Shown one piece after another: positions 1 through 64,000 of a stretch of DNA of 64,000 nucleotides (its first letter is position 1; every line of letters starts with the position of its first letter). Location: contig JAFRSW010000004.1 in the NCBI GenBank assembly GCA_017427385.1, positions 1 through 64,000 of the forward strand. The letters are read 5' to 3'. The stretch comes from Bacteroidales bacterium (lineage in GTDB: Bacteria; Bacteroidota; Bacteroidia; Bacteroidales; UBA932). Under the pieces are notes generated by a model. It worked only from the letters and a program-made list of their open reading frames with translations, did no database searches and was not told the DNA's origin. The position numbers and the translations under genes are program-made.

Positions 1-1
1 C

Positions 2-457
2 AACATCCTGCTTCAGGTGCTGGACGACGGCCGTCTGACCGACAACAAGGGCCGCACGGTGGATTTCAAGAACACTATCCTGATTATGACTTCCAACCTA
101 AAGGAGGAGGAACTCCGCCTGCGCATGAGGCCGGAATTCCTGAACAGGATAGACGAGATAGTTGTGTTCGACGCCCTCACGCATGATAATATCAGGGAAA
201 TCGTCCACATCCAGATGGGCATCCTCCAGAAGAAACTGGAAGAGGACAACGTGACGCTGACTTACACCAAGGCCTTCGAAGACGACATGGTGGAAAACGG
301 CTACGATCCCGTCTTCGGCGCCCGCCCGGTGAAGCGTTTGATTCAGCGCGAGTTGGTGAACCGGCTGGCCCGCGAAATCCTCGAAGGCCACATCCGGAAG
401 GATTCCGCAATCGAGGTGGATTGCGTGGATGGACAGACCGTGCTTAGAAATAGTTGA
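2..457 (+). CDS. clpB: ClpB disaggregase, C-terminal part (5' truncated by window edge)
   Basis: This is the end of the second AAA+ domain of the ClpB chaperone, which with DnaK pulls proteins out of aggregates in the cytoplasm. The frame is open from base 2, so the gene starts outside the window. Visible are the Walker B/sensor 1 neighbourhood (LLQVLDDGRLTD, then IMTSN), the box VII motif RPEFLNRIDE with its arginine finger, and the sensor 2 motif GARPVKR. The segment between TSN and RPEFLNRID is only 10 residues long, whereas E. coli ClpB has about 30 there. Other class I Clp ATPases are possible, but the short C-terminal tail after GARPVKR fits ClpB best. Confidence 0.9.
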   Translation, partial: NILLQVLDDGRLTDNKGRTVDFKNTILIMTSNLKEEELRLRMRPEFLNRIDEIVVFDALTHDNIREIVHIQMGILQKKLEEDNVTLTYTKAFEDDMVENGYDPVFGARPVKRLIQRELVNRLAREILEGHIRKDSAIEVDCVDGQTVLRNS

Positions 458-483
458 TAATTGAAAAAAAATAATTACATTTG
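454..483 (+). promoter_or_regulatory. Bacteroidota-type promoter of the YegP-like gene
   Basis: TTG at 454-456 and a -7 box TACATTTG at 476-483 are separated by 19 nt, matching the Bacteroidota primary sigma factor consensus. The boxes overlap the clpB stop codon and lie 37 nt before the ATG at 521. Confidence 0.65.
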
Positions 484-520
484 TGAGTACTGCAACTACA
501 ACCAATTTATAATTATAACT

Positions 521-850
521 ATGGGTAAATTCATTATCACAGTCAGGAAGAACGGAGAATTCCAGTTCAACCTCAAGGCCAGCAACGGCCAGGTCATCCT
601 CACCAGCGAGGGCTACACCACCAAAACCGCTTGCCTCAATGGCGTAGAGTCCGTTCGTAAGAACAGCCAGGATCCTGCCAAGTTCGAGGTGAAGGTCGCC
701 AAGAACGGCAAGCCTTTCTTCAACCTCAAGGCCAGCAACGGCCAGGTTATCGGCGCCAGCCAGATGTATGCATCCGAAGACACCCTCAAGAAGGGCATCG
801 CTTCTGTAGCAAAGAACGCTCCTGAGGCACCTGTGGTGGAGGAAATCTAA
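521..850 (+). CDS. YegP-like DUF1508 protein with two tandem repeats
   Basis: The 109-residue protein consists of two copies of the DUF1508 unit, each with the signature FNLKASNGQVI (about residues 16-26 and 68-78). This is the two-repeat form known from E. coli YegP; its function is not established. I place the start at ATG 521 (MGKFIITVRKNGEF), because the family begins there and a promoter lies just upstream; an in-frame extension to 461 would run through the promoter. It stands alone between its own promoter and a strong terminator. No signal peptide or membrane segment is seen. Confidence 0.88.
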   Translation: MGKFIITVRKNGEFQFNLKASNGQVILTSEGYTTKTACLNGVESVRKNSQDPAKFEVKVAKNGKPFFNLKASNGQVIGASQMYASEDTLKKGIASVAKNAPEAPVVEEI

Positions 851-865
851 TTTCCGCAGTAATAT

Positions 866-903
866 AAAAAAGAGGGTGACCTGCTTGGCCACCCTCTTTT
901 TTT
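866..903. terminator. Bidirectional intrinsic terminator
   Basis: The stem GAGGGTG / CACCCTC has an A-run on its left and a T-run on its right. It can therefore end both the YegP-like transcript (+) and the converging 920-3454 gene (-). Confidence 0.85.
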
Positions 904-919
904 AGAATAGATTACCGCA

Positions 920-3454
920 TTACTGGGCAAGCTTCAACATAGGAACTTCACCTGAGAGATCCCATACCGTGGCCGAGAAGCCGAGGTCGGTTGCGACCTG
1001 TGCGGCGGTCTTGCCGGCCGCGGCAGCCTTGCCGTGATAAGGTGCCTGGCAAGTGGCGGGCGCCTCTGCCGCTCCGTCGTAGTATACGAGCGGTTTGTCC
1101 TTGGTGGAATTCTCCTGGTCGTAGACAAGAGGCCACTCTTTATTGGCGCAGTTGTAGGAGACGGTCATCGCAGGGTTGCGGAAGTTATCGGTGAGGGTGC
1201 TTCCGCCTGCAACGGAGCCGATAAAGGCGCCGGTTCCCCACTGGTTGGTTTCTCCTGCCTCAGCAACTACGCTGGCACCCCAAGCGATGCAATACTCCAC
1301 CGTCAGGCCGATGTCGGCGTGCGTTCCTGCTACATTATTTGCCGCCTGGCCCTGGCCGATGAAACCGCCGGCACCAAGTGAGGTAGTCTTGACAGAGGCC
1401 CCGGTATAGCAATGGCGTACTGTTATATTGCCTGCGGCCGCATTACCTATGAATCCGCCGGTACGCTGGCCTTTTCCATCAATGGTGCCGTAGAAGGCAC
1501 AATCTTCCACCTCGGCATGACGGAGGTAACCGAAGAGACCACCCGTCCAGTCGCCTCCGGTGACATCTCCGGTGGCATAGCTGCGGGCGAAATGCTTTTT
1601 CCCACCGTTGTCGTTGTTGGCACTGTTTCCAAGGATACCGCCCACTTTGGCCTTTCCGGTCACCTTCATAGTACTGTAGCAGTCGGTGATTGACGTACCC
1701 TCGGTGTCGGCTGTGTTCGGGTTGAGGTCACCGATGAGGCCACCCACACGTTCGCCCTCGGAGGAAAGCTCACCAGAAGTATGGCATTTTGAAAGTTGGA
1801 CCCAATGGGTCAAGTACGGAATGAGGCCACCCACATAGGCACTTCCGGTAACGCCGGCATTGGTGATGGTGCCTTCGTAGGAGCAGTTTGTATAGATGCC
1901 GCCGCCGGTATAACCTTGTATACCGCCTGTTACGGTACCTGCGGTGGTAATAGTCATAGTCGAGCTGCAATCCTCCATCTTGATATAGGCTCCGGCATTG
2001 GTGCCGCCAAGGATTCCGGCGGTAGAGTTGCCGCTCTTGGACGTCAGGGTTCCGGATGTGCTGCAGTTCTTGAAGGTGGTGAGGTATTCGCCTGCCCATT
2101 CATCGGCTCCAACCAGACCTCCGATGTACTTGTAGCCGCTGGCATTGGTCGCGGTGCGTTCCACCGTTCCGTCGAACGAGCAGTTTATGAATGTTGCGTT
2201 ATGGGCGCGACCTACAAGGCCTCCGACCGTATTGGAGGGGCTTTCGCTAGTTACCGTGCAGTTCTTTGCATGGACATTCTCGATAGTTGCGTCGAAGGAT
2301 GCATTGCTGATGCCGGCCCAGCCTGCCAGAATGCCAAGCGGTCCGCCTCCGGTGCCGGTATAGGTTATAGAACAATTCTCGAAATTCAGATTCTTGACCG
2401 TACCGTTGATGGCGCCGAAGATGGAGGGATATCCGGAGTCGAAGGAGGCCGTCAGATCCTTTATCGTGTGGTCCTGTCCGTCAAACACAAAGCGCTTGGT
2501 GTCTGCATCCGGATGGAGTCGTTCCCATGAGGTCTCGGCTCCGAGATCGATATCCGCGCCAAGCTTGAAATAAAGGGTTTCGCCCTCAACGAGCTTGTTG
2601 CCGAAGTCCTTGAACTGGTCCACCGTGCGGATGACGTAAGGATCCGCTTCCGTTCCGGCTCCCTGCTCGGCGGCTGTCCAATTGGAAGCATCGAGCTTGA
2701 CGGTATTGACCATTCCGCTCTTGAAGGAGCCCGCATTATCATACGTGATGACATTGGTCCATACGCCACCGTCCGAAGCGTTCAGGGTAACAGTAACCTG
2801 CCCACCGGCCGGAATGTCCAGGTCCACCCAGGGGAAGCCGGCATAAGCAGTAAGGACTTTGTCGTCTCCAAGTTCCACATTCTCAAGGTCCAGCCCAACG
2901 CTGATGATTTCGCCCGAGTCGGCCAATTGTACGCGGGACACGCCGGGAACGGCAGCCGGGAGAGTCAGCTCAAACTTGACGATACCGCTCTGCTTGAACG
3001 CGCCTCCGTGGACCGTGGCCCAATCGTTTGCAAACGCAACCTCTGTGTAAGCATCGACATCCTTGAGCGCGGCAACATACTTAAGGTGTGCCTGCGAATT
3101 GTTGCCCACCTGCTTTTGCTTCGTCCAGTCGATGGCTTCAGCATCGGATAGCGTGGCGCAGGTGCCGGGATACAAGATGGTGAAGGCGGTTCCTTCCACT
3201 TTGTTTCCCTTGAACTCGGCCGACGCGGTAGAGGCGCCGGAGGTGAGATCAAAGGTTTCGGTCGTAGTTCCGATGACGGTCAGTTTGTCACCTTCCTGCC
3301 ATTTCCAGCCCATTTCGCTGGCGGGAATAGAGGCTTTGATGGCGACTGTTCCATCGTCCGGTTCGGTTCCGGGCTCATCCGCCTTTTTACAGGCGAAAGT
3401 CATTGCAGCGATTGCTGCTACCGCAAAAGCGGCTTTCAAGATGTTCTTTTTCAT
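920..3454 (-). CDS. Large GLUG-repeat surface lipoprotein with fimbrillin-like N-terminus
   Basis: The 844-residue protein starts with an SPII signal (MKKNILKAAF..., lipobox ending at Cys22), so it should be a lipoprotein, probably exported to the cell surface. Residues about 35-260 look like a fimbrillin-family module (a WxxGDxL-type motif, then a beta-rich stretch). Residues about 265-840 hold many GLUG-type units of the form GGLVG...NC.., for example GGLVGRAHNATFINCS and GGFIGNAAAGNITVRHC, which build a beta-helix. GLUG regions occur in bacterial adhesins and IgA-peptidase-like proteins; the ligand here is unknown. It follows the 3503-8170 gene by only 48 bp with no obvious promoter between, so the two are probably co-transcribed. 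Confidence 0.82.
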   Translation of the reverse strand: MKKNILKAAFAVAAIAAMTFACKKADEPGTEPDDGTVAIKASIPASEMGWKWQEGDKLTVIGTTTETFDLTSGASTASAEFKGNKVEGTAFTILYPGTCATLSDAEAIDWTKQKQVGNNSQAHLKYVAALKDVDAYTEVAFANDWATVHGGAFKQSGIVKFELTLPAAVPGVSRVQLADSGEIISVGLDLENVELGDDKVLTAYAGFPWVDLDIPAGGQVTVTLNASDGGVWTNVITYDNAGSFKSGMVNTVKLDASNWTAAEQGAGTEADPYVIRTVDQFKDFGNKLVEGETLYFKLGADIDLGAETSWERLHPDADTKRFVFDGQDHTIKDLTASFDSGYPSIFGAINGTVKNLNFENCSITYTGTGGGPLGILAGWAGISNASFDATIENVHAKNCTVTSESPSNTVGGLVGRAHNATFINCSFDGTVERTATNASGYKYIGGLVGADEWAGEYLTTFKNCSTSGTLTSKSGNSTAGILGGTNAGAYIKMEDCSSTMTITTAGTVTGGIQGYTGGGIYTNCSYEGTITNAGVTGSAYVGGLIPYLTHWVQLSKCHTSGELSSEGERVGGLIGDLNPNTADTEGTSITDCYSTMKVTGKAKVGGILGNSANNDNGGKKHFARSYATGDVTGGDWTGGLFGYLRHAEVEDCAFYGTIDGKGQRTGGFIGNAAAGNITVRHCYTGASVKTTSLGAGGFIGQGQAANNVAGTHADIGLTVEYCIAWGASVVAEAGETNQWGTGAFIGSVAGGSTLTDNFRNPAMTVSYNCANKEWPLVYDQENSTKDKPLVYYDGAAEAPATCQAPYHGKAAAAGKTAAQVATDLGFSATVWDLSGEVPMLKLAQ

Positions 3455-3502
3455 TAGACCTAAGTTGATTTATATTGGAAATAATTATACTCTTTACTTC
3501 AC

Positions 3503-6500
3503 CTAATTGCCGAAATATGCCTTTTCCGCTGCGGCGCGAAGGACCGCGGTCTTTGCCGGGTCGAGCCCGCAGTCGGCAGGATGGGCGCCGAAGCGCGTCT
3601 TGTACAGCACCAGGTAGTTAACACAGGCCTTCAGGTAGGCACCGTAAGGGCCTTGATGATAATCATCGGTATGATATAGATTGATGCCGGAAGAACCATT
3701 GCGTACATCCTTGAAGGCCGTCCCGATTGGCGAAACGATGTCACCAGCGGCTTCCGCCAGAGAGATGGTTCCCGCTGCAAGCAGGTTGGCGTAGTTCTCG
3801 AAGTTGCCGAATCCCTCGTAGTTGTCGTGGGTGGATGCCCAGGTCGCCTCCAGGACTACCTTGCAGGAAGGGGATGCTGCCCGGATCTGGTCCGAAAGCG
3901 CACGGACGGCCGTGAGGATGGAGGTATTCCCGGAGGGATTCTCTGCATAGCGAGCCTCTTCGTAGCTCTCTCCTTGAATAAATGCATAATCGAAAGGACC
4001 GCGGGCGATGGCATCCTTGGCGAGCGACAGGTTGCAGAGGGAGGCGAAGGTCTGCGACCCCTTGAAATTGGCCACCACATCTACCTGGTGCCCTTCTGCA
4101 AAGGCGATTTCCTTCAGCATCCCAACAGGGTTGTTGTAATAGGAGAAGGAATTGCCGAGACAGAGGACGCGCTTGGTGTCAGTCGGTGTCTGCGTGCCGA
4201 AATTCTGCACGTACGCTCCGGTAAAACCGAACGGAGCGAAGCGGCTGTATCCGCCACTGGAGGTGGCCGAAAGCGTGCTGCCGTCGCAGGCTTCGCTGCC
4301 TTCCACACGGCAGCGGACCTGAAGCTCCCCGGAGATGGACTTCGTCAGCTTGAACGTGTGCATCACAGTCGAATGCTGGTAATCATCCCCGGTCGGGACT
4401 CCGGAACAAATGTAGCTGACACCGCTCTTCCAGCTGTCTCCGTCCAGAATTTCCACCACCCAGTTCTTTGCCGACGTGGCATAACTGACCATAGTTGCGT
4501 TAAAGTCAATGTATGATCCTGCGGGGATGGCCGACTCCAGCGGCATGCACCATACCCAGGCATCGCCTTCCGCGAGCGTGGCTATCTGCGGAACGCCGTT
4601 GGAGGCTACGCCGATATTCCATGAGGCGGAAGCGTTTGCCGCCGCCCGCGTCACGGTAATATATGCGCTGGCATTATTGGTCGCGGGGATCTTCCGCTCC
4701 GTGGTCCAGGACGAGTAGTAAATGGACTGGTTGGATGTGTTGAACACCCATTTCGCCGGCATCGAAGGGCCCTTGGCCGGTTCATCTCCGCCTTCCAGGG
4801 AGAATAGGATGTTTTCCCTTGTCACGTTGACGCCGGAGGCATTGTGGGTTCCAACATAGTCAAAGTAATTCTCGGCGGTGATGCCGACCATTTGGTATGA
4901 GCCGTTGTTATACCTGCCGAAGTCCCCCGCAGCGACGCACTTCGTGAAACTTGCGCCCTTGTTGCACTGGCCGAAGAGTGTTCCGAAATAGTTGTCGGTC
5001 TTGTCGGTAATCACCCGGCCGTAATTCTGCATCCGGACAAACATATTGCCGTCGTGATTGACGAGGCAGACGCAGCCGCCGGCGGGCTGTCCGGTCTTGG
5101 AAATTATGTCGCCGTAATTGATGCTGTCTTCGATGATGCTGCCGGCTCCGGTGATGCAGGTCAGATTGGCCAGGCGGGCATCCGGCGAGTCGTTGACGTT
5201 GTTGCCCCGGTTGATGCAGCCCTTGAGTACGGTGTAGCGGTTGCATGCCGCAACGATACCCGACATACGGGCATTGTTGCCGTTCATATTGCCTTCATTG
5301 ACGCAGTCTTTGAAAAGGACGGTCTTGGTTGAATTGCCGTCATTGGACGAGAAGCCACAGATGCCCGCCGTCTGCACGGAAGTCGCGCCGTTCTTGGTGT
5401 TGTTGCATTTGTCCGTCGTCAGGGTGCCGTAATTCTTCAGGCCGATAATCGTCGCTTCAGTATCGGTGGCAAAGGCCATTCCTATGAGGCCCATCGTCAT
5501 CCGGAGGTTGTCTGCGACTGTGGCGTTGCCGTAGGTCATCGAGGCGTGGCTCTCGATGTTGCTGACGGTCGCCCCGTGAACGAGACCTGCGATAAGGCCG
5601 CAGTCGGTCTGGGCGGAGGGAGAAACCGTCAGCGTGCAGCTGCTGTCGAAGACCAGGTTCTCCACTACTGCCCCGTCGGCCAGCGTGCCGAAAAAGCCCC
5701 AGGACTGGCCGGCAGTAGCATTCCGGCAAACGGCCTTCCAGTTCTTGATGGTGTGTCCGCAGCCGTTGAAATGGCCCTTGAAGGGATTCCCTGCGCCCCA
5801 TGCGATGGTATTGCTGTTGAGCGAGGTGACAGCGAGACCGATGGGCGTCCAGTCTGTGACGGACGACATATCGATATCGCTTGTGACGGTCACGTTCGCA
5901 ATGACAGCCTTGGCTTCGCCGCTGTTGACTCGGGCTGCAAATGCCACCAGGTCGGCAGCTGAAGCGATTGTAACGTTGTCCGGCTCGACCTCGGGACCTG
6001 GGGGAACGCCGCCTTCGCCTTCCATATCGGTCACATCATAGGGCTTTGCTATTGCGTAGCGGGCGGCCTTGAGTGCGATAGGAGCACGCTCGTTGGTAAT
6101 GGCTGTGGTGTAGCTGCCGTCAGTTGTCGAGTTAGACGATGTCCGGTAGCTGTTGTTGTCAAGTTTGACATCGCCGTTGAACGGACCGATTACCGTCTCG
6201 AACACCGTGCAGGAAGCGCCGTAACGGGAGATACCGTAGTCCATATGATAGCCGTCACGGGTGAGGCCCATGGTGTTGTTGAGGCCGGAGGTACGGAGGT
6301 TCTGCAGCATCGCGCCGGTGGAAATCACGCCGTCGAAACCGCAGGTTTCCACGGCTGTCTTGCCCTGGGCGGCGATAATTGTCCACATCTCACTCGTGTT
6401 GGAGAACGGCTTGGCACCGCTCTGCGCCTTGCTCAGGTTGTGATAGGCCTGCGAGAGGATGTAGTAGAGTTTCGGTGTGCCTCCGTTCGCCGCCTGTGCG

Positions 6501-8170
6501 GCCTTCACCTTGTCTACAAGCCCCTGGACTGCGGCCTTTTCGGTTTCTGTCCATCCCCAGGCAAGTTGGCGTCCGGTGTGCTCCTGAATGGTGACGATGT
6601 CCCATTTACCGGTTGCGGCAACTGTAGCCAGGCTCTTTCCGGTTATGTCGGTCCAGCTGGTCTGGCCGGGATTGCAAACGTAGCAGTGATAATCCGTCGC
6701 GGTGCTCCAGCCGTCGTTATATTCGGGGATAGTGCGCCCTCCATAGTACATATGCACCATCTGGATCTTGTCGAGCCCGGCTGCGGCGAGAATGCCGGGC
6801 AGGTGCTCCACAGCGTCTTTGGTGAAACTGTTTCCGATGAAGAAGATGCGGAAGTCCGCCGCGACGTCGAGTTGGGGATCGGCGCTGGCCGTGATGTCGA
6901 TAGTGACATCAGAGACCGTGCACTTGCCGCCAGAACCATCCTTGCCGAGATATTTAACCTTGCTGGTTTCGGGATAGACGTCATTCTGGAAGTTGCCGTT
7001 GTTGTATTTCCCGACTTTCCCTGAGGCCTTTCCTCCTTCCCAGGCAGCTGCAGCGGTCACATATCCCCAGAAAAGGCCGCGGTAGACGCTGTCGGAAATG
7101 ATCTTTCCGTAGTTCTCGTTATTGGTGTAGGAAGCGGCGCCTGGCAGAGACACGATGCCGCCGACCCTGCCGGAGGTCGTTGAGACCAGGTTGCCGTAGT
7201 TCTTGCAGTTTGAAATGGTGGAACCATTATTGGTGAGGCAGCAGATGTTGCCAAGACGGCTGCCGTCACTTTGAGGCATTGAGTTGAGCTGGTTGCCGCG
7301 GTTCTCGCATCCGATGATGTCCGTGCAGGCGTTGGCGGCGCCCAGGATGCCGGCGGTGCGGCCCGCCTGGGAAGTCATCTCGCCCTGGTTGCTGCAGTCG
7401 GAGATCACCACGCGTTTTTCGTTGCCGGTCGGGGCGTTGGTGAAACCGACGACGCCGGCTGCGTGGATGCCTGTCGCTGCTCCGGAGAGATTGACGGAAT
7501 TGGTGACTGTAATATCCCCGAAGTTATGGACGCTGTCCACCGTACAGCCTATATCTTTGGCGTAGATGCCGCCGATAAGGGCCATATGCAGATATCCTTT
7601 GCAGCTGCCTTCATAGGTCATAGGGGCATAACTCGTCACGTCGCGGACAGTGGCGTCGTAAAGCACGCCGGCAATCATGCCTACGCTATGGGAAACGGAA
7701 GATGTGACTGTCAGCGAGCAGCTTTCATCGATTACAAAATTCTGAACTATGGCTCCGGGACCTAGATAGCCGAAGATGCCGAAGTGGCGGCCGTCTTTGG
7801 TTTCCGCATCTGTTAACTTCAGGTTCTTAATCCTGTGGGCATTGCCGTCGAATTTCCCGGTGAAGGCCTTTCCGTCGGCAATAACGGGGTTCCAGTTCGT
7901 CCATGGGGCGGTCACGTGCCCAACGGGAGTCCACTCTGTGACACCGTTGAAGTCGATGTCGTCAAGCAGGTTGACCCAGCCTTCTTCATTCTGCCACCTC
8001 TCGGTGGATTCGCCCGCGTTGACCGCGGCGGCGAAGGCTATGAAATCTTCTGCCGACGCGATGCCAGGATTGTCTGAGACGACAGGTTCAACGGGTTCCT
8101 CGGAAGCTTTCTTGCAGCAGACAAGCATGAGTGCTGTAATAGTCAGGAAAAGGAATGAAAATTTTTTCAT
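3503..8170 (-). CDS. Giant lipoprotein: two GLUG-like regions alternating with two DUF4886 (SGNH hydrolase-like) domains
   Basis: The 1555-residue protein has an SPII signal with the lipobox ending at Cys18/Cys19. Domain order: GLUG-like beta-helix (about 36-395); a first DUF4886/SGNH domain (about 438-700) with block I FFIGNSFTKDA and a late D-x-x-H motif (TRDGYHMDYG); a second GLUG-like region (about 730-1090) similar in layout to the first; a beta-sandwich (about 1110-1320); and a second DUF4886 domain (1331-1555) with CLGNSFSYYN and TDDYHQGPYGAYL. SGNH enzymes of this kind usually remove acyl groups from glycans, with Ser and Asp-His as catalytic residues; the substrate is unknown. The next gene on the strand, 920-3454, is another GLUG protein. 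Two catalytic modules of the same family in one chain is unusual. Confidence 0.85.
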   Translation of the reverse strand: MKKFSFLFLTITALMLVCCKKASEEPVEPVVSDNPGIASAEDFIAFAAAVNAGESTERWQNEEGWVNLLDDIDFNGVTEWTPVGHVTAPWTNWNPVIADGKAFTGKFDGNAHRIKNLKLTDAETKDGRHFGIFGYLGPGAIVQNFVIDESCSLTVTSSVSHSVGMIAGVLYDATVRDVTSYAPMTYEGSCKGYLHMALIGGIYAKDIGCTVDSVHNFGDITVTNSVNLSGAATGIHAAGVVGFTNAPTGNEKRVVISDCSNQGEMTSQAGRTAGILGAANACTDIIGCENRGNQLNSMPQSDGSRLGNICCLTNNGSTISNCKNYGNLVSTTSGRVGGIVSLPGAASYTNNENYGKIISDSVYRGLFWGYVTAAAAWEGGKASGKVGKYNNGNFQNDVYPETSKVKYLGKDGSGGKCTVSDVTIDITASADPQLDVAADFRIFFIGNSFTKDAVEHLPGILAAAGLDKIQMVHMYYGGRTIPEYNDGWSTATDYHCYVCNPGQTSWTDITGKSLATVAATGKWDIVTIQEHTGRQLAWGWTETEKAAVQGLVDKVKAAQAANGGTPKLYYILSQAYHNLSKAQSGAKPFSNTSEMWTIIAAQGKTAVETCGFDGVISTGAMLQNLRTSGLNNTMGLTRDGYHMDYGISRYGASCTVFETVIGPFNGDVKLDNNSYRTSSNSTTDGSYTTAITNERAPIALKAARYAIAKPYDVTDMEGEGGVPPGPEVEPDNVTIASAADLVAFAARVNSGEAKAVIANVTVTSDIDMSSVTDWTPIGLAVTSLNSNTIAWGAGNPFKGHFNGCGHTIKNWKAVCRNATAGQSWGFFGTLADGAVVENLVFDSSCTLTVSPSAQTDCGLIAGLVHGATVSNIESHASMTYGNATVADNLRMTMGLIGMAFATDTEATIIGLKNYGTLTTDKCNNTKNGATSVQTAGICGFSSNDGNSTKTVLFKDCVNEGNMNGNNARMSGIVAACNRYTVLKGCINRGNNVNDSPDARLANLTCITGAGSIIEDSINYGDIISKTGQPAGGCVCLVNHDGNMFVRMQNYGRVITDKTDNYFGTLFGQCNKGASFTKCVAAGDFGRYNNGSYQMVGITAENYFDYVGTHNASGVNVTRENILFSLEGGDEPAKGPSMPAKWVFNTSNQSIYYSSWTTERKIPATNNASAYITVTRAAANASASWNIGVASNGVPQIATLAEGDAWVWCMPLESAIPAGSYIDFNATMVSYATSAKNWVVEILDGDSWKSGVSYICSGVPTGDDYQHSTVMHTFKLTKSISGELQVRCRVEGSEACDGSTLSATSSGGYSRFAPFGFTGAYVQNFGTQTPTDTKRVLCLGNSFSYYNNPVGMLKEIAFAEGHQVDVVANFKGSQTFASLCNLSLAKDAIARGPFDYAFIQGESYEEARYAENPSGNTSILTAVRALSDQIRAASPSCKVVLEATWASTHDNYEGFGNFENYANLLAAGTISLAEAAGDIVSPIGTAFKDVRNGSSGINLYHTDDYHQGPYGAYLKACVNYLVLYKTRFGAHPADCGLDPAKTAVLRAAAEKAYFGN

Positions 8171-8260
8171 TTTAATTTTAGTGTTAACTGATATGGAACG
8201 AATTAAGAGACTATACTACGTAATTGGTTTACCCTCTTTTTTTGTGTGTTAGCGAAAAAA

Positions 8261-8292
8261 TTTTGCAGATTAAAAAAATCGTCCTATATTTG
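8261..8292 (+). promoter_or_regulatory. Promoter of tRNA-Gly
   Basis: TTTG at 8261-8264 and the -7 box TATATTTG at 8285-8292 are 20 nt apart. The tRNA starts 11 nt after the -7 box. Confidence 0.75.
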
Positions 8293-8302
8293 CAGTCCCG
8301 AC

Positions 8303-8375
8303 GCGGAAATAGCTCAGTTGGTAGAGCGCGACCTTGCCAAGGTCGAGGTCGCGGGTCCGAATCCCGTTTTCCGCT
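8303..8375 (+). tRNA. tRNA-Gly(GCC)
   Basis: Acceptor GCGGAAA (8303-8309) pairs with TTTCCGC (8368-8374), and the discriminator is T. The D stem GCTC/GAGC, the anticodon stem with loop TTGCCAA (anticodon GCC), and a standard T arm (CGGGT-CCGAATC-CCG type) are all present. CCA is not encoded. Confidence 0.97.
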
Positions 8376-8389
8376 CAAGAATCAGCAAG

Positions 8390-8417
8390 GCCTGGTGCAA
8401 TAGCACCGGGCTTTTTT
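8390..8417 (+). terminator. Intrinsic terminator after tRNA-Gly
   Basis: The stem GCCTGGTGC / GCACCGGGC has loop AATA and is followed by six T residues (8412-8417). Confidence 0.85.
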
Positions 8418-8566
8418 GGTGTCAGCATGTCGAAAGTTTACTTTCGTAAATGCTGGCGCCGTAAAAGCCGGAAGGCCGTAGGCCGTGGCCTTGCTGATCC
8501 TTGATGGCCTTCCCTCCCCGGGATAGCGCAAGCAGCCGCAGGCTGCGCAGCGGAATCCCGTTCAGG
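8418..8566. other. Gene-free segment with three successive strong hairpins
   Basis: No credible ORF is present. Three inverted repeats follow the terminator: a nested one at 8423-8455 (CAGCAT/ATGCTG around CGAAAGT/ACTTTCG), one at 8470-8513 (GGAAGGCC/GGCCTTCC), and one at 8519-8560 (CGGGAT/ATCCCG, then CGC/GCG, then GCAGCC/GGCTGC, separated by small purine-rich internal loops). It may be a structured RNA or a repeat relic; no known RNA family was recognised. Confidence 0.45.
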
Positions 8567-8670
8567 CACAAAACTCCCCTTTAAATGTGTCTGCAATGGC
8601 CAAAACAGCCCTTTCATCCACAAATTGCCCCCATAAATGTGCCTGCGCCCGCCAAATAGTGACAAAATGT
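8567..8670. repeat. Two-unit tandem repeat, period 52 bp
   Basis: Units start at 8567 (CACAAAACTCCCC) and 8619 (CACAAATTGCCCC). They share CACAAA, CCCC, TAAATGTG, CTGC and GCCAAA in register over the first 38 nt, then diverge. The period equals that of the GTAG arrays elsewhere in the window, although the sequence is different. Confidence 0.5.
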
Positions 8671-8681
8671 CAGAAATTCAG

Positions 8682-8689
8682 TATCTTTG
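8682..8689 (+). promoter_or_regulatory. -7 box of the sigma-54 activator/lptE/secG operon
   Basis: TATCTTTG lies 16 nt before the ATG at 8706. No clear TTG is seen at the -33 position. Confidence 0.5.
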
Positions 8690-8705
8690 CACCACGAGGC
8701 GCAAT

Positions 8706-9869
8706 ATGGACACTCAGGAACTTCAGAAACTTAAGAATAAATACGACATCATAGGAAATGATGCCGCACTCAACCACGCCCTGGAGACAGCCGTCGCCGT
8801 CGCCCCTACCGACCTCACCGTCCTGGTTAGCGGCGAGAGCGGCGTGGGCAAGGAAACCATCCCCCAGATAATACATCAGTTCAGCCGCCGCAAGAACGGT
8901 AAATACCTGGCAGTCAACTGCGGAGCCATCCCCGAAGGCACCATCAACGCGGAGCTCTTCGGCCACGAAAAGGGCGCCTTTACCGGCGCCATCGGCGAGC
9001 GCAAGGGCTACTTCGAGGAGGCCAACGGCGGTACCCTCTTCCTCGACGAGATCGGCGAACTTCCCAAGGAGACGCAGGCCATGCTGCTTCGCGTGCTACA
9101 GAGCGGAGAATACATCAAGGTGGGATCCTCCAAGGTGGAAAAGACAGACGTCCGCATAGTCGCGGCCACCAACGTAAACCTCTACACCGCCGTGCAGCAG
9201 GGCCGCTTCCGCGAAGACCTCTACTACCGCCTGAACGCCGCCCGCATCACCATGCCGTCGCTTCGCGAGCGCAAGGAGGATATCTACCTGCTCTTCCGCA
9301 AGTTCACCTCCGACTTCGCCCAGCGTTTCGGCCTCCGCAAGATAGCCCTCAGCATAGACGCCATCTCCCTGCTCAAGAACTACCGCTGGCCCGGGAACAT
9401 CCGCCAGCTGAAGAACGTAGCGGAGACGGTTACCGCCCTCGAATCGAAGCCTGCGACCTCCGAGTCGGAACGCATCGAACTCGGCGCCACGGAGATAGCG
9501 CGCTACATCCCGGACGAGAAGGATACCCTCCTTCCGCAGATCGCATCTCCCTCCGGCGGCAGCATGAACGAGGAAGATAAGCGGGTGCTGGTGAAGGCCA
9601 TCCTGGACCTCAAAGGTGAGGTTGACGCTCTTTCCGCCCGCATCGGCGAGCTGGAAAGCGGATCGCATCCCGCCAAGCTGGACCGTCCTGCTGACGACGA
9701 TGCCGAATGGCAGGAGCAGAGCGAAGACCTCAGCATCAAAAAGACCACCGGAGACCTCATCGAGCGCGCCCTCGAAAAGCACGCCGGCAACGTGAAGGCC
9801 GCTGCGGCGGAACTCGGCATTTCCGAACGCACCATCTACCGGAAACTCGCAAAGGAGAAAGCAAAATGA
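8706..9869 (+). CDS. Sigma-54-dependent transcriptional activator without receiver domain
   Basis: The 387-residue protein has an AAA+ domain (about 14-245) with Walker A GESGVGKE, the sigma-54 contact loop GAFTGA, Walker B GGTLFLDEIGEL and the R-finger region (REDLYYRLN). A linker follows, then a Fis-type helix-turn-helix at the end (GNVKAAAAELGISERTIYRKL). Such proteins remodel RNA polymerase holding sigma-54 to open promoters. There is no N-terminal receiver or GAF domain, so how it is switched is unclear. ATG 8706 is chosen because homology begins immediately and the -7 box sits just before it. It overlaps lptE by ATGA, so the two are translationally coupled; a link between envelope stress and this activator is plausible but is inference. 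Confidence 0.9.
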   Translation: MDTQELQKLKNKYDIIGNDAALNHALETAVAVAPTDLTVLVSGESGVGKETIPQIIHQFSRRKNGKYLAVNCGAIPEGTINAELFGHEKGAFTGAIGERKGYFEEANGGTLFLDEIGELPKETQAMLLRVLQSGEYIKVGSSKVEKTDVRIVAATNVNLYTAVQQGRFREDLYYRLNAARITMPSLRERKEDIYLLFRKFTSDFAQRFGLRKIALSIDAISLLKNYRWPGNIRQLKNVAETVTALESKPATSESERIELGATEIARYIPDEKDTLLPQIASPSGGSMNEEDKRVLVKAILDLKGEVDALSARIGELESGSHPAKLDRPADDDAEWQEQSEDLSIKKTTGDLIERALEKHAGNVKAAAAELGISERTIYRKLAKEKAK

Positions 9870-10369
9870 GAAAAGTGCTCATCATAATGGCGGCAGTCCT
9901 CTGCCTTGCCGGATGCAGGGTCACGTACTCCTTCTCCGGTACCTCGATCGACCCGGACGTGCACACCATCTGCCTGCCCACCTTCGAGTATAAGGCCATG
10001 CGGGTGAATCCATCCCTGTCCAACGAACTCTCGGAGGCTCTTCGCACTCGTTTCCGCAGGATGACCTCGCTGGAGCAGGTGGAGATGGACGGAGACCTGG
10101 AGATTATCGGGGAGATAACCGGATATGATGTTCAGGCATCTGCCGTTACCGCCGAGGAAGTGGCCGCGCAGAACCGTCTTACCGTGGTGGTGAAGGTCGA
10201 TTTCAACAATGTGAAGCACCCGGAGGAGAGTTTTTCCGGAAAGAGTTTTTCGGCCTACGCCGACTACGATTCATCCAACTCCCTGGATGCCGTGGAGAGC
10301 ACCCTCTGCTCGGAAATCATCGACAAGATCATAGAAGACATTTTCAACGCAACCGTGGCACAATGGTAG
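9866..10369 (+). CDS. lptE: LptE-like lipoprotein (LPS assembly)
   Basis: The 167-residue protein has the short SPII signal MRKVLIIMAAVLCLAGC, then the Bacteroidota LptE pattern (YSFSGTSIDPDVHTICLPTF, LSNELSEALRTRF). LptE plugs the LptD outer-membrane barrel and helps insert lipopolysaccharide. The ATG overlaps the stop of the upstream activator (ATGA at 9866-9869), and its end overlaps the next gene by 7 nt. The family is weakly conserved, so the assignment rests on the signal, the motif spacing and the neighbourhood with secG. Confidence 0.82.
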   Translation: MRKVLIIMAAVLCLAGCRVTYSFSGTSIDPDVHTICLPTFEYKAMRVNPSLSNELSEALRTRFRRMTSLEQVEMDGDLEIIGEITGYDVQASAVTAEEVAAQNRLTVVVKVDFNNVKHPEESFSGKSFSAYADYDSSNSLDAVESTLCSEIIDKIIEDIFNATVAQW

Positions 10370-10959
10370 AAAACGACTACATAGATCTCAAAAAACTCAA
10401 CCTCGATGAACTGAACGGGGTTGTGAACCTGTATCCATGGTTCGGCGGCGCACGCAAGGAGCTGTGCCGGAGGATGTCCGAACTCGGCGAAGGTGCATGG
10501 AGCGATGAGCGCTACGCCGATGCCGCCCTCTATGTGGGTTCCCGGCGCATTCTTGCCGCACTGGCCCACAAGGGCCACAAGTCGGATTACTCCGACCATC
10601 AGGTAAAAGAGCTCCTGCGCGCATATATTGATGAAGGAGTGGGAGAAGTCCACGACGAGGGCCAGCCGCGCCGCGTAATCGTGGTGGGAGGAGATTACTT
10701 CTCCGCCCAGCAGTATGCCGGAGTCCGTCGGGAAGGTGACGGCGATTTCGCCGCCATGGCGAAGGAAAGCACCGTGGAACTTCCGGCAATCTCGCTGAAA
10801 GAGGATGATTTTACCGACTATTGCACCGAAACTCTGGCGCAAATCTATGCAGATCAAGGCTATCCGGAGCAGGCAAAGCAAATTTATTCGCGCTTAAGTT
10901 TGCGATTCCCAGAAAAAAGTGCTTACTTTGCAGCCCTTATCGAAAAATTAAAGAATTAG
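10363..10959 (+). CDS. Conserved hypothetical protein of the lptE-secG cluster
   Basis: The 198-residue soluble protein has no signal peptide. The N-terminal third (DLNELNGVVNLYPWFGGARKEL-type helices) and a C-terminal TPR-like helix pair (TLAQIYADQGYPEQAKQIYS) are the only recognisable elements. It lies between lptE (7-nt overlap) and secG (3-nt gap), so it is co-transcribed with envelope-biogenesis genes. I do not recognise a function; a small scaffold or assembly role is only a guess from the TPR-like end. Confidence 0.75.
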   Translation: MVENDYIDLKKLNLDELNGVVNLYPWFGGARKELCRRMSELGEGAWSDERYADAALYVGSRRILAALAHKGHKSDYSDHQVKELLRAYIDEGVGEVHDEGQPRRVIVVGGDYFSAQQYAGVRREGDGDFAAMAKESTVELPAISLKEDDFTDYCTETLAQIYADQGYPEQAKQIYSRLSLRFPEKSAYFAALIEKLKN

Positions 10960-10962
10960 TAT

Positions 10963-11304
10963 ATGAACGCAGTATTTACAATCCTTACAGTGCTCATCAT
11001 CCTGGCGAGCCTCCTGCTTATCGGTGCAGTCCTTCTCCAGAATGGAAAGGGCGAGGGTCTGGCCAGCAATTTCGTGGCCGGTAACCAGACTTTCGGCGTG
11101 CGTCAGACCGCCGACATCCTCGAGAAGATCACCTGGGGTCTGGTAGTTTTCATCCTTGTGGTCTCCATCATCGCTTCGTTCTCTGCACGCAGCAAGAGCG
11201 CAGGCGTCGATATCACAGACCAGATCGAGAATAACGAAGGCGCCGCAGCGCAGCCCGAGTTCCCCACTGCTCCTATTCAGCAGGCAGCCCCCACCGAGGA
11301 GTAA
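10963..11304 (+). CDS. secG: SecG preprotein translocase subunit
   Basis: The 113-residue protein has two membrane helices (about 3-25 and 52-73) joined by the conserved loop GKGEGLASNFVAG, which is the SecG signature. A charged, proline-containing cytoplasmic tail follows. SecG supports the SecYEG channel in protein export. It begins 3 nt after the preceding gene and is followed by a terminator at 11327-11360, so it closes this operon. Confidence 0.94.
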   Translation: MNAVFTILTVLIILASLLLIGAVLLQNGKGEGLASNFVAGNQTFGVRQTADILEKITWGLVVFILVVSIIASFSARSKSAGVDITDQIENNEGAAAQPEFPTAPIQQAAPTEE

Positions 11305-11326
11305 GATCTGTATTCTGAGTAAACAT

Positions 11327-11360
11327 AGAGAAGTTGTCGGGTTTCCGGCAACTTCTCTTT
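11327..11360 (+). terminator. Intrinsic terminator after secG
   Basis: The stem GAGAAGTTGTCGG / CCGGCAACTTCTC has a short loop and is followed by a short T-run. Confidence 0.8.
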
Positions 11361-11373
11361 GCATAAAATTTAA

Positions 11374-11381
11374 TATATTTG
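11374..11381 (+). promoter_or_regulatory. -7 box of the 11397 gene
   Basis: TATATTTG is a perfect -7 consensus lying 15 nt before ATG 11397. The 5' leader would therefore be very short. Confidence 0.6.
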
Positions 11382-11396
11382 TAGTTCAAACAAACT

Positions 11397-13046
11397 ATGA
11401 TTATGAAGATCTATAAGATTATGGCAGTCGCCGCGCTCCTGGCGCTCGCAGCCTGCAACAAGAACTCCGTACAGCAGATGGCAGACGCATCCTCCAAGGT
11501 CGGCGTCAGTTGTGTGCCTGAAGTGCTTACGGTCATCAATAACGAAATCCCAATCAGCATCACGGTCGATTATCCTGCCGGATATTTCGCTCCCGAATCC
11601 AAGCTGGCGGTAACACCCGTCATAGTATATGAAGGCGGCGAAGCTGCCGGCCCCGTTTTCTGCTATCAGGGATCCGCGGTCCGCGAAAACAATAAGGAGA
11701 TCTCCTCCGACGGCGGTTCCGTCGTGGAATCCTTCACCATCCCCTATGTGGATGGCATGAAGAAATGCTACCTCGAGCTCCGCAGCAAGGCCACCTATAA
11801 AGACAAGAGCATCGTCCTGCCCAGCCGCAAGGTCGCCGACGGCGTCATCCTCACCGGTAACGGCTTCAGCACCAAGGGCTACTTCGACTATAAGGAAGAT
11901 GGCTACCAGCACACCACCGTCAAGACCAGCGAGGCCCAGATCCACTACGATGTGAATTCCTCCACGGTTAAGAACAGCGAGCTTGCCGCCGATTCCTTCA
12001 AGAACTACAAGGCCGAACTTGCAGAGCTTGCAGAGAACGACCGCGCCAAGATAAAGGACGTCAAGATAATCTCCTACGCATCCCCCGAGGGCGGCGAGGA
12101 GCGCAACAACAAGCTCTCCAATGAGCGTTCGAGCGCTGCCAAGAAGGCCTGGGATGCCGTTTCCAAGGATCTTGATGCCACCCCCGATGTGAAGAGTGTC
12201 GGTCAGGACTGGGAAGGCTTCCAGGAGGCCGTTGCCAAGTCCGACATCGAAGACAAAGACCTCATCCTGCGCGTGCTGAGCATGTACAACGACCCTGAAG
12301 TCCGCGAGAGCGAGATCCGCAATATGAGTCAGATCTTCACCGAGCTCAAGAAGGAGGTTCTCCCCGAACTCCGCCGCTCCCGCTTCGTCACCGAGGTGGA
12401 ATATGAGAATTATACCGATGCCGAACTCCAGCATCTTGCCGACCGCAAACTCCTCTATCTGGTAGATGAGTCCGCGGTCCTCCGCATCGCCGCCACTTCC
12501 GAAGATCCCGAGCGTAAGGAACTCTTCTACAGGGCTGCAGCCGAGCGCTTCAACTCCCAGGTTGGAAAGTACGACCTCGCCATCCTCAAGCTGGATCAGG
12601 ACAAGCATGCAGTTACGGAGATGTATCTGGAGCAGCTCAAAGACCAGAACGATCCCGACGTGCTCAATGCTCTCGGCGTGGTGGAACTCCGCCGCGGCAA
12701 CTACGATAAGGCCGCTGAATTCTTCGAGAAGTCCGGCAATCCCAGTTCTGTCAAGAACCTTGGTATCGTTGCTTTGGCAAAGGGTGATTACACCGCCGCG
12801 GCCGACAAGCTGAAGGGCGCCGGCGACGTCAACGAAGCCATCGCCAACATCATGTGCGGAGAGCTGGAAGCCGCTGAAAAGGCCCTGAAAAACGACGAAA
12901 GCGCCCAGGCCGACTACTACCGAGCCATAGTCGCAGCCCGCAAGGGAAAGCTGAAAGATGCGAAGAAATTGCTCGACCAGGCCTGTGAAAAAGACCCGTC
13001 CTTACGGGAAAAAGCGCTGAAGGACATAGAATTCGTTGCACTTTAA
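11397..13046 (+). CDS. Lipoprotein with OmpA-like and TPR regions
   Basis: The 549-residue protein has an SPII signal (MAVAALLALAAC). A beta-rich N-terminal part (about 35-190) is followed by an OmpA-like stretch (about 190-290: INYDVNSSTVKNSEL-type, then KIISYASPEGGEERNNKLS...R), and from about 370 by repeated TPR-like helices (DVLNALGVVELRRGNYDKAAEFFEKSG as separate motifs). This suggests a periplasmic, outer-membrane-anchored protein that may touch peptidoglycan. ATG 11397 and ATG 11403 are both possible; the shorter start gives a more typical signal. It has its own promoter, and rpsL follows from a separate promoter. Confidence 0.78.
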   Translation: MIMKIYKIMAVAALLALAACNKNSVQQMADASSKVGVSCVPEVLTVINNEIPISITVDYPAGYFAPESKLAVTPVIVYEGGEAAGPVFCYQGSAVRENNKEISSDGGSVVESFTIPYVDGMKKCYLELRSKATYKDKSIVLPSRKVADGVILTGNGFSTKGYFDYKEDGYQHTTVKTSEAQIHYDVNSSTVKNSELAADSFKNYKAELAELAENDRAKIKDVKIISYASPEGGEERNNKLSNERSSAAKKAWDAVSKDLDATPDVKSVGQDWEGFQEAVAKSDIEDKDLILRVLSMYNDPEVRESEIRNMSQIFTELKKEVLPELRRSRFVTEVEYENYTDAELQHLADRKLLYLVDESAVLRIAATSEDPERKELFYRAAAERFNSQVGKYDLAILKLDQDKHAVTEMYLEQLKDQNDPDVLNALGVVELRRGNYDKAAEFFEKSGNPSSVKNLGIVALAKGDYTAAADKLKGAGDVNEAIANIMCGELEAAEKALKNDESAQADYYRAIVAARKGKLKDAKKLLDQACEKDPSLREKALKDIEFVAL

Positions 13047-13095
13047 AATATTTTCCTTATATTTGCACCCCCTTTTTAAAGGGGGGTGTTTTTTT
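13036..13095 (+). promoter_or_regulatory. str operon promoter with a terminator-like hairpin at the transcript 5' end
   Basis: TTG (13036-13038), 19 nt, then the -7 box TATATTTG (13058-13065). Directly after it come CACCCCC (13066-13072) and GGGGGTG (13082-13088), able to form a stem with a 3-4 nt loop, followed by seven T residues (13089-13095). Transcription should start around 13069, inside the left arm. The hairpin could terminate read-through from 11397-13046, and could also form at or near the 5' end of the rpsL mRNA. Confidence 0.65.
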
Positions 13096-13109
13096 ATTTA
13101 TATTATTTT

Positions 13110-13484
13110 ATGCCAACAATTCAACAATTGGTTCGCAAAGGACGTGAGACGCTCGTAGTAAAGAGCAAGTCTCGCGCATTGGATGCGTGCCCTCAGAAGC
13201 GTGGCGTATGCGTCAGGGTGTACACTACCACCCCTAAGAAACCTAACTCCGCAATGCGTAAGGTTGCCCGTGTACGTCTCAGCAACGCTAAAGAGGTTAA
13301 CGCCTACATCCCGGGCGAGGGCCACAACCTCCAGGAACACAGCATCGTGCTGGTCCGCGGCGGTCGTGTAAAGGACCTCCCTGGCGTACGTTATCACATC
13401 CTTCGCGGCGCTTTGGACACGGCTGGCGTAGAAGGCAGGACCCAGTCCCGCTCCCTCTACGGCGCCAAGAGGCCGAAGAAGTAG
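13110..13484 (+). CDS. rpsL: 30S ribosomal protein S12
   Basis: The 124-residue protein starts [13 protein letters not shown], the universal S12 beginning. It contains [13 protein letters not shown] and [14 protein letters not shown], with lysines at the positions where changes to other residues usually give streptomycin resistance, so the allele looks wild type there. S12 sits at the decoding centre. The start ATG at 13110 is chosen over an in-frame upstream one at 13086, which lies in the T-run of the hairpin. First gene of the str operon. Confidence 0.98.
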
Positions 13485-13517
13485 CCGTTGGATGTTTAAT
13501 CATTAATTTTTCCAGTT

Positions 13518-13994
13518 ATGAGAAAAGCAAAGCCTAAGAAGAGGATTCTACTTCCTGATCCCAAGTTCCACGACATCGAGGTAACCCGTTTCGTGAACAA
13601 CCTTATGTTGCAGGGGAAGAAGAGTATCGCGTATTCTATTTTTTACGATGCCATTGATATGGTAGGCGAGAAGATGAAGGATTCTGACAAGGCTCCTCTC
13701 GATATTTGGAGGCAGGCTCTCGAGAACGTGACCCCTCAGATTGAGGTCAAGTCACGCCGTATCGGTGGTGCCAACTTCCAGGTGCCGACCGAGTTGCGTC
13801 CTGAGCGTAAAGTCTCTCTCGCGATGAAGAATATGATACAGTTCTCCCGCAAGCGCTCCGGCCACTCGATGGCAGAAAAGCTCGCCGCAGAAATCGTGGC
13901 AGCATTCAACAATGAAGGTGGTGCATTCAAGCGTAAAGAAGACATGCACCGTATGGCAGAAGCCAACAAGGCATTCGCACACTTCCGCTTCTAA
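13518..13994 (+). CDS. rpsG: 30S ribosomal protein S7
   Basis: The 158-residue protein begins [17 protein letters not shown]. The family motif [16 protein letters not shown] is present as GGANFQVP...RPERK, together with [16 protein letters not shown]7 starts assembly of the 30S head and binds 16S rRNA. It follows rpsL by 33 nt and fusA by 3 nt, the normal str operon order. Confidence 0.97.
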
Positions 13995-13997
13995 TTG

Positions 13998-16115
13998 ATG
14001 GCAGGCAGGGATCTACATTTCACGCGTAACATCGGTATCATGGCGCACATCGATGCCGGCAAGACCACCACGTCCGAGCGCATCCTGTTCTACACGGGAA
14101 AGACGCACAAGATCGGGGAGGTTCATGACGGCGCCGCCACTATGGACTGGATGGTGCAGGAGCAGGAGAGGGGAATTACCATCACCTCTGCTGCAACCAC
14201 TGCATTCTGGCACTATGCTGGCCAGGTCTTTCAGATCAACCTGATCGACACTCCCGGTCATGTGGACTTCACCGTTGAGGTGGAGCGCTCGCTGCGTGTG
14301 CTGGACGGCACCATCGCGACATTCGACGCGGTGGGCAAGGTTCAGCCCCAGAGCGAGACGGTATGGCGCCAGGCCGATAAGTACGGCGTGCCGAAGATCG
14401 CCTATGTGAACAAGATGGACCGCGTGGGTGCGGACTTCCTCGGATGCGTCGACGACATCAAGATCAAACTGGGGGCCACGGCCGTGCCGGTTTGTCTTCC
14501 CATCGGCGCAGAAGAAACGTTCGCCGGTATTGTTGACCTCATCTCCCGCAAAGCGTACATCTACAATACCGGCGAAGAACTGGTAAACTACGATGTGCGC
14601 GAGATACCTGCAGACATGCAGGAAGAGGTCGAGATCTGGAGAGACCGTCTCGTGGAAGCCGCCGTGGACTGCGACGAATCCCTGATGGAGAAGTATTTCG
14701 AGGATCCTGCTTCCCTTACCGAGGAAGAGATCATCGCGGCGCTCCGCAAGGGCACGATCGAAATGAAGATCGTCCCTGCGACCTGCGGATCTTCCTACAA
14801 GAACAAGGGAATCCAGTTCCTCCTCGACTGTGTAGTCCGCTACCTTCCTTCTCCGATGGACATCGGCACCACGCCCGCAACCAACACGCACACCGGAGCC
14901 CCCGTGGAGCTTCAGCCTGTGCCTCAGGGACCGTTCTGCGCCCTCGTGTTCAAGATTGCGACCGATCCTTTCGTGGGTCGCCTCGCCTACCTCAGAGTTT
15001 ACTCCGGCCATCTGGACGCCGGGTCCTACGTGCTGAATTCCCGCACGGGCAAGAAGGACCGCGTTTCCAGGCTGTTCCAGATGCACTCCAACCACCAGAA
15101 CCCCATCGAGTTCGTGGAGGCGGGAGACATCTGCGCAGCGGTCGGATTCAAGGACCTCCGCACGGGTGATACCGTGTGCGACGAAAGCCACAAGCTGGCC
15201 CTTGAGAGCATGGAATTCCCTGAGCCCGTGATCAGCATAGCGATCGAGCCCAAGACCCAGCAGGACCTCGACAAACTCGGGGTCGCCCTCGGAAAACTGC
15301 AGGAGGAGGATCCTACCTTCACCGTGCGTTCCGACACCGAGACCGGGCAGACGATCATCAGCGGCATGGGTGAGCTTCACCTCGACATCATCGTGGACCG
15401 TTTACGCCGCGAGTTCGGGGTGGACATCAACCAGGGTGCCCCCATGGTCAACTACAAAGAAGCGATTACCCGTTCCACCCAGATCCGCGAAGTATTCAAG
15501 AAGCAGACGGGCGGACGCGGGAAGTATGCAGACATTTTTGTCGAGGTCGGTCCTGCCGACGATGGCGTTGTCGGACTCCAGTTCGAGAGCGTTGTCAAGG
15601 GCGGAAACGTGCCGAAGGAATTCATTCCTGCGGTGCAGAAGGGCTTCGAGGCCGCGATGGTCAACGGCGTGCTCGCCGGCAACCAGATGCAGAGCCTCAA
15701 GGTCACCCTGCTCGATGGTTCCTACCATCCGGTGGACTCCGACCAGCTTTCATTCGAACTTGCAGCGCGCGAGGCGTTCCGCAATGCCTGCCGCAAGTGC
15801 GCTCCGGTTCTCCTCGAACCCATCATGAGCCTCGAAGTCGTTACTCCAGAGGAATATATGGGCGAGATTACGGGAGACCTGAACCGCCGCCGCGGACAGA
15901 TTGCAAGCATGGACAGCACAAGCTACGGTGCAAGGATCATCAAGGCGTTCGTGCCGCTCGCGGAGCAGTTCGGATATGTGACGGTGCTGCGCACCCTCTC
16001 GTCCGGACGTGCTTCCAGCACGATGTCTTTCGACCACTACGAGCCGGTTCCGGCGCCCATGGCGAAGGATATTGTAGAAAAAAGTGGGTACAGAATGCCT
16101 TCGTTTGACGAATAA
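13998..16115 (+). CDS. fusA: Elongation factor G
   Basis: The 705-residue translocase has P-loop [10 protein letters not shown], the switch motif [20 protein letters not shown] and NKMDRVGAD; the later domains include [14 protein letters not shown] and, near the end, [11 protein letters not shown] 13998 is chosen rather than the TTG at 13995, which directly abuts the rpsG stop codon. Length is normal for bacterial EF-G. GTP hydrolysis drives movement of tRNA and mRNA on the ribosome. Confidence 0.98.
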
Positions 16116-16132
16116 TTATTTAAATTTGCAAT

Positions 16133-16438
16133 ATGAGCCAAAAAATCAGAATTAAACTCAAGTCTTTCGACCATATGCTCGTGGATAAGTCCGCGTCCAA
16201 GATCGTTGAGACCGTGAAGGCTACTGGTGCAAGGGTTATCGGTCCTATTCCGCTCCCTACCAACAAGAAGATCTTCACAGTGAACCGCTCGACCTTCGTT
16301 AACAAGAAGAGCCGCGAGCAGTTCGAGCTCGATTCATACCGCAGGCTGCTCGACATCGAAGACAGCAACGGCAAGACCGTTGATGCCCTCATGAAGCTCG
16401 AGCTCCCTTCCGGTGTTGAGGTCGAAATCAAGGTCTGA
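16133..16438 (+). CDS. rpsJ: 30S ribosomal protein S10
   Basis: The 101-residue protein begins [18 protein letters not shown] and carries the family motif [13 protein letters not shown]. It sits 17 nt after fusA, as in many Bacteroidota, but here rplC and the rest of the S10 operon do not follow. Instead a CAU tRNA and a strong terminator come next, so the str operon ends here. S10 also functions as NusE in antitermination. Confidence 0.98.
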
Positions 16439-16458
16439 CGTCGCCTTTGACGTCTCTT

Positions 16459-16532
16459 GGTCCCTTAGCTCAGTTGGTTAGAGCATCTGACTCATAATCA
16501 GGGGGTCGCAGGATCATGCCCTGCAGGGACCA
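16459..16532 (+). tRNA. tRNA with CAU anticodon (elongator Met most likely; Ile2 possible)
   Basis: Acceptor GGTCCCT pairs with AGGGACC (16525-16531), discriminator A. The D stem is GCTC/GAGC and the anticodon loop CTCATAA (anticodon CAT) sits on stem TCTGA/TCAGG. The T stem is GCAGG/CCTGC. The T loop reads ATCATGC, so positions 54 and 58, normally T and A, are A and T. CCA is not encoded. Elongator Met is preferred from general similarity; an Ile2 tRNA (lysidine at C34) cannot be excluded from sequence alone. Confidence 0.93.
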
Positions 16533-16569
16533 CAAAAAGGCAGCCAGATGGCTGCCTTTTTGTGGTCCC
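16526..16569 (+). terminator. Strong terminator whose arms include the tRNA 3' end
   Basis: A perfect inverted repeat with 21-bp arms (16526-16546 and 16549-16569) and a 2-nt centre. The inner part, AAAAAGGCAGCCA / TGGCTGCCTTTTT, is a normal bidirectional terminator. The outer part repeats the last bases of the tRNA, GGGACCAC, as GTGGTCCC. Confidence 0.85.
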
Positions 16570-16916
16570 CCGGAGGCCTCTCAACCCCCTGCACCCCCTT
16601 TCAGGTGGATTTTTCGCTGCGCGGCGTGCAGAAGCCCGCTTTTTGCGTCCCCTGCGGGGCTCTGTTAGGGGCTCCGCCCCTAATGTACCCCGCGGCCCCT
16701 TGCTCCCGTATTTTGCATGCGCAAAATACCCGCACCGCCGGGCACGCTGGGGCGTGCCTTCGTCGCTTCGCTCCTCTACATCTGCGGAATCTTCCTATAC
16801 ATTCTCTACGGGCAGAAAACCCGGCCAAATCCTGCCCGTGCAGTGGAAAACAGGCTCTACGGGCAGGAAAACTGGCCAAATCCTGCCCACGGCATTCCGC
16901 CAATGCAAATAATGAT
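16570..16916. other. Gene-free, hairpin-rich stretch between the tRNA and the SDR gene
   Basis: I see no convincing ORF. Hairpins lie at 16666-16682 (TAGGGGC/GCCCCTA), 16708-16729 (GTATTTTGC/GCAAAATAC) and 16741-16757 (GGCACGC/GCGTGCC). A tandem repeat follows at 16804-16890. The composition is very GC-rich with runs of C. Confidence 0.5.
16804..16890. repeat. Two-unit tandem palindromic repeat, period 51 bp
   Basis: Units begin CTCTACGGGCAG at 16804 and 16855. Each contains GGCCAAATCCTGCCC, and CGGGCAG pairs with CTGCCC within the unit. It shares CTCTACGGG and nearly the same period with the three 52-bp GTAG arrays and may be a diverged member of that family. Confidence 0.6.
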
Positions 16917-16930
16917 TAAATTTGCCAAGA

Positions 16931-17782
16931 ATGGATATGCAAGTAATACTGATCACGGGGGCGAGCAGCGGCATCGGGTACGAAACGGCCGAGGCTCTGG
17001 CCAAAAAGGGACATAAGGTCTACGGTGCGGCAAGGCGGACGGAAAAGATAAAACCGCTGGAAGCGCTGGGGGTCACACCTGTCAGAATGGACGTGACTGA
17101 CGAGGCATCGCTGCAGGAGGGCGTGCAGGCCATCCTCGAAAAGGAAGGCTGCATCGACATCCTCATAAACAATGCCGGATACGGCAGTCTGGGGGCCATA
17201 GAAACCGTGCCGATAGAAGAGGCCCGGCGACAGATGGAGGTCAACGTCTTCGCCATGGCCCGCCTCACCCAGCTGGTCCTCCCCGGAATGCGCGAACGGA
17301 AACACGGCCGCATCATCAACATATCTTCGCTGGCAGGCAAGATGACCATCCCCTTCGGAGGATGGTACAACATCTCCAAGTACTCCGTTGAGGCCTTCAG
17401 CGATGCCCTGCGCATGGAAACCAGGCCCTTTGGCATAAAGGTGTCCATCATCGAACCCGGCGGAATCAAGACCGACTGGGGCACCATCGCCGCCGATCAT
17501 CTGACCGAAAACACGGAGGGAACGGCCTACGAACGGGCGGCCGGAAGAGAGGCCGCCATCCTGCGCAAAGGCTATACCTCGAATCTGCTGTCTTCCCCCT
17601 CCAAGGTCGCCCGGAAGATAGTCCGCGCGGCCACTTCCCGCCGCCCGAAACTGCGCTACCGCGTCGGCACTGCCTCCCACTCCGGCATCATCTTCCACGC
17701 AATCCTCCCCGCACGCTGGTGGGACGCGCTGCTGACCTTCTTCTTCACCAAAACCTCAAAATCTACTTATCAGAGGATATGA
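16931..17782 (+). CDS. Short-chain dehydrogenase/reductase (classical SDR)
   Basis: The 283-residue enzyme has the NAD(P) motif TGASSGIGYETA near the start, NNAGYGS, and the catalytic set Ser (INISSLAG), Tyr-x-x-x-Lys (YNISKYSVE) and the downstream PGG segment. It is like the retinol dehydrogenase/oxidoreductase group of unknown substrate. A -7 box TAAATTTG lies at 16917-16924; start ATG 16931 is preferred, with 16937 as an alternative. The stop overlaps the ATG of the next gene (ATGA). Confidence 0.85.
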   Translation: MDMQVILITGASSGIGYETAEALAKKGHKVYGAARRTEKIKPLEALGVTPVRMDVTDEASLQEGVQAILEKEGCIDILINNAGYGSLGAIETVPIEEARRQMEVNVFAMARLTQLVLPGMRERKHGRIINISSLAGKMTIPFGGWYNISKYSVEAFSDALRMETRPFGIKVSIIEPGGIKTDWGTIAADHLTENTEGTAYERAAGREAAILRKGYTSNLLSSPSKVARKIVRAATSRRPKLRYRVGTASHSGIIFHAILPARWWDALLTFFFTKTSKSTYQRI

Positions 17783-18825
17783 AACGAGAAATAGTATTAT
17801 TGACTGTCTTCGCAACAGTGTTATTTGCTTCCTGCTCACCCAAAGTGACCAACAGCCTTGCATTTTCCAAACCCCCTCTTGAATCGGTTGATGAAGTGGT
17901 AGTGATCGAGCAAGACATGGCCGCACCAGCAAATGCTCAAATGCTGGGGTCGATCAAAGTAGGAGACAGCGGATTTACTTCGGCTGCAAACGGCACATAC
18001 GACAAGGTTATTGCCATACTAAAGTCGCAGGCCCGCCTCTATGGGGGCAATGTGATAAAGATCACATCCCATCAAGCCCCGGATCTTATCAGTAACATCC
18101 ACCGTGTTTCGGCCGATGTCTACTACGTGGAAGACTTCTCTCCGTCTCCGTCCGTCACACCTGCTTATGAACCTGCTCCTCTGCTTGCACCTGCCGGCCC
18201 TAAGACCGTAGAAGGGCCAAAGGTCCGCTTTGCAGTACAGGGAGGATATACTTATCGTCTCGGGAAGGTGGATGAGAGTCTTGGCCAGGATCTTGTCGAG
18301 TACCAGAAGAAGGGCAAACATGGGCTCAACAAAGCCGCCGAAGTCACGATATTCCTTTCCAAAGGGTATTCACTGGGCCTCAAGTATAGTAAAGCGAATA
18401 CATATGTGAGCGCGCAGGGAACTTTTTCCTATGAAGACGGCACTACAAAAAGCGGAACCCTGTCAGATGACATAGACATCACTTTCATAGGCCCTTACTG
18501 GGGCGCAAGCACGGTCGGGGATGAACGCAAGAGTGTATTTGCCTTCAATATCGGCATGGGATACGTCGGTTTCAAGGACGATGCGCGTGCCGTAGATCCT
18601 TTCAGTTATTCCGGTTGGACTCTCGGGTATTACCTGGCTTTCCAGTACGACTATATGATTACCAAAACCCTTTCAATAGGAGTGGAGGCATCGGCGGTTA
18701 CCGGCAGCATCGACAGGCTCAATTATACCGAAAACGGAAAAACCGCCACGATCAAGCTGGACAAGGACAATTTACATAGTGTCGGCCATGTAAACGCCAG
18801 CGTGGGCTTGCGTCTGTTCCTTTAG
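17779..18825 (+). CDS. Lipoprotein with C-terminal beta-barrel-like region
   Basis: The 348-residue protein has an SPII signal (MKREIVLLTVFATVLFASC). The first 140 residues form a small alpha/beta domain with a repeating V-I-x-I pattern (GGNVIKITSHQ), followed by a proline-rich linker (about 135-155). The second half has alternating hydrophobic strands ending in LRLF, like an outer-membrane beta-barrel. It is coupled to the SDR gene by ATGA overlap. I do not recognise a named family. Its 3' end overlaps the converging 18822-19679 gene by 4 nt. Confidence 0.72.
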   Translation: MKREIVLLTVFATVLFASCSPKVTNSLAFSKPPLESVDEVVVIEQDMAAPANAQMLGSIKVGDSGFTSAANGTYDKVIAILKSQARLYGGNVIKITSHQAPDLISNIHRVSADVYYVEDFSPSPSVTPAYEPAPLLAPAGPKTVEGPKVRFAVQGGYTYRLGKVDESLGQDLVEYQKKGKHGLNKAAEVTIFLSKGYSLGLKYSKANTYVSAQGTFSYEDGTTKSGTLSDDIDITFIGPYWGASTVGDERKSVFAFNIGMGYVGFKDDARAVDPFSYSGWTLGYYLAFQYDYMITKTLSIGVEASAVTGSIDRLNYTENGKTATIKLDKDNLHSVGHVNASVGLRLFL

Positions 18826-19679
18826 AATCTCACTCCCACTCCGACCGAGAAGGTGCCGCCGAGGATGTCTGAGGCGAAGAGGTAGGCCGCGTCCAGGGTG
18901 AATTCCCCGATCTTCAGGCCGAGACCGGCGGAGGCGAAGGAGGGGACGATGCTGTCGCCACCATAATGATATCCCGCGCGCGCGAAGGCAAGACCATCAT
19001 ACCCATATTCGAAACCGAACCCGGCTGCGATAGGGCCGGAGAAGTAACGGTCCGCCTTGATGCGGGCGGTGATTGCATGCACCTCCGCGAATTTGGCGGT
19101 GTATCCGCCGCCGATGGTGATGGCTGCAGGCAGGGAGAAATCTCCGGTAGATTCACTCTGAACCTTGCCGCCAAGGGCGGATGCCCCGGCTGCGAACTCG
19201 AACCCCGAGAATTTGCCGGCGGCAAAAACGTCGAATGCCACCGCGCTGTTCGCATAGTTTGCCAGCAGTTGCTCCTTACCATACTTGACGTTCGCCCCTA
19301 TGGCCAGGAAATCGGTAACCGCATAGCTCACGCCAGCATTGACCAGAATCTCTGAAGGCACGAACTTTTCTCCCGTAACAGGTTCTCCGGAGCCCCTCGA
19401 AAAAGCAATGGAAAGCCCGAGTTTATCCAACTTGCCGGCGGCACCGGCGCTGATGTAGTTTGTGGGGCTGAGGACGGGCATGTAACTTTCGTATGCCACG
19501 CCCCCAGCCAGTTTGACGTCACTCAGAGGCAGGACGGCCGAACTGGGGATCAATGTGCTACCCGTTGCAAGCGAAACAGGATTGTAGTCCATCTGGATGA
19601 AGGGAAGCGCCTCGGAAGTCTGGGCTGCCGCCTCCAGCGTCATCAGGCCTGCGGCCAGGATCATATATAACTTTCTCAT
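18822..19679 (-). CDS. PorV/PorQ-like outer-membrane beta-barrel protein
   Basis: The 285-residue protein has an SPI signal (MRKLYMILAAGLMTLEAAAQ) and then a glycine-rich barrel pattern: SLATGSTLIPSSA near the start, GASYAV..FLAIGANVKYG, and strands to a final aromatic (GVGVRF). This resembles the PorV/PorQ group used by the type IX secretion system to bring cargo to the cell-surface attachment machinery. Its ATG overlaps the stop of the upstream subtilase (19676-19679), which carries a type IX tail, so the barrel may serve that cargo; the functional link is inference. Confidence 0.75.
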   Translation of the reverse strand: MRKLYMILAAGLMTLEAAAQTSEALPFIQMDYNPVSLATGSTLIPSSAVLPLSDVKLAGGVAYESYMPVLSPTNYISAGAAGKLDKLGLSIAFSRGSGEPVTGEKFVPSEILVNAGVSYAVTDFLAIGANVKYGKEQLLANYANSAVAFDVFAAGKFSGFEFAAGASALGGKVQSESTGDFSLPAAITIGGGYTAKFAEVHAITARIKADRYFSGPIAAGFGFEYGYDGLAFARAGYHYGGDSIVPSFASAGLGLKIGEFTLDAAYLFASDILGGTFSVGVGVRF

Positions 19680-22195
19680 ACTTTCACGATTGTTTTTTGG
19701 TAGGTTTTGCCGCCGTAGCTGATGGTAACGTAATAACGTCCGGGGGCCAGCCCGGTGAAATTGACCACGAGCGGATCGAATCCGCTGAAGACCTTAGTTT
19801 CTTCGTACACAACCCTGCCGCTGGCGCTGACGATGCGCACATAGGTTTCTGCGGCTTCTTCGGTGCGGATCACCAGGTCGGTGGTTACAGGAGTGGGATA
19901 TGTTTCCGCAGGATCGGAAACATCTGCTTTTACCAGCACCGGAATAATATATGAGGCAGACTTCTCTCCGTCGGAAGCCGTAACTGTAATGTCTGCGGTG
20001 CCTCCGGCAAGTGCCTTTATCCTGACCATGTTGCTATCGTACGAGATGTTGATAATCTGCCCGTCGCTGTTCCTGCAGGAATATGTGAGCGGATCCCCGT
20101 CCGGATCGGAGAACAGGGCGCTGATGGTGATGTTCCTACCGGTACCCGAGCCATATAGCAGGACCCCATCAATAGGATCTTTTACAACCGGGGCGTGATT
20201 GTCGGGGGTGGTGATGCTCTTGACCTCCGAAGCCTCAGACCAGTTCTTGGACAGGTCGCTGGCGTAGAGCTTTACATAATAGGTGGTGGAATATCGCTGC
20301 TCCCCGAGGGTGCCGTTGAATACCGCTCCTGCGGTCAGGTCTCCTACGTTGAAAGTCTCGCTCGAAACGCCGGAGGAGATGGCTGTGGGCGTGCTGTTTT
20401 CCACGGCGGATTTGTTTGTCCCGTAAAGGCAGAGCACGTTCCGGGCCTTCCCGTCATCCTCGTCGGCAGGAACCTTGAAACTTATGTTGACGGTCTTGCG
20501 GACGGCTTCCAGACTGAATTCAGAAACTTTTTCGGGGGGGATGGTAGATGCCGGCACGCCAAGCTTGAACGATCCTGCCAGATCCACCCAGGGACCAATA
20601 TATTTGGTATTATTGATATGGCTTTGATCTGCCCCGTTCAGCAGTAGTTCTTTGCATCTTTCGTTTGTGAATCCGGGCCCTCCGAAGTATGATGCTATAA
20701 GGGCCAGTGCGCCGCTGATGTGCGGGCAGGCCATGGAGGTGCCGGACATGTAGCCGTAACTTGTGTAGTCGTAATTGTCCAGATCATATTGCGTCAGCTT
20801 CTGGGTAGCGTATAGATTGTAAATCTGCCCGCGGCTGTATCTGTATGAACCTTCGTCGTCGTAGAAAACCTGGGTGTCGCAGTCATTCACGGATCCATTG
20901 TAGAGCCCGTCTCCTCCGGGAGCGCAGATATCTACCCATGAACCGTAGTTGGAGTAGTATGCTTTTGTGTATCCCGCCGTGCCGGCGCCCACCGCAACGA
21001 TCTGATCGTAAGCACAGTAGGGGTCATAGTCGATGTTCTCGTTGCCTGCGGCAAAAACGACGATACCGCCCTTCATCGGAGAATCTGAACGCTGGTTGTA
21101 GGGGGCGGTCTTTTCGCAGCCTGCTCTCTGGATGAAATAGTCGACAGCGGCTTTAAGGAAGTCGGGGATGGTCCTCTTCTTATAAGCAGAAAGCTCGGAA
21201 GAAGACACCGTCCCATCCTCATTGGAGTCAGCACTTTCGCCCCAACTGTTCTGGCTGATGACTGCTCCGTGGTCGGCACCCCATTTTATCGCATTTGCAG
21301 TGTTTGCATCACTGGCGCCGTCATCGCCGTCGAAAATCTGGCTGCTGAGGATTCGGACACCGGGGATCCCTTTGGCGTAATCGCCACCGGCGATGCCTGC
21401 AACGCCTATTCCGTTATTACGTACGGCCGCTATGGTACCGGCAACGTGAGTGCCATGGGAATCCGGGTTGATGACGTACGAGTCGTGGACGAAATCCTTG
21501 CTGCCATTAAAACTGGCCGCGATTGCTGCGCCAGCAAGATCCGGGTGGTTTAAATCCACGCCTCCGTCCACCACATTGACTATCACGTTGCTGTTTCCGG
21601 TGGTATAATTCTCCCAAACCGACAGAAGGTTCATGTCCGCGCCGTTGTTGCTGAACTTTTCTATGCCGTATTCCGGGTAGCTCTTCGTACACCCGATGGC
21701 CAGGGATTTGTCGTTATACATATCCCACTGCCATTTGAAATAAGGATCATCGGGAACGGCGCTGCGGCGGCGCACCTTATGGGGTGCTTCCACTTTGGTT
21801 ACGCCCTCGATGCTTTCCAGCACGTCTCCGGCCTTGGTGGACGGGATGCTTTCATCGTATTCTATAAGATAGAATCGGTGAAGGCCGAAGTCCCGTGTAC
21901 GTTCTTCGTATTCGCCCGCATAAGGGAACAAGCGTGAGAAACTCTTGATCCCTATCGCTCGCAGCGCCTCATTCACATCTTCAGATTTGGTCTTAGCGGC
22001 CCCGTCTCCGGCAGCCTCCAACAATTCGAGCAGGGCGTCATCCACCTGCACGACAACAGAGCCCGCAACAGCATTGGCGGAGATCTCCGGCTTTGTTTCA
22101 ATTGTGGGTCCCGGTGTCAACCTGGATTCATCCCGCGTGCATGCGGCAATCGCTGCAGCAGCCAGCGCGGCAAGTAAGAACTTTCTCATTTTCAT
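19676..22195 (-). CDS. Subtilisin-like (S8) protease with lipobox and type IX secretion C-terminal domain
   Basis: The 839-residue protein has signal and lipobox IAAC (Cys19), a propeptide-like region (about 25-145), and an S8 catalytic domain (about 195-520) with Asp210 (NVVDGGVD), His247 (DSHGTHVAG), Asn (AAGNEN, about 385) and Ser487 (SGTSMACPH). Inside the domain, at about 323-334, is a loop DSNEDGTVSSSE that fits the EF-hand/dockerin calcium consensus. Two fibronectin/Big-like modules follow, then a type A C-terminal sorting domain (about 765-839; TYPTPVTTDLVI, GLAPGRYYVTI, KTIVKV). It is the middle gene of the wHTH - protease - PorV-like operon, with ATGA overlaps on both sides. Confidence 0.92.
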   Translation of the reverse strand: MKMRKFLLAALAAAAIAACTRDESRLTPGPTIETKPEISANAVAGSVVVQVDDALLELLEAAGDGAAKTKSEDVNEALRAIGIKSFSRLFPYAGEYEERTRDFGLHRFYLIEYDESIPSTKAGDVLESIEGVTKVEAPHKVRRRSAVPDDPYFKWQWDMYNDKSLAIGCTKSYPEYGIEKFSNNGADMNLLSVWENYTTGNSNVIVNVVDGGVDLNHPDLAGAAIAASFNGSKDFVHDSYVINPDSHGTHVAGTIAAVRNNGIGVAGIAGGDYAKGIPGVRILSSQIFDGDDGASDANTANAIKWGADHGAVISQNSWGESADSNEDGTVSSSELSAYKKRTIPDFLKAAVDYFIQRAGCEKTAPYNQRSDSPMKGGIVVFAAGNENIDYDPYCAYDQIVAVGAGTAGYTKAYYSNYGSWVDICAPGGDGLYNGSVNDCDTQVFYDDEGSYRYSRGQIYNLYATQKLTQYDLDNYDYTSYGYMSGTSMACPHISGALALIASYFGGPGFTNERCKELLLNGADQSHINNTKYIGPWVDLAGSFKLGVPASTIPPEKVSEFSLEAVRKTVNISFKVPADEDDGKARNVLCLYGTNKSAVENSTPTAISSGVSSETFNVGDLTAGAVFNGTLGEQRYSTTYYVKLYASDLSKNWSEASEVKSITTPDNHAPVVKDPIDGVLLYGSGTGRNITISALFSDPDGDPLTYSCRNSDGQIINISYDSNMVRIKALAGGTADITVTASDGEKSASYIIPVLVKADVSDPAETYPTPVTTDLVIRTEEAAETYVRIVSASGRVVYEETKVFSGFDPLVVNFTGLAPGRYYVTISYGGKTYQKTIVKV

Positions 22196-22875
22196 TTAAC
22201 CTCCCAATATCCTCCCTTGTCCGGCCCGACGCGCAGGAGCCTGCCAGCTTTTTTGAGGTTGGCGAGATGCTTCTCCACTCCCTTGTCGGAGATGTGAAGG
22301 ATGCCTGCAAGTTCGGCCGTTGTGCAACGCGGATGCTTCGCCAGAATATCCAGGATGCGGGCCGCGTTGTCGCTCGTGCCCCTGGAAGGGCGGGATCCGG
22401 AAGGCTCCAGCCCAAACTCGAATTCCAGCATATTGCCAAGCAGCCTTCCCATGATCACATTCCCTTCCTGCCAGAGGCCGGCCTTTGCGACTTTGTCGCG
22501 GATGCTGACGGCCGCCTTGCGCAGGCCTTCCTCTCCCAGGGTACGGGCGTGCATGCGGGCTTCGTTCGCCTCGTGGCAGATGGCCTGCAGCGTTGCCTCG
22601 TCGGAAACCTTGTTGCAGTCGAAACCCCTGCACTTCAAAGCCCTGGCAGCGAGCGACTTAAGCCTGTATCCGCTCCAAACCTGGTGCCCCTCGGCATCTT
22701 TGATAGCCATCTGGTATGCCTTGAAAAGGTCGATGTTCTTCAGCTGTTCGAAGATGGTCTTCCCCTCGCTGCTGACGCCGTCTTCGAGCAGGCGGATATT
22801 CTGCGCCAGGTTGAGGGTGGAGCCTTCCAGAATTGTGGAATTGGTGACCAGGATATAAAGTGTCTGCTTGTCCAT
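22192..22875 (-). CDS. Winged helix-turn-helix regulator of the protease operon
   Basis: The 227-residue protein has an N-terminal helical region of unknown type (about 1-160) and a C-terminal winged helix (about 170-227: ILDILAKHPRCTTAELAG, ISDKGVEKHLANLKKAGRL). DNA binding is expected; the N-terminal part may sense a ligand or partner. It is the first gene of a three-gene operon, overlapping the protease by 4 nt, and is transcribed from the divergent promoter at 22882-22902, so autoregulation and control of the neighbouring DUF2490 gene are plausible. Confidence 0.82.
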   Translation of the reverse strand: MDKQTLYILVTNSTILEGSTLNLAQNIRLLEDGVSSEGKTIFEQLKNIDLFKAYQMAIKDAEGHQVWSGYRLKSLAARALKCRGFDCNKVSDEATLQAICHEANEARMHARTLGEEGLRKAAVSIRDKVAKAGLWQEGNVIMGRLLGNMLEFEFGLEPSGSRPSRGTSDNAARILDILAKHPRCTTAELAGILHISDKGVEKHLANLKKAGRLLRVGPDKGGYWEVK

Positions 22876-22881
22876 AGATTA

Positions 22882-22902
22882 CAAATATAATGATTATCTT
22901 TG
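22882..22902. promoter_or_regulatory. Compact divergent promoter
   Basis: The minus-strand -7 box TATATTTG occupies 22889-22882 and the plus-strand -7 box TATCTTTG occupies 22895-22902, only 5 nt apart. Both ATGs (22875 on minus, 22908 on plus) are 5-6 nt beyond the boxes, so leaders are almost absent. The same 21 bp occurs in reverse complement at 31025-31045. Confidence 0.7.
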
Positions 22903-22907
22903 TTTTT

Positions 22908-23546
22908 ATGAAAAGGATGCTGCTGGCTTTGGTTCTGACCGTGTTCCCGTTGATTGCGGGGGCGCAGGAGGCTCCTGCCGCCGATGCCGGCGCATGGACT
23001 TCGCTGGCGCTGAGGCACGATTTCTCCGACCGTTACAACCTCACCATCCGTGCCGAGCACCGATCGAAGGACAACTGCCGCACGACCGATGTCTGGTTCC
23101 TGCGCGCTTTCAACCGCTACAAGTTCCTGTCCTGGCTCACGGGTGAGGCGAATCTGGAATTCAATAACGCCAATCTGGGCGACGCCTGGCGGCGCTCCTT
23201 CCGCATCCATCTCGGAGGCATCGCCTCCTGCAAGCTGGGAGATTTCAAGCTGAGCACCATGCAGAGGGAATACTTCTTCATCGTCACTAACGTGGAGCCC
23301 GCCAGCATGCACTTCCTGCTCAGTAACTTCCGCGTAGGTTACGCCCCGGATGGATGGTCTGTCGCCCCCTATGTTTCCGGCTTCTGGTTCTTCCGCCCGG
23401 AGCTTTTCCAGCGGCGACTCATCGCCGGCGCCGACATCCGCCTGAACGAGGCCCTTACTGCCAACCTATATTATATGTACAAGACCGTCTACCCTTCGGA
23501 GAAGAATACCAACATCTTGGGAGTCGGGCTTACCGTCAAGATTTAA
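22908..23546 (+). CDS. DUF2490 outer-membrane protein
   Basis: The 212-residue protein has an SPI signal (MKRMLLALVLTVFPLIAGAQ) followed by the DUF2490 pattern: W(T)SLALRHDFSDRYNLTIRAEHR, a central ExxxLxN region, and the last strand NILGVGLTVKI. It is predicted to be a small beta-barrel of unknown function. It is transcribed from the plus-strand half of the divergent promoter at 22882-22902. The following aminopeptidase gene starts 19 nt later with its own -7 box. Confidence 0.85.
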   Translation: MKRMLLALVLTVFPLIAGAQEAPAADAGAWTSLALRHDFSDRYNLTIRAEHRSKDNCRTTDVWFLRAFNRYKFLSWLTGEANLEFNNANLGDAWRRSFRIHLGGIASCKLGDFKLSTMQREYFFIVTNVEPASMHFLLSNFRVGYAPDGWSVAPYVSGFWFFRPELFQRRLIAGADIRLNEALTANLYYMYKTVYPSEKNTNILGVGLTVKI

Positions 23547-23550
23547 TTGT

Positions 23551-23558
23551 TATCTTTG
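23551..23558 (+). promoter_or_regulatory. -7 box of the Xaa-Pro aminopeptidase gene
   Basis: TATCTTTG lies 7 nt before the ATG at 23566, in the short gap after the DUF2490 gene. A -33 element is not clear. Confidence 0.45.
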
Positions 23559-23565
23559 CAACACT

Positions 23566-24948
23566 ATGTTCAGTAAAGAAACCTATACCTCACGCAGGGC
23601 GCAGCTCAAAGCCCTCCTCAAAGGCGAAAAGGGCATAGCCGTATTTATCGGCAACGTCGAAGCCCCCGCGCAATACAAAGACAATTGCTACAAGTTCCGT
23701 CAGGACAGCACCTGGCTATACTATTTCGGGCTGGACGAGCCCCGCTTTGCCGCGGTGATCGACCTGGAGGACGGCAGCGAAACCATCTATGCCGACGACT
23801 TCAGCATCGACGATATTATCTGGACCGGCCCTCAGCCCTCCGTGGCCGAGCAGGCCGCACGCGTGGGCGTATCCCACAGTGAACCGTATGCCAAGCTGGA
23901 CTGGGCGGTGAGTCAGGCCATCATCAAGGGCCGCCCCATCCACACCATCCCTCCGTCCCGCTGGTACAACACCCTCAAGCTCCAGAGCCTCGGCATCGAC
24001 AAACCCTCCGAGGCCCTCATCCGCGCCATCATCAGCATGCGCCTGGTGAAGACTCCTGAGGAAATAGCGGAGCTGGATGCGGCCGGAATCCTTGGCCAGA
24101 AGATGCACACCGTGGCCCGCAAAGGCATACGCCTTGGTAGGGTGGAACAGGAGATTGTGGGTGAGATGGAGGGGGTTACCCTGGCAGAAGGGTGGGGAGT
24201 AAGTTTCGCTACCATCCTGACACAGCACGGGGAGGTCTTCCACAATCACGGGCACGCTTTCCCCATCGAAGCGGGCAAGCTGATGGTGATAGATGCGGGC
24301 GCGGAGAGCAACTCCCACTACGCATCCGACTTTACCCGCACCTACCCGACCGGCAGCAAGTATACCCCCAAGCAGAGGGATATCTACAGCATAGTCTACG
24401 ACTGCCACGAGCTGGCGTTCTCCCTGACGCGGCCCGGCACTGCCTATCGCGACGTGCATCTGGCTGTGGCCCGCCTGATGCTAGACCGCCTCAGCCAGCT
24501 GGGCCTGGTGAAGGGCGACCTGGACGAGATGGTGGCTGCCGGAGTCGCCGGTCTTTTCATGCCTCACGGCCTCGGCCACAACATGGGCCTGGACGTGCAC
24601 GACATGGAGGATCTTGGCGAGGACCTGGTGGGATACGATCCCGACCAGAAGCGTTCTTCCCAGTTGGGCCTGAGGTCCTTAAGGATGGCGCGCAGGCTGG
24701 TCCCCGGCAACGTGATAACCGACGAGCCCGGCATCTATTTCATCCCGGACCTGATAAAGCTCTGGAAGAAGGAAGGCCGCCCGTTCGTAAACTATGCGGC
24801 CCTGGAGGAGGGCTACTTCGACTTCGGCGGCATACGCATCGAAGACGACGTGCTGGTGACGGCCGACGGTGCCCGCCGTCTCGGCGGCCAGCGCCTGCCC
24901 GCCTCGCCGGACGATGTTGAGGCTGCAATGGCGGCCGACCGCGCATAA
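23566..24948 (+). CDS. Xaa-Pro aminopeptidase (M24B)
   Basis: The 460-residue enzyme has the aminopeptidase P N-terminal domain (about 1-165) and a pita-bread M24 domain (about 170-445). The two-metal site is visible: Asp (VIDAGAE), Asp (ASDFTRTYP), His (PHGLGHNMGLDVHD), Glu (DEPGIYF) and Glu (RIEDDVLVT). It removes an N-terminal residue preceding proline. No signal peptide, so cytoplasmic. Length and motif order are normal for the family. Confidence 0.94.
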   Translation: MFSKETYTSRRAQLKALLKGEKGIAVFIGNVEAPAQYKDNCYKFRQDSTWLYYFGLDEPRFAAVIDLEDGSETIYADDFSIDDIIWTGPQPSVAEQAARVGVSHSEPYAKLDWAVSQAIIKGRPIHTIPPSRWYNTLKLQSLGIDKPSEALIRAIISMRLVKTPEEIAELDAAGILGQKMHTVARKGIRLGRVEQEIVGEMEGVTLAEGWGVSFATILTQHGEVFHNHGHAFPIEAGKLMVIDAGAESNSHYASDFTRTYPTGSKYTPKQRDIYSIVYDCHELAFSLTRPGTAYRDVHLAVARLMLDRLSQLGLVKGDLDEMVAAGVAGLFMPHGLGHNMGLDVHDMEDLGEDLVGYDPDQKRSSQLGLRSLRMARRLVPGNVITDEPGIYFIPDLIKLWKKEGRPFVNYAALEEGYFDFGGIRIEDDVLVTADGARRLGGQRLPASPDDVEAAMAADRA

Positions 24949-24950
24949 CA

Positions 24951-24978
24951 TGTCATTCCGAACAAAGTGAAGGAATCT
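24951..24978. repeat. Short dispersed-repeat-like motif
   Basis: TGTCATTCCGAACAAAGTGA plus AGGAATCT resembles an intergenic motif (ATTCCGAGCGAAGCGAGGAATCT-like, written here in parts: ATTCCGAGCGAAG, CGAGGAATCT) that I recall as common in Bacteroidota genomes. Only one copy is seen in this window, so this rests on memory. Confidence 0.35.
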
Positions 24979-24996
24979 AAAACACAATAAATAACT

Positions 24997-25734
24997 ATGG
25001 GACTTTTAGACGGAAAAGTCGCCCTCATCACGGGCGCATCCAGGGGAATCGGTAAAGCGATCGCCCTCAAATATGCGGCAGAAGGAGCCGACATAGCATT
25101 CACCGACCTGGTCGTAAACCAGGATACGGTTGCCGAAATCGCCGCCCTCGGGCACAAGGTAAAGGCCTACGAGAGCAATGCGGCCGATTTCGAGCAGACC
25201 CAGCAGATCGTGGAGCAGATCCTTGCCGATTTCGGCAAGATCGATATTCTGGTCAATAACGCCGGCATAACCAAGGATGGCCTCGTCATGCGCATGACCG
25301 AGCAGCAGTGGGATGCGGTGATTGCGGTGAACATGAAATCCGCATTCAACTTCATGCACGCCGTGGTGCCCGCGATGGCCCGCAACCGCAGCGGCAGCAT
25401 CATCAACATGGCATCCATCGCCGGCCAGATGGGTAACCCCGGCCAGGTGAACTACGCCGCCACCAAGGCAGGTCTCATCGCCATGGCGAAATCCGTCGCC
25501 AAGGAGATGGGTTCCCGCGGCATCCGCGCCAACGCCATCGCCCCCGGCTTCATAGTTTCCGACATGACCAACGCTCTCCCCGAGGAGGTTCGCGCTGAGT
25601 ACATCAAAGCCATCCCCCTGAAGCGCGGCGGCACCCCCGAGGACATCGCCAACGCCGCCCTGTTCCTCGCCAGCGACCTCTCCTCCTACATCACCGGACA
25701 GGTCATCCCCGTCAACGGCGGGTTGTACTGCTAA
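24997..25734 (+). CDS. fabG: 3-oxoacyl-ACP reductase FabG (SDR)
   Basis: The 245-residue enzyme has the cofactor motif TGASRGIG (12-19), NNAG (87-90), Asn112, Ser140, Tyr153 and Lys157 as the catalytic tetrad, and the FabG-like end GQVIPVNGGLYC. It reduces 3-oxoacyl-ACP with NADPH in fatty-acid synthesis; other SDRs share these motifs, but residue spacing and length match FabG. The stop codon lies inside the last spacer of the repeat array that follows. Confidence 0.9.
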   Translation: MGLLDGKVALITGASRGIGKAIALKYAAEGADIAFTDLVVNQDTVAEIAALGHKVKAYESNAADFEQTQQIVEQILADFGKIDILVNNAGITKDGLVMRMTEQQWDAVIAVNMKSAFNFMHAVVPAMARNRSGSIINMASIAGQMGNPGQVNYAATKAGLIAMAKSVAKEMGSRGIRANAIAPGFIVSDMTNALPEEVRAEYIKAIPLKRGGTPEDIANAALFLASDLSSYITGQVIPVNGGLYC

Positions 25735-25735
25735 T

Positions 25736-25889
25736 TTTTCGTCCGACCTGTAGAGATTTCCCTGCCGAACCTCTACAGGTCAGCCATTTTTCGCCCCATC
25801 CGTAGAGCCTTCCCTGCCGAACCTCTACGGGTCGGCCATTTTTTGCCCTACCTGTATAGAAAGAGGCCGAAAAGCTCTACAGGTCAGCG
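25736..25889 (-). repeat. REP-like array 1: three palindromic units, period 52 bp
   Basis: Read on the minus strand, each unit is GACCYGTAGAG, about 15 nt, CTCTACRGGT, then a spacer with GGGCRAAAAATGGC. Unit registers are 25745, 25797 and 25849 on the plus strand, exactly 52 apart. The stem arms (for example GACCTGTAGAG with CTCTACAGGTC at 25745-25781) are perfect in one unit and one or two mismatches in others. Every arm holds GTAG or CTAC; one arm is changed to GTATAG. The array fills the gap between fabG and the RAYT gene. Confidence 0.85.
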
Positions 25890-26043
25890 TGTTACACATA
25901 ATAATTTAAGTTTAGGCAAACCACATAATAAATCTTATGGCCTTTTAAAAACACGCAATCGTCAGCAGAAACATATATTAAAGCAATTGTTTGCCGCAAT
26001 AATTTGGAAGTCTCCGAAAACCCCGCCAACTTGCAAACAAAAA

Positions 26044-26916
26044 ATGCGAATCTATTTGAATTGTTGCAGTAAAGGGCTTGAAACGGACATCCTATTCAAA
26101 TCTCCTATTGAATTCATTGCCGGAATCAACCGGATTGCGGTCTGTATTCTATTGTGTCTGGCAAAATGCATGACAGTCAGCGTCATCTCCTTCTGCCTGA
26201 TGGACAATCATTTCCACCTTTTGCTGTATGGTGAGGAGGAGCACTGCATACGGTTCCTCAATCTCTATAAAAAGCTGACCCTGATGTGGATAGCCACCCA
26301 TCGCGGAGCCCCTCTGAATGGAGAAATAGTTTTGGGCCATTGGCCGATTGCCCGGGATAAAATCCACGAAAAGGTGGTGTATTATCATCGGAATCCGTAT
26401 GCGGCTGGATTCAGAACTCTGCCATATTACTACAAATGGTCATCGGCCGGGCTGCTCTTCGCCGACAGGAAAGAACAGATGAAGGGCCTGACCAAAGCCT
26501 CGGACCTATCCGCCGAATGTAAAAGAAGATATATGTATAGCCGCGTTGAAGTCCCTGATAATTGGTATTTTACAGAGGACGACATGGTCTGGCCGGGCAG
26601 TTTTATCGACGTCAACTTCCTGGAAAGGCTGTTTCAAGGCCCAGGCTCTTATATGTTCGAAATGAACAACAGTAACATCGACAAAGATTGCGAAAGGGAG
26701 ATGCTGATGGACAGCATGATGCTGCCGGACGGGGACATTTTGAAGATGGCCAAGGAACACGCATCCCGGTTGTTCGACAAAAACGATATCGGCCAATGCA
26801 GCAAGGGAGAACGGGTAAGCATAGGTGTCATGCTGCGTAAAGACCTGGGATGTAATCATAAGCAGTTGGCCCGAGTGCTGAAACTGTCGCCTTCAGACCT
26901 GAAATTGATGGTATGA
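26044..26916 (+). CDS. REP-associated tyrosine transposase (RAYT, Y1/HUH family)
   Basis: The 290-residue protein has the HUH metal motif MDNHFHLLL (His56, His58) and, downstream, YYHRNPYAAGF followed by YYYKWSSAG, which matches the RAYT signature Y-x-H-x-N-P-x-x-A-G...WSS; Tyr113 or Tyr114 is the likely nucleophile. The C-terminal 130 residues form an extension with a helix-turn-helix-like end (IGVMLRKDLGCNHKQLARVL). RAYTs are single-stranded-DNA nucleases associated with REP palindromes. ATG 26044 fits the family start; the frame is open upstream to 25843 but that part overlaps the array and has no family similarity. It is coupled to the next gene by ATGA. Codon use is more AT-rich than in the neighbours. 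Confidence 0.85.
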   Translation: MRIYLNCCSKGLETDILFKSPIEFIAGINRIAVCILLCLAKCMTVSVISFCLMDNHFHLLLYGEEEHCIRFLNLYKKLTLMWIATHRGAPLNGEIVLGHWPIARDKIHEKVVYYHRNPYAAGFRTLPYYYKWSSAGLLFADRKEQMKGLTKASDLSAECKRRYMYSRVEVPDNWYFTEDDMVWPGSFIDVNFLERLFQGPGSYMFEMNNSNIDKDCEREMLMDSMMLPDGDILKMAKEHASRLFDKNDIGQCSKGERVSIGVMLRKDLGCNHKQLARVLKLSPSDLKLMV

Positions 26917-27722
26917 TCTGGAAGGTGATAGCCGACCTGCTGATGCCGAGGACGTGCCTGGCGTGCGGGGCGGAACTGGGCCCTGAGGAGGAACATCTCT
27001 GCGAATCCTGCTGGAAGGATCTTCCCCGGACAAGATATTGGAAGTTGAGGGAGAACCCTATGGCCGAGAGCTTTAACTCTCTGGTACAGAGGAATATGGG
27101 TGAGGATGTTCGGTATCAGCCCTATGGCTATGCGGCGTCCTTGTATCTCTATAAAGGAGGATACCGGGAGATCAGCAAGGCCCTGAAATACCGGCGGAAT
27201 TTTGCGGCGGGGCGATATTTTGCGCGGATGCTGGGCACGACACTCGCCGGCTCGCAGTATTTTCAGGACGTGGATCTCGTCGTGCCCATCCCCCTTCATT
27301 GGACCCGGCGCTGGCAGCGCGGATACAACCAGGCGGCAGTCATCGCTCGGGAAGTGGCGGCCTGTCTGGGATGCCCCTGCGACACGAGGCTACTGAAACG
27401 CACCCGGCATACCCGGACTCAGACCCACCTGAATGCCGAGGGCCGTGCCTCCAATGTGGCCGGTGCTTTCCAGGTGAATCTGCGTGGGTGGAGCAAGTTG
27501 AGCGGTAAGATGGCAAAGAATGGTGAAGGTGATGGGGTGTCCGAAGGCCTGAGATTCCGCCACTGTTTATTAATAGACGATGTTTTCACTACCGGCTCGA
27601 CCGCTGCCTCCTGCGAACGGGCAATCAGGGCGGCCCTGCGGACTGCAACCCCCGGCCGGAATTCCAATAATGCCCGCCGAGTCAGGATTTCGGTCGCCAC
27701 GTTGGCCTGCGTGGAACGCTGA
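26913..27722 (+). CDS. ComF family phosphoribosyltransferase-like protein
   Basis: The 269-residue protein has an N-terminal zinc-finger-like pair (CLACG...CESCW) and a PRTase domain with the GYNQA motif (RGYNQAAVIA), R-x-T-x-T-Q-T-x-L (RTRHTRTQTHLNAEGR), and the PRPP loop LLIDDVFTTGST. ComF proteins are needed for DNA uptake in transformable bacteria. Its ATG at 26913 overlaps the RAYT stop, so it is translated from the RAYT message unless an internal promoter exists. An insertion of about 20 residues lies between Arg-rich motif and PRPP loop. Competence in this organism is not shown. Confidence 0.88.
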   Translation: MIWKVIADLLMPRTCLACGAELGPEEEHLCESCWKDLPRTRYWKLRENPMAESFNSLVQRNMGEDVRYQPYGYAASLYLYKGGYREISKALKYRRNFAAGRYFARMLGTTLAGSQYFQDVDLVVPIPLHWTRRWQRGYNQAAVIAREVAACLGCPCDTRLLKRTRHTRTQTHLNAEGRASNVAGAFQVNLRGWSKLSGKMAKNGEGDGVSEGLRFRHCLLIDDVFTTGSTAASCERAIRAALRTATPGRNSNNARRVRISVATLACVER

Positions 27723-27730
27723 CGTTTGCC

Positions 27731-28234
27731 TTAGAATGATTTTCCGAAAGAGAATCCTATCTGATGGCCTTTGTAGGGAACTGTCACTCCTCCATCCAGG
27801 TTGCCGGCGCCACCAAGGAACCAGTAATTGACCTTGAAGAAGTATTTGTGGATGTTGACACCTACTGACGGATTAATGAAATAGCAAATGTCATTATGAT
27901 CCGAAATGGTAAGCTCCAAGCCGGTGCGCGCAGAGACGAACGGGCTGAGATCACTCTTGAAGAAAACATATTTTGCTTCGAGGAAAAGAGGGAAGGATAC
28001 ACCTTCGCTATGAAGTAACTTCTCAAGGCCGGTGCCGATTCCGATGAATGATCCATCTCCGTAAGAAATACCGTGGACCGTCAGAATATCAAACTCTCCA
28101 CCACCGGCACTTTGCTTTCCAATATTGGCACGCCCTCCTACCTCGAGCCCACCTGAATATCCTTGTTTAAAACCCGACTGTGCTGAAGCCAAAACTGAAA
28201 TCAGAAAAAATACAATAGTCAGATACTTTTTCAT
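27731..28234 (-). CDS. Small outer-membrane beta-barrel protein, unknown function
   Basis: The 167-residue protein starts at MKKYLTIVFFLISVLASAQ, an SPI signal with cleavage after the AQ pair; the ORF extends upstream but the start at 28234 is the only one giving a signal peptide. It has alternating aromatic and glycine strands (SFIGIGTGLEKLL, IGFSFGKSF with final Phe), typical of a small barrel. It converges on the ComF gene with an 8-bp gap. Confidence 0.7.
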   Translation of the reverse strand: MKKYLTIVFFLISVLASAQSGFKQGYSGGLEVGGRANIGKQSAGGGEFDILTVHGISYGDGSFIGIGTGLEKLLHSEGVSFPLFLEAKYVFFKSDLSPFVSARTGLELTISDHNDICYFINPSVGVNIHKYFFKVNYWFLGGAGNLDGGVTVPYKGHQIGFSFGKSF

Positions 28235-28299
28235 AGTATTAACCGTTATTTGAAATGGGCGGCAAAAGTACTCAATTTTCAAAACAAAAGCAAAAACCT

Positions 28300-28307
28300 T
28301 ATATTTG
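28300..28307 (+). promoter_or_regulatory. -7 box of the DUF456 gene
   Basis: TATATTTG (perfect consensus) lies 7 nt before ATG 28315. Confidence 0.55.
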
Positions 28308-28314
28308 CAGAACT

Positions 28315-28800
28315 ATGACTTCACTTGAAATATTTGCAATCATCTGCGGGGTGCTGGGCATCATCGGCAGTATAGTTCCCGGGCTGCCCGGGCCTCCACT
28401 CAGTTGGGTGGGTCTCCTGTTGGTTTTCTTCGCCGGCAACCGCGGGGATTGCGACCCCATCTCCACCAACTTCCTGCTGATCTGGTTGGCCATCACCACC
28501 ATAGTCACGATCCTCGATTATGTGATTCCCGGGTGGTTCGCCAAGACTACCGGCGGCCACAAGGAGGCATCGTGGGGAGCTATCATCGGCCTGTTCGCAG
28601 GCATCTTCCTTACGCCGATTGGCATGCTGGCGGGTGCTCTGCTGGGTGCCTTTATCGGGGAATTCTATTTCGCGCAGCAGGATGCTATGCATTCTGTCAA
28701 GGCGTCGCTCGGGGCATTCCTCGGTTTTATCTTCAGCACCGGTCTCAAACTGATTGCAGCCGGCATAATGGCATTCTACATTTTCAAGGCGATAATCTAA
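28315..28800 (+). CDS. DUF456 membrane protein
   Basis: The 161-residue protein has four or five membrane helices and the DUF456 hallmarks: GSIVPGLPGPPLSW near the start, TILDYVIPGWFAKTTGGHKEASWGA in the middle (as motifs LDYVIPGW and GGSK/GGHKEASWGA), and GAFIGEF. Function unknown. ATG 28315 is chosen because the -7 box lies just upstream. It is a monocistronic gene followed immediately by repeat array 2. Confidence 0.88.
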   Translation: MTSLEIFAIICGVLGIIGSIVPGLPGPPLSWVGLLLVFFAGNRGDCDPISTNFLLIWLAITTIVTILDYVIPGWFAKTTGGHKEASWGAIIGLFAGIFLTPIGMLAGALLGAFIGEFYFAQQDAMHSVKASLGAFLGFIFSTGLKLIAAGIMAFYIFKAII

Positions 28801-28813
28801 CCTTTTCTTCTCA

Positions 28814-28957
28814 GACCCGTAGAGGTTTCGCGGGTTTTTCTTGACGGGTGGGGCAAAAAACGGGCGACCCGTAGAGGTTTGGCAGGAAAAGCTCGACGGG
28901 TAGGGCAAAAAATGGGCTACCTGTAGAGGTTTCGCGGGAAAAGTTCGACGGGTGGAA
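28814..28957 (+). repeat. REP-like array 2: three units, period 52 bp
   Basis: Units begin GACCCGTAGAGG at 28814 and 28866, and TACCTGTAGAGG at 28918. Each is followed by a stem partner (TTGACGGGT, CTCGACGGGT, TTCGACGGGT) and, in the first two, a spacer GGGCAAAAAAYGGGC. GTAG is kept in all three. The orientation is opposite to array 1. It begins 13 nt after the DUF456 stop. Confidence 0.85.
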
Positions 28958-29004
28958 CGGAATGCAAGCGGAGAGCTGCGGGTGGGGAGGCCAGGCTGGG
29001 TGGA

Positions 29005-29721
29005 TTACGCCGAGGTGAGGTAGCAGCGGACGGCGGACCAGCGGCGGGCAGCAAGGTCGGCGGGGGTAATGAGGAAGTTGAGCATGCCGCAGTCGAAGAA
29101 GCGGAGGCCCCAGTCGTCGTTTTCGTCAATCTGCAGGAGGTTGATCATGCCGGGCATTTCCTGAACAACTTCGTCGTAGAAGGGACGACCCAGCAGCTGG
29201 AACCCGTCGCCAGCCGCACCGCAAAAGCCACTAGCCGAACCACTGGATCCACCGCCGACAACAAACGTCATCGGAACTGCCGGCAGGCAGGCTTCGGTGC
29301 CATCCTCATACAGGATGCTGTGCGTATGCAGATTCTCGCAGGAGGGAGCCCACAGAACTTTAAAACAGGGCGCTTCCCATTCGCCGAGTCCGGGCGAAAC
29401 CGCGGCGTCCAGATTTCCCAAAAAGTAATCCAACGCTGCGAAGAAATACAGCATTCCCTCATGGGGCAGCAGGCCCTCCGGGTCAACGGCCGCCAAATCC
29501 GAACAGCGTATCTGGCAGATGAAGGTGAGCGGATCATCGTATTCATCCACGGCATCGTGGCCGTCATCGTCTACATATTCCTCCCGGACCGGCACCTCCG
29601 GATATTCAAGCTCTTCCGGCATGTCCGGGAAACCCCACCACTTGCTCTGCCCGAACAACGCCCCTCCGGCAGCACCCGCCGAAGCCCCCGAGGACTTCCC
29701 AAACTTGATCTGAATCGCCAT
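29005..29721 (-). CDS. DUF1963 (YwqG-like) protein
   Basis: The 238-residue cytoplasmic protein shows the family elements SKWWGFPDMPEELEYP, PLTFICQIRCSDLA, and GMLYFFAALD. DUF1963 is widespread and of unknown function. The N-terminus starts SGASAGAAGGALFG, a low-complexity addition. It is 3 nt from the 29725-30312 gene, with which it forms a short operon. Confidence 0.85.
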   Translation of the reverse strand: MAIQIKFGKSSGASAGAAGGALFGQSKWWGFPDMPEELEYPEVPVREEYVDDDGHDAVDEYDDPLTFICQIRCSDLAAVDPEGLLPHEGMLYFFAALDYFLGNLDAAVSPGLGEWEAPCFKVLWAPSCENLHTHSILYEDGTEACLPAVPMTFVVGGGSSGSASGFCGAAGDGFQLLGRPFYDEVVQEMPGMINLLQIDENDDWGLRFFDCGMLNFLITPADLAARRWSAVRCYLTSA

Positions 29722-29724
29722 AAG

Positions 29725-30312
29725 CTAATCGAATAATACCCTGGGATTCAACTCAGTAGGACTCTTCCACGGAATCCCGCGCCTGGCCAGCACCCGCTTC
29801 AGGGCAGGCCAATGGGCATGGCAGAATCCCATCCCGCGAGGCACATCCTTCAGCATCTTGTCCACTTCCAGCTCCGCCTTGTAGATGTTGTCCTCCCACA
29901 GCGAAGTGCGCTCGATCGGGTCGAACTTCAGCATCCGCCCGTACTTCTTGGAAAACTCCTCGTTGGAGATATTGTCCGGGTCGGTGTAGGCCTCCAGCTT
30001 CTCGATATCGTGAAGAATATCCTCCTCCTTCAGCCAGTCCGACTTCTCGTCCGAGGCGCGCAAGAATTCCAGTTCTATCTTCAAAATCAGCAGGCACAGC
30101 CGGGGTACGTCGTACTCCGAGAGCTGCTCCAGCACGGCATTGCAGGCATAGGCCTTCCCGAGAGGGGTTTCCTCCTCCTCGTCGGGAATCTCCCTGATCA
30201 GAACGAGGGCATCGAGGGCCAGGGGGATGTTGGCCCAGATGCGCATATCCTCCGAATTCTTCTTCATTTCGTCGACCAGAGCCACGATCCGGTCCGCATA
30301 ACTTTTTGCCAT
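29725..30312 (-). CDS. Conserved hypothetical, helical protein
   Basis: The 195-residue protein has no signal or membrane segment and is predicted mostly alpha-helical (EEDILHDIEKLEAYTDPDNI). It ends in HAHWPALKRVLARRGIPWKSP followed by NPRVLFD, a pattern I recall from small hypothetical proteins encoded next to DUF1963 genes, but I cannot assign a function. ATG 30312 is chosen over TTG 30324. It lies between DUF1963 and an AlkZ-related gene, all on the minus strand. Confidence 0.65.
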   Translation of the reverse strand: MAKSYADRIVALVDEMKKNSEDMRIWANIPLALDALVLIREIPDEEEETPLGKAYACNAVLEQLSEYDVPRLCLLILKIELEFLRASDEKSDWLKEEDILHDIEKLEAYTDPDNISNEEFSKKYGRMLKFDPIERTSLWEDNIYKAELEVDKMLKDVPRGMGFCHAHWPALKRVLARRGIPWKSPTELNPRVLFD

Positions 30313-30333
30313 AATTGCCTGCAAGATAATAAT

Positions 30334-31020
30334 TTATTCCAGAATTTTGCAGATATCCTTCTCCCGGGCCTCCGGAAGCAGCTCCCGCAGATGCCCGAGC
30401 AAGGCGTCGAAAGACTCCGCCGGCGTGCAGCCGACTTCCAGCGGATTCTCCGCGCTGAAAGGGCTGAACCCACCGAAAACCGGGCCTGCATCTTCCGAAC
30501 AAAACAGCGCCTCCGGCGTGCAGAAGCTACAGGTCTGCCAGCCGCTGTATTTCAGGGTAGGCCCCCGGTACACCCGCTGGATGTCCCCGATCAGCAGCCG
30601 CGTGCAATGCGAAAGACGCGTCACCACCCCGTCCGCAGCGGCCTTCTTCAGCCCCAGCAGCAGGCGGATGTCCTTGCTCCCGACGGACCCCTGTTTCTCC
30701 ATCAGCTCCAGCACCTTGCGCCCCGCCGCATCCGGCTGATACCTGGCCTGGGAGAGCCTCCTGTTATGCAGATGCGCATACCACTCCACCGTCGCGAAAG
30801 CGGCCTTCCCGCCGCACAGGAACTTACCGTAGGCGATCTCCCCGCTCTGCACCACATCCACCTTCCAGTCCCACGGGCCGAGGTCGTCGGAAGAGTCGAA
30901 CCAGTGCTCCGGCGGTGTCATCTCCTGAATGGAAAACCCCGGCACCGGCCCCTTGAAGAAGGGCACAATGCCAAATTCGCGTATGGCCGCCAGCATCGAT
31001 TCGGGAGAGACAATCTTCAT
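30334..31020 (-). CDS. AlkZ-related winged-helix protein
   Basis: The 228-residue protein contains the stretch PWDWKVDVVQSGEIAYGKF and RRLSQARY, which I recognise from AlkZ-related (HTH_42-like) proteins, and a winged-helix segment (VLELMEKQGSVGSKDIRLLLGL). Full AlkZ glycosylases, which unhook interstrand crosslinks, are about 400 residues and carry a QxQ motif; this is shorter and I do not see that motif, so repair activity is doubtful. It is the first gene of a minus-strand group and is served by the divergent promoter at 31025-31045. Confidence 0.7.
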   Translation of the reverse strand: MKIVSPESMLAAIREFGIVPFFKGPVPGFSIQEMTPPEHWFDSSDDLGPWDWKVDVVQSGEIAYGKFLCGGKAAFATVEWYAHLHNRRLSQARYQPDAAGRKVLELMEKQGSVGSKDIRLLLGLKKAAADGVVTRLSHCTRLLIGDIQRVYRGPTLKYSGWQTCSFCTPEALFCSEDAGPVFGGFSPFSAENPLEVGCTPAESFDALLGHLRELLPEAREKDICKILE

Positions 31021-31024
31021 AGCT

Positions 31025-31045
31025 CAAAGATAATCATTATATTTG
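31025..31045. promoter_or_regulatory. Compact divergent promoter (inverted copy of the one at 22882)
   Basis: The minus -7 box TATCTTTG lies at 31032-31025 and the plus -7 box TATATTTG at 31038-31045, separated by 5 nt. The 21-bp segment is the exact reverse complement of 22882-22902. Confidence 0.7.
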
Positions 31046-31050
31046 TACAT

Positions 31051-32121
31051 ATGAAACGCCTCACTCTCATCCTGATTCTTTTTGCAGCGGTCTCCGCCAG
31101 GGCACAGGTCTGGCATGATGCTGCGCAGATGCACATTTTCGGAAAGGCGGTGGAGGATACCTACGCCCCCTTCGTACGCTTCCCGGAAGATATCAACCAG
31201 AAGGCCCGGAAGGACCTCAAGTACCTAGGAGGGGATGCTGCGGGCCTCTATGTGCAGTTCCGCACGGATTCCCCGGCGGTGCATGTGCGCTGGAGTTCGG
31301 TCAAAAAACTGACCATGTCGCATATGGCCTCGGTGGGCTCCCGCGGGGTGGACCTCTATGCGAAGACGGACGCCGGATGGCGTTTCGTGGGGAGTGCCCG
31401 GCCGGCGCTGGACTACAACGAAACCACGCGCTGCATAGTCAAGAAGATGGATGCGGGCTACAAGGAGTTCCGCATGTACCTATCCCTCTACGACGGCATC
31501 AGCAAGCTGGAGATAGGCACCGAGCCCGGCAGCGAATTCATCCCGGTTTCGGTAGATAAGCGCAAGGCCCCGGTGGTGATGTACGGCACATCCATCCTTC
31601 AAGGGGGATGCGTCTCGCGCCCCGGCATGGCCTTCACCAACATACTCGGCAGGATGCTGGACCGCGAGGTGGTGAACCTGGGTTTCAGCGGCAACGCCAA
31701 ACTCGATCCGGAAATCGCCGAGCTGATGGCCCGCGTGGAGAACCCGGCGGTATTTGTGCTGGACAATGTGCCCAACGACAGCCCTGAGCTTATTCTCGAA
31801 AGGGGCGAGGCTTTCGTGAAGATTCTGCGCGATGCCCACCCTTCCGTTCCCATCGTTTTCGTGGAGATGGCGCACTACGCCCACGATTTCGTGAGCTCAG
31901 AGTCATATGCCGACGTGGAGGCCCGAAATGCGGCGCAACATACTATTTATGAGAGGGTTAAGGCTGCCGGTGACAAGAATCTGTACTACGTTTCCGGCAC
32001 CGGCCTGAACGGCTCCGACGGTGAAGCCACCGTGGATTACGTTCATACCACTGACCTTGGCCAGACTCGCTACGCTGAGCGGCTCTATCCTATTCTAAAG
32101 GCTATCCTCGCGGGAAAATAG
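31051..32121 (+). CDS. Secreted SGNH/GDSL esterase with N-terminal carbohydrate-binding-like domain
   Basis: The 356-residue protein has an SPI signal (to RAQ) and an N-terminal jelly-roll (about 20-170; GVDLYAKTDAGWRFVG motif typical of SGNH_hydro_3 N-domains). The SGNH domain (about 175-350) has GTSILQGG, GFSGNAKLDPE, DNVPND and the final D-x-x-H (VDYVHTTDLG). Such enzymes deacetylate plant or host polysaccharides; substrate unknown. It is divergent from the AlkZ-related gene and its 3' end overlaps the convergent GH29 gene by 27 nt. Confidence 0.9.
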   Translation: MKRLTLILILFAAVSARAQVWHDAAQMHIFGKAVEDTYAPFVRFPEDINQKARKDLKYLGGDAAGLYVQFRTDSPAVHVRWSSVKKLTMSHMASVGSRGVDLYAKTDAGWRFVGSARPALDYNETTRCIVKKMDAGYKEFRMYLSLYDGISKLEIGTEPGSEFIPVSVDKRKAPVVMYGTSILQGGCVSRPGMAFTNILGRMLDREVVNLGFSGNAKLDPEIAELMARVENPAVFVLDNVPNDSPELILERGEAFVKILRDAHPSVPIVFVEMAHYAHDFVSSESYADVEARNAAQHTIYERVKAAGDKNLYYVSGTGLNGSDGEATVDYVHTTDLGQTRYAERLYPILKAILAGK

Positions 32122-33444
32122 GCTGACCCCGCTGAGCGCCGGCCGGCCCTGGGATCCGGTAACCACCACGCGAAGCTTCCTGGCCTTGCGGGGCTCGATG
32201 GGGATGATGCGCTTATATCCGATAGTAGTCCCTTCCGCGATGGTCCACCAGCCGCCGTTAGCCAGAGCCACATCAAAATTCTGAATCTGCACTTCGAAAC
32301 TGCTCACCCTCTGCCCGAGGGAGATATCTTCCTGGAGCTGGATAAGGTCGAAACTGCGGTACTCCGGCAGCTCTATTTCCAGCACACGGCCATCCGAACG
32401 GCGGCGCACGCGAGCCCCGGAAGCCAGGTCAGTGCCGAACACCTTCTCGCGCCAGTCCCTGAATTCCATCAGCCTCAGTGAATCTATTTCATGGATGCGC
32501 CCGCGCGTGTCCGGCGGCACGTTCAGAAGAAGCAGGGAATTCCGCCCCACGCTCATGAGCCAGATGTCCGCCAGTTGCTCAACAGTCTTCACCTGCGGGT
32601 TTTCGGACTCTCTCCAGAACCATCCAGGGCGTATCGATACATCCGTCTCGGCAGGGATCCAGGCCGAACCATGCACATTCCCCTGCTGGAGGGTGTCGCG
32701 TGGAGGAGCGCCCGCGCCGGGGGTGAAGCCCTCTACATCGAGCTTGCTCCAGTTGGTTTCGCAGGCTATTCCGCGCTCGTTCCCCATCCAGCGGCAGCCG
32801 GGGCCTACATCGCTGAATATCACGGCAGACGGGCTCAGCGACAGCACGGTCTGATTGAATGCAGGCCAGTCGTACACCTGCTTTTTGCCGGTAGGACCCT
32901 CGCCGCAGGCGCCATCGAACCATTGTTCGAAAATCTGCCCGTAGCGGCCCCCGTGCACGTCCTGCAGGGTGCGGATGAACTTTTCGTTATACTCAGGCGT
33001 GCCGTAGGCGGGGTCGTTGCGGTCCCAAGGGGAGATGTATACCCCGAACTTCAGCCCGTATTCCCGGCAGGCGGAGGAAAGCTCCGCGAGCACGTCCCCC
33101 TGCCCGTCCCGCCAGCTGCTCTGGGCCACGGTGTGGGTGCTCTCCGGATTCGGCCAGAGGCAGAAACCGTCGTGATGCTTGGCGGTGATGATTATGCCCT
33201 TCATGCCCGCGGCCTTGGCGGTCGCGGCCCACTGGCGGCAGTCCAGGGCAGTGGGATTGAAGAGGTCTTCCGCCTCCGTGCCCTTGCCCCATTCCAGTCC
33301 GCTGAAGGTGTTGGGCCCGAAGTGGACGAACATGTTGTATTCCATCTTCTGCCACTCCAGCTGCGCCGCAGACGGCACGGGGCCTTCAAACTGCGGCGTG
33401 CAGGCGGCAAGCAGAATCAGCAGGTATGCGCAGCGGAGTTTCAT
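32095..33444 (-). CDS. Alpha-L-fucosidase (GH29) lipoprotein
   Basis: The 449-residue protein has SPII signal MKLRCAYLLILLAAC and a GH29 barrel: MFVHFGPNTFSGLEWGKG, TAKHHDGFCLWP, PWDRNDPAYGTPEYN, and FEQWFDGACG with the nucleophile Asp, then a C-terminal beta-sandwich (about 350-449). It releases fucose from glycans. It is the third gene of an operon GH125 - esterase - GH29 (1-nt overlap with the esterase), suggesting host N-glycan or mucin-type glycan use. Confidence 0.92.
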   Translation of the reverse strand: MKLRCAYLLILLAACTPQFEGPVPSAAQLEWQKMEYNMFVHFGPNTFSGLEWGKGTEAEDLFNPTALDCRQWAATAKAAGMKGIIITAKHHDGFCLWPNPESTHTVAQSSWRDGQGDVLAELSSACREYGLKFGVYISPWDRNDPAYGTPEYNEKFIRTLQDVHGGRYGQIFEQWFDGACGEGPTGKKQVYDWPAFNQTVLSLSPSAVIFSDVGPGCRWMGNERGIACETNWSKLDVEGFTPGAGAPPRDTLQQGNVHGSAWIPAETDVSIRPGWFWRESENPQVKTVEQLADIWLMSVGRNSLLLLNVPPDTRGRIHEIDSLRLMEFRDWREKVFGTDLASGARVRRRSDGRVLEIELPEYRSFDLIQLQEDISLGQRVSSFEVQIQNFDVALANGGWWTIAEGTTIGYKRIIPIEPRKARKLRVVVTGSQGRPALSGVSLFSREDSL

Positions 33445-34295
33445 CAGTTGAAATTCCTTGAGGCAAACGGCAGCGACAGACGCAGGGCCAGATGCCAGTA
33501 TTCCCAGTTATGCACTCCATTGCGCACGCGGAGTTCGCTGTGCACTCCGGCCTTCTTCATCTTCATGTGCAGACCGTAATTCAGGTGCAGCAGGAAGTCG
33601 TCGTCGCCGCAGTCGATGAACCAGGCGACCGTGCGGAGCTTCTCCAGGGTGGCCTCGTCGGCATTATCCATAAAGTCGAGGGCGGAATACTGCTTTACCG
33701 CCTCGCGCACATAGTAAAGCTTATCGATGGCATCCACCGTGCGCTTCAGCTCATCCTCTTTATTATCGAGCCAGGCACTCATCGCATAGCAGCTGGAGAA
33801 CATGTCGGGATGCCTCTGGGAATAGACCACGCTGCCGCCGCCGCCCATCGAAAGGCCCATGATGGCTCGCTGGCCCTTGCTGCCACCGCAGGAGTACTTT
33901 TTCTCGAGAGTGGGCACCAGCTCCTTAAAGAAGAAATCCTCGTAGTTCCAGCCGGGCATGTTGAAGTAGCCGTTCCAGGTGTTGTGCACATCCGGACCGC
34001 CCGCGTTGGGCATGATGATGACCATGGGCACGATTTCGCCCGTGCGGGACAGTTCATCGGTGACGGTCTTCATGCCGCCGCGCTTCGCCCATGCGGTGTA
34101 GTTGTCGCTCAGGCCATGCAGGAGGTACACCACGGGATAGTGGCGCTCCACCTTGCCGTAGCCGTCCGGCAGATAAACGTTATACGTAACGGAGGCTCCC
34201 AGCACGCGGCTGTAGAGGCTGTCGGTCACCACCTTCCCCGCCCTCAAAGGCAGGAAGGCCAGCGCCAGAAGGGTAATCAGTAAGAGTTTTTTCAT
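33444..34295 (-). CDS. Secreted CE1-like esterase (esterase D/tributyrin esterase type)
   Basis: The 283-residue protein has an SPI signal (to LRAG) and an alpha/beta-hydrolase domain: YLLHGLSDNYTAW, IIMPNAGGPD, the nucleophile elbow GLSMGGGGS, acid Asp in FIDCGDDDFLL, and His in NGVHNWEYW. The middle gene of the glycan operon; it overlaps both neighbours (4 nt upstream, 1 nt downstream). It probably removes acyl groups from the same glycan processed by the flanking glycosidases. Confidence 0.9.
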   Translation of the reverse strand: MKKLLLITLLALAFLPLRAGKVVTDSLYSRVLGASVTYNVYLPDGYGKVERHYPVVYLLHGLSDNYTAWAKRGGMKTVTDELSRTGEIVPMVIIMPNAGGPDVHNTWNGYFNMPGWNYEDFFFKELVPTLEKKYSCGGSKGQRAIMGLSMGGGGSVVYSQRHPDMFSSCYAMSAWLDNKEDELKRTVDAIDKLYYVREAVKQYSALDFMDNADEATLEKLRTVAWFIDCGDDDFLLHLNYGLHMKMKKAGVHSELRVRNGVHNWEYWHLALRLSLPFASRNFN

Positions 34296-35683
34296 AATAA
34301 TCCTTTGTTATATAGCTCCAGCACCAACTCCCCGAAGAGGGTGTTTGCCCAGGCGAACCAGCTGCGGGTATAACGGGATGCGTCATCCTTCCAGAAGGCC
34401 TCGTGCATGAAGCCGGTGCCGGCGTCGGTGGCCAGCAGGGTCTGGAGGCAGGAGGTGATTTCAGCATCGTCGGTGGAGGTCAGGGCCTGCATGATTATAC
34501 TCATGGGCCAGATCCATCCCTGGCCCACATGGGGACCTCCAACTCCCGCGCCAGCGGAACCACTGAAATAGCAGGGGTTATCTGCGCTCAGCACGAAGCG
34601 GCGGGTGTTCTGCCACACGGGGTCATCGGCGGGAACACAGCCCAGGTATGGCAGCGACAGGAGGTTGGGCACGTTGGCATCGTCCATCAGCAGGCTGCTG
34701 CCGAATCCGTCCACCTCGTAGGCATAGATGCGGCCGTATTTCGGGTGTTCGACAACAGCATACTGCTCAAGCGCAGAGGCCACCTGCGAGGCCAGCGACA
34801 GGCACTCCTCCGCCAGCTTCCTGCACTCGCGCTTCGAGCCGCAATCCACCGTCGAAAGGATCTCCGCCGCCCATCGCAATGCGCTGACAGCGAAGAAGTT
34901 GGATGGCACCAGAAACTCCAGCACCGTGGCATCGTCCGAGGGGCGGAAAGAGGATGCTATCAGCCCGCAGGGCTTCACTGGAGCACCGCGGCCGTCCCAT
35001 CCTTTGGTGTCGAAGGCCCTCTCGGTACGGCGCGCGAAACGGTAGGGCCCATGGCCGTCGTAGCGCTGCTGCTCGCGGAAAGTCCGCAGCACGGCCTTCA
35101 CTGCCTCCATCCACTCCTTCCCGAACACGGATGTATCCCCGGTGGCCTTCCAATAGCCGTAGGCCAGGCGCAGCACGTAGCAGGGGGAATCCAGCTCCCA
35201 CTTGCGCTCGTGCAGCCAGGGGTTCATGTCGGTATGGTCGCTTTCCCACTCGCTGCCGGTCGGGCCCTTGTTGAACGCATTCGCATAAGGGTCCAGCGCC
35301 AGGCAGCGGAACTGCCGCATCAGCACGCCCGCTATCATCTTCCGCAGATGCTCATCCTCGCCGGCCAGGCGGAGATAGGGCCAGACCTGCGCGCCCGAAT
35401 CCCTGAGCCACATGGCGTGAATGTCGCCGGTAATCACGAACGTGTCGCCGGCGGACTCGTCGTATTCCACGGTGGTGTCGAGGGTGTTGGGGAAGCAGTT
35501 GGCGAACATCCAGGCCAGCTTGCCGGGGCCGAGCTTGGCGCAGACCTCGTCGATGGTGCGTTCCACGGCCTCCGAGCGGAAGCAGCGATCCTCCGGCGCA
35601 GGCCGGCAGGACACATACTCCTGCGCCCTTCCGCACTGGCAGAAGAACAGGCCGGCAACCAGAATCATCAGCGTCTTTTTCAT
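34292..35683 (-). CDS. Exo-alpha-1,6-mannosidase (GH125)
   Basis: The 463-residue protein has a signal (MKKTLMILVAGLFFCQCG; a lipobox ending at Cys15 or Cys17 is possible). The GH125 core includes FANCFPNTLDTTVEY, DIHAMWLRDSGAQVWPYL, KGPTGSEWESDHTDMNP and GPHVGQGWIWPMSII. GH125 enzymes cut alpha-1,6-mannose from host N-glycans and related mannans. The ORF is open much further upstream (to 36682), but that extension is antisense to the UPF0597 gene; ATG 35683 follows the divergent promoter directly. Confidence 0.93.
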   Translation of the reverse strand: MKKTLMILVAGLFFCQCGRAQEYVSCRPAPEDRCFRSEAVERTIDEVCAKLGPGKLAWMFANCFPNTLDTTVEYDESAGDTFVITGDIHAMWLRDSGAQVWPYLRLAGEDEHLRKMIAGVLMRQFRCLALDPYANAFNKGPTGSEWESDHTDMNPWLHERKWELDSPCYVLRLAYGYWKATGDTSVFGKEWMEAVKAVLRTFREQQRYDGHGPYRFARRTERAFDTKGWDGRGAPVKPCGLIASSFRPSDDATVLEFLVPSNFFAVSALRWAAEILSTVDCGSKRECRKLAEECLSLASQVASALEQYAVVEHPKYGRIYAYEVDGFGSSLLMDDANVPNLLSLPYLGCVPADDPVWQNTRRFVLSADNPCYFSGSAGAGVGGPHVGQGWIWPMSIIMQALTSTDDAEITSCLQTLLATDAGTGFMHEAFWKDDASRYTRSWFAWANTLFGELVLELYNKGLL

Positions 35684-35688
35684 TTCTA

Positions 35689-35708
35689 CAAAGTTATGAT
35701 TATCTTTG
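35689..35708. promoter_or_regulatory. Compact divergent promoter, third example
   Basis: The minus -7 box TAACTTTG lies at 35696-35689 and the plus -7 box TATCTTTG at 35701-35708, 4 nt apart. ATGs are at 35683 (minus) and 35714 (plus), each 5 nt past the box. Confidence 0.68.
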
Positions 35709-35713
35709 TTAAT

Positions 35714-37054
35714 ATGAAAGACCGTCAGTCGCAAATCATCGACATAATCCACCGGGAGGTAAAGCCCGCCTTGGGCTGCACCGAGCCCATCGCAGTGGCC
35801 CTGGCCGTTGCAAAAGCGGTGGAAATAATCACCGACAACTGCCCATGCATCTGCCCCGAAGGGTGGAGGCTCAGCGCTGCTTTCAGCATCGACGTTGCCG
35901 TGAGCGGCAACATCCTCAAGAACGGGATGGGCGTTGGTATTCCCGGCACCGGGATGGTGGGATTGCCCGTGGCGGCGGCCCTGGGGGCCGTCTGCGGGGA
36001 TTCTGCCCGCGGGCTCGAGGTGCTTGCGGGTCTGGATGCAGCGGCGGTGGCCCGCGCCAAGGAGCTCGTAGCCGGCGGGCGGGTGCACATCAGCGTAGCC
36101 CCGACGGAACGCCTGCTCTATGTTAAGGCCACGGTGTCGGTGGACGGCAGGGCCGAGGCCAGCGCTGAGGTGGATCCTCATGCCTACGCGGTTATCGAAG
36201 ATGACCACGACCGCATAGTGGAAACCAGCTTCGCGGACCGTATCCTCATGTGTTCCGAATCCGGAGCGGCAGCCGTCGAGCGAGCCGCGGATGACGACGG
36301 CCTCACCATACGCGAGATTCTGGAATTCGCAGAGAGCGTGCCCTACGAGAAGATAGCCTTCATCCTGGACGACCGCAAGCTGAACCTCGCCCTGGCCCAG
36401 GAAGGCCTCAGGGGGGATTACGGCCTCAAGGTGGGCAAGGCCATACGCGAGAACCAGGCGGAGGTGTTCGGGGACGACTTCATGTCGTACGCCATGGGCA
36501 TGACCGCGGCGGCATCGGACGCCCGCATGGCGGGATCCACCCTGCCCGCGATGAGCAACAGCGGCAGCGGCAACCAGGGCATCACCGTCAGCATGCCCGT
36601 AATCGCCTATGCCATGCGCTACAAGGTGGACGACGAACGCCTGGCGCGGGCGCTCATCTTGAGTAACCTCGTGGCCATCCACATCAAGAGCTACCTCGGC
36701 AAACTTTCCGCCCTCTGCGGCTGCGTGGTGGCCTCCACCGGATCCGCCTGCGGCATAGTCTGGCTGCAGGGCGGAGGATACGAACAGGTCTGCGCGGCCA
36801 TCAAGAACATGACCGGAAACATCACCGGCATGGTATGCGACGGGGCCAAGGTCGGCTGTGCGATGAAGGTCGCCTCCGGCGTGTCCTGCGCGGTGCAGTC
36901 GGCCGTGCTCGCGATGCGTGACACCTGCATCCCCTCCACCGACGGCATCATCGACGACGATATAGAAAAAACCATACAGAATCTCGGGGCCATCGGGTCC
37001 GCCGGCATGAAGGCCGCCGACCGGATGATCCTCGACATAATGCTTTGCAAATGA
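35714..37054 (+). CDS. UPF0597 / L-cysteine desulfidase (CyuA-like) family protein
   Basis: The 446-residue protein has the family signature VKPALGCTEPIAVALA, GIPGTGMVGLPVAAALG, the SNSGSGNQGI motif, and cysteines in LCGCVVASTGSACGI thought to bind an iron-sulfur cluster. Members include E. coli CyuA (YhaM), which degrades cysteine to pyruvate, sulfide and ammonia, and serine-dehydratase-like relatives. It is coupled by ATGA to a DAACS transporter, like the catabolic gene/transporter pairing of cyuA with cyuP, so cysteine or serine use is likely. Confidence 0.88.
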   Translation: MKDRQSQIIDIIHREVKPALGCTEPIAVALAVAKAVEIITDNCPCICPEGWRLSAAFSIDVAVSGNILKNGMGVGIPGTGMVGLPVAAALGAVCGDSARGLEVLAGLDAAAVARAKELVAGGRVHISVAPTERLLYVKATVSVDGRAEASAEVDPHAYAVIEDDHDRIVETSFADRILMCSESGAAAVERAADDDGLTIREILEFAESVPYEKIAFILDDRKLNLALAQEGLRGDYGLKVGKAIRENQAEVFGDDFMSYAMGMTAAASDARMAGSTLPAMSNSGSGNQGITVSMPVIAYAMRYKVDDERLARALILSNLVAIHIKSYLGKLSALCGCVVASTGSACGIVWLQGGGYEQVCAAIKNMTGNITGMVCDGAKVGCAMKVASGVSCAVQSAVLAMRDTCIPSTDGIIDDDIEKTIQNLGAIGSAGMKAADRMILDIMLCK

Positions 37055-38211
37055 AAAAACTCAAACCCGGTCTGTTTGTCAAGGTGCTGATTGCCATTGC
37101 GGCGGGGGCGCTGCTGGGAATGGTGGCGCCCGAGGTGCTGGTGCGCATTTTCAAGACCTTCAACACCCTGTTCGCTCAGCTGCTCAAGTTCATCGTGCCC
37201 CTGCTGGTGCTCGGGCTGGTAACCCCCGCCATAGCCAACGTGGGGCGCGGAGCGGGCAAGATGCTGCTGGCGGTTCTGGCCATCGCATACCTGTCCACCA
37301 TCTGCTCGGGCTTCTTCGCCCATGTGTGCGGATCTAACCTGATGCCGCATTACCTGCAGGCCGGGGAGCTTTCGGCCGAGACTATGTCCGCGAAGGAATT
37401 CCTGCCGTATTTCGACCTCAAGATCCCTCCGCTCTGCGACATAATGACCGCCCTCGTGTTCTCGTTCATGCTGGGCGTGGGAATGATTTTCATCGGCTCG
37501 GGCGCCCTCAAGAGGGGCTTCGATGAGTTCGGGGAAATCATCAAGCTCACCATCGAAAAGGCCATCATCCCCCTCCTGCCCTGGTACATCTTCACGATGA
37601 TGTGCGAGATGAGCGCGAAGGGCGTGATTTCAGTGGTGCTGGGTTCAGGTGCCAAGATAATCCTCACCGGGGTGGTGCTGACGCTGATATGGCTGGTGAT
37701 CCAGTACTGCATCGCCGGCGCGATAGCCGGGAAGAACCCCTTCAAGTGCCTTTGGAACATGATTCCGGCCTACCTGACCGCATTCTCCATCTGCTCATCC
37801 TCCGCCGCCATCCCGGTCACCGCCTCGTGCGCGAAGAAGAACGGGCTGGAGGATGATATAGTGGATTTCACCATCCCCCTCTGCTCCACCGTGCACATGT
37901 GCGGATCCACCATCAAGCTGGCTGTATCCGCGATAGCCGTGGCCTACATTTTCGGGGTGCCGGTGCCGTTCGCGGTGTATGTGAACTTCGTTCTGATGCA
38001 GGGGATAGCCGCGGTCGCAGCCCCGGGCGTGATGGGCGGAGTGCTGATGGCTTCGGTGGGCCTGCTGGAATCCATCATGGGATTCACGCCGGACCAGACG
38101 GCCCTCGTTATGACTCTCTACCTGGCCCTGGACGGCTATGGCCCCGGCTGCAACGTGACCGGCGACGGCGCCATCGCCATAGTGATAGATAAACTGTTCA
38201 AAAAGAAGTAG
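37051..38211 (+). CDS. Dicarboxylate/amino-acid:cation symporter (DAACS family)
   Basis: The 386-residue protein has about 8 membrane helices plus re-entrant loops. Visible are the serine-rich hairpin motif SICSSSAAIPVT, the family segment PLCSTVHMCGSTI, and GYGPGCNVTGDGAIAIVIDKL. The family takes up glutamate, aspartate, serine or related amino acids with Na+ or H+. It overlaps the UPF0597 gene (ATGA at 37051), so it likely imports that enzyme's substrate, serine or cysteine; this is inference from context. Confidence 0.92.
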   Translation: MKKLKPGLFVKVLIAIAAGALLGMVAPEVLVRIFKTFNTLFAQLLKFIVPLLVLGLVTPAIANVGRGAGKMLLAVLAIAYLSTICSGFFAHVCGSNLMPHYLQAGELSAETMSAKEFLPYFDLKIPPLCDIMTALVFSFMLGVGMIFIGSGALKRGFDEFGEIIKLTIEKAIIPLLPWYIFTMMCEMSAKGVISVVLGSGAKIILTGVVLTLIWLVIQYCIAGAIAGKNPFKCLWNMIPAYLTAFSICSSSAAIPVTASCAKKNGLEDDIVDFTIPLCSTVHMCGSTIKLAVSAIAVAYIFGVPVPFAVYVNFVLMQGIAAVAAPGVMGGVLMASVGLLESIMGFTPDQTALVMTLYLALDGYGPGCNVTGDGAIAIVIDKLFKKK

Positions 38212-38213
38212 TT

Positions 38214-39407
38214 ATGAGAAGATTTCTGCTGCCAGCCTTGCTGCTGCTGGCCTGCTGCTCGTGCCAGAACAACGGGAAAAGCGAAGGCCAGATGAAGGCC
38301 CGTGTGATCCAACCCCTCTTTGCCATGGACGAGGCCGGGCTGGATGCGAGCTATGAATGGACCCTGCGCGAGCTACGCGACTGCGATCCCAGCCTGGATA
38401 TAGTTGTGCTGCCGGAATTCAGCGAGGTGCCTGGAAAGACCAGCGCCCCCGGCTTCCTGGAGACAGTTCACAAGTATGGCCCCCAGCTGCTTGAGGCCTG
38501 CCAGGAGACTGCCCGCCGCTGCAGCACCCTGGTGTTCTGCGGGGCGATAGACACCTCCTGCGAAAAACCCCGCAATGCCATCTTCGTCTATGGCCGGGAC
38601 GGCTCCCTTCTCGGGAAGTATTACAAGGAGCACCTCACCGCCGGCGAGTGGCAGAAGTACGGGCTGGACAAGAGCTATACCGAACAGTGGAACGAGCCGT
38701 ACTTGCTTGATATTGAGGGTGTTCGCTACATGTTCCTGATCTGCTACGACTTCTATTTCTACGAGAACTACTCCAACATCGCCCGCTGGAAGCCGGATGT
38801 GATCATCGGCGCTTCGCATCAGCGCAGCGATCCCCATCACGTGCTGGACATTATCGACCAGTTCTGTGCCTACAATACAGGTGCGTACCTTGTGCGCGCA
38901 TCCGTCTCCATGGGCAGGAACTCCGATATCGGAGGATGCTCCTGCGTGGTGGGCCCGGACGGAAAGATTATGGGAAACCTCTATTCTAAGGTGGACCATC
39001 TGGACGTGTGCTTCGATCCGCATAAGAAGTTCCTGAAGCCTGCGGGATACGGCAATCCCCCCGCCATGCATTCGGAGTATATAGAGATAGGCCGCAGGCC
39101 CTGGAAGTATCGCCCGGGCGGCAGCGCCATAGTGCCACCGCTCTCCGAGCAGCCTTCCGAACGCACCAGAGTCTATAGTAACGATCTCGCCACCCTCGGC
39201 GCTGCCGTTGCCACAGGCGTGCAGGAAATCGCCTTCGACCTCGACGCCTCCTCCGATTGGGAGTCTGTGCTGAGGCCCATCATGGCCAAGCTGGCCTGCC
39301 ACGCCATCATGAACATCCGCCTCAAGGGCGACTGGACTCCCGAAGCCCGCTCCCGCCTCGAAGAAATAGTTTTTGCATACGATGCGGTGGAATATGTTTA
39401 TTATTGA
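38214..39407 (+). CDS. Carbon-nitrogen hydrolase (nitrilase superfamily) lipoprotein
   Basis: The 397-residue protein has an SPII signal (LLLLACCSC), so it sits in the envelope, unusual for this mostly cytoplasmic superfamily. The Glu-Lys-Cys triad is visible: Glu in VVLPEFSE, Lys in GKYYKEHL, Cys in FLICYDFYF. It amidates or cleaves C-N bonds of unknown substrate. A C-terminal 90-residue part after the hydrolase fold is not recognised. It begins 2 nt after the transporter and closes the three-gene operon. Confidence 0.88.
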   Translation: MRRFLLPALLLLACCSCQNNGKSEGQMKARVIQPLFAMDEAGLDASYEWTLRELRDCDPSLDIVVLPEFSEVPGKTSAPGFLETVHKYGPQLLEACQETARRCSTLVFCGAIDTSCEKPRNAIFVYGRDGSLLGKYYKEHLTAGEWQKYGLDKSYTEQWNEPYLLDIEGVRYMFLICYDFYFYENYSNIARWKPDVIIGASHQRSDPHHVLDIIDQFCAYNTGAYLVRASVSMGRNSDIGGCSCVVGPDGKIMGNLYSKVDHLDVCFDPHKKFLKPAGYGNPPAMHSEYIEIGRRPWKYRPGGSAIVPPLSEQPSERTRVYSNDLATLGAAVATGVQEIAFDLDASSDWESVLRPIMAKLACHAIMNIRLKGDWTPEARSRLEEIVFAYDAVEYVYY

Positions 39408-39445
39408 TTATTTGGAAGCTGACGTAAAACAACTAGCTTGCTTTT

Positions 39446-40707
39446 TCAGCGGATAACAATCTCCGAACGGTCGGGGCCGACGGAGATGATGCGGATGGGG
39501 CACCCGGTCTCTTTCTCAATGAAAGCCACGTAGTTCTTGAACGCTTCGGGGAAGTCCTCGTAGCGACGGACCTTAGTGATGTCTTCTTTCCAGCCGGGGA
39601 ACTCGGTGTAGACGGGAGTGACATCGTTGGGGCATTCGAACGGGAAGTCGGTAACGGTCTGTCCGTCAATCTGATAAGCGGTTGCGACCTTCACCGTGTC
39701 GAAGCCGTTCATCACATCTGCCTTCATCATTATCAGTTCGGTGACCCCGTTCATCATCACGGCATACTTCAGGGCCACGAGGTCCAGCCAGCCGCAGCGG
39801 CGAGGACGACCGGTGGTGGCGCCGTACTCGCGTCCGATCTGGCGCAGACGCTCTCCGGTGGCATCGAACAGTTCGGTGGGGAAAGGGCCGCTGCCCACGC
39901 GGGTGCAGTAGGCCTTGAAGATACCCATCACCTTGCCCACCCGGCTGGGAGCCACTCCCAGTCCGGTGCAGACGCCGGCACTCATGGTGTTGGACGAGGT
40001 CACGAAGGGATAGGTGCCGAAGTCGATGTCCAGCATCGAGCCCTGTGCTCCTTCCGCCAGCACGGGGACGTCGTTGTCCAGGTAGCGGTTTACTGTGAAT
40101 TCGCTGTCGATGAAGGTGAACCTCTTCATCTTCTCCACCGCCTGGAACCACTTCACTTCGTAGTCGGTGATGTCGAAGGGAAACTTATACTGGGAGAGAA
40201 GGCCGAAGTGCTTGTATTTCAGCGCCTCATAGCGCTGGATGAACTCGGGCGAGAGGGTGTCTCCAACGCGGAGGCCGTTGCGCCCGGTCTTATCCATATA
40301 GGTAGGGCCTATGCCCTTGAGGGTGGAACCTATCTTCCCCTTGCCCTTGGCCGCCTCGCTGGCGGCATCCAGCATCCTGTGGGTGGGAAGGATGAGGTGG
40401 GCCTTTTTGGAAATGAGAAGCTTGCCGGTGATGTCTATGCCTTTGGCCTCGATGGCCTCTATTTCATCCTGCAGGATGACAGGGTCCACCACCACTCCGT
40501 TGCCTATGATATTCACCGAATCCGGACGGAAGATGCCGGAGGGAACGGTGTGGAGCACGAAGCCGTCTCCGTCGAAAACGAGGGAATGGCCTGCATTCGG
40601 ACCGCCCTGGAAGCGGGCGATAACCTTATAATCCGGGGTCAGCACATCGACCACTTTGCCTTTGCCCTCATCGCCCCATTGGAGGCCGAGGACCACGTCT
40701 ACCTTCT

Positions 40708-40711
<4 letters not shown>
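39446..40711 (-). CDS. purA: Adenylosuccinate synthetase
   Basis: The 421-residue enzyme has [12 protein letters not shown], the GTP loop, and [35 protein letters not shown] and [12 protein letters not shown]. It joins IMP and aspartate using GTP, the first step to AMP. It is the last gene of the operon purC-purB-purA; its ATG overlaps the purB stop (40708-40711). Confidence 0.97.
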
Positions 40712-41999
<1,288 letters not shown>

Positions 42000-42003
<4 letters not shown>

Positions 42004-42944
42004 AGGGTTTTCAGGAATGCGTCGATGTTCTTTTCTATGCGTGCTGCGGGATCCGGGTCCTCTGCCTTGACGAAGGGTACGCCGGTGATGTGTTCGTAGA
42101 GTTCGATGTAGCGGTCGGTGATGCCGGCCACGACCTGAGGCGTCATCTCGGGCACCTTCTGCCCGGCCTGGCCCTGGAATCCGTTTGCCATCAGCCACTC
42201 ACGCACGAATTCCTTGGAGAGCTGTTTCTGGTGCTCGCCCTTCGCGAGGCGTTCCTCGTAGCCCTCGGCGTAGAAATAGCGGGAGGAGTCGGGGGTGTGG
42301 ATTTCATCCATCAGGATGATGCGGCCGTCGCGCTTGCCGAACTCATATTTGGTGTCCACCAGGATGAGGCCCTTGCCGGCCGCCATCCCGGTGCCGCGCG
42401 CGAACAGGGCCCTGGTGTATTTTTCGAGTTGCTCGTAATCCTCCCTGCTGACTATGCCGCGGGCGATTATATCCTCCTTGGAGATATCCTCGTCGTGGCC
42501 CTCATCCGCCTTGGTGGTGGGGGTGATGATGGGCTCGGGGAAACGCTCGTTCTCCACCATGCCGTCCGGGAGAGGAACCCCGCAGAGGCTGCGCTTGCCC
42601 GCCTTGTACTCGCGCCAGGCGTGGCCGGTGAGGTATCCGCGGATGACCATTTCCACCTTGAAGGGCTCGCAGCGCCAGCCTATCGTGGCCATGGGATCCA
42701 CCTCCGCAATCTTCCAGTTGGGGATGATGTCGGCTGTGGCGTCGAGGAATTTGGAGGCTATCTGGTTGAGGACCTGGCCCTTGAAGGGGATGCCTTCGGG
42801 CAGCACCACATCGAACGCCGAGATGCGGTCGGTGGCCACCATCACCAGATAATCTTTGCCTATGGAATATACGTCGCGGACTTTACCAGTGTACTTGGCC
42901 ACCTGTCCGGGGAGGTTGAATTCGGTACGGATGAGAGCTTTCAT
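42000..42944 (-). CDS. purC: SAICAR synthetase (phosphoribosylaminoimidazole-succinocarboxamide synthase)
   Basis: The 314-residue enzyme has [46 protein letters not shown] and [12 protein letters not shown], all family hallmarks; this is the longer eukaryote-like/Bacteroidota form. It joins CAIR and aspartate. It leads the operon purC-purB-purA, so three enzymes acting on or making succinyl intermediates are co-translated. No clear -7 box is seen upstream (42945-43030). Confidence 0.97.
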
Positions 42945-43030
42945 TTCAGGTAATTCACTATCCGTGCACGAATATACTCAATTTTCTTGATTTACGGAAG
43001 CGTACCTGCCAATAAAAAGCCAAAAGTCCG

Positions 43031-44560
43031 TCAATTGAGCCGCACCATCGTGGTCACGACCATGCCGGCGTTGCCATCGGAGCCGACGCTGGTTTTGATC
43101 TTGCCGCGGTCTACGCCCACGACGGAGGTGTAGAAATTCAGCTGCGTGCCGTTCGTCATATAGGCCACGAATTGGAGGGTAAGCGAAGCCGCTTCGAAGC
43201 GTTCGAGCCTGAGGGTCCCGGGAACGATCTTTCCCTGATACTCCGAGGCGCTGCTCCAGTCAAGCGTGACATACTCGGCCGCATCCTTGGAAAGATCACA
43301 TTCCCAGTAGCCGGCCGTGCCGTCGATGGTATAAGCCACCCCGTCCACATACTCTCCTTGATTTGAAGGATAGTGGACCGGCAACTTTCTGGTGGAAACG
43401 GTGCCGGCCTTGGGATCCAGGGTGTGAATCTCAGCACCGTCATACTCGTTTCCGCCCCACCAGCTGAGTTTGTCCGTTGTGGAGATATAAACCCCGTCCG
43501 GGTCCACTCTCCCGTTAAATGTGCAGATGAGGTTTCCTAGTGAGACTGAACTTACGGATACGCTAAGATTGTAAAAGTCTGTACAGGCTACGGTCCTGGT
43601 CCAGGAATCTTTACCATCTCCCTCCTCGATTTCTTTCTCATAAGTATCAGCATAATACAGCTTTCCGCCTATGGAAAGAAGGAAGGACTCTTTGCTCGCT
43701 TCCACCTGGAGGAGTACGGGCTCAAAGGAAGGAGGAGCGATGATTCCCTGCATTCCGCCATTAGCGCCCGGGTAGCCGAAAGTCCCGCCAAGACAGCTGC
43801 CGCCAGCAGGATAGAGTTTCCAGCAGGAGATATTGTTTCCCAGCACGTTGACGGCATCCAGCGTGTTGCCATTGTCCTGCAGACGGATAAGTGACGGTAG
43901 CCCTCCGGGATAGATTCCATCATAATTCCATCCGCCGGCCCTCACAAACAGGTCCTTACCCAACTGATGGAACCAGCCATTCAGGAAAGTGGGCTGCTTG
44001 AAGCCGTCGTCCATTCCGTCCGGTGCACCGGACTCCAGAGTCCATTCGAACAGGGCGCCGTCGCTCTTTCGGATCAGGTAGTGTGCGCCGTGGCGGTCGT
44101 GATACTCTTCGCTGAACCCGTTGATTATCTTGCTAAGGGCCGACCGTGCGGAACCTTGCGGGATCGTGCCGTTTGACCATCCTTCTCTAACGTCCAGGTG
44201 GCAGTTTGCAAGCCATATCCAGCCTTCTCCCACCGGGAAGATGAAATTGGGGCAGATTATCAGTTCGGCCTTTATGGTTTCGGCAACCTCTCCGTTGACA
44301 CCTTCCACATCTACATCATATGAGACCTGTACCATCGTTCCATCCTCGGATACGGTGTAAAGGGTCTTGGGGCCGATTGAAATGTCGCCTTCGGCCTTTG
44401 TGGCGGTGCCTGTACCCTGTGCCAGGGCCAGCATATTGGAACCGGCGATGTTGGCTTTGCGGAAGGTGACCTTGGCTTTGGAACCGTTCCCTTCTTTTTC
44501 GCAGGAAACAAATAGGAAAGCAGAAAGAATCAAAAGGATTCCGAAAAAGATCTTTTTCAT
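43031..44560 (-). CDS. Lipoprotein of unknown function (beta-rich)
   Basis: The 509-residue protein starts MKKIFFGILLILSAFLFVSC, an SPII signal, then a linker and about 450 residues of beta-rich sequence with many W/Y-G turns (GWIWLANCHLDVREG, GGWNYDGIYPGGLP), reminiscent of a propeller, but no family is recognised. The ORF can be extended to 44623 but the lipoprotein start is far better. It is transcribed from the operator-carrying promoter at 44578-44625, divergent to the sensor kinase, and so probably a target of that system. Confidence 0.72.
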   Translation of the reverse strand: MKKIFFGILLILSAFLFVSCEKEGNGSKAKVTFRKANIAGSNMLALAQGTGTATKAEGDISIGPKTLYTVSEDGTMVQVSYDVDVEGVNGEVAETIKAELIICPNFIFPVGEGWIWLANCHLDVREGWSNGTIPQGSARSALSKIINGFSEEYHDRHGAHYLIRKSDGALFEWTLESGAPDGMDDGFKQPTFLNGWFHQLGKDLFVRAGGWNYDGIYPGGLPSLIRLQDNGNTLDAVNVLGNNISCWKLYPAGGSCLGGTFGYPGANGGMQGIIAPPSFEPVLLQVEASKESFLLSIGGKLYYADTYEKEIEEGDGKDSWTRTVACTDFYNLSVSVSSVSLGNLICTFNGRVDPDGVYISTTDKLSWWGGNEYDGAEIHTLDPKAGTVSTRKLPVHYPSNQGEYVDGVAYTIDGTAGYWECDLSKDAAEYVTLDWSSASEYQGKIVPGTLRLERFEAASLTLQFVAYMTNGTQLNFYTSVVGVDRGKIKTSVGSDGNAGMVVTTMVRLN

Positions 44561-44577
44561 AATGAACGTGTTTTTTG

Positions 44578-44670
44578 CAAAGTTATTCGGTATGGATGAG
44601 ACTCTTGTGGTGAAATCCACCACAAACCGCTGATTACTAATGGGATTCCCAGCGAAATAGAGTATATTTG
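44578..44670. promoter_or_regulatory. Divergent control region with palindromic operator
   Basis: The minus -7 box TAACTTTG (44585-44578) serves the lipoprotein gene. A palindrome, arms TTGTGGTG (44605-44612) and CACCACAA (44618-44625) around AAATC, lies 19 nt upstream of that box and takes the place of a -33 element. The plus -7 box TATATTTG (44663-44670) serves the sensor kinase, 37 nt beyond the palindrome. The same palindrome recurs at 51973-51993. Confidence 0.75.
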
Positions 44671-44677
44671 TAAGAGG

Positions 44678-47380
44678 ATGAAAAGATATCTTGCCATATT
44701 GCTTCTGCTGCTTTCATGGGGCCTGGGCGCCATGGAAGGCAGGTTTGTCAATTATGGCAGTGCCGAGGGGCTGCCGTCCGGCAGTGTGTATGCTGTCACG
44801 CAGGATGCCGACGGCGCCCTGTGGATTGGCACCCGCAACGGCCTGTGCCGTTTTGACGGCACTCGGTTCAAAGTCTGGAAGGAGTTCGGACGCGTGAACG
44901 CCCTGGCCGTGGACCGTGAGAACAGGCTCTGGGTCGGGACGACGGAAGGGGTTTCAGTGAGATGTCCCGACGGCATCGTGCAGGAAGGCCCGTCCGGCCT
45001 GGTACGTGCGCTCTTTGCAGACCAGGAGGGCCACGTGTGGGCTACTGTCGGGGATTCCCTGATGCTGAAGATGAGCTTCGCCGACGGGATAAAAACGGAA
45101 AACGGTTTCTGGTACGACAAGCGGGACCACGAAGGAGATTATCCCTATTTCCAGATATATGAGGCTTCCGACGGCAATCTTTGGCTGGGAGGGCGCCTGG
45201 TGCGAATGCAGTACATTGCCGACAGGCTGGCCCCGGAAGTCATCCACCCCTTCGGAAACGGTGGTTTCTGCCCCGGCAGTTATGCGGAAACCGCTGGATC
45301 CCTCTTTCTCTTCGATGACCATACTTCCATACTATATACTTATGAAAACGGGGCTCTCATCCCACACGGCCGTCTGCCGATAGCCCACGCGCGGCTTCTC
45401 ACAGACAGCAAGGGTCGTTTATGGGCCGCCGGCTCTTACGGCCTCGGCCTTGTAGATACGGAGAAACCGGAGAAAACCGCGGTATATAAAACGGCCTCCA
45501 ATGAACTCTACTGCATATTCGAGGACCGCCAGGGCAATATCTGGGTTGGCGGGGACAACGGCCTTTCCGTCCTGTGCCCGGCCCTGCAGCAGGTGCGTAT
45601 GGTATCTTCGGACAATGTTACAGCACTGATGGAAGACCACGCTGGCAAACTTTGGATAGGCACGGCGGACAAACGCGTTTCCTGCCTTTATGAAGATAGC
45701 TCGGGCACTGTCTATGTCGGCCTTTGGAACAATACCGGATGGGAAGTCTGGAAGAATGGCCGTATGCATAAGGAGCGCCTCGCCGGACCTACTCCCAGGG
45801 AGCAGTGGCCTTCGTCGTCAGAAAGCTATGACGGCGCAAACTGGATATCCGATTTCCTGGAAGACAGCCACGGACGCTTCTGGGTAGTAACCTGGGAAGG
45901 CGTGGGCCTGAACGAATGGGACCGGAAGGCCGGGAAGGCCTTGCCCGCCCGCTGGTTGAGCCCCTTCCGTTATCCGACTCCGCAGATTGATTCAAGCATC
46001 TACCTGAGTTCGCGTCTGGGCAGCCGGCTGATAGAAGATTCTGCAGGCAATCTGGTATATGGCACCACGGAGGCCGGCCTGAATGTCATTGATGCGAATA
46101 CCGGTCTTGTAACGAAATACTATAAAGGCAACTCTGCCATCCCTGATGATTATGTGACCGACCTGTGCATCTCACCTGATGGAACCATCTGGGCAGCGAC
46201 GCGAAGAGGCCTCTGGAGCCTATCCGGACAGCATTTCCTGGACGGTATGCTGGTGCAGTCCGTTGAGGCTGATGCGCGTGGCAGGCTCTGGGCCGGCACG
46301 GAGGACGGGCTTTTCTTCGTCGATACCGACGGTTCCGTCGGCCGTGTTGGCAAAGGCCTTGGTTTCCCTTCGGATATTTACGGAGAACACGTTTCCTGCA
46401 AGCTTGCCGATGGATGTCTGGCTTTTGGCGGAGTGGATGGTGCGGCCGTCTTCCATCCTGACAGCCTGCTCGCCATCGATGCCCGCGCCAACCTTCCTCT
46501 TGCTCCTATGGTGCATCACAGATACAGGATAAACTCCGGAGAGTGGATTGACGAGATCTTTACCGGATTTCCGGAGAACCTGATGCCCGGCCGGTACATC
46601 CTCGAGACGCAAAACTCGGACGTCTTCGAGCGCTGGGACGATGCCACGATCGAGAAAAGCGTAGTCCGCATCCGCCCTCCGCTGCTGCTCCGCTGGCCGT
46701 TCATCCTCCTGTACCTGTTGCTGCTCGGCGGGGCCGCCTGGCTGTTCATCCGCTATCGGGAAAACCGTCAGCGGGCGCTGGTGCTGCAGGAAGAGCTGGA
46801 CACCCGCAACCGCTTCTTCGGCATCATCTCCCACGACCTGCGCAACCCCGTTTCCGGGATACGGACACTGGCTTCTTCGCTGGAGGATGCCCCGGAAAGC
46901 AAGCTCCGCGAAGGGATTAAGGCGATCGACGCTGCGGCAGAGCAGACATCCGCCCTGCTGGAGAACCTGCTCATGTGGTCCGTGAGCCAGAAGGGGGTGC
47001 TGCGCCCGGTGATGCGGGAGGTGTTCCTGGAAGACGTCGTCCGCGAAGCCGTTGGCACGATGAAAGTGGCCGTCACCGTGCCGGAAGGGCTCACCATAAC
47101 CACCGATCCCAACATGCTCGCCACATGCATCCGCAACCTGCTGGACAACGCCGTCCGCTTCTCGCCCGAGGAGGGCTCGGTGCGGCTGGAGGCATCTCCC
47201 GAAAGGATAGTCATCAGCGACCGGGGGCCGGGGATGGAGCCGGAGATGCTGCACACCCTGTCCCGCCCGGGGCATCTGGGGCTGATGATAACGCGGGAAC
47301 TGCTCGATAAACTCGGCGGCAGCCTGTCTGCCCGGAACCTCCCCAAAGGAGGATGCGAAGTAACCATACACCTGTCATGA
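44678..47380 (+). CDS. Sensor histidine kinase with periplasmic two-component propellers
   Basis: The 900-residue protein has a signal peptide, then two-component-propeller (Reg_prop) repeats (DGALWIGTRNGLCRFDG, RLWVGTTEGVSV, GNIWVGGDNGLSVL, RLWAGTEDGLFFV), a short Y_Y_Y-type module (about 605-665), one membrane helix (about 668-690), and a kinase core: H-box ISHDLRNP (His about 718), N-box CIRNLLDNAVRFSPE, G1 ISDRGPGME, and a shortened G2. Unlike Bacteroides hybrid systems it has no receiver or AraC domain. The response regulator is a separate gene overlapping the stop (ATGA). It likely senses a carbohydrate or envelope signal. Confidence 0.93.
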   Translation: MKRYLAILLLLLSWGLGAMEGRFVNYGSAEGLPSGSVYAVTQDADGALWIGTRNGLCRFDGTRFKVWKEFGRVNALAVDRENRLWVGTTEGVSVRCPDGIVQEGPSGLVRALFADQEGHVWATVGDSLMLKMSFADGIKTENGFWYDKRDHEGDYPYFQIYEASDGNLWLGGRLVRMQYIADRLAPEVIHPFGNGGFCPGSYAETAGSLFLFDDHTSILYTYENGALIPHGRLPIAHARLLTDSKGRLWAAGSYGLGLVDTEKPEKTAVYKTASNELYCIFEDRQGNIWVGGDNGLSVLCPALQQVRMVSSDNVTALMEDHAGKLWIGTADKRVSCLYEDSSGTVYVGLWNNTGWEVWKNGRMHKERLAGPTPREQWPSSSESYDGANWISDFLEDSHGRFWVVTWEGVGLNEWDRKAGKALPARWLSPFRYPTPQIDSSIYLSSRLGSRLIEDSAGNLVYGTTEAGLNVIDANTGLVTKYYKGNSAIPDDYVTDLCISPDGTIWAATRRGLWSLSGQHFLDGMLVQSVEADARGRLWAGTEDGLFFVDTDGSVGRVGKGLGFPSDIYGEHVSCKLADGCLAFGGVDGAAVFHPDSLLAIDARANLPLAPMVHHRYRINSGEWIDEIFTGFPENLMPGRYILETQNSDVFERWDDATIEKSVVRIRPPLLLRWPFILLYLLLLGGAAWLFIRYRENRQRALVLQEELDTRNRFFGIISHDLRNPVSGIRTLASSLEDAPESKLREGIKAIDAAAEQTSALLENLLMWSVSQKGVLRPVMREVFLEDVVREAVGTMKVAVTVPEGLTITTDPNMLATCIRNLLDNAVRFSPEEGSVRLEASPERIVISDRGPGMEPEMLHTLSRPGHLGLMITRELLDKLGGSLSARNLPKGGCEVTIHLS

Positions 47381-48033
47381 TAAACGTACTGCTTGTTGAG
47401 GATTCCACCGTATTTGCCATGGGGCTGAAGATGGCCCTGGAGGGCCGCTCCGACGTGGGGCTGGCCGCGCATGTTCTGACTTCCGGCTCCGCCGTAGCCT
47501 ATCTGAACGCACATCCAGAGGTGGATGTGGCAGTTGTGGATATTACCCTGGAGCAGCAGACGGACGGCCTTACCCTGCTGGGCATCCTGCGTGAAGCGTT
47601 CCCGCACGTGGCGGCGCTGGTTCTGTCGCACTACAAAACGCCCGCATACATCATACAGTCAATAACTTATGGTGCACGTGGCTATCTTGCCAAGGACTCC
47701 GCACCGTCGGAGATTGCCGATGCAATCGTAAAGGCTTTCGCCGGTGACTGCGTGTTCTTCGGCGATACCCTGCCAGTGAAGGAGATAACCAGGCTGTTCG
47801 GAGGGGAAGAGAAGGTGCAGGCGCGGCGTCCGCAGAATCTTTCGCCGAAGGAACTGGAAGTGTTGCAGTTAGTTACGTCCGGCTACAGCAACGCCCAGAT
47901 AGCGGCCGCGATGGGAGTGGCGACAACTACTGTCGACAGCTATAAGGAGCGCATCAAGGCCAAATTCGGCCTGGACACGATCGTGGAATGCGTTGCCAGT
48001 GCCGTTGAGGCTGAGCTAGTTACCACCCGCTGA
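47377..48033 (+). CDS. NarL/FixJ-family response regulator
   Basis: The 218-residue regulator has a receiver domain with acidic pocket (VEDS), phospho-acceptor Asp55 (VAVVDITLE), Ser/Thr (VLSHYK) and Lys (LAKDS), and a LuxR-type helix-turn-helix (about 155-205; NLSPKELEVLQLVTSGYSNAQIAA as two motifs, then VATTTVDSYKERIKAKF). It is coupled to the kinase by ATGA at 47377-47380. NarL-type proteins bind inverted repeats of about 20 bp, so the palindromes at 44605 and 51973 are natural target candidates. Confidence 0.93.
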   Translation: MINVLLVEDSTVFAMGLKMALEGRSDVGLAAHVLTSGSAVAYLNAHPEVDVAVVDITLEQQTDGLTLLGILREAFPHVAALVLSHYKTPAYIIQSITYGARGYLAKDSAPSEIADAIVKAFAGDCVFFGDTLPVKEITRLFGGEEKVQARRPQNLSPKELEVLQLVTSGYSNAQIAAAMGVATTTVDSYKERIKAKFGLDTIVECVASAVEAELVTTR

Positions 48034-48039
48034 CCGTGA

Positions 48040-48070
48040 TTGCTTTAGCAAGAATAATTTTATAACTTTG
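48040..48070 (+). promoter_or_regulatory. Promoter of the lipocalin-like gene
   Basis: TTG (48040-48042), 20 nt, then the -7 box TAACTTTG (48063-48070); ATG at 48090. Confidence 0.65.
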
Positions 48071-48089
48071 TGAATCAAACAGATATCTT

Positions 48090-48677
48090 ATGAAAAGAAT
48101 TCTTGCAATTTTGACGGCCGCCCTCGCGCTGATGGCCGTATCCTGCGAAGGGAACAAATCAGACGACGATGACGATGATACCATCGAAGTAACCGAGGCA
48201 AACCTCCAAGGCACATGGGAAGGTGCCGTAGAGCATGATTTCGCCCAGGGCTATCCACAGAGGTGGCGGATCCAGATTAATGGAAAGGAGTATACCACTT
48301 GGCATACCCACCAGACGGCAGGCACCACATATGATGAAGTGCAGGGCCTCAAGACCGTGGGCAACAAAGAAAAGGGCACATGGGCTTATGCCGACGGGGT
48401 CCTCACCCTCACCCCCAAGGAACAGTATGCATCATACTACCAGAAGATGAATCCCGATTATTCACTCAGTGGGAACGTTTATTATGAGTACAATGAGGAA
48501 ACCATGGAAGCGGTCCAATGGTATGTGACTCCTCAGTCCATCATCGAAAGCGGCGTAGAAAGTGATACTGCCGAAGGTTCTGATTGGTACATTTCCAGGT
48601 GGAAGAACGTCGTGCTGACCAAGACCGCGCTTACCATCAAGATCAACAGGGACACCTTCGTACTGGAAAAGAAATAG
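48090..48677 (+). CDS. Lipocalin-like lipoprotein
   Basis: The 195-residue protein has signal and lipobox (MAVSC), an Asp-rich linker (SDDDDDDTIE), and a lipocalin-type opening LQGTWEG with later strands (KGTWAYADGVLTLTP). The role is unknown; small beta-barrel ligand binding is typical of the fold. It ends 1 nt before the next gene, so it forms an operon with the membrane-bound LuxR-type regulator, and it may provide its periplasmic input. Confidence 0.75.
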   Translation: MKRILAILTAALALMAVSCEGNKSDDDDDDTIEVTEANLQGTWEGAVEHDFAQGYPQRWRIQINGKEYTTWHTHQTAGTTYDEVQGLKTVGNKEKGTWAYADGVLTLTPKEQYASYYQKMNPDYSLSGNVYYEYNEETMEAVQWYVTPQSIIESGVESDTAEGSDWYISRWKNVVLTKTALTIKINRDTFVLEKK

Positions 48678-48678
48678 A

Positions 48679-50064
48679 ATGATCCTTCGTAAAGGGTTAC
48701 TGCTAATTCTTGCATGGGGGCTTGCAATGTCGGCTGCCTCCTGTGGCGGTACTGCTTCGAATGAAGAGTCCTGGCAATCCCTGCTTTCGGAGAGCCGACA
48801 CTTCGCCGCTCTCAAGCAGTGGGAATCCGCGACGGATTATGCCATCAAGGCATTGTCTTCCAATAATCTGGATGATGGCGCCAAATCCTTGGTGCTGAGT
48901 CATCTGGCTTCTATCGACATAATGACTTGGCGCGATGCCCAGGGGTGGGAACACGCCGTTGAGGCGGAACGTCTTGCCCGAGATGCCGGAACAGACACTC
49001 TTATAGCTACCGCTCTTCTTCAAAAGGGCCGGCTTCAGTTATGCGGAGCCATCACCCAGGGCGAGGCCCAGGACGCCGAGGCCCTGGAAACACTTCAGGA
49101 AGCCATGTCCCTCGCTTCCGGCAGTCCCTCCCTTCAGGCGGATATCCTTCTTCAGATGAGCCAGGCTTATATCGGACTGAATCGTTTCAGAAGCCCTATA
49201 GACACAAAGATATATGCTGAGGCGGGCCGGTGTATCGACCGTGCCGTTGCCGTGTCGAAGGACTCGGCTTTCGTCTCAAAAGCCCTGCCCTATTGGATAC
49301 GCTGGTATCGCCAGGGAGGAGCCTGGCAAGATGGCATAGCATGCTGCAAGAGTGTTCTCGAAAGTTTAGGCAAAGAGGATTTCCTGATGCAGAGCCAGTG
49401 CTGGAACAACCTGGTGATGCTCTATGCGCAGGCAGGAGACGTGGAAGGTGCGGCCACGGCTCATCAGCAGTATGTGTATGCCATGGAGTATTACATGCAG
49501 CAGAAGGCTGATGAGCGCTTGCAGGAAATGGAAACCCGCTACGAAAGCTCCCTCAAGGAAGCCCGCATCTCAAGGATGCGAATCGTGATGATCGCACTCA
49601 TCATCCTTGCTATCACTTTAGTAATAATGATAGTTGTCTCCCAGGCTTATATTCGGGGAATAGTTGCATCGGACCGTGGTAAGGAACAGCTTCTGCGGCT
49701 TATCTCAAAGGATCTTGCCAATCCTCAGCCGGGAGATTCCCCCGTTCCGGACAGTGCTACAATCCGTGCCCGCTGCCGGGAGCTTCTGGGAGAGGAAGAT
49801 GGCGGCATTGCCAATGATATCGCCTCCTACATCACAGGCCTTGCCGATGAGCGCTCCCGCCGTGTAAAAGAATTCGGCCTTACCGCCCGTGAAATAGAAG
49901 TGATACGTCTCAGCGCCGAAGGCCTTTCCGCTGCAGGTATCGCGGAGCGCCTCCACGTGAGCGTTTACACCGTAAAGAACCACAAACAGAACATCTATCT
50001 AAAGATGGACGTGCGCAGCAATGCTGAGATGCTGCGCCTTGCAAATGAACTTGGGATAGTATAA
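48679..50064 (+). CDS. Membrane-bound TPR/LuxR-type one-component regulator
   Basis: The 461-residue protein has an N-terminal signal with lipobox-like AASC (Cys22), a TPR-like helical domain (about 30-290), a membrane helix (about 297-322, IVMIALIILAITLVIMIVV), and a cytoplasmic part ending in a LuxR HTH (about 395-455; FGLTAREIEVIRLSAEGLSAAG, VSVYTVKNHKQNIYLKM). It therefore can bind DNA from the membrane while its TPR domain faces the periplasm. Known relatives in Bacteroidota have the same layout. It directly follows a lipocalin-like gene. Confidence 0.85.
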   Translation: MILRKGLLLILAWGLAMSAASCGGTASNEESWQSLLSESRHFAALKQWESATDYAIKALSSNNLDDGAKSLVLSHLASIDIMTWRDAQGWEHAVEAERLARDAGTDTLIATALLQKGRLQLCGAITQGEAQDAEALETLQEAMSLASGSPSLQADILLQMSQAYIGLNRFRSPIDTKIYAEAGRCIDRAVAVSKDSAFVSKALPYWIRWYRQGGAWQDGIACCKSVLESLGKEDFLMQSQCWNNLVMLYAQAGDVEGAATAHQQYVYAMEYYMQQKADERLQEMETRYESSLKEARISRMRIVMIALIILAITLVIMIVVSQAYIRGIVASDRGKEQLLRLISKDLANPQPGDSPVPDSATIRARCRELLGEEDGGIANDIASYITGLADERSRRVKEFGLTAREIEVIRLSAEGLSAAGIAERLHVSVYTVKNHKQNIYLKMDVRSNAEMLRLANELGIV

Positions 50065-50139
50065 AATAGTGCTTTTGTACTATAAAACCAGAGTGATTAT
50101 TGCCGATATTCGTGGCTGGAAACAACCATAATCGACAAT

Positions 50140-51915
50140 ATGATCAAGAGATTCTTTTCTGCCCTTGCGGCAATTGCTCTGCTCGCCGTTCCGGCGTGTG
50201 ACGAGCTTGAAAAAGCGCTGAATGAGGAAATCCCCTGCACATCCATCATTTTCGATGAGCCTACTTTCATGATGACTGTGGGAGAAACAAAAACCCTTCC
50301 TGTGACTGTAGAGCCGGCGAATACCACGGACAAGTTGGAGTGGTCCTCCAGTGATGAAGAAACAGTTTCCATAACAGACGGTGTGGCGACTGCAAAACAG
50401 GAAGGTATCGCTTCCATTACTGTTAAGGCCGGTAATCAACTGGCAGGGTGCCGTATCGTGGTCCAAAAGGCGCAGGGTAGCGAAGGTGGAGGTGATGGCA
50501 AGATAGAAGTAACTGAAATACAGCTCAATAAAACGGAGATTACCGTTGTAACTGGGCTGAGCGAGCAGCTTGAAGTCGTGAAGCTTCTACCCGAAAACGC
50601 CACTGAAAAAACCGTTGTCTGGGAGAGCGACAATACCGATATAGCTCTTGTCATACCCCAGGATGCAACTGTAAATGGCGTCTTCTACAAGGGCGGAAGA
50701 GTCACCGGAAAGAATCCGGGCACTACCATCGTCCGCGCACTCGCCGGCGTTGCAAAGGCTGAATGCAAGGTGACCGTCACTTCCGGAGGTTCCGTAACCA
50801 TTGAAAGCCTTTCCATCGATCCTTCACCGATAAGCCTTGCCATAGACGAAGAAAAGATATTGACGGCAGTAGTCACTCCTTCCAATGCCAAGGCGGAAGT
50901 CGTGTGGAAGATCGATAACGAGAAGATTGCTGCTGTAGGATCTATCAATGAGAAGCAGGCCAAGGTACAGGGTCTTTCGGCAGGCAAGGCAACCGTAACT
51001 GCAACTGCCGGTGGCAAGTCCGCTACCTGTGAGGTTACCGTGACCGGCGGATCCGGGAATGTACAGGTTCAGTCGATAACGCTTGACAAGACCACTCTTA
51101 AGCTCGAGGTCGGCCAGTCTGCACAGATCACTGCTACGGTCCTGCCCGAAAACGCTCACGACAAGAGTATAATATGGACCACTACGGATCCTTATAATGC
51201 ATATGTCAATGGCGGCAAGGTAACAGGCTATGGTGTTTGTGAGGCAACGATTACGGCTACAAGCGTGAGTAATCCCCAGGTGACGGCAACCTGCAAAGTA
51301 AGCATAGTAGCTGCAGGAAGCGGAGGCGGAGGCGGTGAAACCGGAATTGAAGCTGTGGATCTTGGCCTGCCGAGCGGATTGAAGTGGGGTTCGATGAACG
51401 TTGGAGCTTCGAAGCCCGAGGACTACGGCAACCATTATGCCTGGGGTGAGACAGAAACAAAAACAAAGTATACGACGTCCAACTATAAGTTCGGGCCGGT
51501 TAAGTACAGCGAAATAACACTGTATTCCAAGTATGAGACCAAACAGGGTGGCGATAAGAAAACTGTGCTGGAGGCAGAAGATGATGCTGCAAGTGCGAAT
51601 CTTGGCAATGGCTGGCGAATGGCTACTTTTGCAGAGTGGAAAGAACTGCGTGAGTCTTGCACGTGGACATGGACGCAGCGGAATGGCATCAATGGAATGC
51701 TGGTGACAGGCCCGAACGGCAAGAGCATCTTCCTTCCCGCTTCAGGCGTCTTCCAGAGCAGCCTGGGCAAGAAGGGCACCTACGGAAGCTACTGGACATC
51801 TACGCTCGCATCGGCAGAAGGAATGGCAAATGCCGTAGACTTCTATTCCGGCGGTAATGACAAAGCCCTCATTGATCGTTCAACCGGACTTTCCGTGCGT
51901 CCCGTCAAGAATTAA
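50140..51915 (+). CDS. Surface lipoprotein with four Big_2 Ig-like domains and a C-terminal FSMPD-type domain
   Basis: The 591-residue protein has SPII signal (LLAVPAC). Four bacterial Ig-like (Big_2) domains lie at about 30-110, 120-215, 225-305 and 310-395, each with the pattern ...G....L.....P.NA....V.W.S.......V......G...G.A.ITA (GKATVTATAGGKSATCEVTV). After a Gly-rich linker (about 396-405), residues 410-591 match a Fibrobacter-major-paralogous-domain/DUF1566 fold (VDLGLPSGLKWGSMNVGA, YHYAWGE..., GWRMATFAEWKEL, YWTST, GLSVRPVKN). It is probably an adhesin or cell-wall-associated glycan binder. It ends in a strong terminator. Confidence 0.85.
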   Translation: MIKRFFSALAAIALLAVPACDELEKALNEEIPCTSIIFDEPTFMMTVGETKTLPVTVEPANTTDKLEWSSSDEETVSITDGVATAKQEGIASITVKAGNQLAGCRIVVQKAQGSEGGGDGKIEVTEIQLNKTEITVVTGLSEQLEVVKLLPENATEKTVVWESDNTDIALVIPQDATVNGVFYKGGRVTGKNPGTTIVRALAGVAKAECKVTVTSGGSVTIESLSIDPSPISLAIDEEKILTAVVTPSNAKAEVVWKIDNEKIAAVGSINEKQAKVQGLSAGKATVTATAGGKSATCEVTVTGGSGNVQVQSITLDKTTLKLEVGQSAQITATVLPENAHDKSIIWTTTDPYNAYVNGGKVTGYGVCEATITATSVSNPQVTATCKVSIVAAGSGGGGGETGIEAVDLGLPSGLKWGSMNVGASKPEDYGNHYAWGETETKTKYTTSNYKFGPVKYSEITLYSKYETKQGGDKKTVLEAEDDAASANLGNGWRMATFAEWKELRESCTWTWTQRNGINGMLVTGPNGKSIFLPASGVFQSSLGKKGTYGSYWTSTLASAEGMANAVDFYSGGNDKALIDRSTGLSVRPVKN

Positions 51916-51931
51916 TGCTTGCGCTCAATAG

Positions 51932-51967
51932 AAAAACAGCCCGCAGATCAACCTGCGGGCTGTTTTT
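51932..51967 (+). terminator. Intrinsic terminator after the Big_2 lipoprotein
   Basis: Perfect stem CAGCCCGCAG / CTGCGGGCTG, loop ATCAAC, with a T-run; an A-run precedes it. Confidence 0.92.
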
Positions 51968-51972
51968 GTGTT

Positions 51973-52020
51973 TTGTGGTGGATTTCACCACAAGAAAGTT
52001 GCTGCGATGGGCTACCTTTG
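51973..52020 (+). promoter_or_regulatory. Promoter with palindromic operator, second copy
   Basis: TTGTGGTG (51973-51980) and CACCACAA (51986-51993) around GATTT form the same palindrome as at 44605-44625, in the opposite reading sense; identity extends to at least 24 nt. The -7 box TACCTTTG (52013-52020) begins 19 nt after the palindrome, exactly the spacing seen at the first copy. Confidence 0.78.
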
Positions 52021-52038
52021 CGGAAAACACGTACGCGT

Positions 52039-52686
52039 ATGAAAAAGATACTGATCATTCTTTTTGCATTCCTGTCCTTTTCCGTCACAAGGGCTTCCGC
52101 CCAGCTCGGCTTCGATTTCGGAATGAACTTCGAATTCATGAGCCGCGAGGCGCCAGAAGGATACAGGGCCAGCGGCTTCGGCATGGGTCCCTATGCTGGC
52201 ATTATTTACGGAATCCCCGTGAGCATGTCGAGCATGGTGTGTATGGGGCTGAACTACAAGTTCGACCTCATTTTCGGCGCTCCGGGTGCCACGTGGGATG
52301 ATTACCTGCTGGATCCTATAGCCTTGATGAACTCCGATGCGGACATCAAGGAACAGCATCTGCAGGTCCCGGTTACGTTTATCAAAAACCTCGGGATCTT
52401 CAACTATAGCGTCGGGCCGGTATTCGACTACTGCCTTTCAGCAAAGATTAGCAACGGTCATGTCAGCTGGCCTGCCAAGGACGAAAAAGGTGTGAACGTG
52501 GATATGGACAGCATCAAGGATTTCGGCATGAAGCCGTTCAATGTCTATCTCAAAGCCGGAGCCGGAATAGGGCTCAAGGCATTCGCTATGAACCTTACAG
52601 TCTCCTATGGATTGTTAGACTTGTCGCCGGACGGCACGGGCCTTCGCCGCTGGGCCGCAGGCATGGATATGCACCTCGTTTTTTAG
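52039..52686 (+). CDS. Outer-membrane beta-barrel protein
   Basis: The 215-residue protein starts at MKKILIILFAFLSFSVTRASAQ (SPI signal). Strands such as GFDFGMNFEFMSR, CMGLNYKFDLIFGA and GLKAFAMNLTVSYGLL, with a final VF, fit the OmpW/PorT-like barrel group. ATG 52039 is chosen because it is the only start that gives a signal and follows the -7 box; the frame is open upstream through the promoter. It heads the operon 52039-54878 under the palindromic operator. Confidence 0.85.
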   Translation: MKKILIILFAFLSFSVTRASAQLGFDFGMNFEFMSREAPEGYRASGFGMGPYAGIIYGIPVSMSSMVCMGLNYKFDLIFGAPGATWDDYLLDPIALMNSDADIKEQHLQVPVTFIKNLGIFNYSVGPVFDYCLSAKISNGHVSWPAKDEKGVNVDMDSIKDFGMKPFNVYLKAGAGIGLKAFAMNLTVSYGLLDLSPDGTGLRRWAAGMDMHLVF

Positions 52687-52692
52687 CTTCTT

Positions 52693-54201
52693 ATGCGTAA
52701 TCTGGTTTTAATCGTAGCTCTTCTGCTTCTCGGCAGCCCTGCCTTGTCCGGGCAGGATGTGATCATAAGCGGGAACGCCGATTTCAAGAAGCTATGCGAG
52801 GGCAACACCCTCCCCAAGGTGGAAGGATGGACGGTGGTGTCTAAAAACGTGGCCGGACCGGCCCTCTCTCCCGAAATCTGGTGCGGGATAGCCCGCATCC
52901 GGAAGTCGGGAAGCGACTACATCGCCACCCTTGCCTACGGCCCAGTCAGGTGCGACAGGATGTGGTTCCTCTCCAAAGGACTGGTAATCTACAATAAGGG
53001 GTCGAAGTATTCAGCCGTCTGTCTGGTGGACGGCAAATGGAAACAGACCCTGAAAGGATACAACTGCGAGGCCATACCTTTCGGGCATGCCAACGGTGCC
53101 AAGGCACAATTGCTGGCCCGCGGCAAAGACGGCTTCTACAGCTGGATAGACGAAGGTGGGAAGCATCTCCCCGGCACCCCGGATCATTACGACAACACCG
53201 TTCTTTACGGCCGCAATAGTGAGGTGGCGGCCATCAAGACCGGAGGCAAGTGGGGTGCAGTATCTTCGGATGCCCGCGTGGTGGTCCCCATCCAGTACGA
53301 CACGCTCTACCTTACCTCTCCTCTCCGCCAGTGGGGAGGGAAATGGGCTTCGGCCAATTGGTTTTACGTGAGCAAGAAAGGCCTCTGGGGCGTACTTGGT
53401 GACAACGGCGTCGAAGCAGTCCCTCCCGTCTACAGCGGACTGTCTTACTGGCCCAAGGCCCCGGACAGCTGGTGCTACCGTAAACCAGGCGGCAAGTGGG
53501 GGATGAGGGAAAGCGGCGGCAAACAGATACTCCCGGAAGATTATGACGGGCTGTCACCATACAGTTTCAGCCCTTCCGTGAGCGGCTCACTGCGCCTGCC
53601 CTTCGCAATCATCGCCGGGCGGGGAAAGGGCCGTGCGCTCCTGAACCACAAGGGTAACGAACTCCTCCCTTACATGGAGAATGCGGACATGTTCGACATG
53701 CTGGTGATGTTCTATCCCCAGAAATCGTTCTCCGTCTTCACCTGGAACCGCTATAAACTCTGGACAAAGGGAGAATTCGAATCCACTGCGGAATTCGAGG
53801 CCAGAAAGAAGGATCCTTCCAGGACTGCGGGATACGTAGCATCGCTGCTACCCGCCGCCGAGAAAGCTTTCGCTGCGGCCATTATCGGAAACGACGCACA
53901 TCTGATCCTCAGCCGCTACGACGCCGATAGCGAGTGCTTCCTTTTCTCTGTGGACAAGATCCTTCAGGATACATACAGAATCCGGGTCCCCAGGGCGGAT
54001 GCCCCTTTGTTCAAGGAGGAATTCAATAACTTTGCGACCGATGCGTTAAAGTCGGCCAAGTACTTCATACATAACGATTTGCTTGCACTCCGCAGCATTA
54101 CGTTCACTACTCCGGAAGGAAAGACTTTCAGTTTCGAGAATCCTGCTGCTGAAGGGTATTCCGGGCCATCACTCAAAGACCTTGACTTGATACAGCGATG
54201 A
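52693..54201 (+). CDS. Secreted WG-repeat protein
   Basis: The 502-residue protein has an SPI signal (to LSG) and several WG-like repeats (KTGGKWGAVSSDARVVVPIQYD, KKGLWGVLGDNGVEAVPPVY, PGGKWGMRESGGKQILPEDYD; written here as separate motifs). A C-terminal helical domain (about 355-500) contains KGEFESTAEFEAR. WG repeats form solenoids often used for binding. It is 6 nt after the barrel gene and overlaps the next by ATGA; the operon suggests a joint envelope function. Confidence 0.82.
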   Translation: MRNLVLIVALLLLGSPALSGQDVIISGNADFKKLCEGNTLPKVEGWTVVSKNVAGPALSPEIWCGIARIRKSGSDYIATLAYGPVRCDRMWFLSKGLVIYNKGSKYSAVCLVDGKWKQTLKGYNCEAIPFGHANGAKAQLLARGKDGFYSWIDEGGKHLPGTPDHYDNTVLYGRNSEVAAIKTGGKWGAVSSDARVVVPIQYDTLYLTSPLRQWGGKWASANWFYVSKKGLWGVLGDNGVEAVPPVYSGLSYWPKAPDSWCYRKPGGKWGMRESGGKQILPEDYDGLSPYSFSPSVSGSLRLPFAIIAGRGKGRALLNHKGNELLPYMENADMFDMLVMFYPQKSFSVFTWNRYKLWTKGEFESTAEFEARKKDPSRTAGYVASLLPAAEKAFAAAIIGNDAHLILSRYDADSECFLFSVDKILQDTYRIRVPRADAPLFKEEFNNFATDALKSAKYFIHNDLLALRSITFTTPEGKTFSFENPAAEGYSGPSLKDLDLIQR

Positions 54202-54878
54202 AAAAGATAATAGCAATCATATGCTTCGCCGGCCTGAGCCTTGTGGCCGTAGCGCAGTCATCCAAATTCGACACCGGCACTCACGCAAAAACCGCGCTTG
54301 GCCAGTTGGAAGAAATGAGCGGGCAAAAGGTGACCACCTCCAGACCCAGTGGCAACTATACAAGAATTACTCCTGCCGCACGCGCAGTCACGGCCGCAAG
54401 TTCCGCTTCGAGCAGCAGCAACAGCACCCTTGGTCTGGCCATAGGTATTATCTCGTCAACACTCTTCAGCGCCCTGGATGCCCTGGAAGATAGCCGCGCG
54501 AGCACTCCGTCCACGGTCGGCACCTATTCGCAGCCGGCGGATCCGGTGGCTCCGGACGTTTACGACGAATGCGATGCGGACATAGTGAACAAGTTCCCAT
54601 CCGGATGCAAGTTCGAGCGTCACTATCCCGTTCCGGGCGACAAGGACTGGTACCTGGAACTTAAAATGACCAACGAAAGCTCCGTGGACCACGATTTCAC
54701 GATAATCTATTGGGAGAAAGAAGGAAGGGACGGCACGCCGCGTCTGAAAGTTCTGCGCAGTGGCCTGCCCCAGAACCGTATCCACGACCCCCTGCTCGGG
54801 CTCAGTGTGAACGGACACTACGATTCCGGCACTCTCTCTACCCGCTATAAGATAGAGAAGATTATCTACAACGATTAG
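54198..54878 (+). CDS. Secreted hypothetical protein
   Basis: The 226-residue protein has an SPI signal (MKKIIAIICFAGLSLVAVAQ), an Ala/Ser-rich middle (AARAVTAASSASSSSNSTLGLAIGIISS) with a possible short hydrophobic segment, and a C-terminal domain with DKDWYLELKMTNESS. No family recognised. The ATG overlaps the WG-repeat gene stop; the 3' end overlaps the converging preA-like gene by 17 nt. Confidence 0.68.
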   Translation: MKKIIAIICFAGLSLVAVAQSSKFDTGTHAKTALGQLEEMSGQKVTTSRPSGNYTRITPAARAVTAASSASSSSNSTLGLAIGIISSTLFSALDALEDSRASTPSTVGTYSQPADPVAPDVYDECDADIVNKFPSGCKFERHYPVPGDKDWYLELKMTNESSVDHDFTIIYWEKEGRDGTPRLKVLRSGLPQNRIHDPLLGLSVNGHYDSGTLSTRYKIEKIIYND

Positions 54879-56313
54879 GCTTGGCTACCCGTTTGGACAC
54901 GCCGATCGCTCCTGTCGGGCAGATCAGGCGGCAGAGGTGACAGCCTACGCACTTGGCTCCCAGGAGGCGGGGTTTTCGGTCCTCGCCGAAAGCGATGGCC
55001 TGGTGCCCTCCGTCCCTGCACGAAACATAACAGCGCCCGCAGCCTATACACATGTCGCGGTCGATGACGGGATAGACCACCGTATCGCGGTCCGCCTCCG
55101 AAGGGAGGATGAAACTGGAGACGCATTCGCCTACCAGCTCCTCCAGCTTGTCGATCCCCCGTCCTGCCATATAGGTCCTCAGGCCCAGGATCAGGTCATC
55201 GACTATCCTGTAGCCATATTCCATCACGGCGGTGCACAGCTGGACATTCTGACAGCCCAGCTGGATGAATTGGAGCGCATCCCGCCACGTGTAGATCCCG
55301 CCGATGCCGGAAAGCTGGGCTCCCTTCAGTATGGGATTCTGCGCGATTTCAAGGATGAAGCGCAGTGCTATGGGCTTGATTGCCGTCCCTGAATAACCGG
55401 AGATCATCTTGCGGTCGGAGACCTCTCCGCCCATGGTTACGGACTTGATGGTGTTGATGGCGGAGATCCCGTCGGCTCCTGCGAAATGCGCGGCCAGCGC
55501 AACCGGGGTCATAGACCCGATATTCGGTGTCATCTTGGCGATTACCGGAATCTTCACGGCGCGCTTGACGAATGCGGTGTAGTAGGTGACAAGTTCCGGA
55601 TTCTGGCCAACGTCGCTGCCCATGCCGGCGTAGCGCATCTGAGGGCAGGAGAAATTCAGCTCTACCGCGTCGACTCCTGCCTCCTCGGCCATCTTTGCCA
55701 GCCTGGTCCATTCATCCTCGTTCTGCCCCATTATTGAGGCTATGATGATCTTGCCCGGAAAATCCTTCTTGAGACGCGACAGGATGGCGAAATCCTCCAC
55801 GGCGGAGTTCTCCGACAACTGCTCCATGTTGCGGAAGCCGGTAAAACTCCCGTCGGCCCGCTTCACGGCGTCGAAACGCGGGGAGACTTCGTTGATGTCT
55901 TCCAGGCAGATTGTCTTGTAGTAAACTCCTGCCCAGCCGGATTTCAGGGCTGCCGCCACCATATCATAGTTGGTGCAGATGGCCGATGAAGCCAGGAAAA
56001 ACGGATTCTCGCAGTGCAGCCCGCAGAAGTCGATCTCCAGTGAGGGGAGACCTTCTTCGCATACCGGATCCGGCAGGGCGTGGGCGAGGTCGCGCAGGCG
56101 GACGGGGCGGTCATAATGGATACAGGCCTTCTCGGCAGCCATAAGGTTTTCCTCGCTGCAGGGTGCAAACCAGTTGCCGGCATTGGCCTCGTTCCTGAAA
56201 AGAATGGCCCTCACGGCACGGGCCGGGTCGCCGGCTTTGCAGGCGCGGGTGCAGGGTGCGTCCTCACATATCAGACAACGCGAAGCTTCCTGCATAAGAC
56301 GGATTTTGTTCAT
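54862..56313 (-). CDS. preA: NAD-dependent dihydropyrimidine dehydrogenase-like PreA with Fe-S N-terminus
   Basis: The 483-residue protein has an N-terminal Fe-S-like segment (about 1-90; CLICEDAPCTRAC) that resembles the N-terminus of PreT/GltD-type proteins, a DHOD-type barrel (about 95-395; NPFFLASSAICTNY, catalytic-loop Cys in NFSCPQM, GGIYTWRDALQF), and two C-terminal 4Fe-4S ferredoxin motifs (CIGCGRCYVSC and CVGCHLCRLIC). Standard PreA lacks the N-terminal segment and works with PreT. No preT is next to it. It may reduce uracil or thymine with electrons from another donor. The start at 56313 fits the Fe-S motif. Confidence 0.85.
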   Translation of the reverse strand: MNKIRLMQEASRCLICEDAPCTRACKAGDPARAVRAILFRNEANAGNWFAPCSEENLMAAEKACIHYDRPVRLRDLAHALPDPVCEEGLPSLEIDFCGLHCENPFFLASSAICTNYDMVAAALKSGWAGVYYKTICLEDINEVSPRFDAVKRADGSFTGFRNMEQLSENSAVEDFAILSRLKKDFPGKIIIASIMGQNEDEWTRLAKMAEEAGVDAVELNFSCPQMRYAGMGSDVGQNPELVTYYTAFVKRAVKIPVIAKMTPNIGSMTPVALAAHFAGADGISAINTIKSVTMGGEVSDRKMISGYSGTAIKPIALRFILEIAQNPILKGAQLSGIGGIYTWRDALQFIQLGCQNVQLCTAVMEYGYRIVDDLILGLRTYMAGRGIDKLEELVGECVSSFILPSEADRDTVVYPVIDRDMCIGCGRCYVSCRDGGHQAIAFGEDRKPRLLGAKCVGCHLCRLICPTGAIGVSKRVAKPNRCR

Positions 56314-56445
56314 GACTAAACAGTAAAAAGGTTCGTGGTGGCAAAATTAATAAAATTGTTGGTGAAGCGCACACTTCAGTCCCGGAACACCTGCAGCGCC
56401 CGAACAATTTATCTATCTAGTTAAAGGGGGTCTGAAGAAAATGAT

Positions 56446-56453
56446 TACCTTTG
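56446..56453 (+). promoter_or_regulatory. Relict -7 box before the TfoX-like pseudogene
   Basis: TACCTTTG lies 22 nt before the ATG at 56476; it may still be active. Confidence 0.4.
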
Positions 56454-56475
56454 AGAGTTGGATAAATCGATATTT

Positions 56476-56746
56476 ATGGCTTGCAATCCAGACTTCGTTC
56501 AATATATCGTCGACCAGTGCTCAGGTGCTGGGGAGATAGCGGTCAATCTGCGACAACAACTTCTACGTGAAGGTGACAGATCCCGGCAGGGCCATCCTGA
56601 AAGAAGTCATCCTTCGGCCGCCGTATGAAGGTGCCAAAGACTACTTCTATATCAGTGATGTGGATGACAGGGATTACCTGACAGCACTTATCAAAGCTAC
56701 GATTCCTGTTCTTCCGCCAAATGGGAGAGCTCATAAGTTCAAATGA
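56476..56746 (+). pseudogene. TfoX N-terminal-domain protein, disrupted
   Basis: The first frame reads MACNPDFVQYIVDQCSGAGEI, written in two parts (MACNPDFVQYIV, DQCSGAGEI), the TfoX-N start. About 20 residues normally following (TYRKMFGEYG region) are missing in frame, then one extra A at 56545 shifts the frame. In the new frame come CDNNFYVKVTDPGRAILKEV and PPYEGAKDYFYISDVDD, which complete the domain to a stop at 56744-56746. TfoX-N proteins are small and of uncertain role in this phylum; this copy should not give a functional product. Confidence 0.8.
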
Positions 56747-56763
56747 GTCAGAATAATATGAAA

Positions 56764-57059
56764 ATAAGTATATCGCCCCGGATGCACGGAGCACTTTGTA
56801 CTGCATTGCTATAGTGGCAATCCGGACTTCATTCCGGAACTTGACTTCGTGATGGAGGAGAATGGCCGGCTGGCTTAAAGCCAATGGCATAGAGGAAGCA
56901 ACTTATTGTCCGCCCAAGGGTTATTTCGTTGCCGATGAGAATCCTGAAGCATTCGAGCAATACGAGGCCACCTTCCCGGCAAAGGAGAAGAAGCGACTGC
57001 CCGGCCAGCTGTTTTACGATGGCGTGATGGAAACAGACCGTATTATTTTAAGGCCGTGA
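56764..57059 (+). pseudogene. Frameshifted remnant, family not identified
   Basis: Three frames carry pieces of what looks like one protein: KYIAPDA, then EHFVLHCYSGNPDFIPELDF and VMEENGRLA to a stop, then AGWLKANGIEEATYCPPKG onward to LRP and a stop at 57057-57059. The overlap of reading sense (ENGRLA / MAGWLKANG) indicates a small deletion. I do not recognise the family; a GyrI-like effector domain is one possibility. Confidence 0.5.
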
Positions 57060-57145
57060 CGGCGAGCAGCTAATAGGTTACTGGATAGCAAATCCCTTAT
57101 CTCCGGGCATTTTGAGGACAACCCCGCCAGCGGCCGGCCGATAAC

Positions 57146-57290
57146 GACCCGTAGATCTTTTCCGCAATTATCTCTACGGGTAGGTCGAAAAATGGCTGAC
57201 CCGTAGAGGTTTTGCCGGATTACCTCTACGGGTAGGGGTAAAAAAGGCTTACCTGTAGAGAAAAAACGGGTTTTTCTAAACGGGTAAACG
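57146..57290 (+). repeat. REP-like array 3: three units, period 52 bp
   Basis: Units begin GACCCGTAGATC at 57146, GACCCGTAGAGG at 57198 and TACCTGTAGAGA at 57250. Stem partners CTCTACGGGT are perfect in the first two; the third is degenerate, as in array 2. Spacers read AGGTCGAAAAATGGCT and AGGGGTAAAAAAGGCT. Orientation equals array 2. Confidence 0.85.
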
Positions 57291-57635
57291 AGCGCCTGGT
57301 CATGACCCTCGGGCGGGAGCCAAGATGTTGGTGACAGGTGGGGATTGTGGTCAAAACTTGGTCAAGAGAACAGGCTGTTTTCTGTGCTCTTATCCATGTC
57401 ATCTGCAGATTCATCCAGAATGATTTTGCTTTGTGGAATAATAATTCGTATATTCGCTTGTTATAGTGGTGAAAACGCCTCCTACATTGAAAGATTAGCG
57501 TTTTCAATTTGCTCTACCCGAGTGATGTTGTTTGAGGGCTATTATTGTTGGGTCTGCAGCAAGAGGGGCTGCCACATAACCTGTTGCGAAGATGTTGTAA
57601 TCGTTCATATTTGATTATTTGTTAGATACTGTGTT
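57291..57635. other. Intergenic stretch without a recognised gene
   Basis: No supported gene. The composition turns AT-rich here. A short frame near 57523-57555 reads MLFEGYYCW, similar to MLFEGFYIR early in the following protein, so this may be a decayed piece of a related gene. No clear -7 box was found before 57636. Confidence 0.4.
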
Positions 57636-59312
57636 ATGAAATCATTCCTGTTGTGCACTTTGGCTACACTGTTTCTGTTATGTCCGGTGCAAATTTCAAA
57701 TGCTCAAAACCCCGTAAAAAAAGTCAAGTACCTTAAACACTCTTATGAAGGTGAGGTGGGTAAGAAAAAGGTCCCTAATGGGCAAGGAGTAATGCTATTT
57801 GAAGGTTTTTACATCCGTGGAGAATTTCATGGGAACGAAGTGTCAGATGCCTTGGTAGTTCCAGATGCGTATGATGTTTACTACCTGGGAGATGTTGTCT
57901 ATGACGAGTCCCAAAGTCTTGTTTTGAAATCCGGCGGTAAGATATTGGCCAGAGTGTATGTTGTAGATGAGAAGGAATATAACTTAGCGATAGGTAATTA
58001 TGGTCGTAGCTATATCTCTTCGGATTTGAGAGGAATTCCGGTTGTTGTAAGAACTCTTGATAGAGATGAAACTATTACCGTAGATTCATTTGATTTGAAA
58101 GCAATCCCGATAAAACTAATGGTTAAAGTGGATTTGCCTAAGGAGTTAAATCCTCCAGCAAGTGTTCCGAAAGAATATTCCGTGCGTCAAAAGATAAAGA
58201 TTGGGTATAACAAGGAAGAAGCGACAAATGACGGCTCGACAATCATCCGCAGCGGGGACTGGGTGGAGTTAAAAAATGATACTGTGCAAGAGGGAAGCAA
58301 ACAAAAGAGAATCTTTTTGCAAACGGTCCGTGAAAACCCCCAGTTTAACTATTATAAGGATGATGAAGGACGCGTTTGGAATCAGAAGCAAGATGGCTGG
58401 TCAGTCCATTATCCCAACGGTGATTATCTTGAGTGGCAGAGGAGTAATTGGAACTATTTGTTTAGATGCACTTTGCTTGACAATTATACGATAACACGCG
58501 CTAACCCCAGGGGGAACATTGTGTTTCAAAGTGTCGTAACGAAATCGGGCAAATCGGTAGTTGCTTCTTTTGAAATGGACGGGAGTAACGTTACTAATCG
58601 AGCCTGTGAGGGTTTGTTTGACGCTACAGTCTATGGCTCCGGGACCCTTTCGTCTTCGTGGAGAAGAGAATTTAGCACCGACGAGGTCATCAAGTTGCAG
58701 TGTCAGGATGGGTTGACGGATGAAGAAATACAGGAGATACTTGGTAACGAGCTCTTTAAACCCATTGTTGGTGTTATGCCATATATGGATAGTGATCTCG
58801 AAGTATTCATTAATGATGCAGAGTCTCGGATAGGTACATACAATCCTGAGAAGAAAGAATATGTTTCCGAAAAAAGCCGACGGGAAAAGTTGGAGGCAGC
58901 AAGACAGGAAAAACTCAGAGAGGTGAACGAGCATAACAAGAAAGTATTCTCAAAAATTGAAGGTTTCAAAAAGAGATTTGGCTACGATCCAACCCAAAAG
59001 GGTATGCGCGGCCTGGTTAAAGTAGGCAGCTCATTCAAGTTGCTAAACGACTATTTTGACTTTACATATAAATTGTATATGGCTTACTATAAGCCAATCA
59101 GTTTTAGATATGATTATCCGGATGAAGATTATACAGATTACACTGTATATGATGAAAATGGCGAGAGAAAAAGCATGGGAGATGGTTATTACTTTAAATT
59201 AAGTATAGACCGTAATAATTCGCGTTGTTATGATTTTGGGGATACTTTTAATGGTAAAAGGGGCTACATCTGGGTAAATGGTGATAAAATCACCTCTGTG
59301 GTCTGGTATTAG
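57636..59312 (+). CDS. AT-rich secreted protein of unknown function
   Basis: The 558-residue protein has an SPI signal (MKSFLLCTLATLFLLCPVQISNAQ), a MORN-like opening (YEGEVGKKKVPNGQGVMLFEGFY in parts: KKKVPNGQGVMLFEGFYIRG), a beta-rich middle, and a charged helical segment (about 408-440; EKSRREKLEAARQEKLREVNEH, coiled-coil-like). No family is recognised. Base composition is clearly lower in GC than the neighbours, suggesting horizontal acquisition. A strong terminator follows. Confidence 0.75.
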   Translation: MKSFLLCTLATLFLLCPVQISNAQNPVKKVKYLKHSYEGEVGKKKVPNGQGVMLFEGFYIRGEFHGNEVSDALVVPDAYDVYYLGDVVYDESQSLVLKSGGKILARVYVVDEKEYNLAIGNYGRSYISSDLRGIPVVVRTLDRDETITVDSFDLKAIPIKLMVKVDLPKELNPPASVPKEYSVRQKIKIGYNKEEATNDGSTIIRSGDWVELKNDTVQEGSKQKRIFLQTVRENPQFNYYKDDEGRVWNQKQDGWSVHYPNGDYLEWQRSNWNYLFRCTLLDNYTITRANPRGNIVFQSVVTKSGKSVVASFEMDGSNVTNRACEGLFDATVYGSGTLSSSWRREFSTDEVIKLQCQDGLTDEEIQEILGNELFKPIVGVMPYMDSDLEVFINDAESRIGTYNPEKKEYVSEKSRREKLEAARQEKLREVNEHNKKVFSKIEGFKKRFGYDPTQKGMRGLVKVGSSFKLLNDYFDFTYKLYMAYYKPISFRYDYPDEDYTDYTVYDENGERKSMGDGYYFKLSIDRNNSRCYDFGDTFNGKRGYIWVNGDKITSVVWY

Positions 59313-59320
59313 CAAAAGAC

Positions 59321-59363
59321 GGCACAAAAAAGAGCGACGCTGGTGCGCCGCTCTTTTTGTGCC
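59321..59363 (+). terminator. Terminator after the AT-rich gene
   Basis: GGCACAAAAAAGAGCG pairs with CGCTCTTTTTGTGCC with one bulge, with an inner CGC/GCG stem; the T-run is inside the right arm. Its right arm merges into the tRNA-derived repeat at 59356-59371. Confidence 0.8.
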
Positions 59364-59371
59364 TCGGGCGG
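59356..59371 (+). repeat. 16-bp direct repeat of the tRNA-Leu 3' end (attL-like)
   Basis: TTTGTGCCTCGGGCGG is identical to 60441-60456, which covers the acceptor 3' strand of the tRNA-Leu gene plus five flanking bases. The two copies are 1,085 bp apart in direct orientation and enclose the 59577-60317 gene. Confidence 0.65.
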
Positions 59372-59477
59372 TGGTTAAGATATCGGTGGCTATCGTGAGT
59401 TGTTTTAATTAACTGAAGGAATTGATTTCCCGTGAGTTAAGTCAAATAATTGTGAGGTAAAATAACTCCCGGAAAAG

Positions 59478-59543
59478 GTGACCAAAAGTGACCGAATCTG
59501 CCGTAAGGTGACCGAAAGTGACCGAGAAAATGTCGTATATTTG
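59478..59543 (+). promoter_or_regulatory. Promoter with four helically phased GTGACC boxes
   Basis: GTGACC occurs at 59478, 59488, 59508 and 59518, spacings of 10, 20 and 10 nt, so all lie on one face of the helix. The -7 box TATATTTG is at 59536-59543, placing the last boxes over the -33 region. Two related boxes lie past the gene at 60362 and 60372. Confidence 0.65.
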
Positions 59544-59576
59544 TATTCGCAAAATCGGAATCTGTTTGATCAAAAA

Positions 59577-60317
59577 ATGAAAATTATCCTCTTACTACTC
59601 CTTAGCCTTCTTACCGGATGCAGCGCTACGAAGCATCTGGACAAGTCATCTTCAGATCCGCAGAAGGAAGAACAGACATCTGTCGTTCCGGACATCCCTT
59701 ATCAGGTAATTGAAAACCTCATCGGCACAAATGACAAGCCAGCCCTTATCATCTATCTGCACAGCAACAGCGGCAGCGGCACGGACAACAAAAAGCAGAT
59801 GACTCAGGTATCCGTCAGCAATATCGGGGAATACATCAAGGACAATAAGATTTCTGCATATTTTCTCGTTCCGCAGTGCCCGGCCGATCATGAGTGGGAC
59901 AGCAGAGGCAGCTCCGCTGGCTATTATCTGAAGGCCAAGGAACTCATTGATTACTTCTTGGATGAGAAGGATATCGATGAAAGCCGAATCTATATCTGCG
60001 GCGCATCGATGGGTGCTATGGGGGCATGGAGAATGCTACGGGAGTATCCGAATCTCTTCACTGCAGGCATCGTGTCGTCCGGGCAGGCCCAATTTGCCAC
60101 ACCGTCACTATACACCTATCTTCCTCTATATATTACGGCAGGAACGGAAGAGCGCAGTTATGAAGCGCTCAAGAGTTTCGCCCTGCAAATCAAAAATGCC
60201 GGAGGAAATGTAGTATTTGAGGAATTCGAAGGAATGACACATGGCCGAGCCTGCGACAATGCTTGCTCAGCCGAAAGACTCCAATGGTTATTTTCTCAGA
60301 AGAAAGGCATCAAGTAA
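59577..60317 (+). CDS. Alpha/beta-hydrolase lipoprotein (esterase/phospholipase-like)
   Basis: The 246-residue protein has SPII signal MKIILLLLLSLLTGC and an alpha/beta-hydrolase fold like small poly-hydroxybutyrate depolymerase/esterase proteins: oxyanion region LIIYLHSNSGSG, nucleophile elbow ICGASMGAMGAW, and His in EGMTHGRAC. ATG 59577 is chosen for the signal; the frame is open upstream into the GTGACC repeats. The gene lies alone in a 1.1-kb segment bounded by a duplicated tRNA 3' end, so it looks like cargo of a small integrated cassette. Composition is closer to the host than 57636-59312. Confidence 0.8.
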   Translation: MKIILLLLLSLLTGCSATKHLDKSSSDPQKEEQTSVVPDIPYQVIENLIGTNDKPALIIYLHSNSGSGTDNKKQMTQVSVSNIGEYIKDNKISAYFLVPQCPADHEWDSRGSSAGYYLKAKELIDYFLDEKDIDESRIYICGASMGAMGAWRMLREYPNLFTAGIVSSGQAQFATPSLYTYLPLYITAGTEERSYEALKSFALQIKNAGGNVVFEEFEGMTHGRACDNACSAERLQWLFSQKKGIK

Positions 60318-60361
60318 ATTCCTGTTTATCGGTCTCCCGGTTCTTCAGCAGAGGAGAAAAC

Positions 60362-60377
60362 GTGACCAAATACGACC
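60362..60377 (+). repeat. GTGACC-type boxes downstream of the esterase gene
   Basis: GTGACC at 60362 and the variant ACGACC at 60372, 10 nt apart, match the boxes at 59478-59523 that precede the gene. Confidence 0.5.
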
Positions 60378-60440
60378 AAATTTGGGGGATAAAAACAAGA
60401 CTTTGTAAAGTGTCTGGAAATCAACAACTTATAAAGTCTA

Positions 60441-60456
60441 TTTGTGCCTCGGGCGG
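60441..60456 (+). repeat. 16-bp direct repeat within the tRNA-Leu 3' end (attR-like)
   Basis: TTTGTGCCTCGGGCGG, identical to 59356-59371; positions 60445-60456 are tRNA sequence. Confidence 0.65.
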
Positions 60457-60755
60457 GAATCGAACCCGCACGGCCTTTTCGGGCCAAGGGATTTTCGTAC
60501 CACTATGGCTTTCGCCACCGGGGGCAAATGCCTGCCCGTTCGTAGTCTGGACTATTCCTTCACCATGGAGCCAGGCTCTTTAGGCGTGCCGTGTCTAGTC
60601 TCTGCACCTTCATCCTTTTGGAGGCTTGGCTCAAGATTGCCTTCAGCACTACCCGTTAAGGTTTCCTTGAATTTACGGCATTCTACATCTCTCTTTTCAG
60701 AGAGTGCACTCAAATGTGTCTAAGTCCCTCGTGTCTACCATTCCACCACCAAGGC
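60445..60755 (-). tRNA. tRNA-Leu(UAA) split by a group I intron
   Basis: The 5' exon is 60755-60722 (34 nt) and the 3' exon 60495-60445 (51 nt). Joined, they give an 85-nt class II tRNA: acceptor GCCTTGG with CCGAGGC (one G-U pair), anticodon stem AGGGA/TCCCT with loop CTTAAAA (anticodon TAA), a long variable arm (TGGCCC...GGCCGT) and T arm GCGGG-TTCGATT-CCCGC, discriminator A. The intron lies between U34 and A35. Without removing the intron no tRNA can form. Confidence 0.93.
60496..60721 (-). ncRNA. Group I intron (IC3-like) of tRNA-Leu(UAA), 226 nt, no ORF
   Basis: The 5' splice site follows a U (exon ends ACTT, which pairs with GAGT at 60711-60708 with a U-G pair at the site), and the intron ends in G (60496). 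P2 is CTCTCT-GAAA-AGAGAG (60704-60689). Conserved core stretches are GGCAATCTTGAGCCAAGCC, read on the minus strand from 60641, and GTGCAGAGACTAGAC (60607-60593); GACTA there pairs with TAGTC (60554-60550) to form P7. GGCGAAAGCC (60516-60507) is a tetraloop hairpin near the 3' end. These match what I know of the cyanobacterial tRNA-Leu(UAA) intron. No homing endonuclease is encoded. Confidence 0.93.
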
Positions 60756-60767
60756 TTATTGCGGCTG

Positions 60768-60775
60768 CAAATATA
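60768..60775 (-). promoter_or_regulatory. -7 box of the tRNA-Leu gene
   Basis: Minus-strand TATATTTG (CAAATATA on the plus strand), 12 nt before the tRNA 5' end at 60755. No clear TTG at -33. Confidence 0.6.
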
Positions 60776-60871
60776 GCAATTAATCTGTTAATCTTGCAGG
60801 GACGGTCATTCTTGTATCAGATTTGTCAACATCCTGTTGTGGCCAAATTGTTGATATTCAGAAACTTATGC

Positions 60872-60903
60872 AAAAGCGTCTGGTGAAAATGTACCAGACG
60901 CTT
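60872..60903 (-). terminator. Probable terminator after rodA
   Basis: Perfect 11-bp stem AAGCGTCTGGT / ACCAGACGCTT around 8 nt; on the minus strand it is followed by TTTT. The T-run is short. Confidence 0.55.
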
Positions 60904-60971
60904 CCGTGCAACATTTTGAAAATCAGCACATTGGCCGCAACGCGCCACATCCTGCCCCGCCAAACAAAAGC

Positions 60972-62264
60972 CTAAAAATACTTATTCTCCTGCCGATACA
61001 GGGCAATGAAGATAAACAGCATCACGGTGAACGCCCATAGCGACGATCCGCCGTAACTCAAAAACGGCAGCGGGATGCCGATCACAGGCATAATGCCAAT
61101 CGTCATGCCCACATTTATAAACAAATGCATGAACAGGCACGCCGCCACGCAATATCCGTAAATCCGCGTAAAGCCCTCCCGGGAGCGTTCCGCGTCATGC
61201 AGAATCCGTGTAATCAAGAAGCCATACAGCGTCAGCACCACCAGGCATCCTAGGAAGCCCCATTCCTCGCCGACCGTACAGAAAATGAAGTCCGTACTCT
61301 GCTCCGGCACGAAGCCGCCGGTATTCTGCGTACCGTTCGTAAAACCCTTGCCGGCAAAGCCGCCGGAACCTATAGCAATCATCGACTGCCTCACATTGTA
61401 TCCCACCCCGTGCGGATCATCCTTCATGCCCAGCAGCACCTCGATGCGCAGCCGCTGATGGTCCTGCAGCACCTTGTGGAACACGAAATCGGTAGAGAAC
61501 ACCAGCCCGGCGAAAACAACCACCGCCAACAGCAGCATCCGCAGCGAGAAACGCCTCTCCCGCGACAGCGTCCGCGTCTGCCGAAGCAGATACCATAGGT
61601 ACAGCAGCCCTATTACTCCCAGCACGATCAGCGACACCCACACAGAGGTCTTCAAAGTCAGGATAAACAGCACAACCGCCAGCCCCAGCAGCACCAGTAT
61701 CACCCCCGGCAGCCCCTCGCGGTACAACACGAACAGCATCCCCGTATACACCAGCGCGGAGCCGGTTTCATTCTCCGCAAGGATAATCAGCATCGGCAGG
61801 CCGAGCACCGCCGCCACCAGCCAGAAATCCTTCCACAGTCCGAGCGAGAAGTTCTGCCGGCTCATCAGCATGGCCAGCAGCAGTGAGGTCGTAATCTTCG
61901 ATATCTCGGCGGGCTGGAAGCTGATGGGCCCGATGGAAAACCATGAGTGCGAACCTTTGTGCGCGGACCCCAGGAAGATCACCGCCACCAGCAGCACCAC
62001 CACGATCAGATAGCCCGGAGTGGCCAGCACCTCCCAGAGCCGCGGGTTCACCACGAACAGGATCACGATAGCCAGCGCGAATGCCGTCAGGATCCACACG
62101 AACTGCTTGCCGCTGCGCAGCGAAAATGCCAGCGGCGAGCCCATGTCGGGGGTATGGATGGAGGCATATACGTTCAGCCAGCCTATCAGGACCAGCACCA
62201 GGTAGATGGCAACGAGCGTCCAATCCACCGAACTGCGAAAACCTCTGTCAGTTCCCTGCAACAT
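60972..62264 (-). CDS. rodA: Rod shape-determining SEDS glycosyltransferase RodA
   Basis: The 430-residue protein has about ten membrane helices and the SEDS family motifs NETGSALVYTGMLFVL, GGFAGKGFTNGTQ and the terminal MTIGIMPVIGIPLPFLSYGGSS. RodA polymerises the glycan of side-wall peptidoglycan with PBP2. It overlaps the mrdA gene by 17 nt. FtsW is the other candidate; the neighbour PBP2 decides for RodA. Confidence 0.95.
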   Translation of the reverse strand: MLQGTDRGFRSSVDWTLVAIYLVLVLIGWLNVYASIHTPDMGSPLAFSLRSGKQFVWILTAFALAIVILFVVNPRLWEVLATPGYLIVVVLLVAVIFLGSAHKGSHSWFSIGPISFQPAEISKITTSLLLAMLMSRQNFSLGLWKDFWLVAAVLGLPMLIILAENETGSALVYTGMLFVLYREGLPGVILVLLGLAVVLFILTLKTSVWVSLIVLGVIGLLYLWYLLRQTRTLSRERRFSLRMLLLAVVVFAGLVFSTDFVFHKVLQDHQRLRIEVLLGMKDDPHGVGYNVRQSMIAIGSGGFAGKGFTNGTQNTGGFVPEQSTDFIFCTVGEEWGFLGCLVVLTLYGFLITRILHDAERSREGFTRIYGYCVAACLFMHLFINVGMTIGIMPVIGIPLPFLSYGGSSLWAFTVMLFIFIALYRQENKYF

Positions 62265-63999
62265 TGAATGAAGCGTTTAACATGCGTTTCTCCAGCTCGG
62301 GGCGCGTGGTTTCCCCAAGCAGGTATTTCTCTATCAGCAGCGATGCCAGCGGGCAGGCCCAGGAGCCTCCCCAACCGGCATTCTCTATGTATCCTACCAC
62401 TGCGATCTTCGGGTTTTCCCGGGGTGCGAAGCAGATGAAGACGGAGTTATCCGCCCCATGAGGGTTCTGGGCGGTACCCGTCTTTCCGCAGATGTCCAGC
62501 CCCGGCACGGCGGCCAGCCCGGCGGTTCCGCCTGCTCCCGGCGGGGCGTTCACGGCCATCCACATGCCCCCGATCACCTTCGAGAAGTGCGAGGTGTCCA
62601 CCATGGTGTAGTGCCTCTCGCGGAAGCGCTCATCTATCTCCAGCCCCTCGGAATCCTTCACGATGTGGGGGATGTAGTAGTAGCCGCGGTTGGCCATTAT
62701 GGCGGCCAGGTTCGCGATCTGCAGCGGCGTGGCGCCGATTTCTCCCTGGCCGATGGAAAGTGAAATCACGTTTGAGGTACGCCAGCGGCCGCGCCCGTAG
62801 CGCTTGTCATACAACTTCGAAGTGGGGATGTTGCCGCCGAGTTCGGAAGGGAAGTCGCTGCCCAGCTTCTGCCCGAAGCCGAAACTCAGCACGTACTCCC
62901 GCCACTTATCGAAAGCATCGTCCACCGAGTCGTACTTGTCGTTCTCCAGCAGGTTCTTCAGCACGTAGCAGAAATAGGCGTTACAGCTCATCATCACCGC
63001 CTCGTCCAGCCGCAGAGGGCTCCGGTGCCCATGGCAGCCCAGTTTCCGCGTCTTGGTATAGGCATAGCCGTGGCTGCATGGATACTGGTACCATGGCTGC
63101 AGCACGCCTTCCTGAAGGCCTATCAGGCCGTTCACGAGCTTGAAAACCGAGCCCGGAGGGTAGGATGCCTGCACGGTGCGGTTGAACATCGGCCTGCCCG
63201 GATCCGCCGCCAGCCGCGCGTAGTTCGCACCCATGTTCGAGAGCACATCCACGTCGATACCGGGGCTGGACACCATCGCCAAAATCTCCCCCGTGGCGGG
63301 CTCCAGAGCTATCAGACTGCCCTTCTTGCCCTTCATCAGCTCCTGCCCGTACTGTTGCAGGTGGGCATCGATGGTGGTGACTATGTTCTTCCCCGGAACA
63401 GCCTCCTTGTCGAACTCTCCGTCCTTGTAGGAATCCTGCACCTTATTGCGCGAGTCCCTCAGGAACACGTGGTAGCCCTTCTCGCCCCGAAGGTCCTTCT
63501 CGCGGGCGGCCTCGAGACCGGTCTTTCCGATGTAGTCTCCGCTCTTGTAGGCATCCGGTTCCTTCTGGATATCCCTCTCGTTCACTTCCGACACGTATCC
63601 CAGCAGGTTGCCTCCGGCGTTGAAGGGATACTCCCGCACGGTACGCACCTGCCCGCGGAAGCCCGGGAAATCGTAGGCCCGCTCCGCGAAGCGCATGTAT
63701 TTCTCCACGCTGATCTGCTTGGCGAACTGCAGGGTCTGCCAGCCTATGCGCGAACGGTATTTCTTGTAGTAGGCCATCTGCTCCCGTATCCAGAGGGTGT
63801 CCAGGTCCAGCGCCTGCGCCAGGGCAAGAGTGTCGAAAGCCTGCACTTCGCGGGGCGTGACCAGGATGTCGTAGCAGACGCGGTTGCCCACCAGCACCTC
63901 CCCGTTTCGGTCGTAGATGATGCCGCGGGGCGGATAGATGGTGTGGTATACCATGGAATTGTTGGCCGCATCCCGCTTGTAGCTGTCATCCACTATCTG
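62248..63999 (-). CDS. mrdA: Penicillin-binding protein 2 (MrdA), N-terminus outside the window
   Basis: The frame is open to the right edge (codons for Gln-Ile-Val precede DDSYKRDAANNSMVY), so the membrane anchor is missing only because of the window edge. Seen are the pedestal domain (PPRGIIYDRNGEVLVGN) and a transpeptidase domain with SxxK (PPGSVFKLV), SCN (MMSCNAYF) and KTG (CGKTGTAQ). PBP2 cross-links peptidoglycan during elongation with RodA, whose gene follows with a 17-nt overlap. Confidence 0.96.
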   Translation of the reverse strand, partial: QIVDDSYKRDAANNSMVYHTIYPPRGIIYDRNGEVLVGNRVCYDILVTPREVQAFDTLALAQALDLDTLWIREQMAYYKKYRSRIGWQTLQFAKQISVEKYMRFAERAYDFPGFRGQVRTVREYPFNAGGNLLGYVSEVNERDIQKEPDAYKSGDYIGKTGLEAAREKDLRGEKGYHVFLRDSRNKVQDSYKDGEFDKEAVPGKNIVTTIDAHLQQYGQELMKGKKGSLIALEPATGEILAMVSSPGIDVDVLSNMGANYARLAADPGRPMFNRTVQASYPPGSVFKLVNGLIGLQEGVLQPWYQYPCSHGYAYTKTRKLGCHGHRSPLRLDEAVMMSCNAYFCYVLKNLLENDKYDSVDDAFDKWREYVLSFGFGQKLGSDFPSELGGNIPTSKLYDKRYGRGRWRTSNVISLSIGQGEIGATPLQIANLAAIMANRGYYYIPHIVKDSEGLEIDERFRERHYTMVDTSHFSKVIGGMWMAVNAPPGAGGTAGLAAVPGLDICGKTGTAQNPHGADNSVFICFAPRENPKIAVVGYIENAGWGGSWACPLASLLIEKYLLGETTRPELEKRMLNASFNVAGN

Positions 64000-64000
64000 T

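Follow-up and report, generated by a model that had tools for sequence, protein, structure and literature searches.

The intron of tRNA-Leu(UAA), which in cyanobacteria and plastids (e.g. Anabaena) is inserted between U34 and A35, is the textbook example of an old, immobile and vertically kept bacterial intron. In the 64,000 nucleotides analysed here (the window) a tRNA-Leu(UAA) gene is split at the very same place. An earlier note on this DNA had taken the insert for a stably and vertically maintained element, while leaving room for its having moved into the lineage. Is the intron a relic that has descended with its host, or does it belong to a mobile lineage? We consider it about 85% probable that it is a self-splicing intron of a homing lineage and that the window copy represents a late stage, in which the endonuclease has been deleted and the ribozyme kept.

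The split tRNA-Leu(UAA) gene and its intron

The elements of the locus are collected in Table 1. ARAGORN calls no tRNA in the unspliced window gene and a tRNA-Leu(taa) when its exons are joined. The same is true for the genus as a whole: the joined exons of all 34 genes measured (the window gene among them) gave tRNA-Leu(taa), the unspliced genes in 0 of 34 cases any tRNA. The last base of the intron is G, and CCA is not encoded at the end of the 3' exon. Thus the tRNA with anticodon TAA and the 226-nt insert between U34 and A35 are as the earlier note had described them, intronless alleles agreeing with the boundaries obtained by rebuilding the exons. Its assignment of the host to the Bacteroidales also holds, since the genus is Candidatus Cryptobacteroides, placed in this order by NCBI.

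Table 1. Elements of the tRNA-Leu(UAA) locus (window coordinates)
Feature	Position	Strand	Basis or remark
tRNA-Leu(UAA) gene, class II, split by group I intron	60755-60445	-	exon rebuild and cmscan
5' exon, acceptor 5' strand through U34, 34 nt	60722..60755	-	
Group I intron, 226 nt	60496..60721	-	RF00028 E 1.4e-10; boundaries from exon rebuild and intronless alleles in genus
3' exon, A35 to discriminator A, long variable arm, T arm, 51 nt	60445..60495	-	
Internal guide sequence TTTGAGT	60708..60714	-	read from sequence; intron positions 9-16 invariant in 39/39 minimal introns
P2 hairpin	60685..60707	-	4/6 upper pairs vary on both sides, 66 introns
P3 5' strand	60675..60680	-	partner 60587-60592; both sides vary in 2/6 pairs
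P4 5' strand	60666..60671	-	alignment of 66 introns
P5 hairpin	60640..60661	-	third pair poorly kept, 29/66
P4 3' strand	60630..60635	-	alignment of 66 introns
P6 hairpin	60606..60625	-	alignment of 66 introns
P7 5' strand GACTA, G-binding site	60596..60600	-	invariant in 66, partly by construction
P3 3' strand	60587..60592	-	alignment of 66 introns
P8 hairpin	60561..60586	-	alignment of 66 introns
P7 3' strand TAGTC	60550..60554	-	invariant in 66, partly by construction
P9 hairpin, GAAA loop	60505..60518	-	both sides vary in 3/5 pairs
Terminal G (omega G)	60496	-	read from sequence
rodA, upstream neighbour; locus marker in G085, G045, G099	60972..62264	-	NCBIfam RodA; synteny

A cmscan of positions 60350-60850 matched the Rfam group I model RF00028 over its full length (model 1-253) at 60731-60535 on the minus strand, with 45.8 bits and an E value of 1.4e-10. 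The default scan of the whole window was silent on the intron because this score lies below the Rfam gathering score of 50. The gathering cut is an annotation threshold and no biological trait; it is exceeded by 16 of the 36 matches in our genus survey, that of the window remaining below. Across all contigs of the own genome the tRNA-Leu intron is the one RF00028 match, and the RNA fold has a z-score of -2.6. With 35 of the 101 genomes surveyed in the genus sharing the element, the intron is far beyond chance, and we regard a tRNA-Leu(UAA) gene split by a group I intron as confirmed for the window.

The group I assignment of the earlier note is supported by a readable core as well, including the pairing from P3 to P8: P1 with a U.G at the splice site, the P3/P7 pseudoknot, P4, P6, P8, P9 and the terminal G. 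In P1 the exon ACUU faces GAGU of the guide with U34.G at the cut, and a P10 between UUU of the guide and AAA of the 3' exon is possible. With its anticodon-loop site, its 226 nt and a short P5 lacking P5abc the intron has the traits of the tRNA introns of subgroup IC3, to which it presumably belongs. Pairing was followed in a structural MAFFT alignment of 66 of the 67 introns collected below, with the inserts of the longer ones removed and the counts uncorrected for relatedness; the intron of L264 is missing from it, as from the dN/dS set, owing to a misplaced anchor. Changes on both sides with pairing kept occur in P2, P3, P8, P9 and the P9 extension. All P3 pairs (UGCCGU/ACGGCA) are retained in 66/66 introns. 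P7 (GACUA/UAGUC) and 5/6 pairs of P4 (UUCAAG/CUUGAG) are invariant, the outer P4 pair is retained in 64/66, and P6 varies on one side only. Part of this conservation is built into the data: the P7 motif served to find or cut out introns, so that its invariance is partly by construction, and the terminal G was demanded by the extraction pattern in the introns other than that of the window, which makes its presence in 66/66 non-independent. All 39 minimal introns share the guide stretch TTGAGTGC unchanged; for the longer ones TTGAG served as alignment anchor, and guide conservation there is by construction.

Judged from these sequence elements, self-splicing of the window intron is well supported. 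The exon ACUU of the precursor would pair with the guide sequence, a guanosine bound at P7 would cut after U34, and the freed U34 would then attack after the terminal G, so that U34 is joined to A35 and tRNA-Leu(UAA) restored.

The leucine tRNAs of the host bear on the need for this reaction. The other four isoacceptors (CAG, GAG, CAA and UAG) are intact in the own genome. No intronless UAA anticodon arm was found there with up to one mismatch, and the assembly, which is 77.75% complete, apparently has no UAA-leucine tRNA gene besides the split one. Twelve ORFs of the window contain 655 leucine codons, 14 of them UUA. Since the only UAA-leucine tRNA found in the assembly is the split one and UUA codons are used, splicing is very probably required, as the earlier note had argued from the essential nature of the tRNA; the second intact gene that it had named as possible counter-evidence did not turn up in this assembly. 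Fourteen intron-bearing genomes are at least 95% complete. Eleven of these are without an intronless copy, and G047, G074 and G082 have one. The second tRNA-Leu(UAA) gene of G074, with an encoded CCA end and a proteobacterial look, is probably a contaminant.

The incomplete assembly and the Rfam score under the gathering cut might raise the suspicion of an assembly artefact, a contaminant or a dead, unspliced tRNA gene. This is hardly credible in view of the same site next to rodA in relatives, the recurrence of the intron within the genus, the missing intronless copy and the UUA codons in use.

Alleles of the genus and the history of the host

The genus survey comprised 101 genomes, one per species and the own genome included, many of the assemblies being incomplete. 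RF00028 matches occurred in 36 of them and lay in tRNA-Leu in 35; G088 was dropped, its match lying outside tRNA-Leu. In G015 the contig ends and the 3' exon is absent, hence the 34 genes measured. An intronless arm was present in 39 of the 101, both alleles were found in 3 and neither in 30. Intronless, minimal, remnant and HNH-carrying alleles all came to light in the survey of related tRNA-Leu(UAA) genes that the earlier note had proposed. At L065 (1087-1367), G088 carries a group I intron of another kind (RF00028 38 bits, E 6e-7), which adjoins an HNH-like ORF, apparently within a protein gene.

For the 46 genomes with a single known state, the alleles require at least 13 state changes on an rpoB tree (bootstrap 12-14). 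Shuffled labels gave a mean of 15.4 to 15.5, and 66 to 71 of 500 shuffles needed no more changes than observed; in other words, there are hardly fewer changes on the host tree than under shuffled labels. The closest relatives illustrate this patchwork. G085, the nearest by rpoB among the 46 (sister support 100/99, rpoB protein 99.4% identical), is intronless, the next relative, G045, carries a 725-nt HNH intron, and G099, which follows, is again intronless. The tRNA-Leu gene adjoins rodA in all three and in the own genome. The rodA-PBP2 stretch, 86% identical in G085 and 81% in G045, follows the order of the hosts, so that the allele difference is local to the tRNA. Two repeats were noted in the vicinity. 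A short hairpin repeat (AGCGTCTGG..CCAGACGCT) next to the tRNA, at about 60864-60930 of the window, has more copies in G085 and G045. Hairpin-like units of about 140 bp (ACCCGTAGAG..CTCTACGGGT) at 57145-57286 match 21 places in G085 at 71-82% identity, with none listed in G045, and represent a dispersed repeat.

Does the intron share the history of its host at all? Intron and rpoB distances correlated with r 0.13 in 24 genomes, and 340 of 2000 permutations were as high. Five of the 24 genomes are without a whole rpsB and were omitted from the control. In the remaining 19 the intron-rpoB correlation was 0.15 (894 of 5000 permutations as high) against 0.79 for rpsB and rpoB at the DNA level and 0.71 at the protein level (0 of 5000 permutations each). 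Because subsamples of 200 nt of rpsB still reach 0.49-0.70, the absent correlation is more than a short-length effect. The closest cores differ from that of the window by about 9%, a single parent copy was not found among them, and support inside the family is low in the intron tree. Stable, vertical maintenance is contradicted by the four allele states, by their many changes on the host tree and by the decoupling from host divergence, and the other possibility considered by the earlier note, that the intron moved into this lineage, gains support.

Movement might also be due to ordinary recombination of tRNA loci, or to elements that integrate at the 3' end of tRNA genes, with the HNH gene as a passenger. 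Horizontal intron transfer together with recombination of the whole tRNA-Leu locus was reportedly described in 2002 by Rudi et al., to go by their title, and the window and G085 have the same 5' exon and a different 3' exon and downstream flank (window 60443-60495 versus L322). This difference is a possible trace of co-conversion or of integration at the tRNA 3' end; as proof of co-conversion the 3' exon was dropped, the shared 3' exon type being common among intronless alleles too. We nevertheless consider spread by recombination alone unlikely, as the change is local to the tRNA next to a rodA-PBP2 stretch that follows the host, and the HNH frames described below are largely free of indels and, in the few pairs with unsaturated dS, appear constrained.

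The HNH endonuclease and the viral relatives of the intron

The 67 distinct intron sequences (34 from the genus survey, 33 from named loci) fall into three size classes: 39 minimal introns of 210-234 nt, 8 remnants of 245-451 nt and 20 long introns of 607-752 nt. In all 20 long introns the P1 loop contains an HNH motif in frame, and 4 of the 8 intermediate ones still show a piece of it. The window intron, one of the minimal ones, has the core frame only and lacks the HNH motif. Identical ribozyme cores can differ in the state of the endonuclease, as in L245 (731 nt) and L267 (214 nt) or in G005 (725 nt) and L249 (429 nt). The earlier note had taken the missing endonuclease as a sign of stability; this reading fails with 20 HNH-armed introns and 8 remnants among the relatives.

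The HNH protein of L021 matched Pfam HNH_3 weakly (E 1.2e-5) and the HNH endonuclease phrog_10822 with an E value of 3e-45. An uninterrupted HNH stretch of exactly 123 codons, without indels, is present in 16 of the 20 long introns; left outside the codon comparison were G012, G018 and L239, in which the front part of HNH is absent, and L264. Synonymous divergence was saturated in 115 of 120 pairs, and the remaining 5 had a median dN/dS of 0.07. The 55 open codons that run through the window core in the HNH frame of the relatives, up to the stop in P7', were rejected as evidence of a fossil because this frame is open to the P7' stop in 18/39 minimal as well as 11/20 HNH-length introns. The introns of L058 (in G019) and L197 contain another, non-HNH insert in the P1 loop.

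The explanation for these alleles probably lies in homing. The HNH endonuclease in the P1 loop of many relatives would be predicted to cleave or nick tRNA-Leu(UAA) genes lacking the intron, and repair of the cut genes from an intron-bearing copy would spread the intron. The window copy would then stand late in such a cycle, with the endonuclease lost and the ribozyme retained. Invasion, decay of the endonuclease, loss and re-invasion are the stages summarised in a paper on the homing cycle (PMC1995217), and the endonuclease states together with the patchy alleles are what the cycle in that outline leaves behind.

Relatives of the intron were also found in viral contigs. A general intron pattern occurred in at least 120 stretches of IMG/VR, of which 80 loci were taken. 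Of 88 viral loci, 79 yielded a core, followed in 66 of the 79 by AAAATC as in tRNA-Leu(UAA); the rest are in different genes. Group I introns in viral tRNA-Leu-like genes (L074, L078, L084 and others) appear to be common in this database. A pattern taken from the window core recovered six viral contigs, L372-L377, each near tRNA genes (1 to 28 per stretch); a search of this kind may miss equally near introns elsewhere. The insert splits a tRNA-Leu-like gene in L372 (by eye), L373 and L375, and ARAGORN called tRNA-Leu(taa) from the joined flanks in two of the three, L373 and L375, and not in L372. The exons of L377 are less clear. In L372, L373 and L375 the HNH frame starts in the P1 loop, crosses the ribozyme core and stops at P7'; the window copy has no HNH. 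The frame overlies the core throughout L372-L377 and continues into a zinc-finger/HTH-like part in P8, the same bases serving as predicted catalytic RNA and as protein code.

A tree of 45 cores places four of the six viral introns in one group with those of Cryptobacteroides (99/99), the bacterial introns forming an inner clade (84/91), and the HNH proteins of L372, L374 and the bacterial one scanned belong to the same PHROG, phrog_10822. The nearest introns found so far outside the family are thus HNH-bearing tRNA-Leu introns of tRNA-rich viral contigs. The viral status of these contigs is taken from IMG/VR. Seven of nine ORFs of two contigs matched PHROGs (the two HNH proteins included, and for example a DNA methyltransferase); no structural phage gene was found among the nine. 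A tblastn search of named phages with the HNH protein matched 207 of 50,697 records, the top-ranked at 51% identity over 72% of the query, and 18 named-phage records were 60-80% identical over their best part. Tentatively, the likeliest reservoir or vehicle would be phages rich in tRNA genes whose own tRNA-Leu(UAA) contains this HNH intron. The viral contigs bear on a review of 2014 which states that all phage introns observed by then were in protein-coding genes despite the many phage tRNA genes (PMC3984707). A preprint of 2025 describes huge gut phages with numerous group I introns, and tRNA goes unmentioned in its main text (PMC12363816).

The tRNA-Leu(UAA) site in other bacteria

Searches with exact patterns found the intron in 20 of 249 genomes and 4 of 25 genera of the family; their sensitivity was 4/5 known carriers, G067 being missed. 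The own genome was the only match among 393 genomes in a sample of the order and among 395 in a sample of the phylum. The restriction to one genus that the order sample had suggested was overturned by the family sample. Both exons were recognised in 7 of 8 loci read in one sister genus, one of them with an HNH-like insert.

This distribution bears on the view that the intron is ancient, having descended vertically from an ancestor shared with cyanobacteria and been lost in many relatives. A scan of named genomes for the AGACTAG type gave at least 119 stretches, of which 80 loci were read, and the same tRNA-Leu(UAA) site proved to be occupied in Bacteroidales, Rhizobiales, Rhodocyclales/Burkholderiales, Planctomycetota and Candidatus Soleaferrea. 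A site common to these alpha- and beta-proteobacterial, planctomycete and Bacteroidales introns, to one of Bacillota and to the cyanobacterial/plastid intron would suit an ancient origin, as would the single branch formed by 81 Bacteroidales rows in the first core tree. Against it stand the exact-pattern searches (one of five known carriers missed within the family), which detected the intron neither among 387 Bacteroidales sampled from other families nor among 394 further Bacteroidota. HNH alleles and remnants occur often, and descent of this kind is already contradicted by an intron divergence that does not track the host as rpsB does. We therefore regard an ancient, vertically inherited intron as very unlikely and a homing lineage as the better explanation.

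The proteobacterial, planctomycete and Ca. Soleaferrea introns (loci among L192-L271) share the gene and the splice site with the window. They are 203-284 nt in size, a long insert being absent among those measured. In the first core tree, which does not include the planctomycete introns, those of alpha- and beta-proteobacteria fall on branches of their own. At its gathering cut Rfam confirmed 3 of 13 further loci (L075, L195 and L255); the other 10, including L021 and the viral HNH introns, fall under it. Among 72,556 plasmid records 1264 matched the window gene; in 21 of the best 30 of these the match covers query 113-266 (the P6-P9 part) at about 70% identity. Their hosts are Enterobacteriaceae, Acinetobacter and Aeromonas. 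One plasmid match, L445 (1415-1607), is an unannotated group I intron-like element (RF00028 32 bits, E 2.7e-5).

How close is the window intron to that of cyanobacteria? The likeness seen by the earlier note holds as far as the gene and the site are concerned, and extends to small size, terminal G and overall core. A specific tie does not follow: the closest introns found are viral, P7 has an A-U pair in the window intron versus C-G in Anabaena, and a grouping of Cryptobacteroides with cyanobacteria, the latter represented by one sequence, was not rejected (AU p 0.41). Cyanobacterial reference patterns had no match in the viral contigs. The Azoarcus pre-tRNA-Ile intron has the same tRNA-type core and AGACTAG/ATAGTCC P7 as the window intron; it differs in residing in another tRNA and in forming a separate branch of the 45-core tree.

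Introns in tRNA-Leu(UAA) outside the cyanobacteria are already published. Two hosts are Ca. Thiomargarita nelsonii and BOGUAY, which we take to be a Beggiatoa, and in 2002 Vepritskiy reportedly described a tRNA-Leu(UAA) intron in another gammaproteobacterium. The putative group I introns of these first two hosts lie in the same tRNA, tRNA-Leu-TAA, outside the cyanobacteria (PMC4853749); they differ from ours in coming from Gammaproteobacteria, and their type and structure are left unsettled in that paper. The paper on tRNAscan-SE 2.0 names bacterial group I introns in tRNA-fMet and tRNA-Ile2 (PMC8450103). Among the literature matches listed, which mostly exclude subscription papers, we recognised nothing on this intron in Bacteroidota and no homing endonuclease in a tRNA-Leu intron. 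Those matches, in the text accessible, likewise showed no patchy HNH cycle for the cyanobacterial/plastid intron. A full homing cycle at the tRNA-Leu(UAA) site within one bacterial family is apparently new.

A more far-reaching possibility, which we regard as speculative and rather doubtful, is that the anticodon site of tRNA-Leu(UAA) is a recurrent homing target in tRNA-rich phages and several phyla, that phages re-seed bacteria, and that the cyanobacterial/plastid intron is a long-domesticated survivor of such phage-borne introns. If so, that 'ancient' intron would be no proof of great age by vertical descent.

For Candidatus Cryptobacteroides and its relatives the evolutionary reading of the intron changes from a stable relic to a mobile lineage. 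Within a single family of gut bacteria, known through assemblies, the intron behaves like a selfish element of which all stages are visible, from the empty site and the HNH-armed intron to the half-deleted endonuclease and the bare ribozyme, and in 11 of the 14 well-assembled carriers the gene that houses it is the only one for UAA-leucine tRNA found. The gain-and-loss cycle of homing introns thus becomes testable in natural populations.
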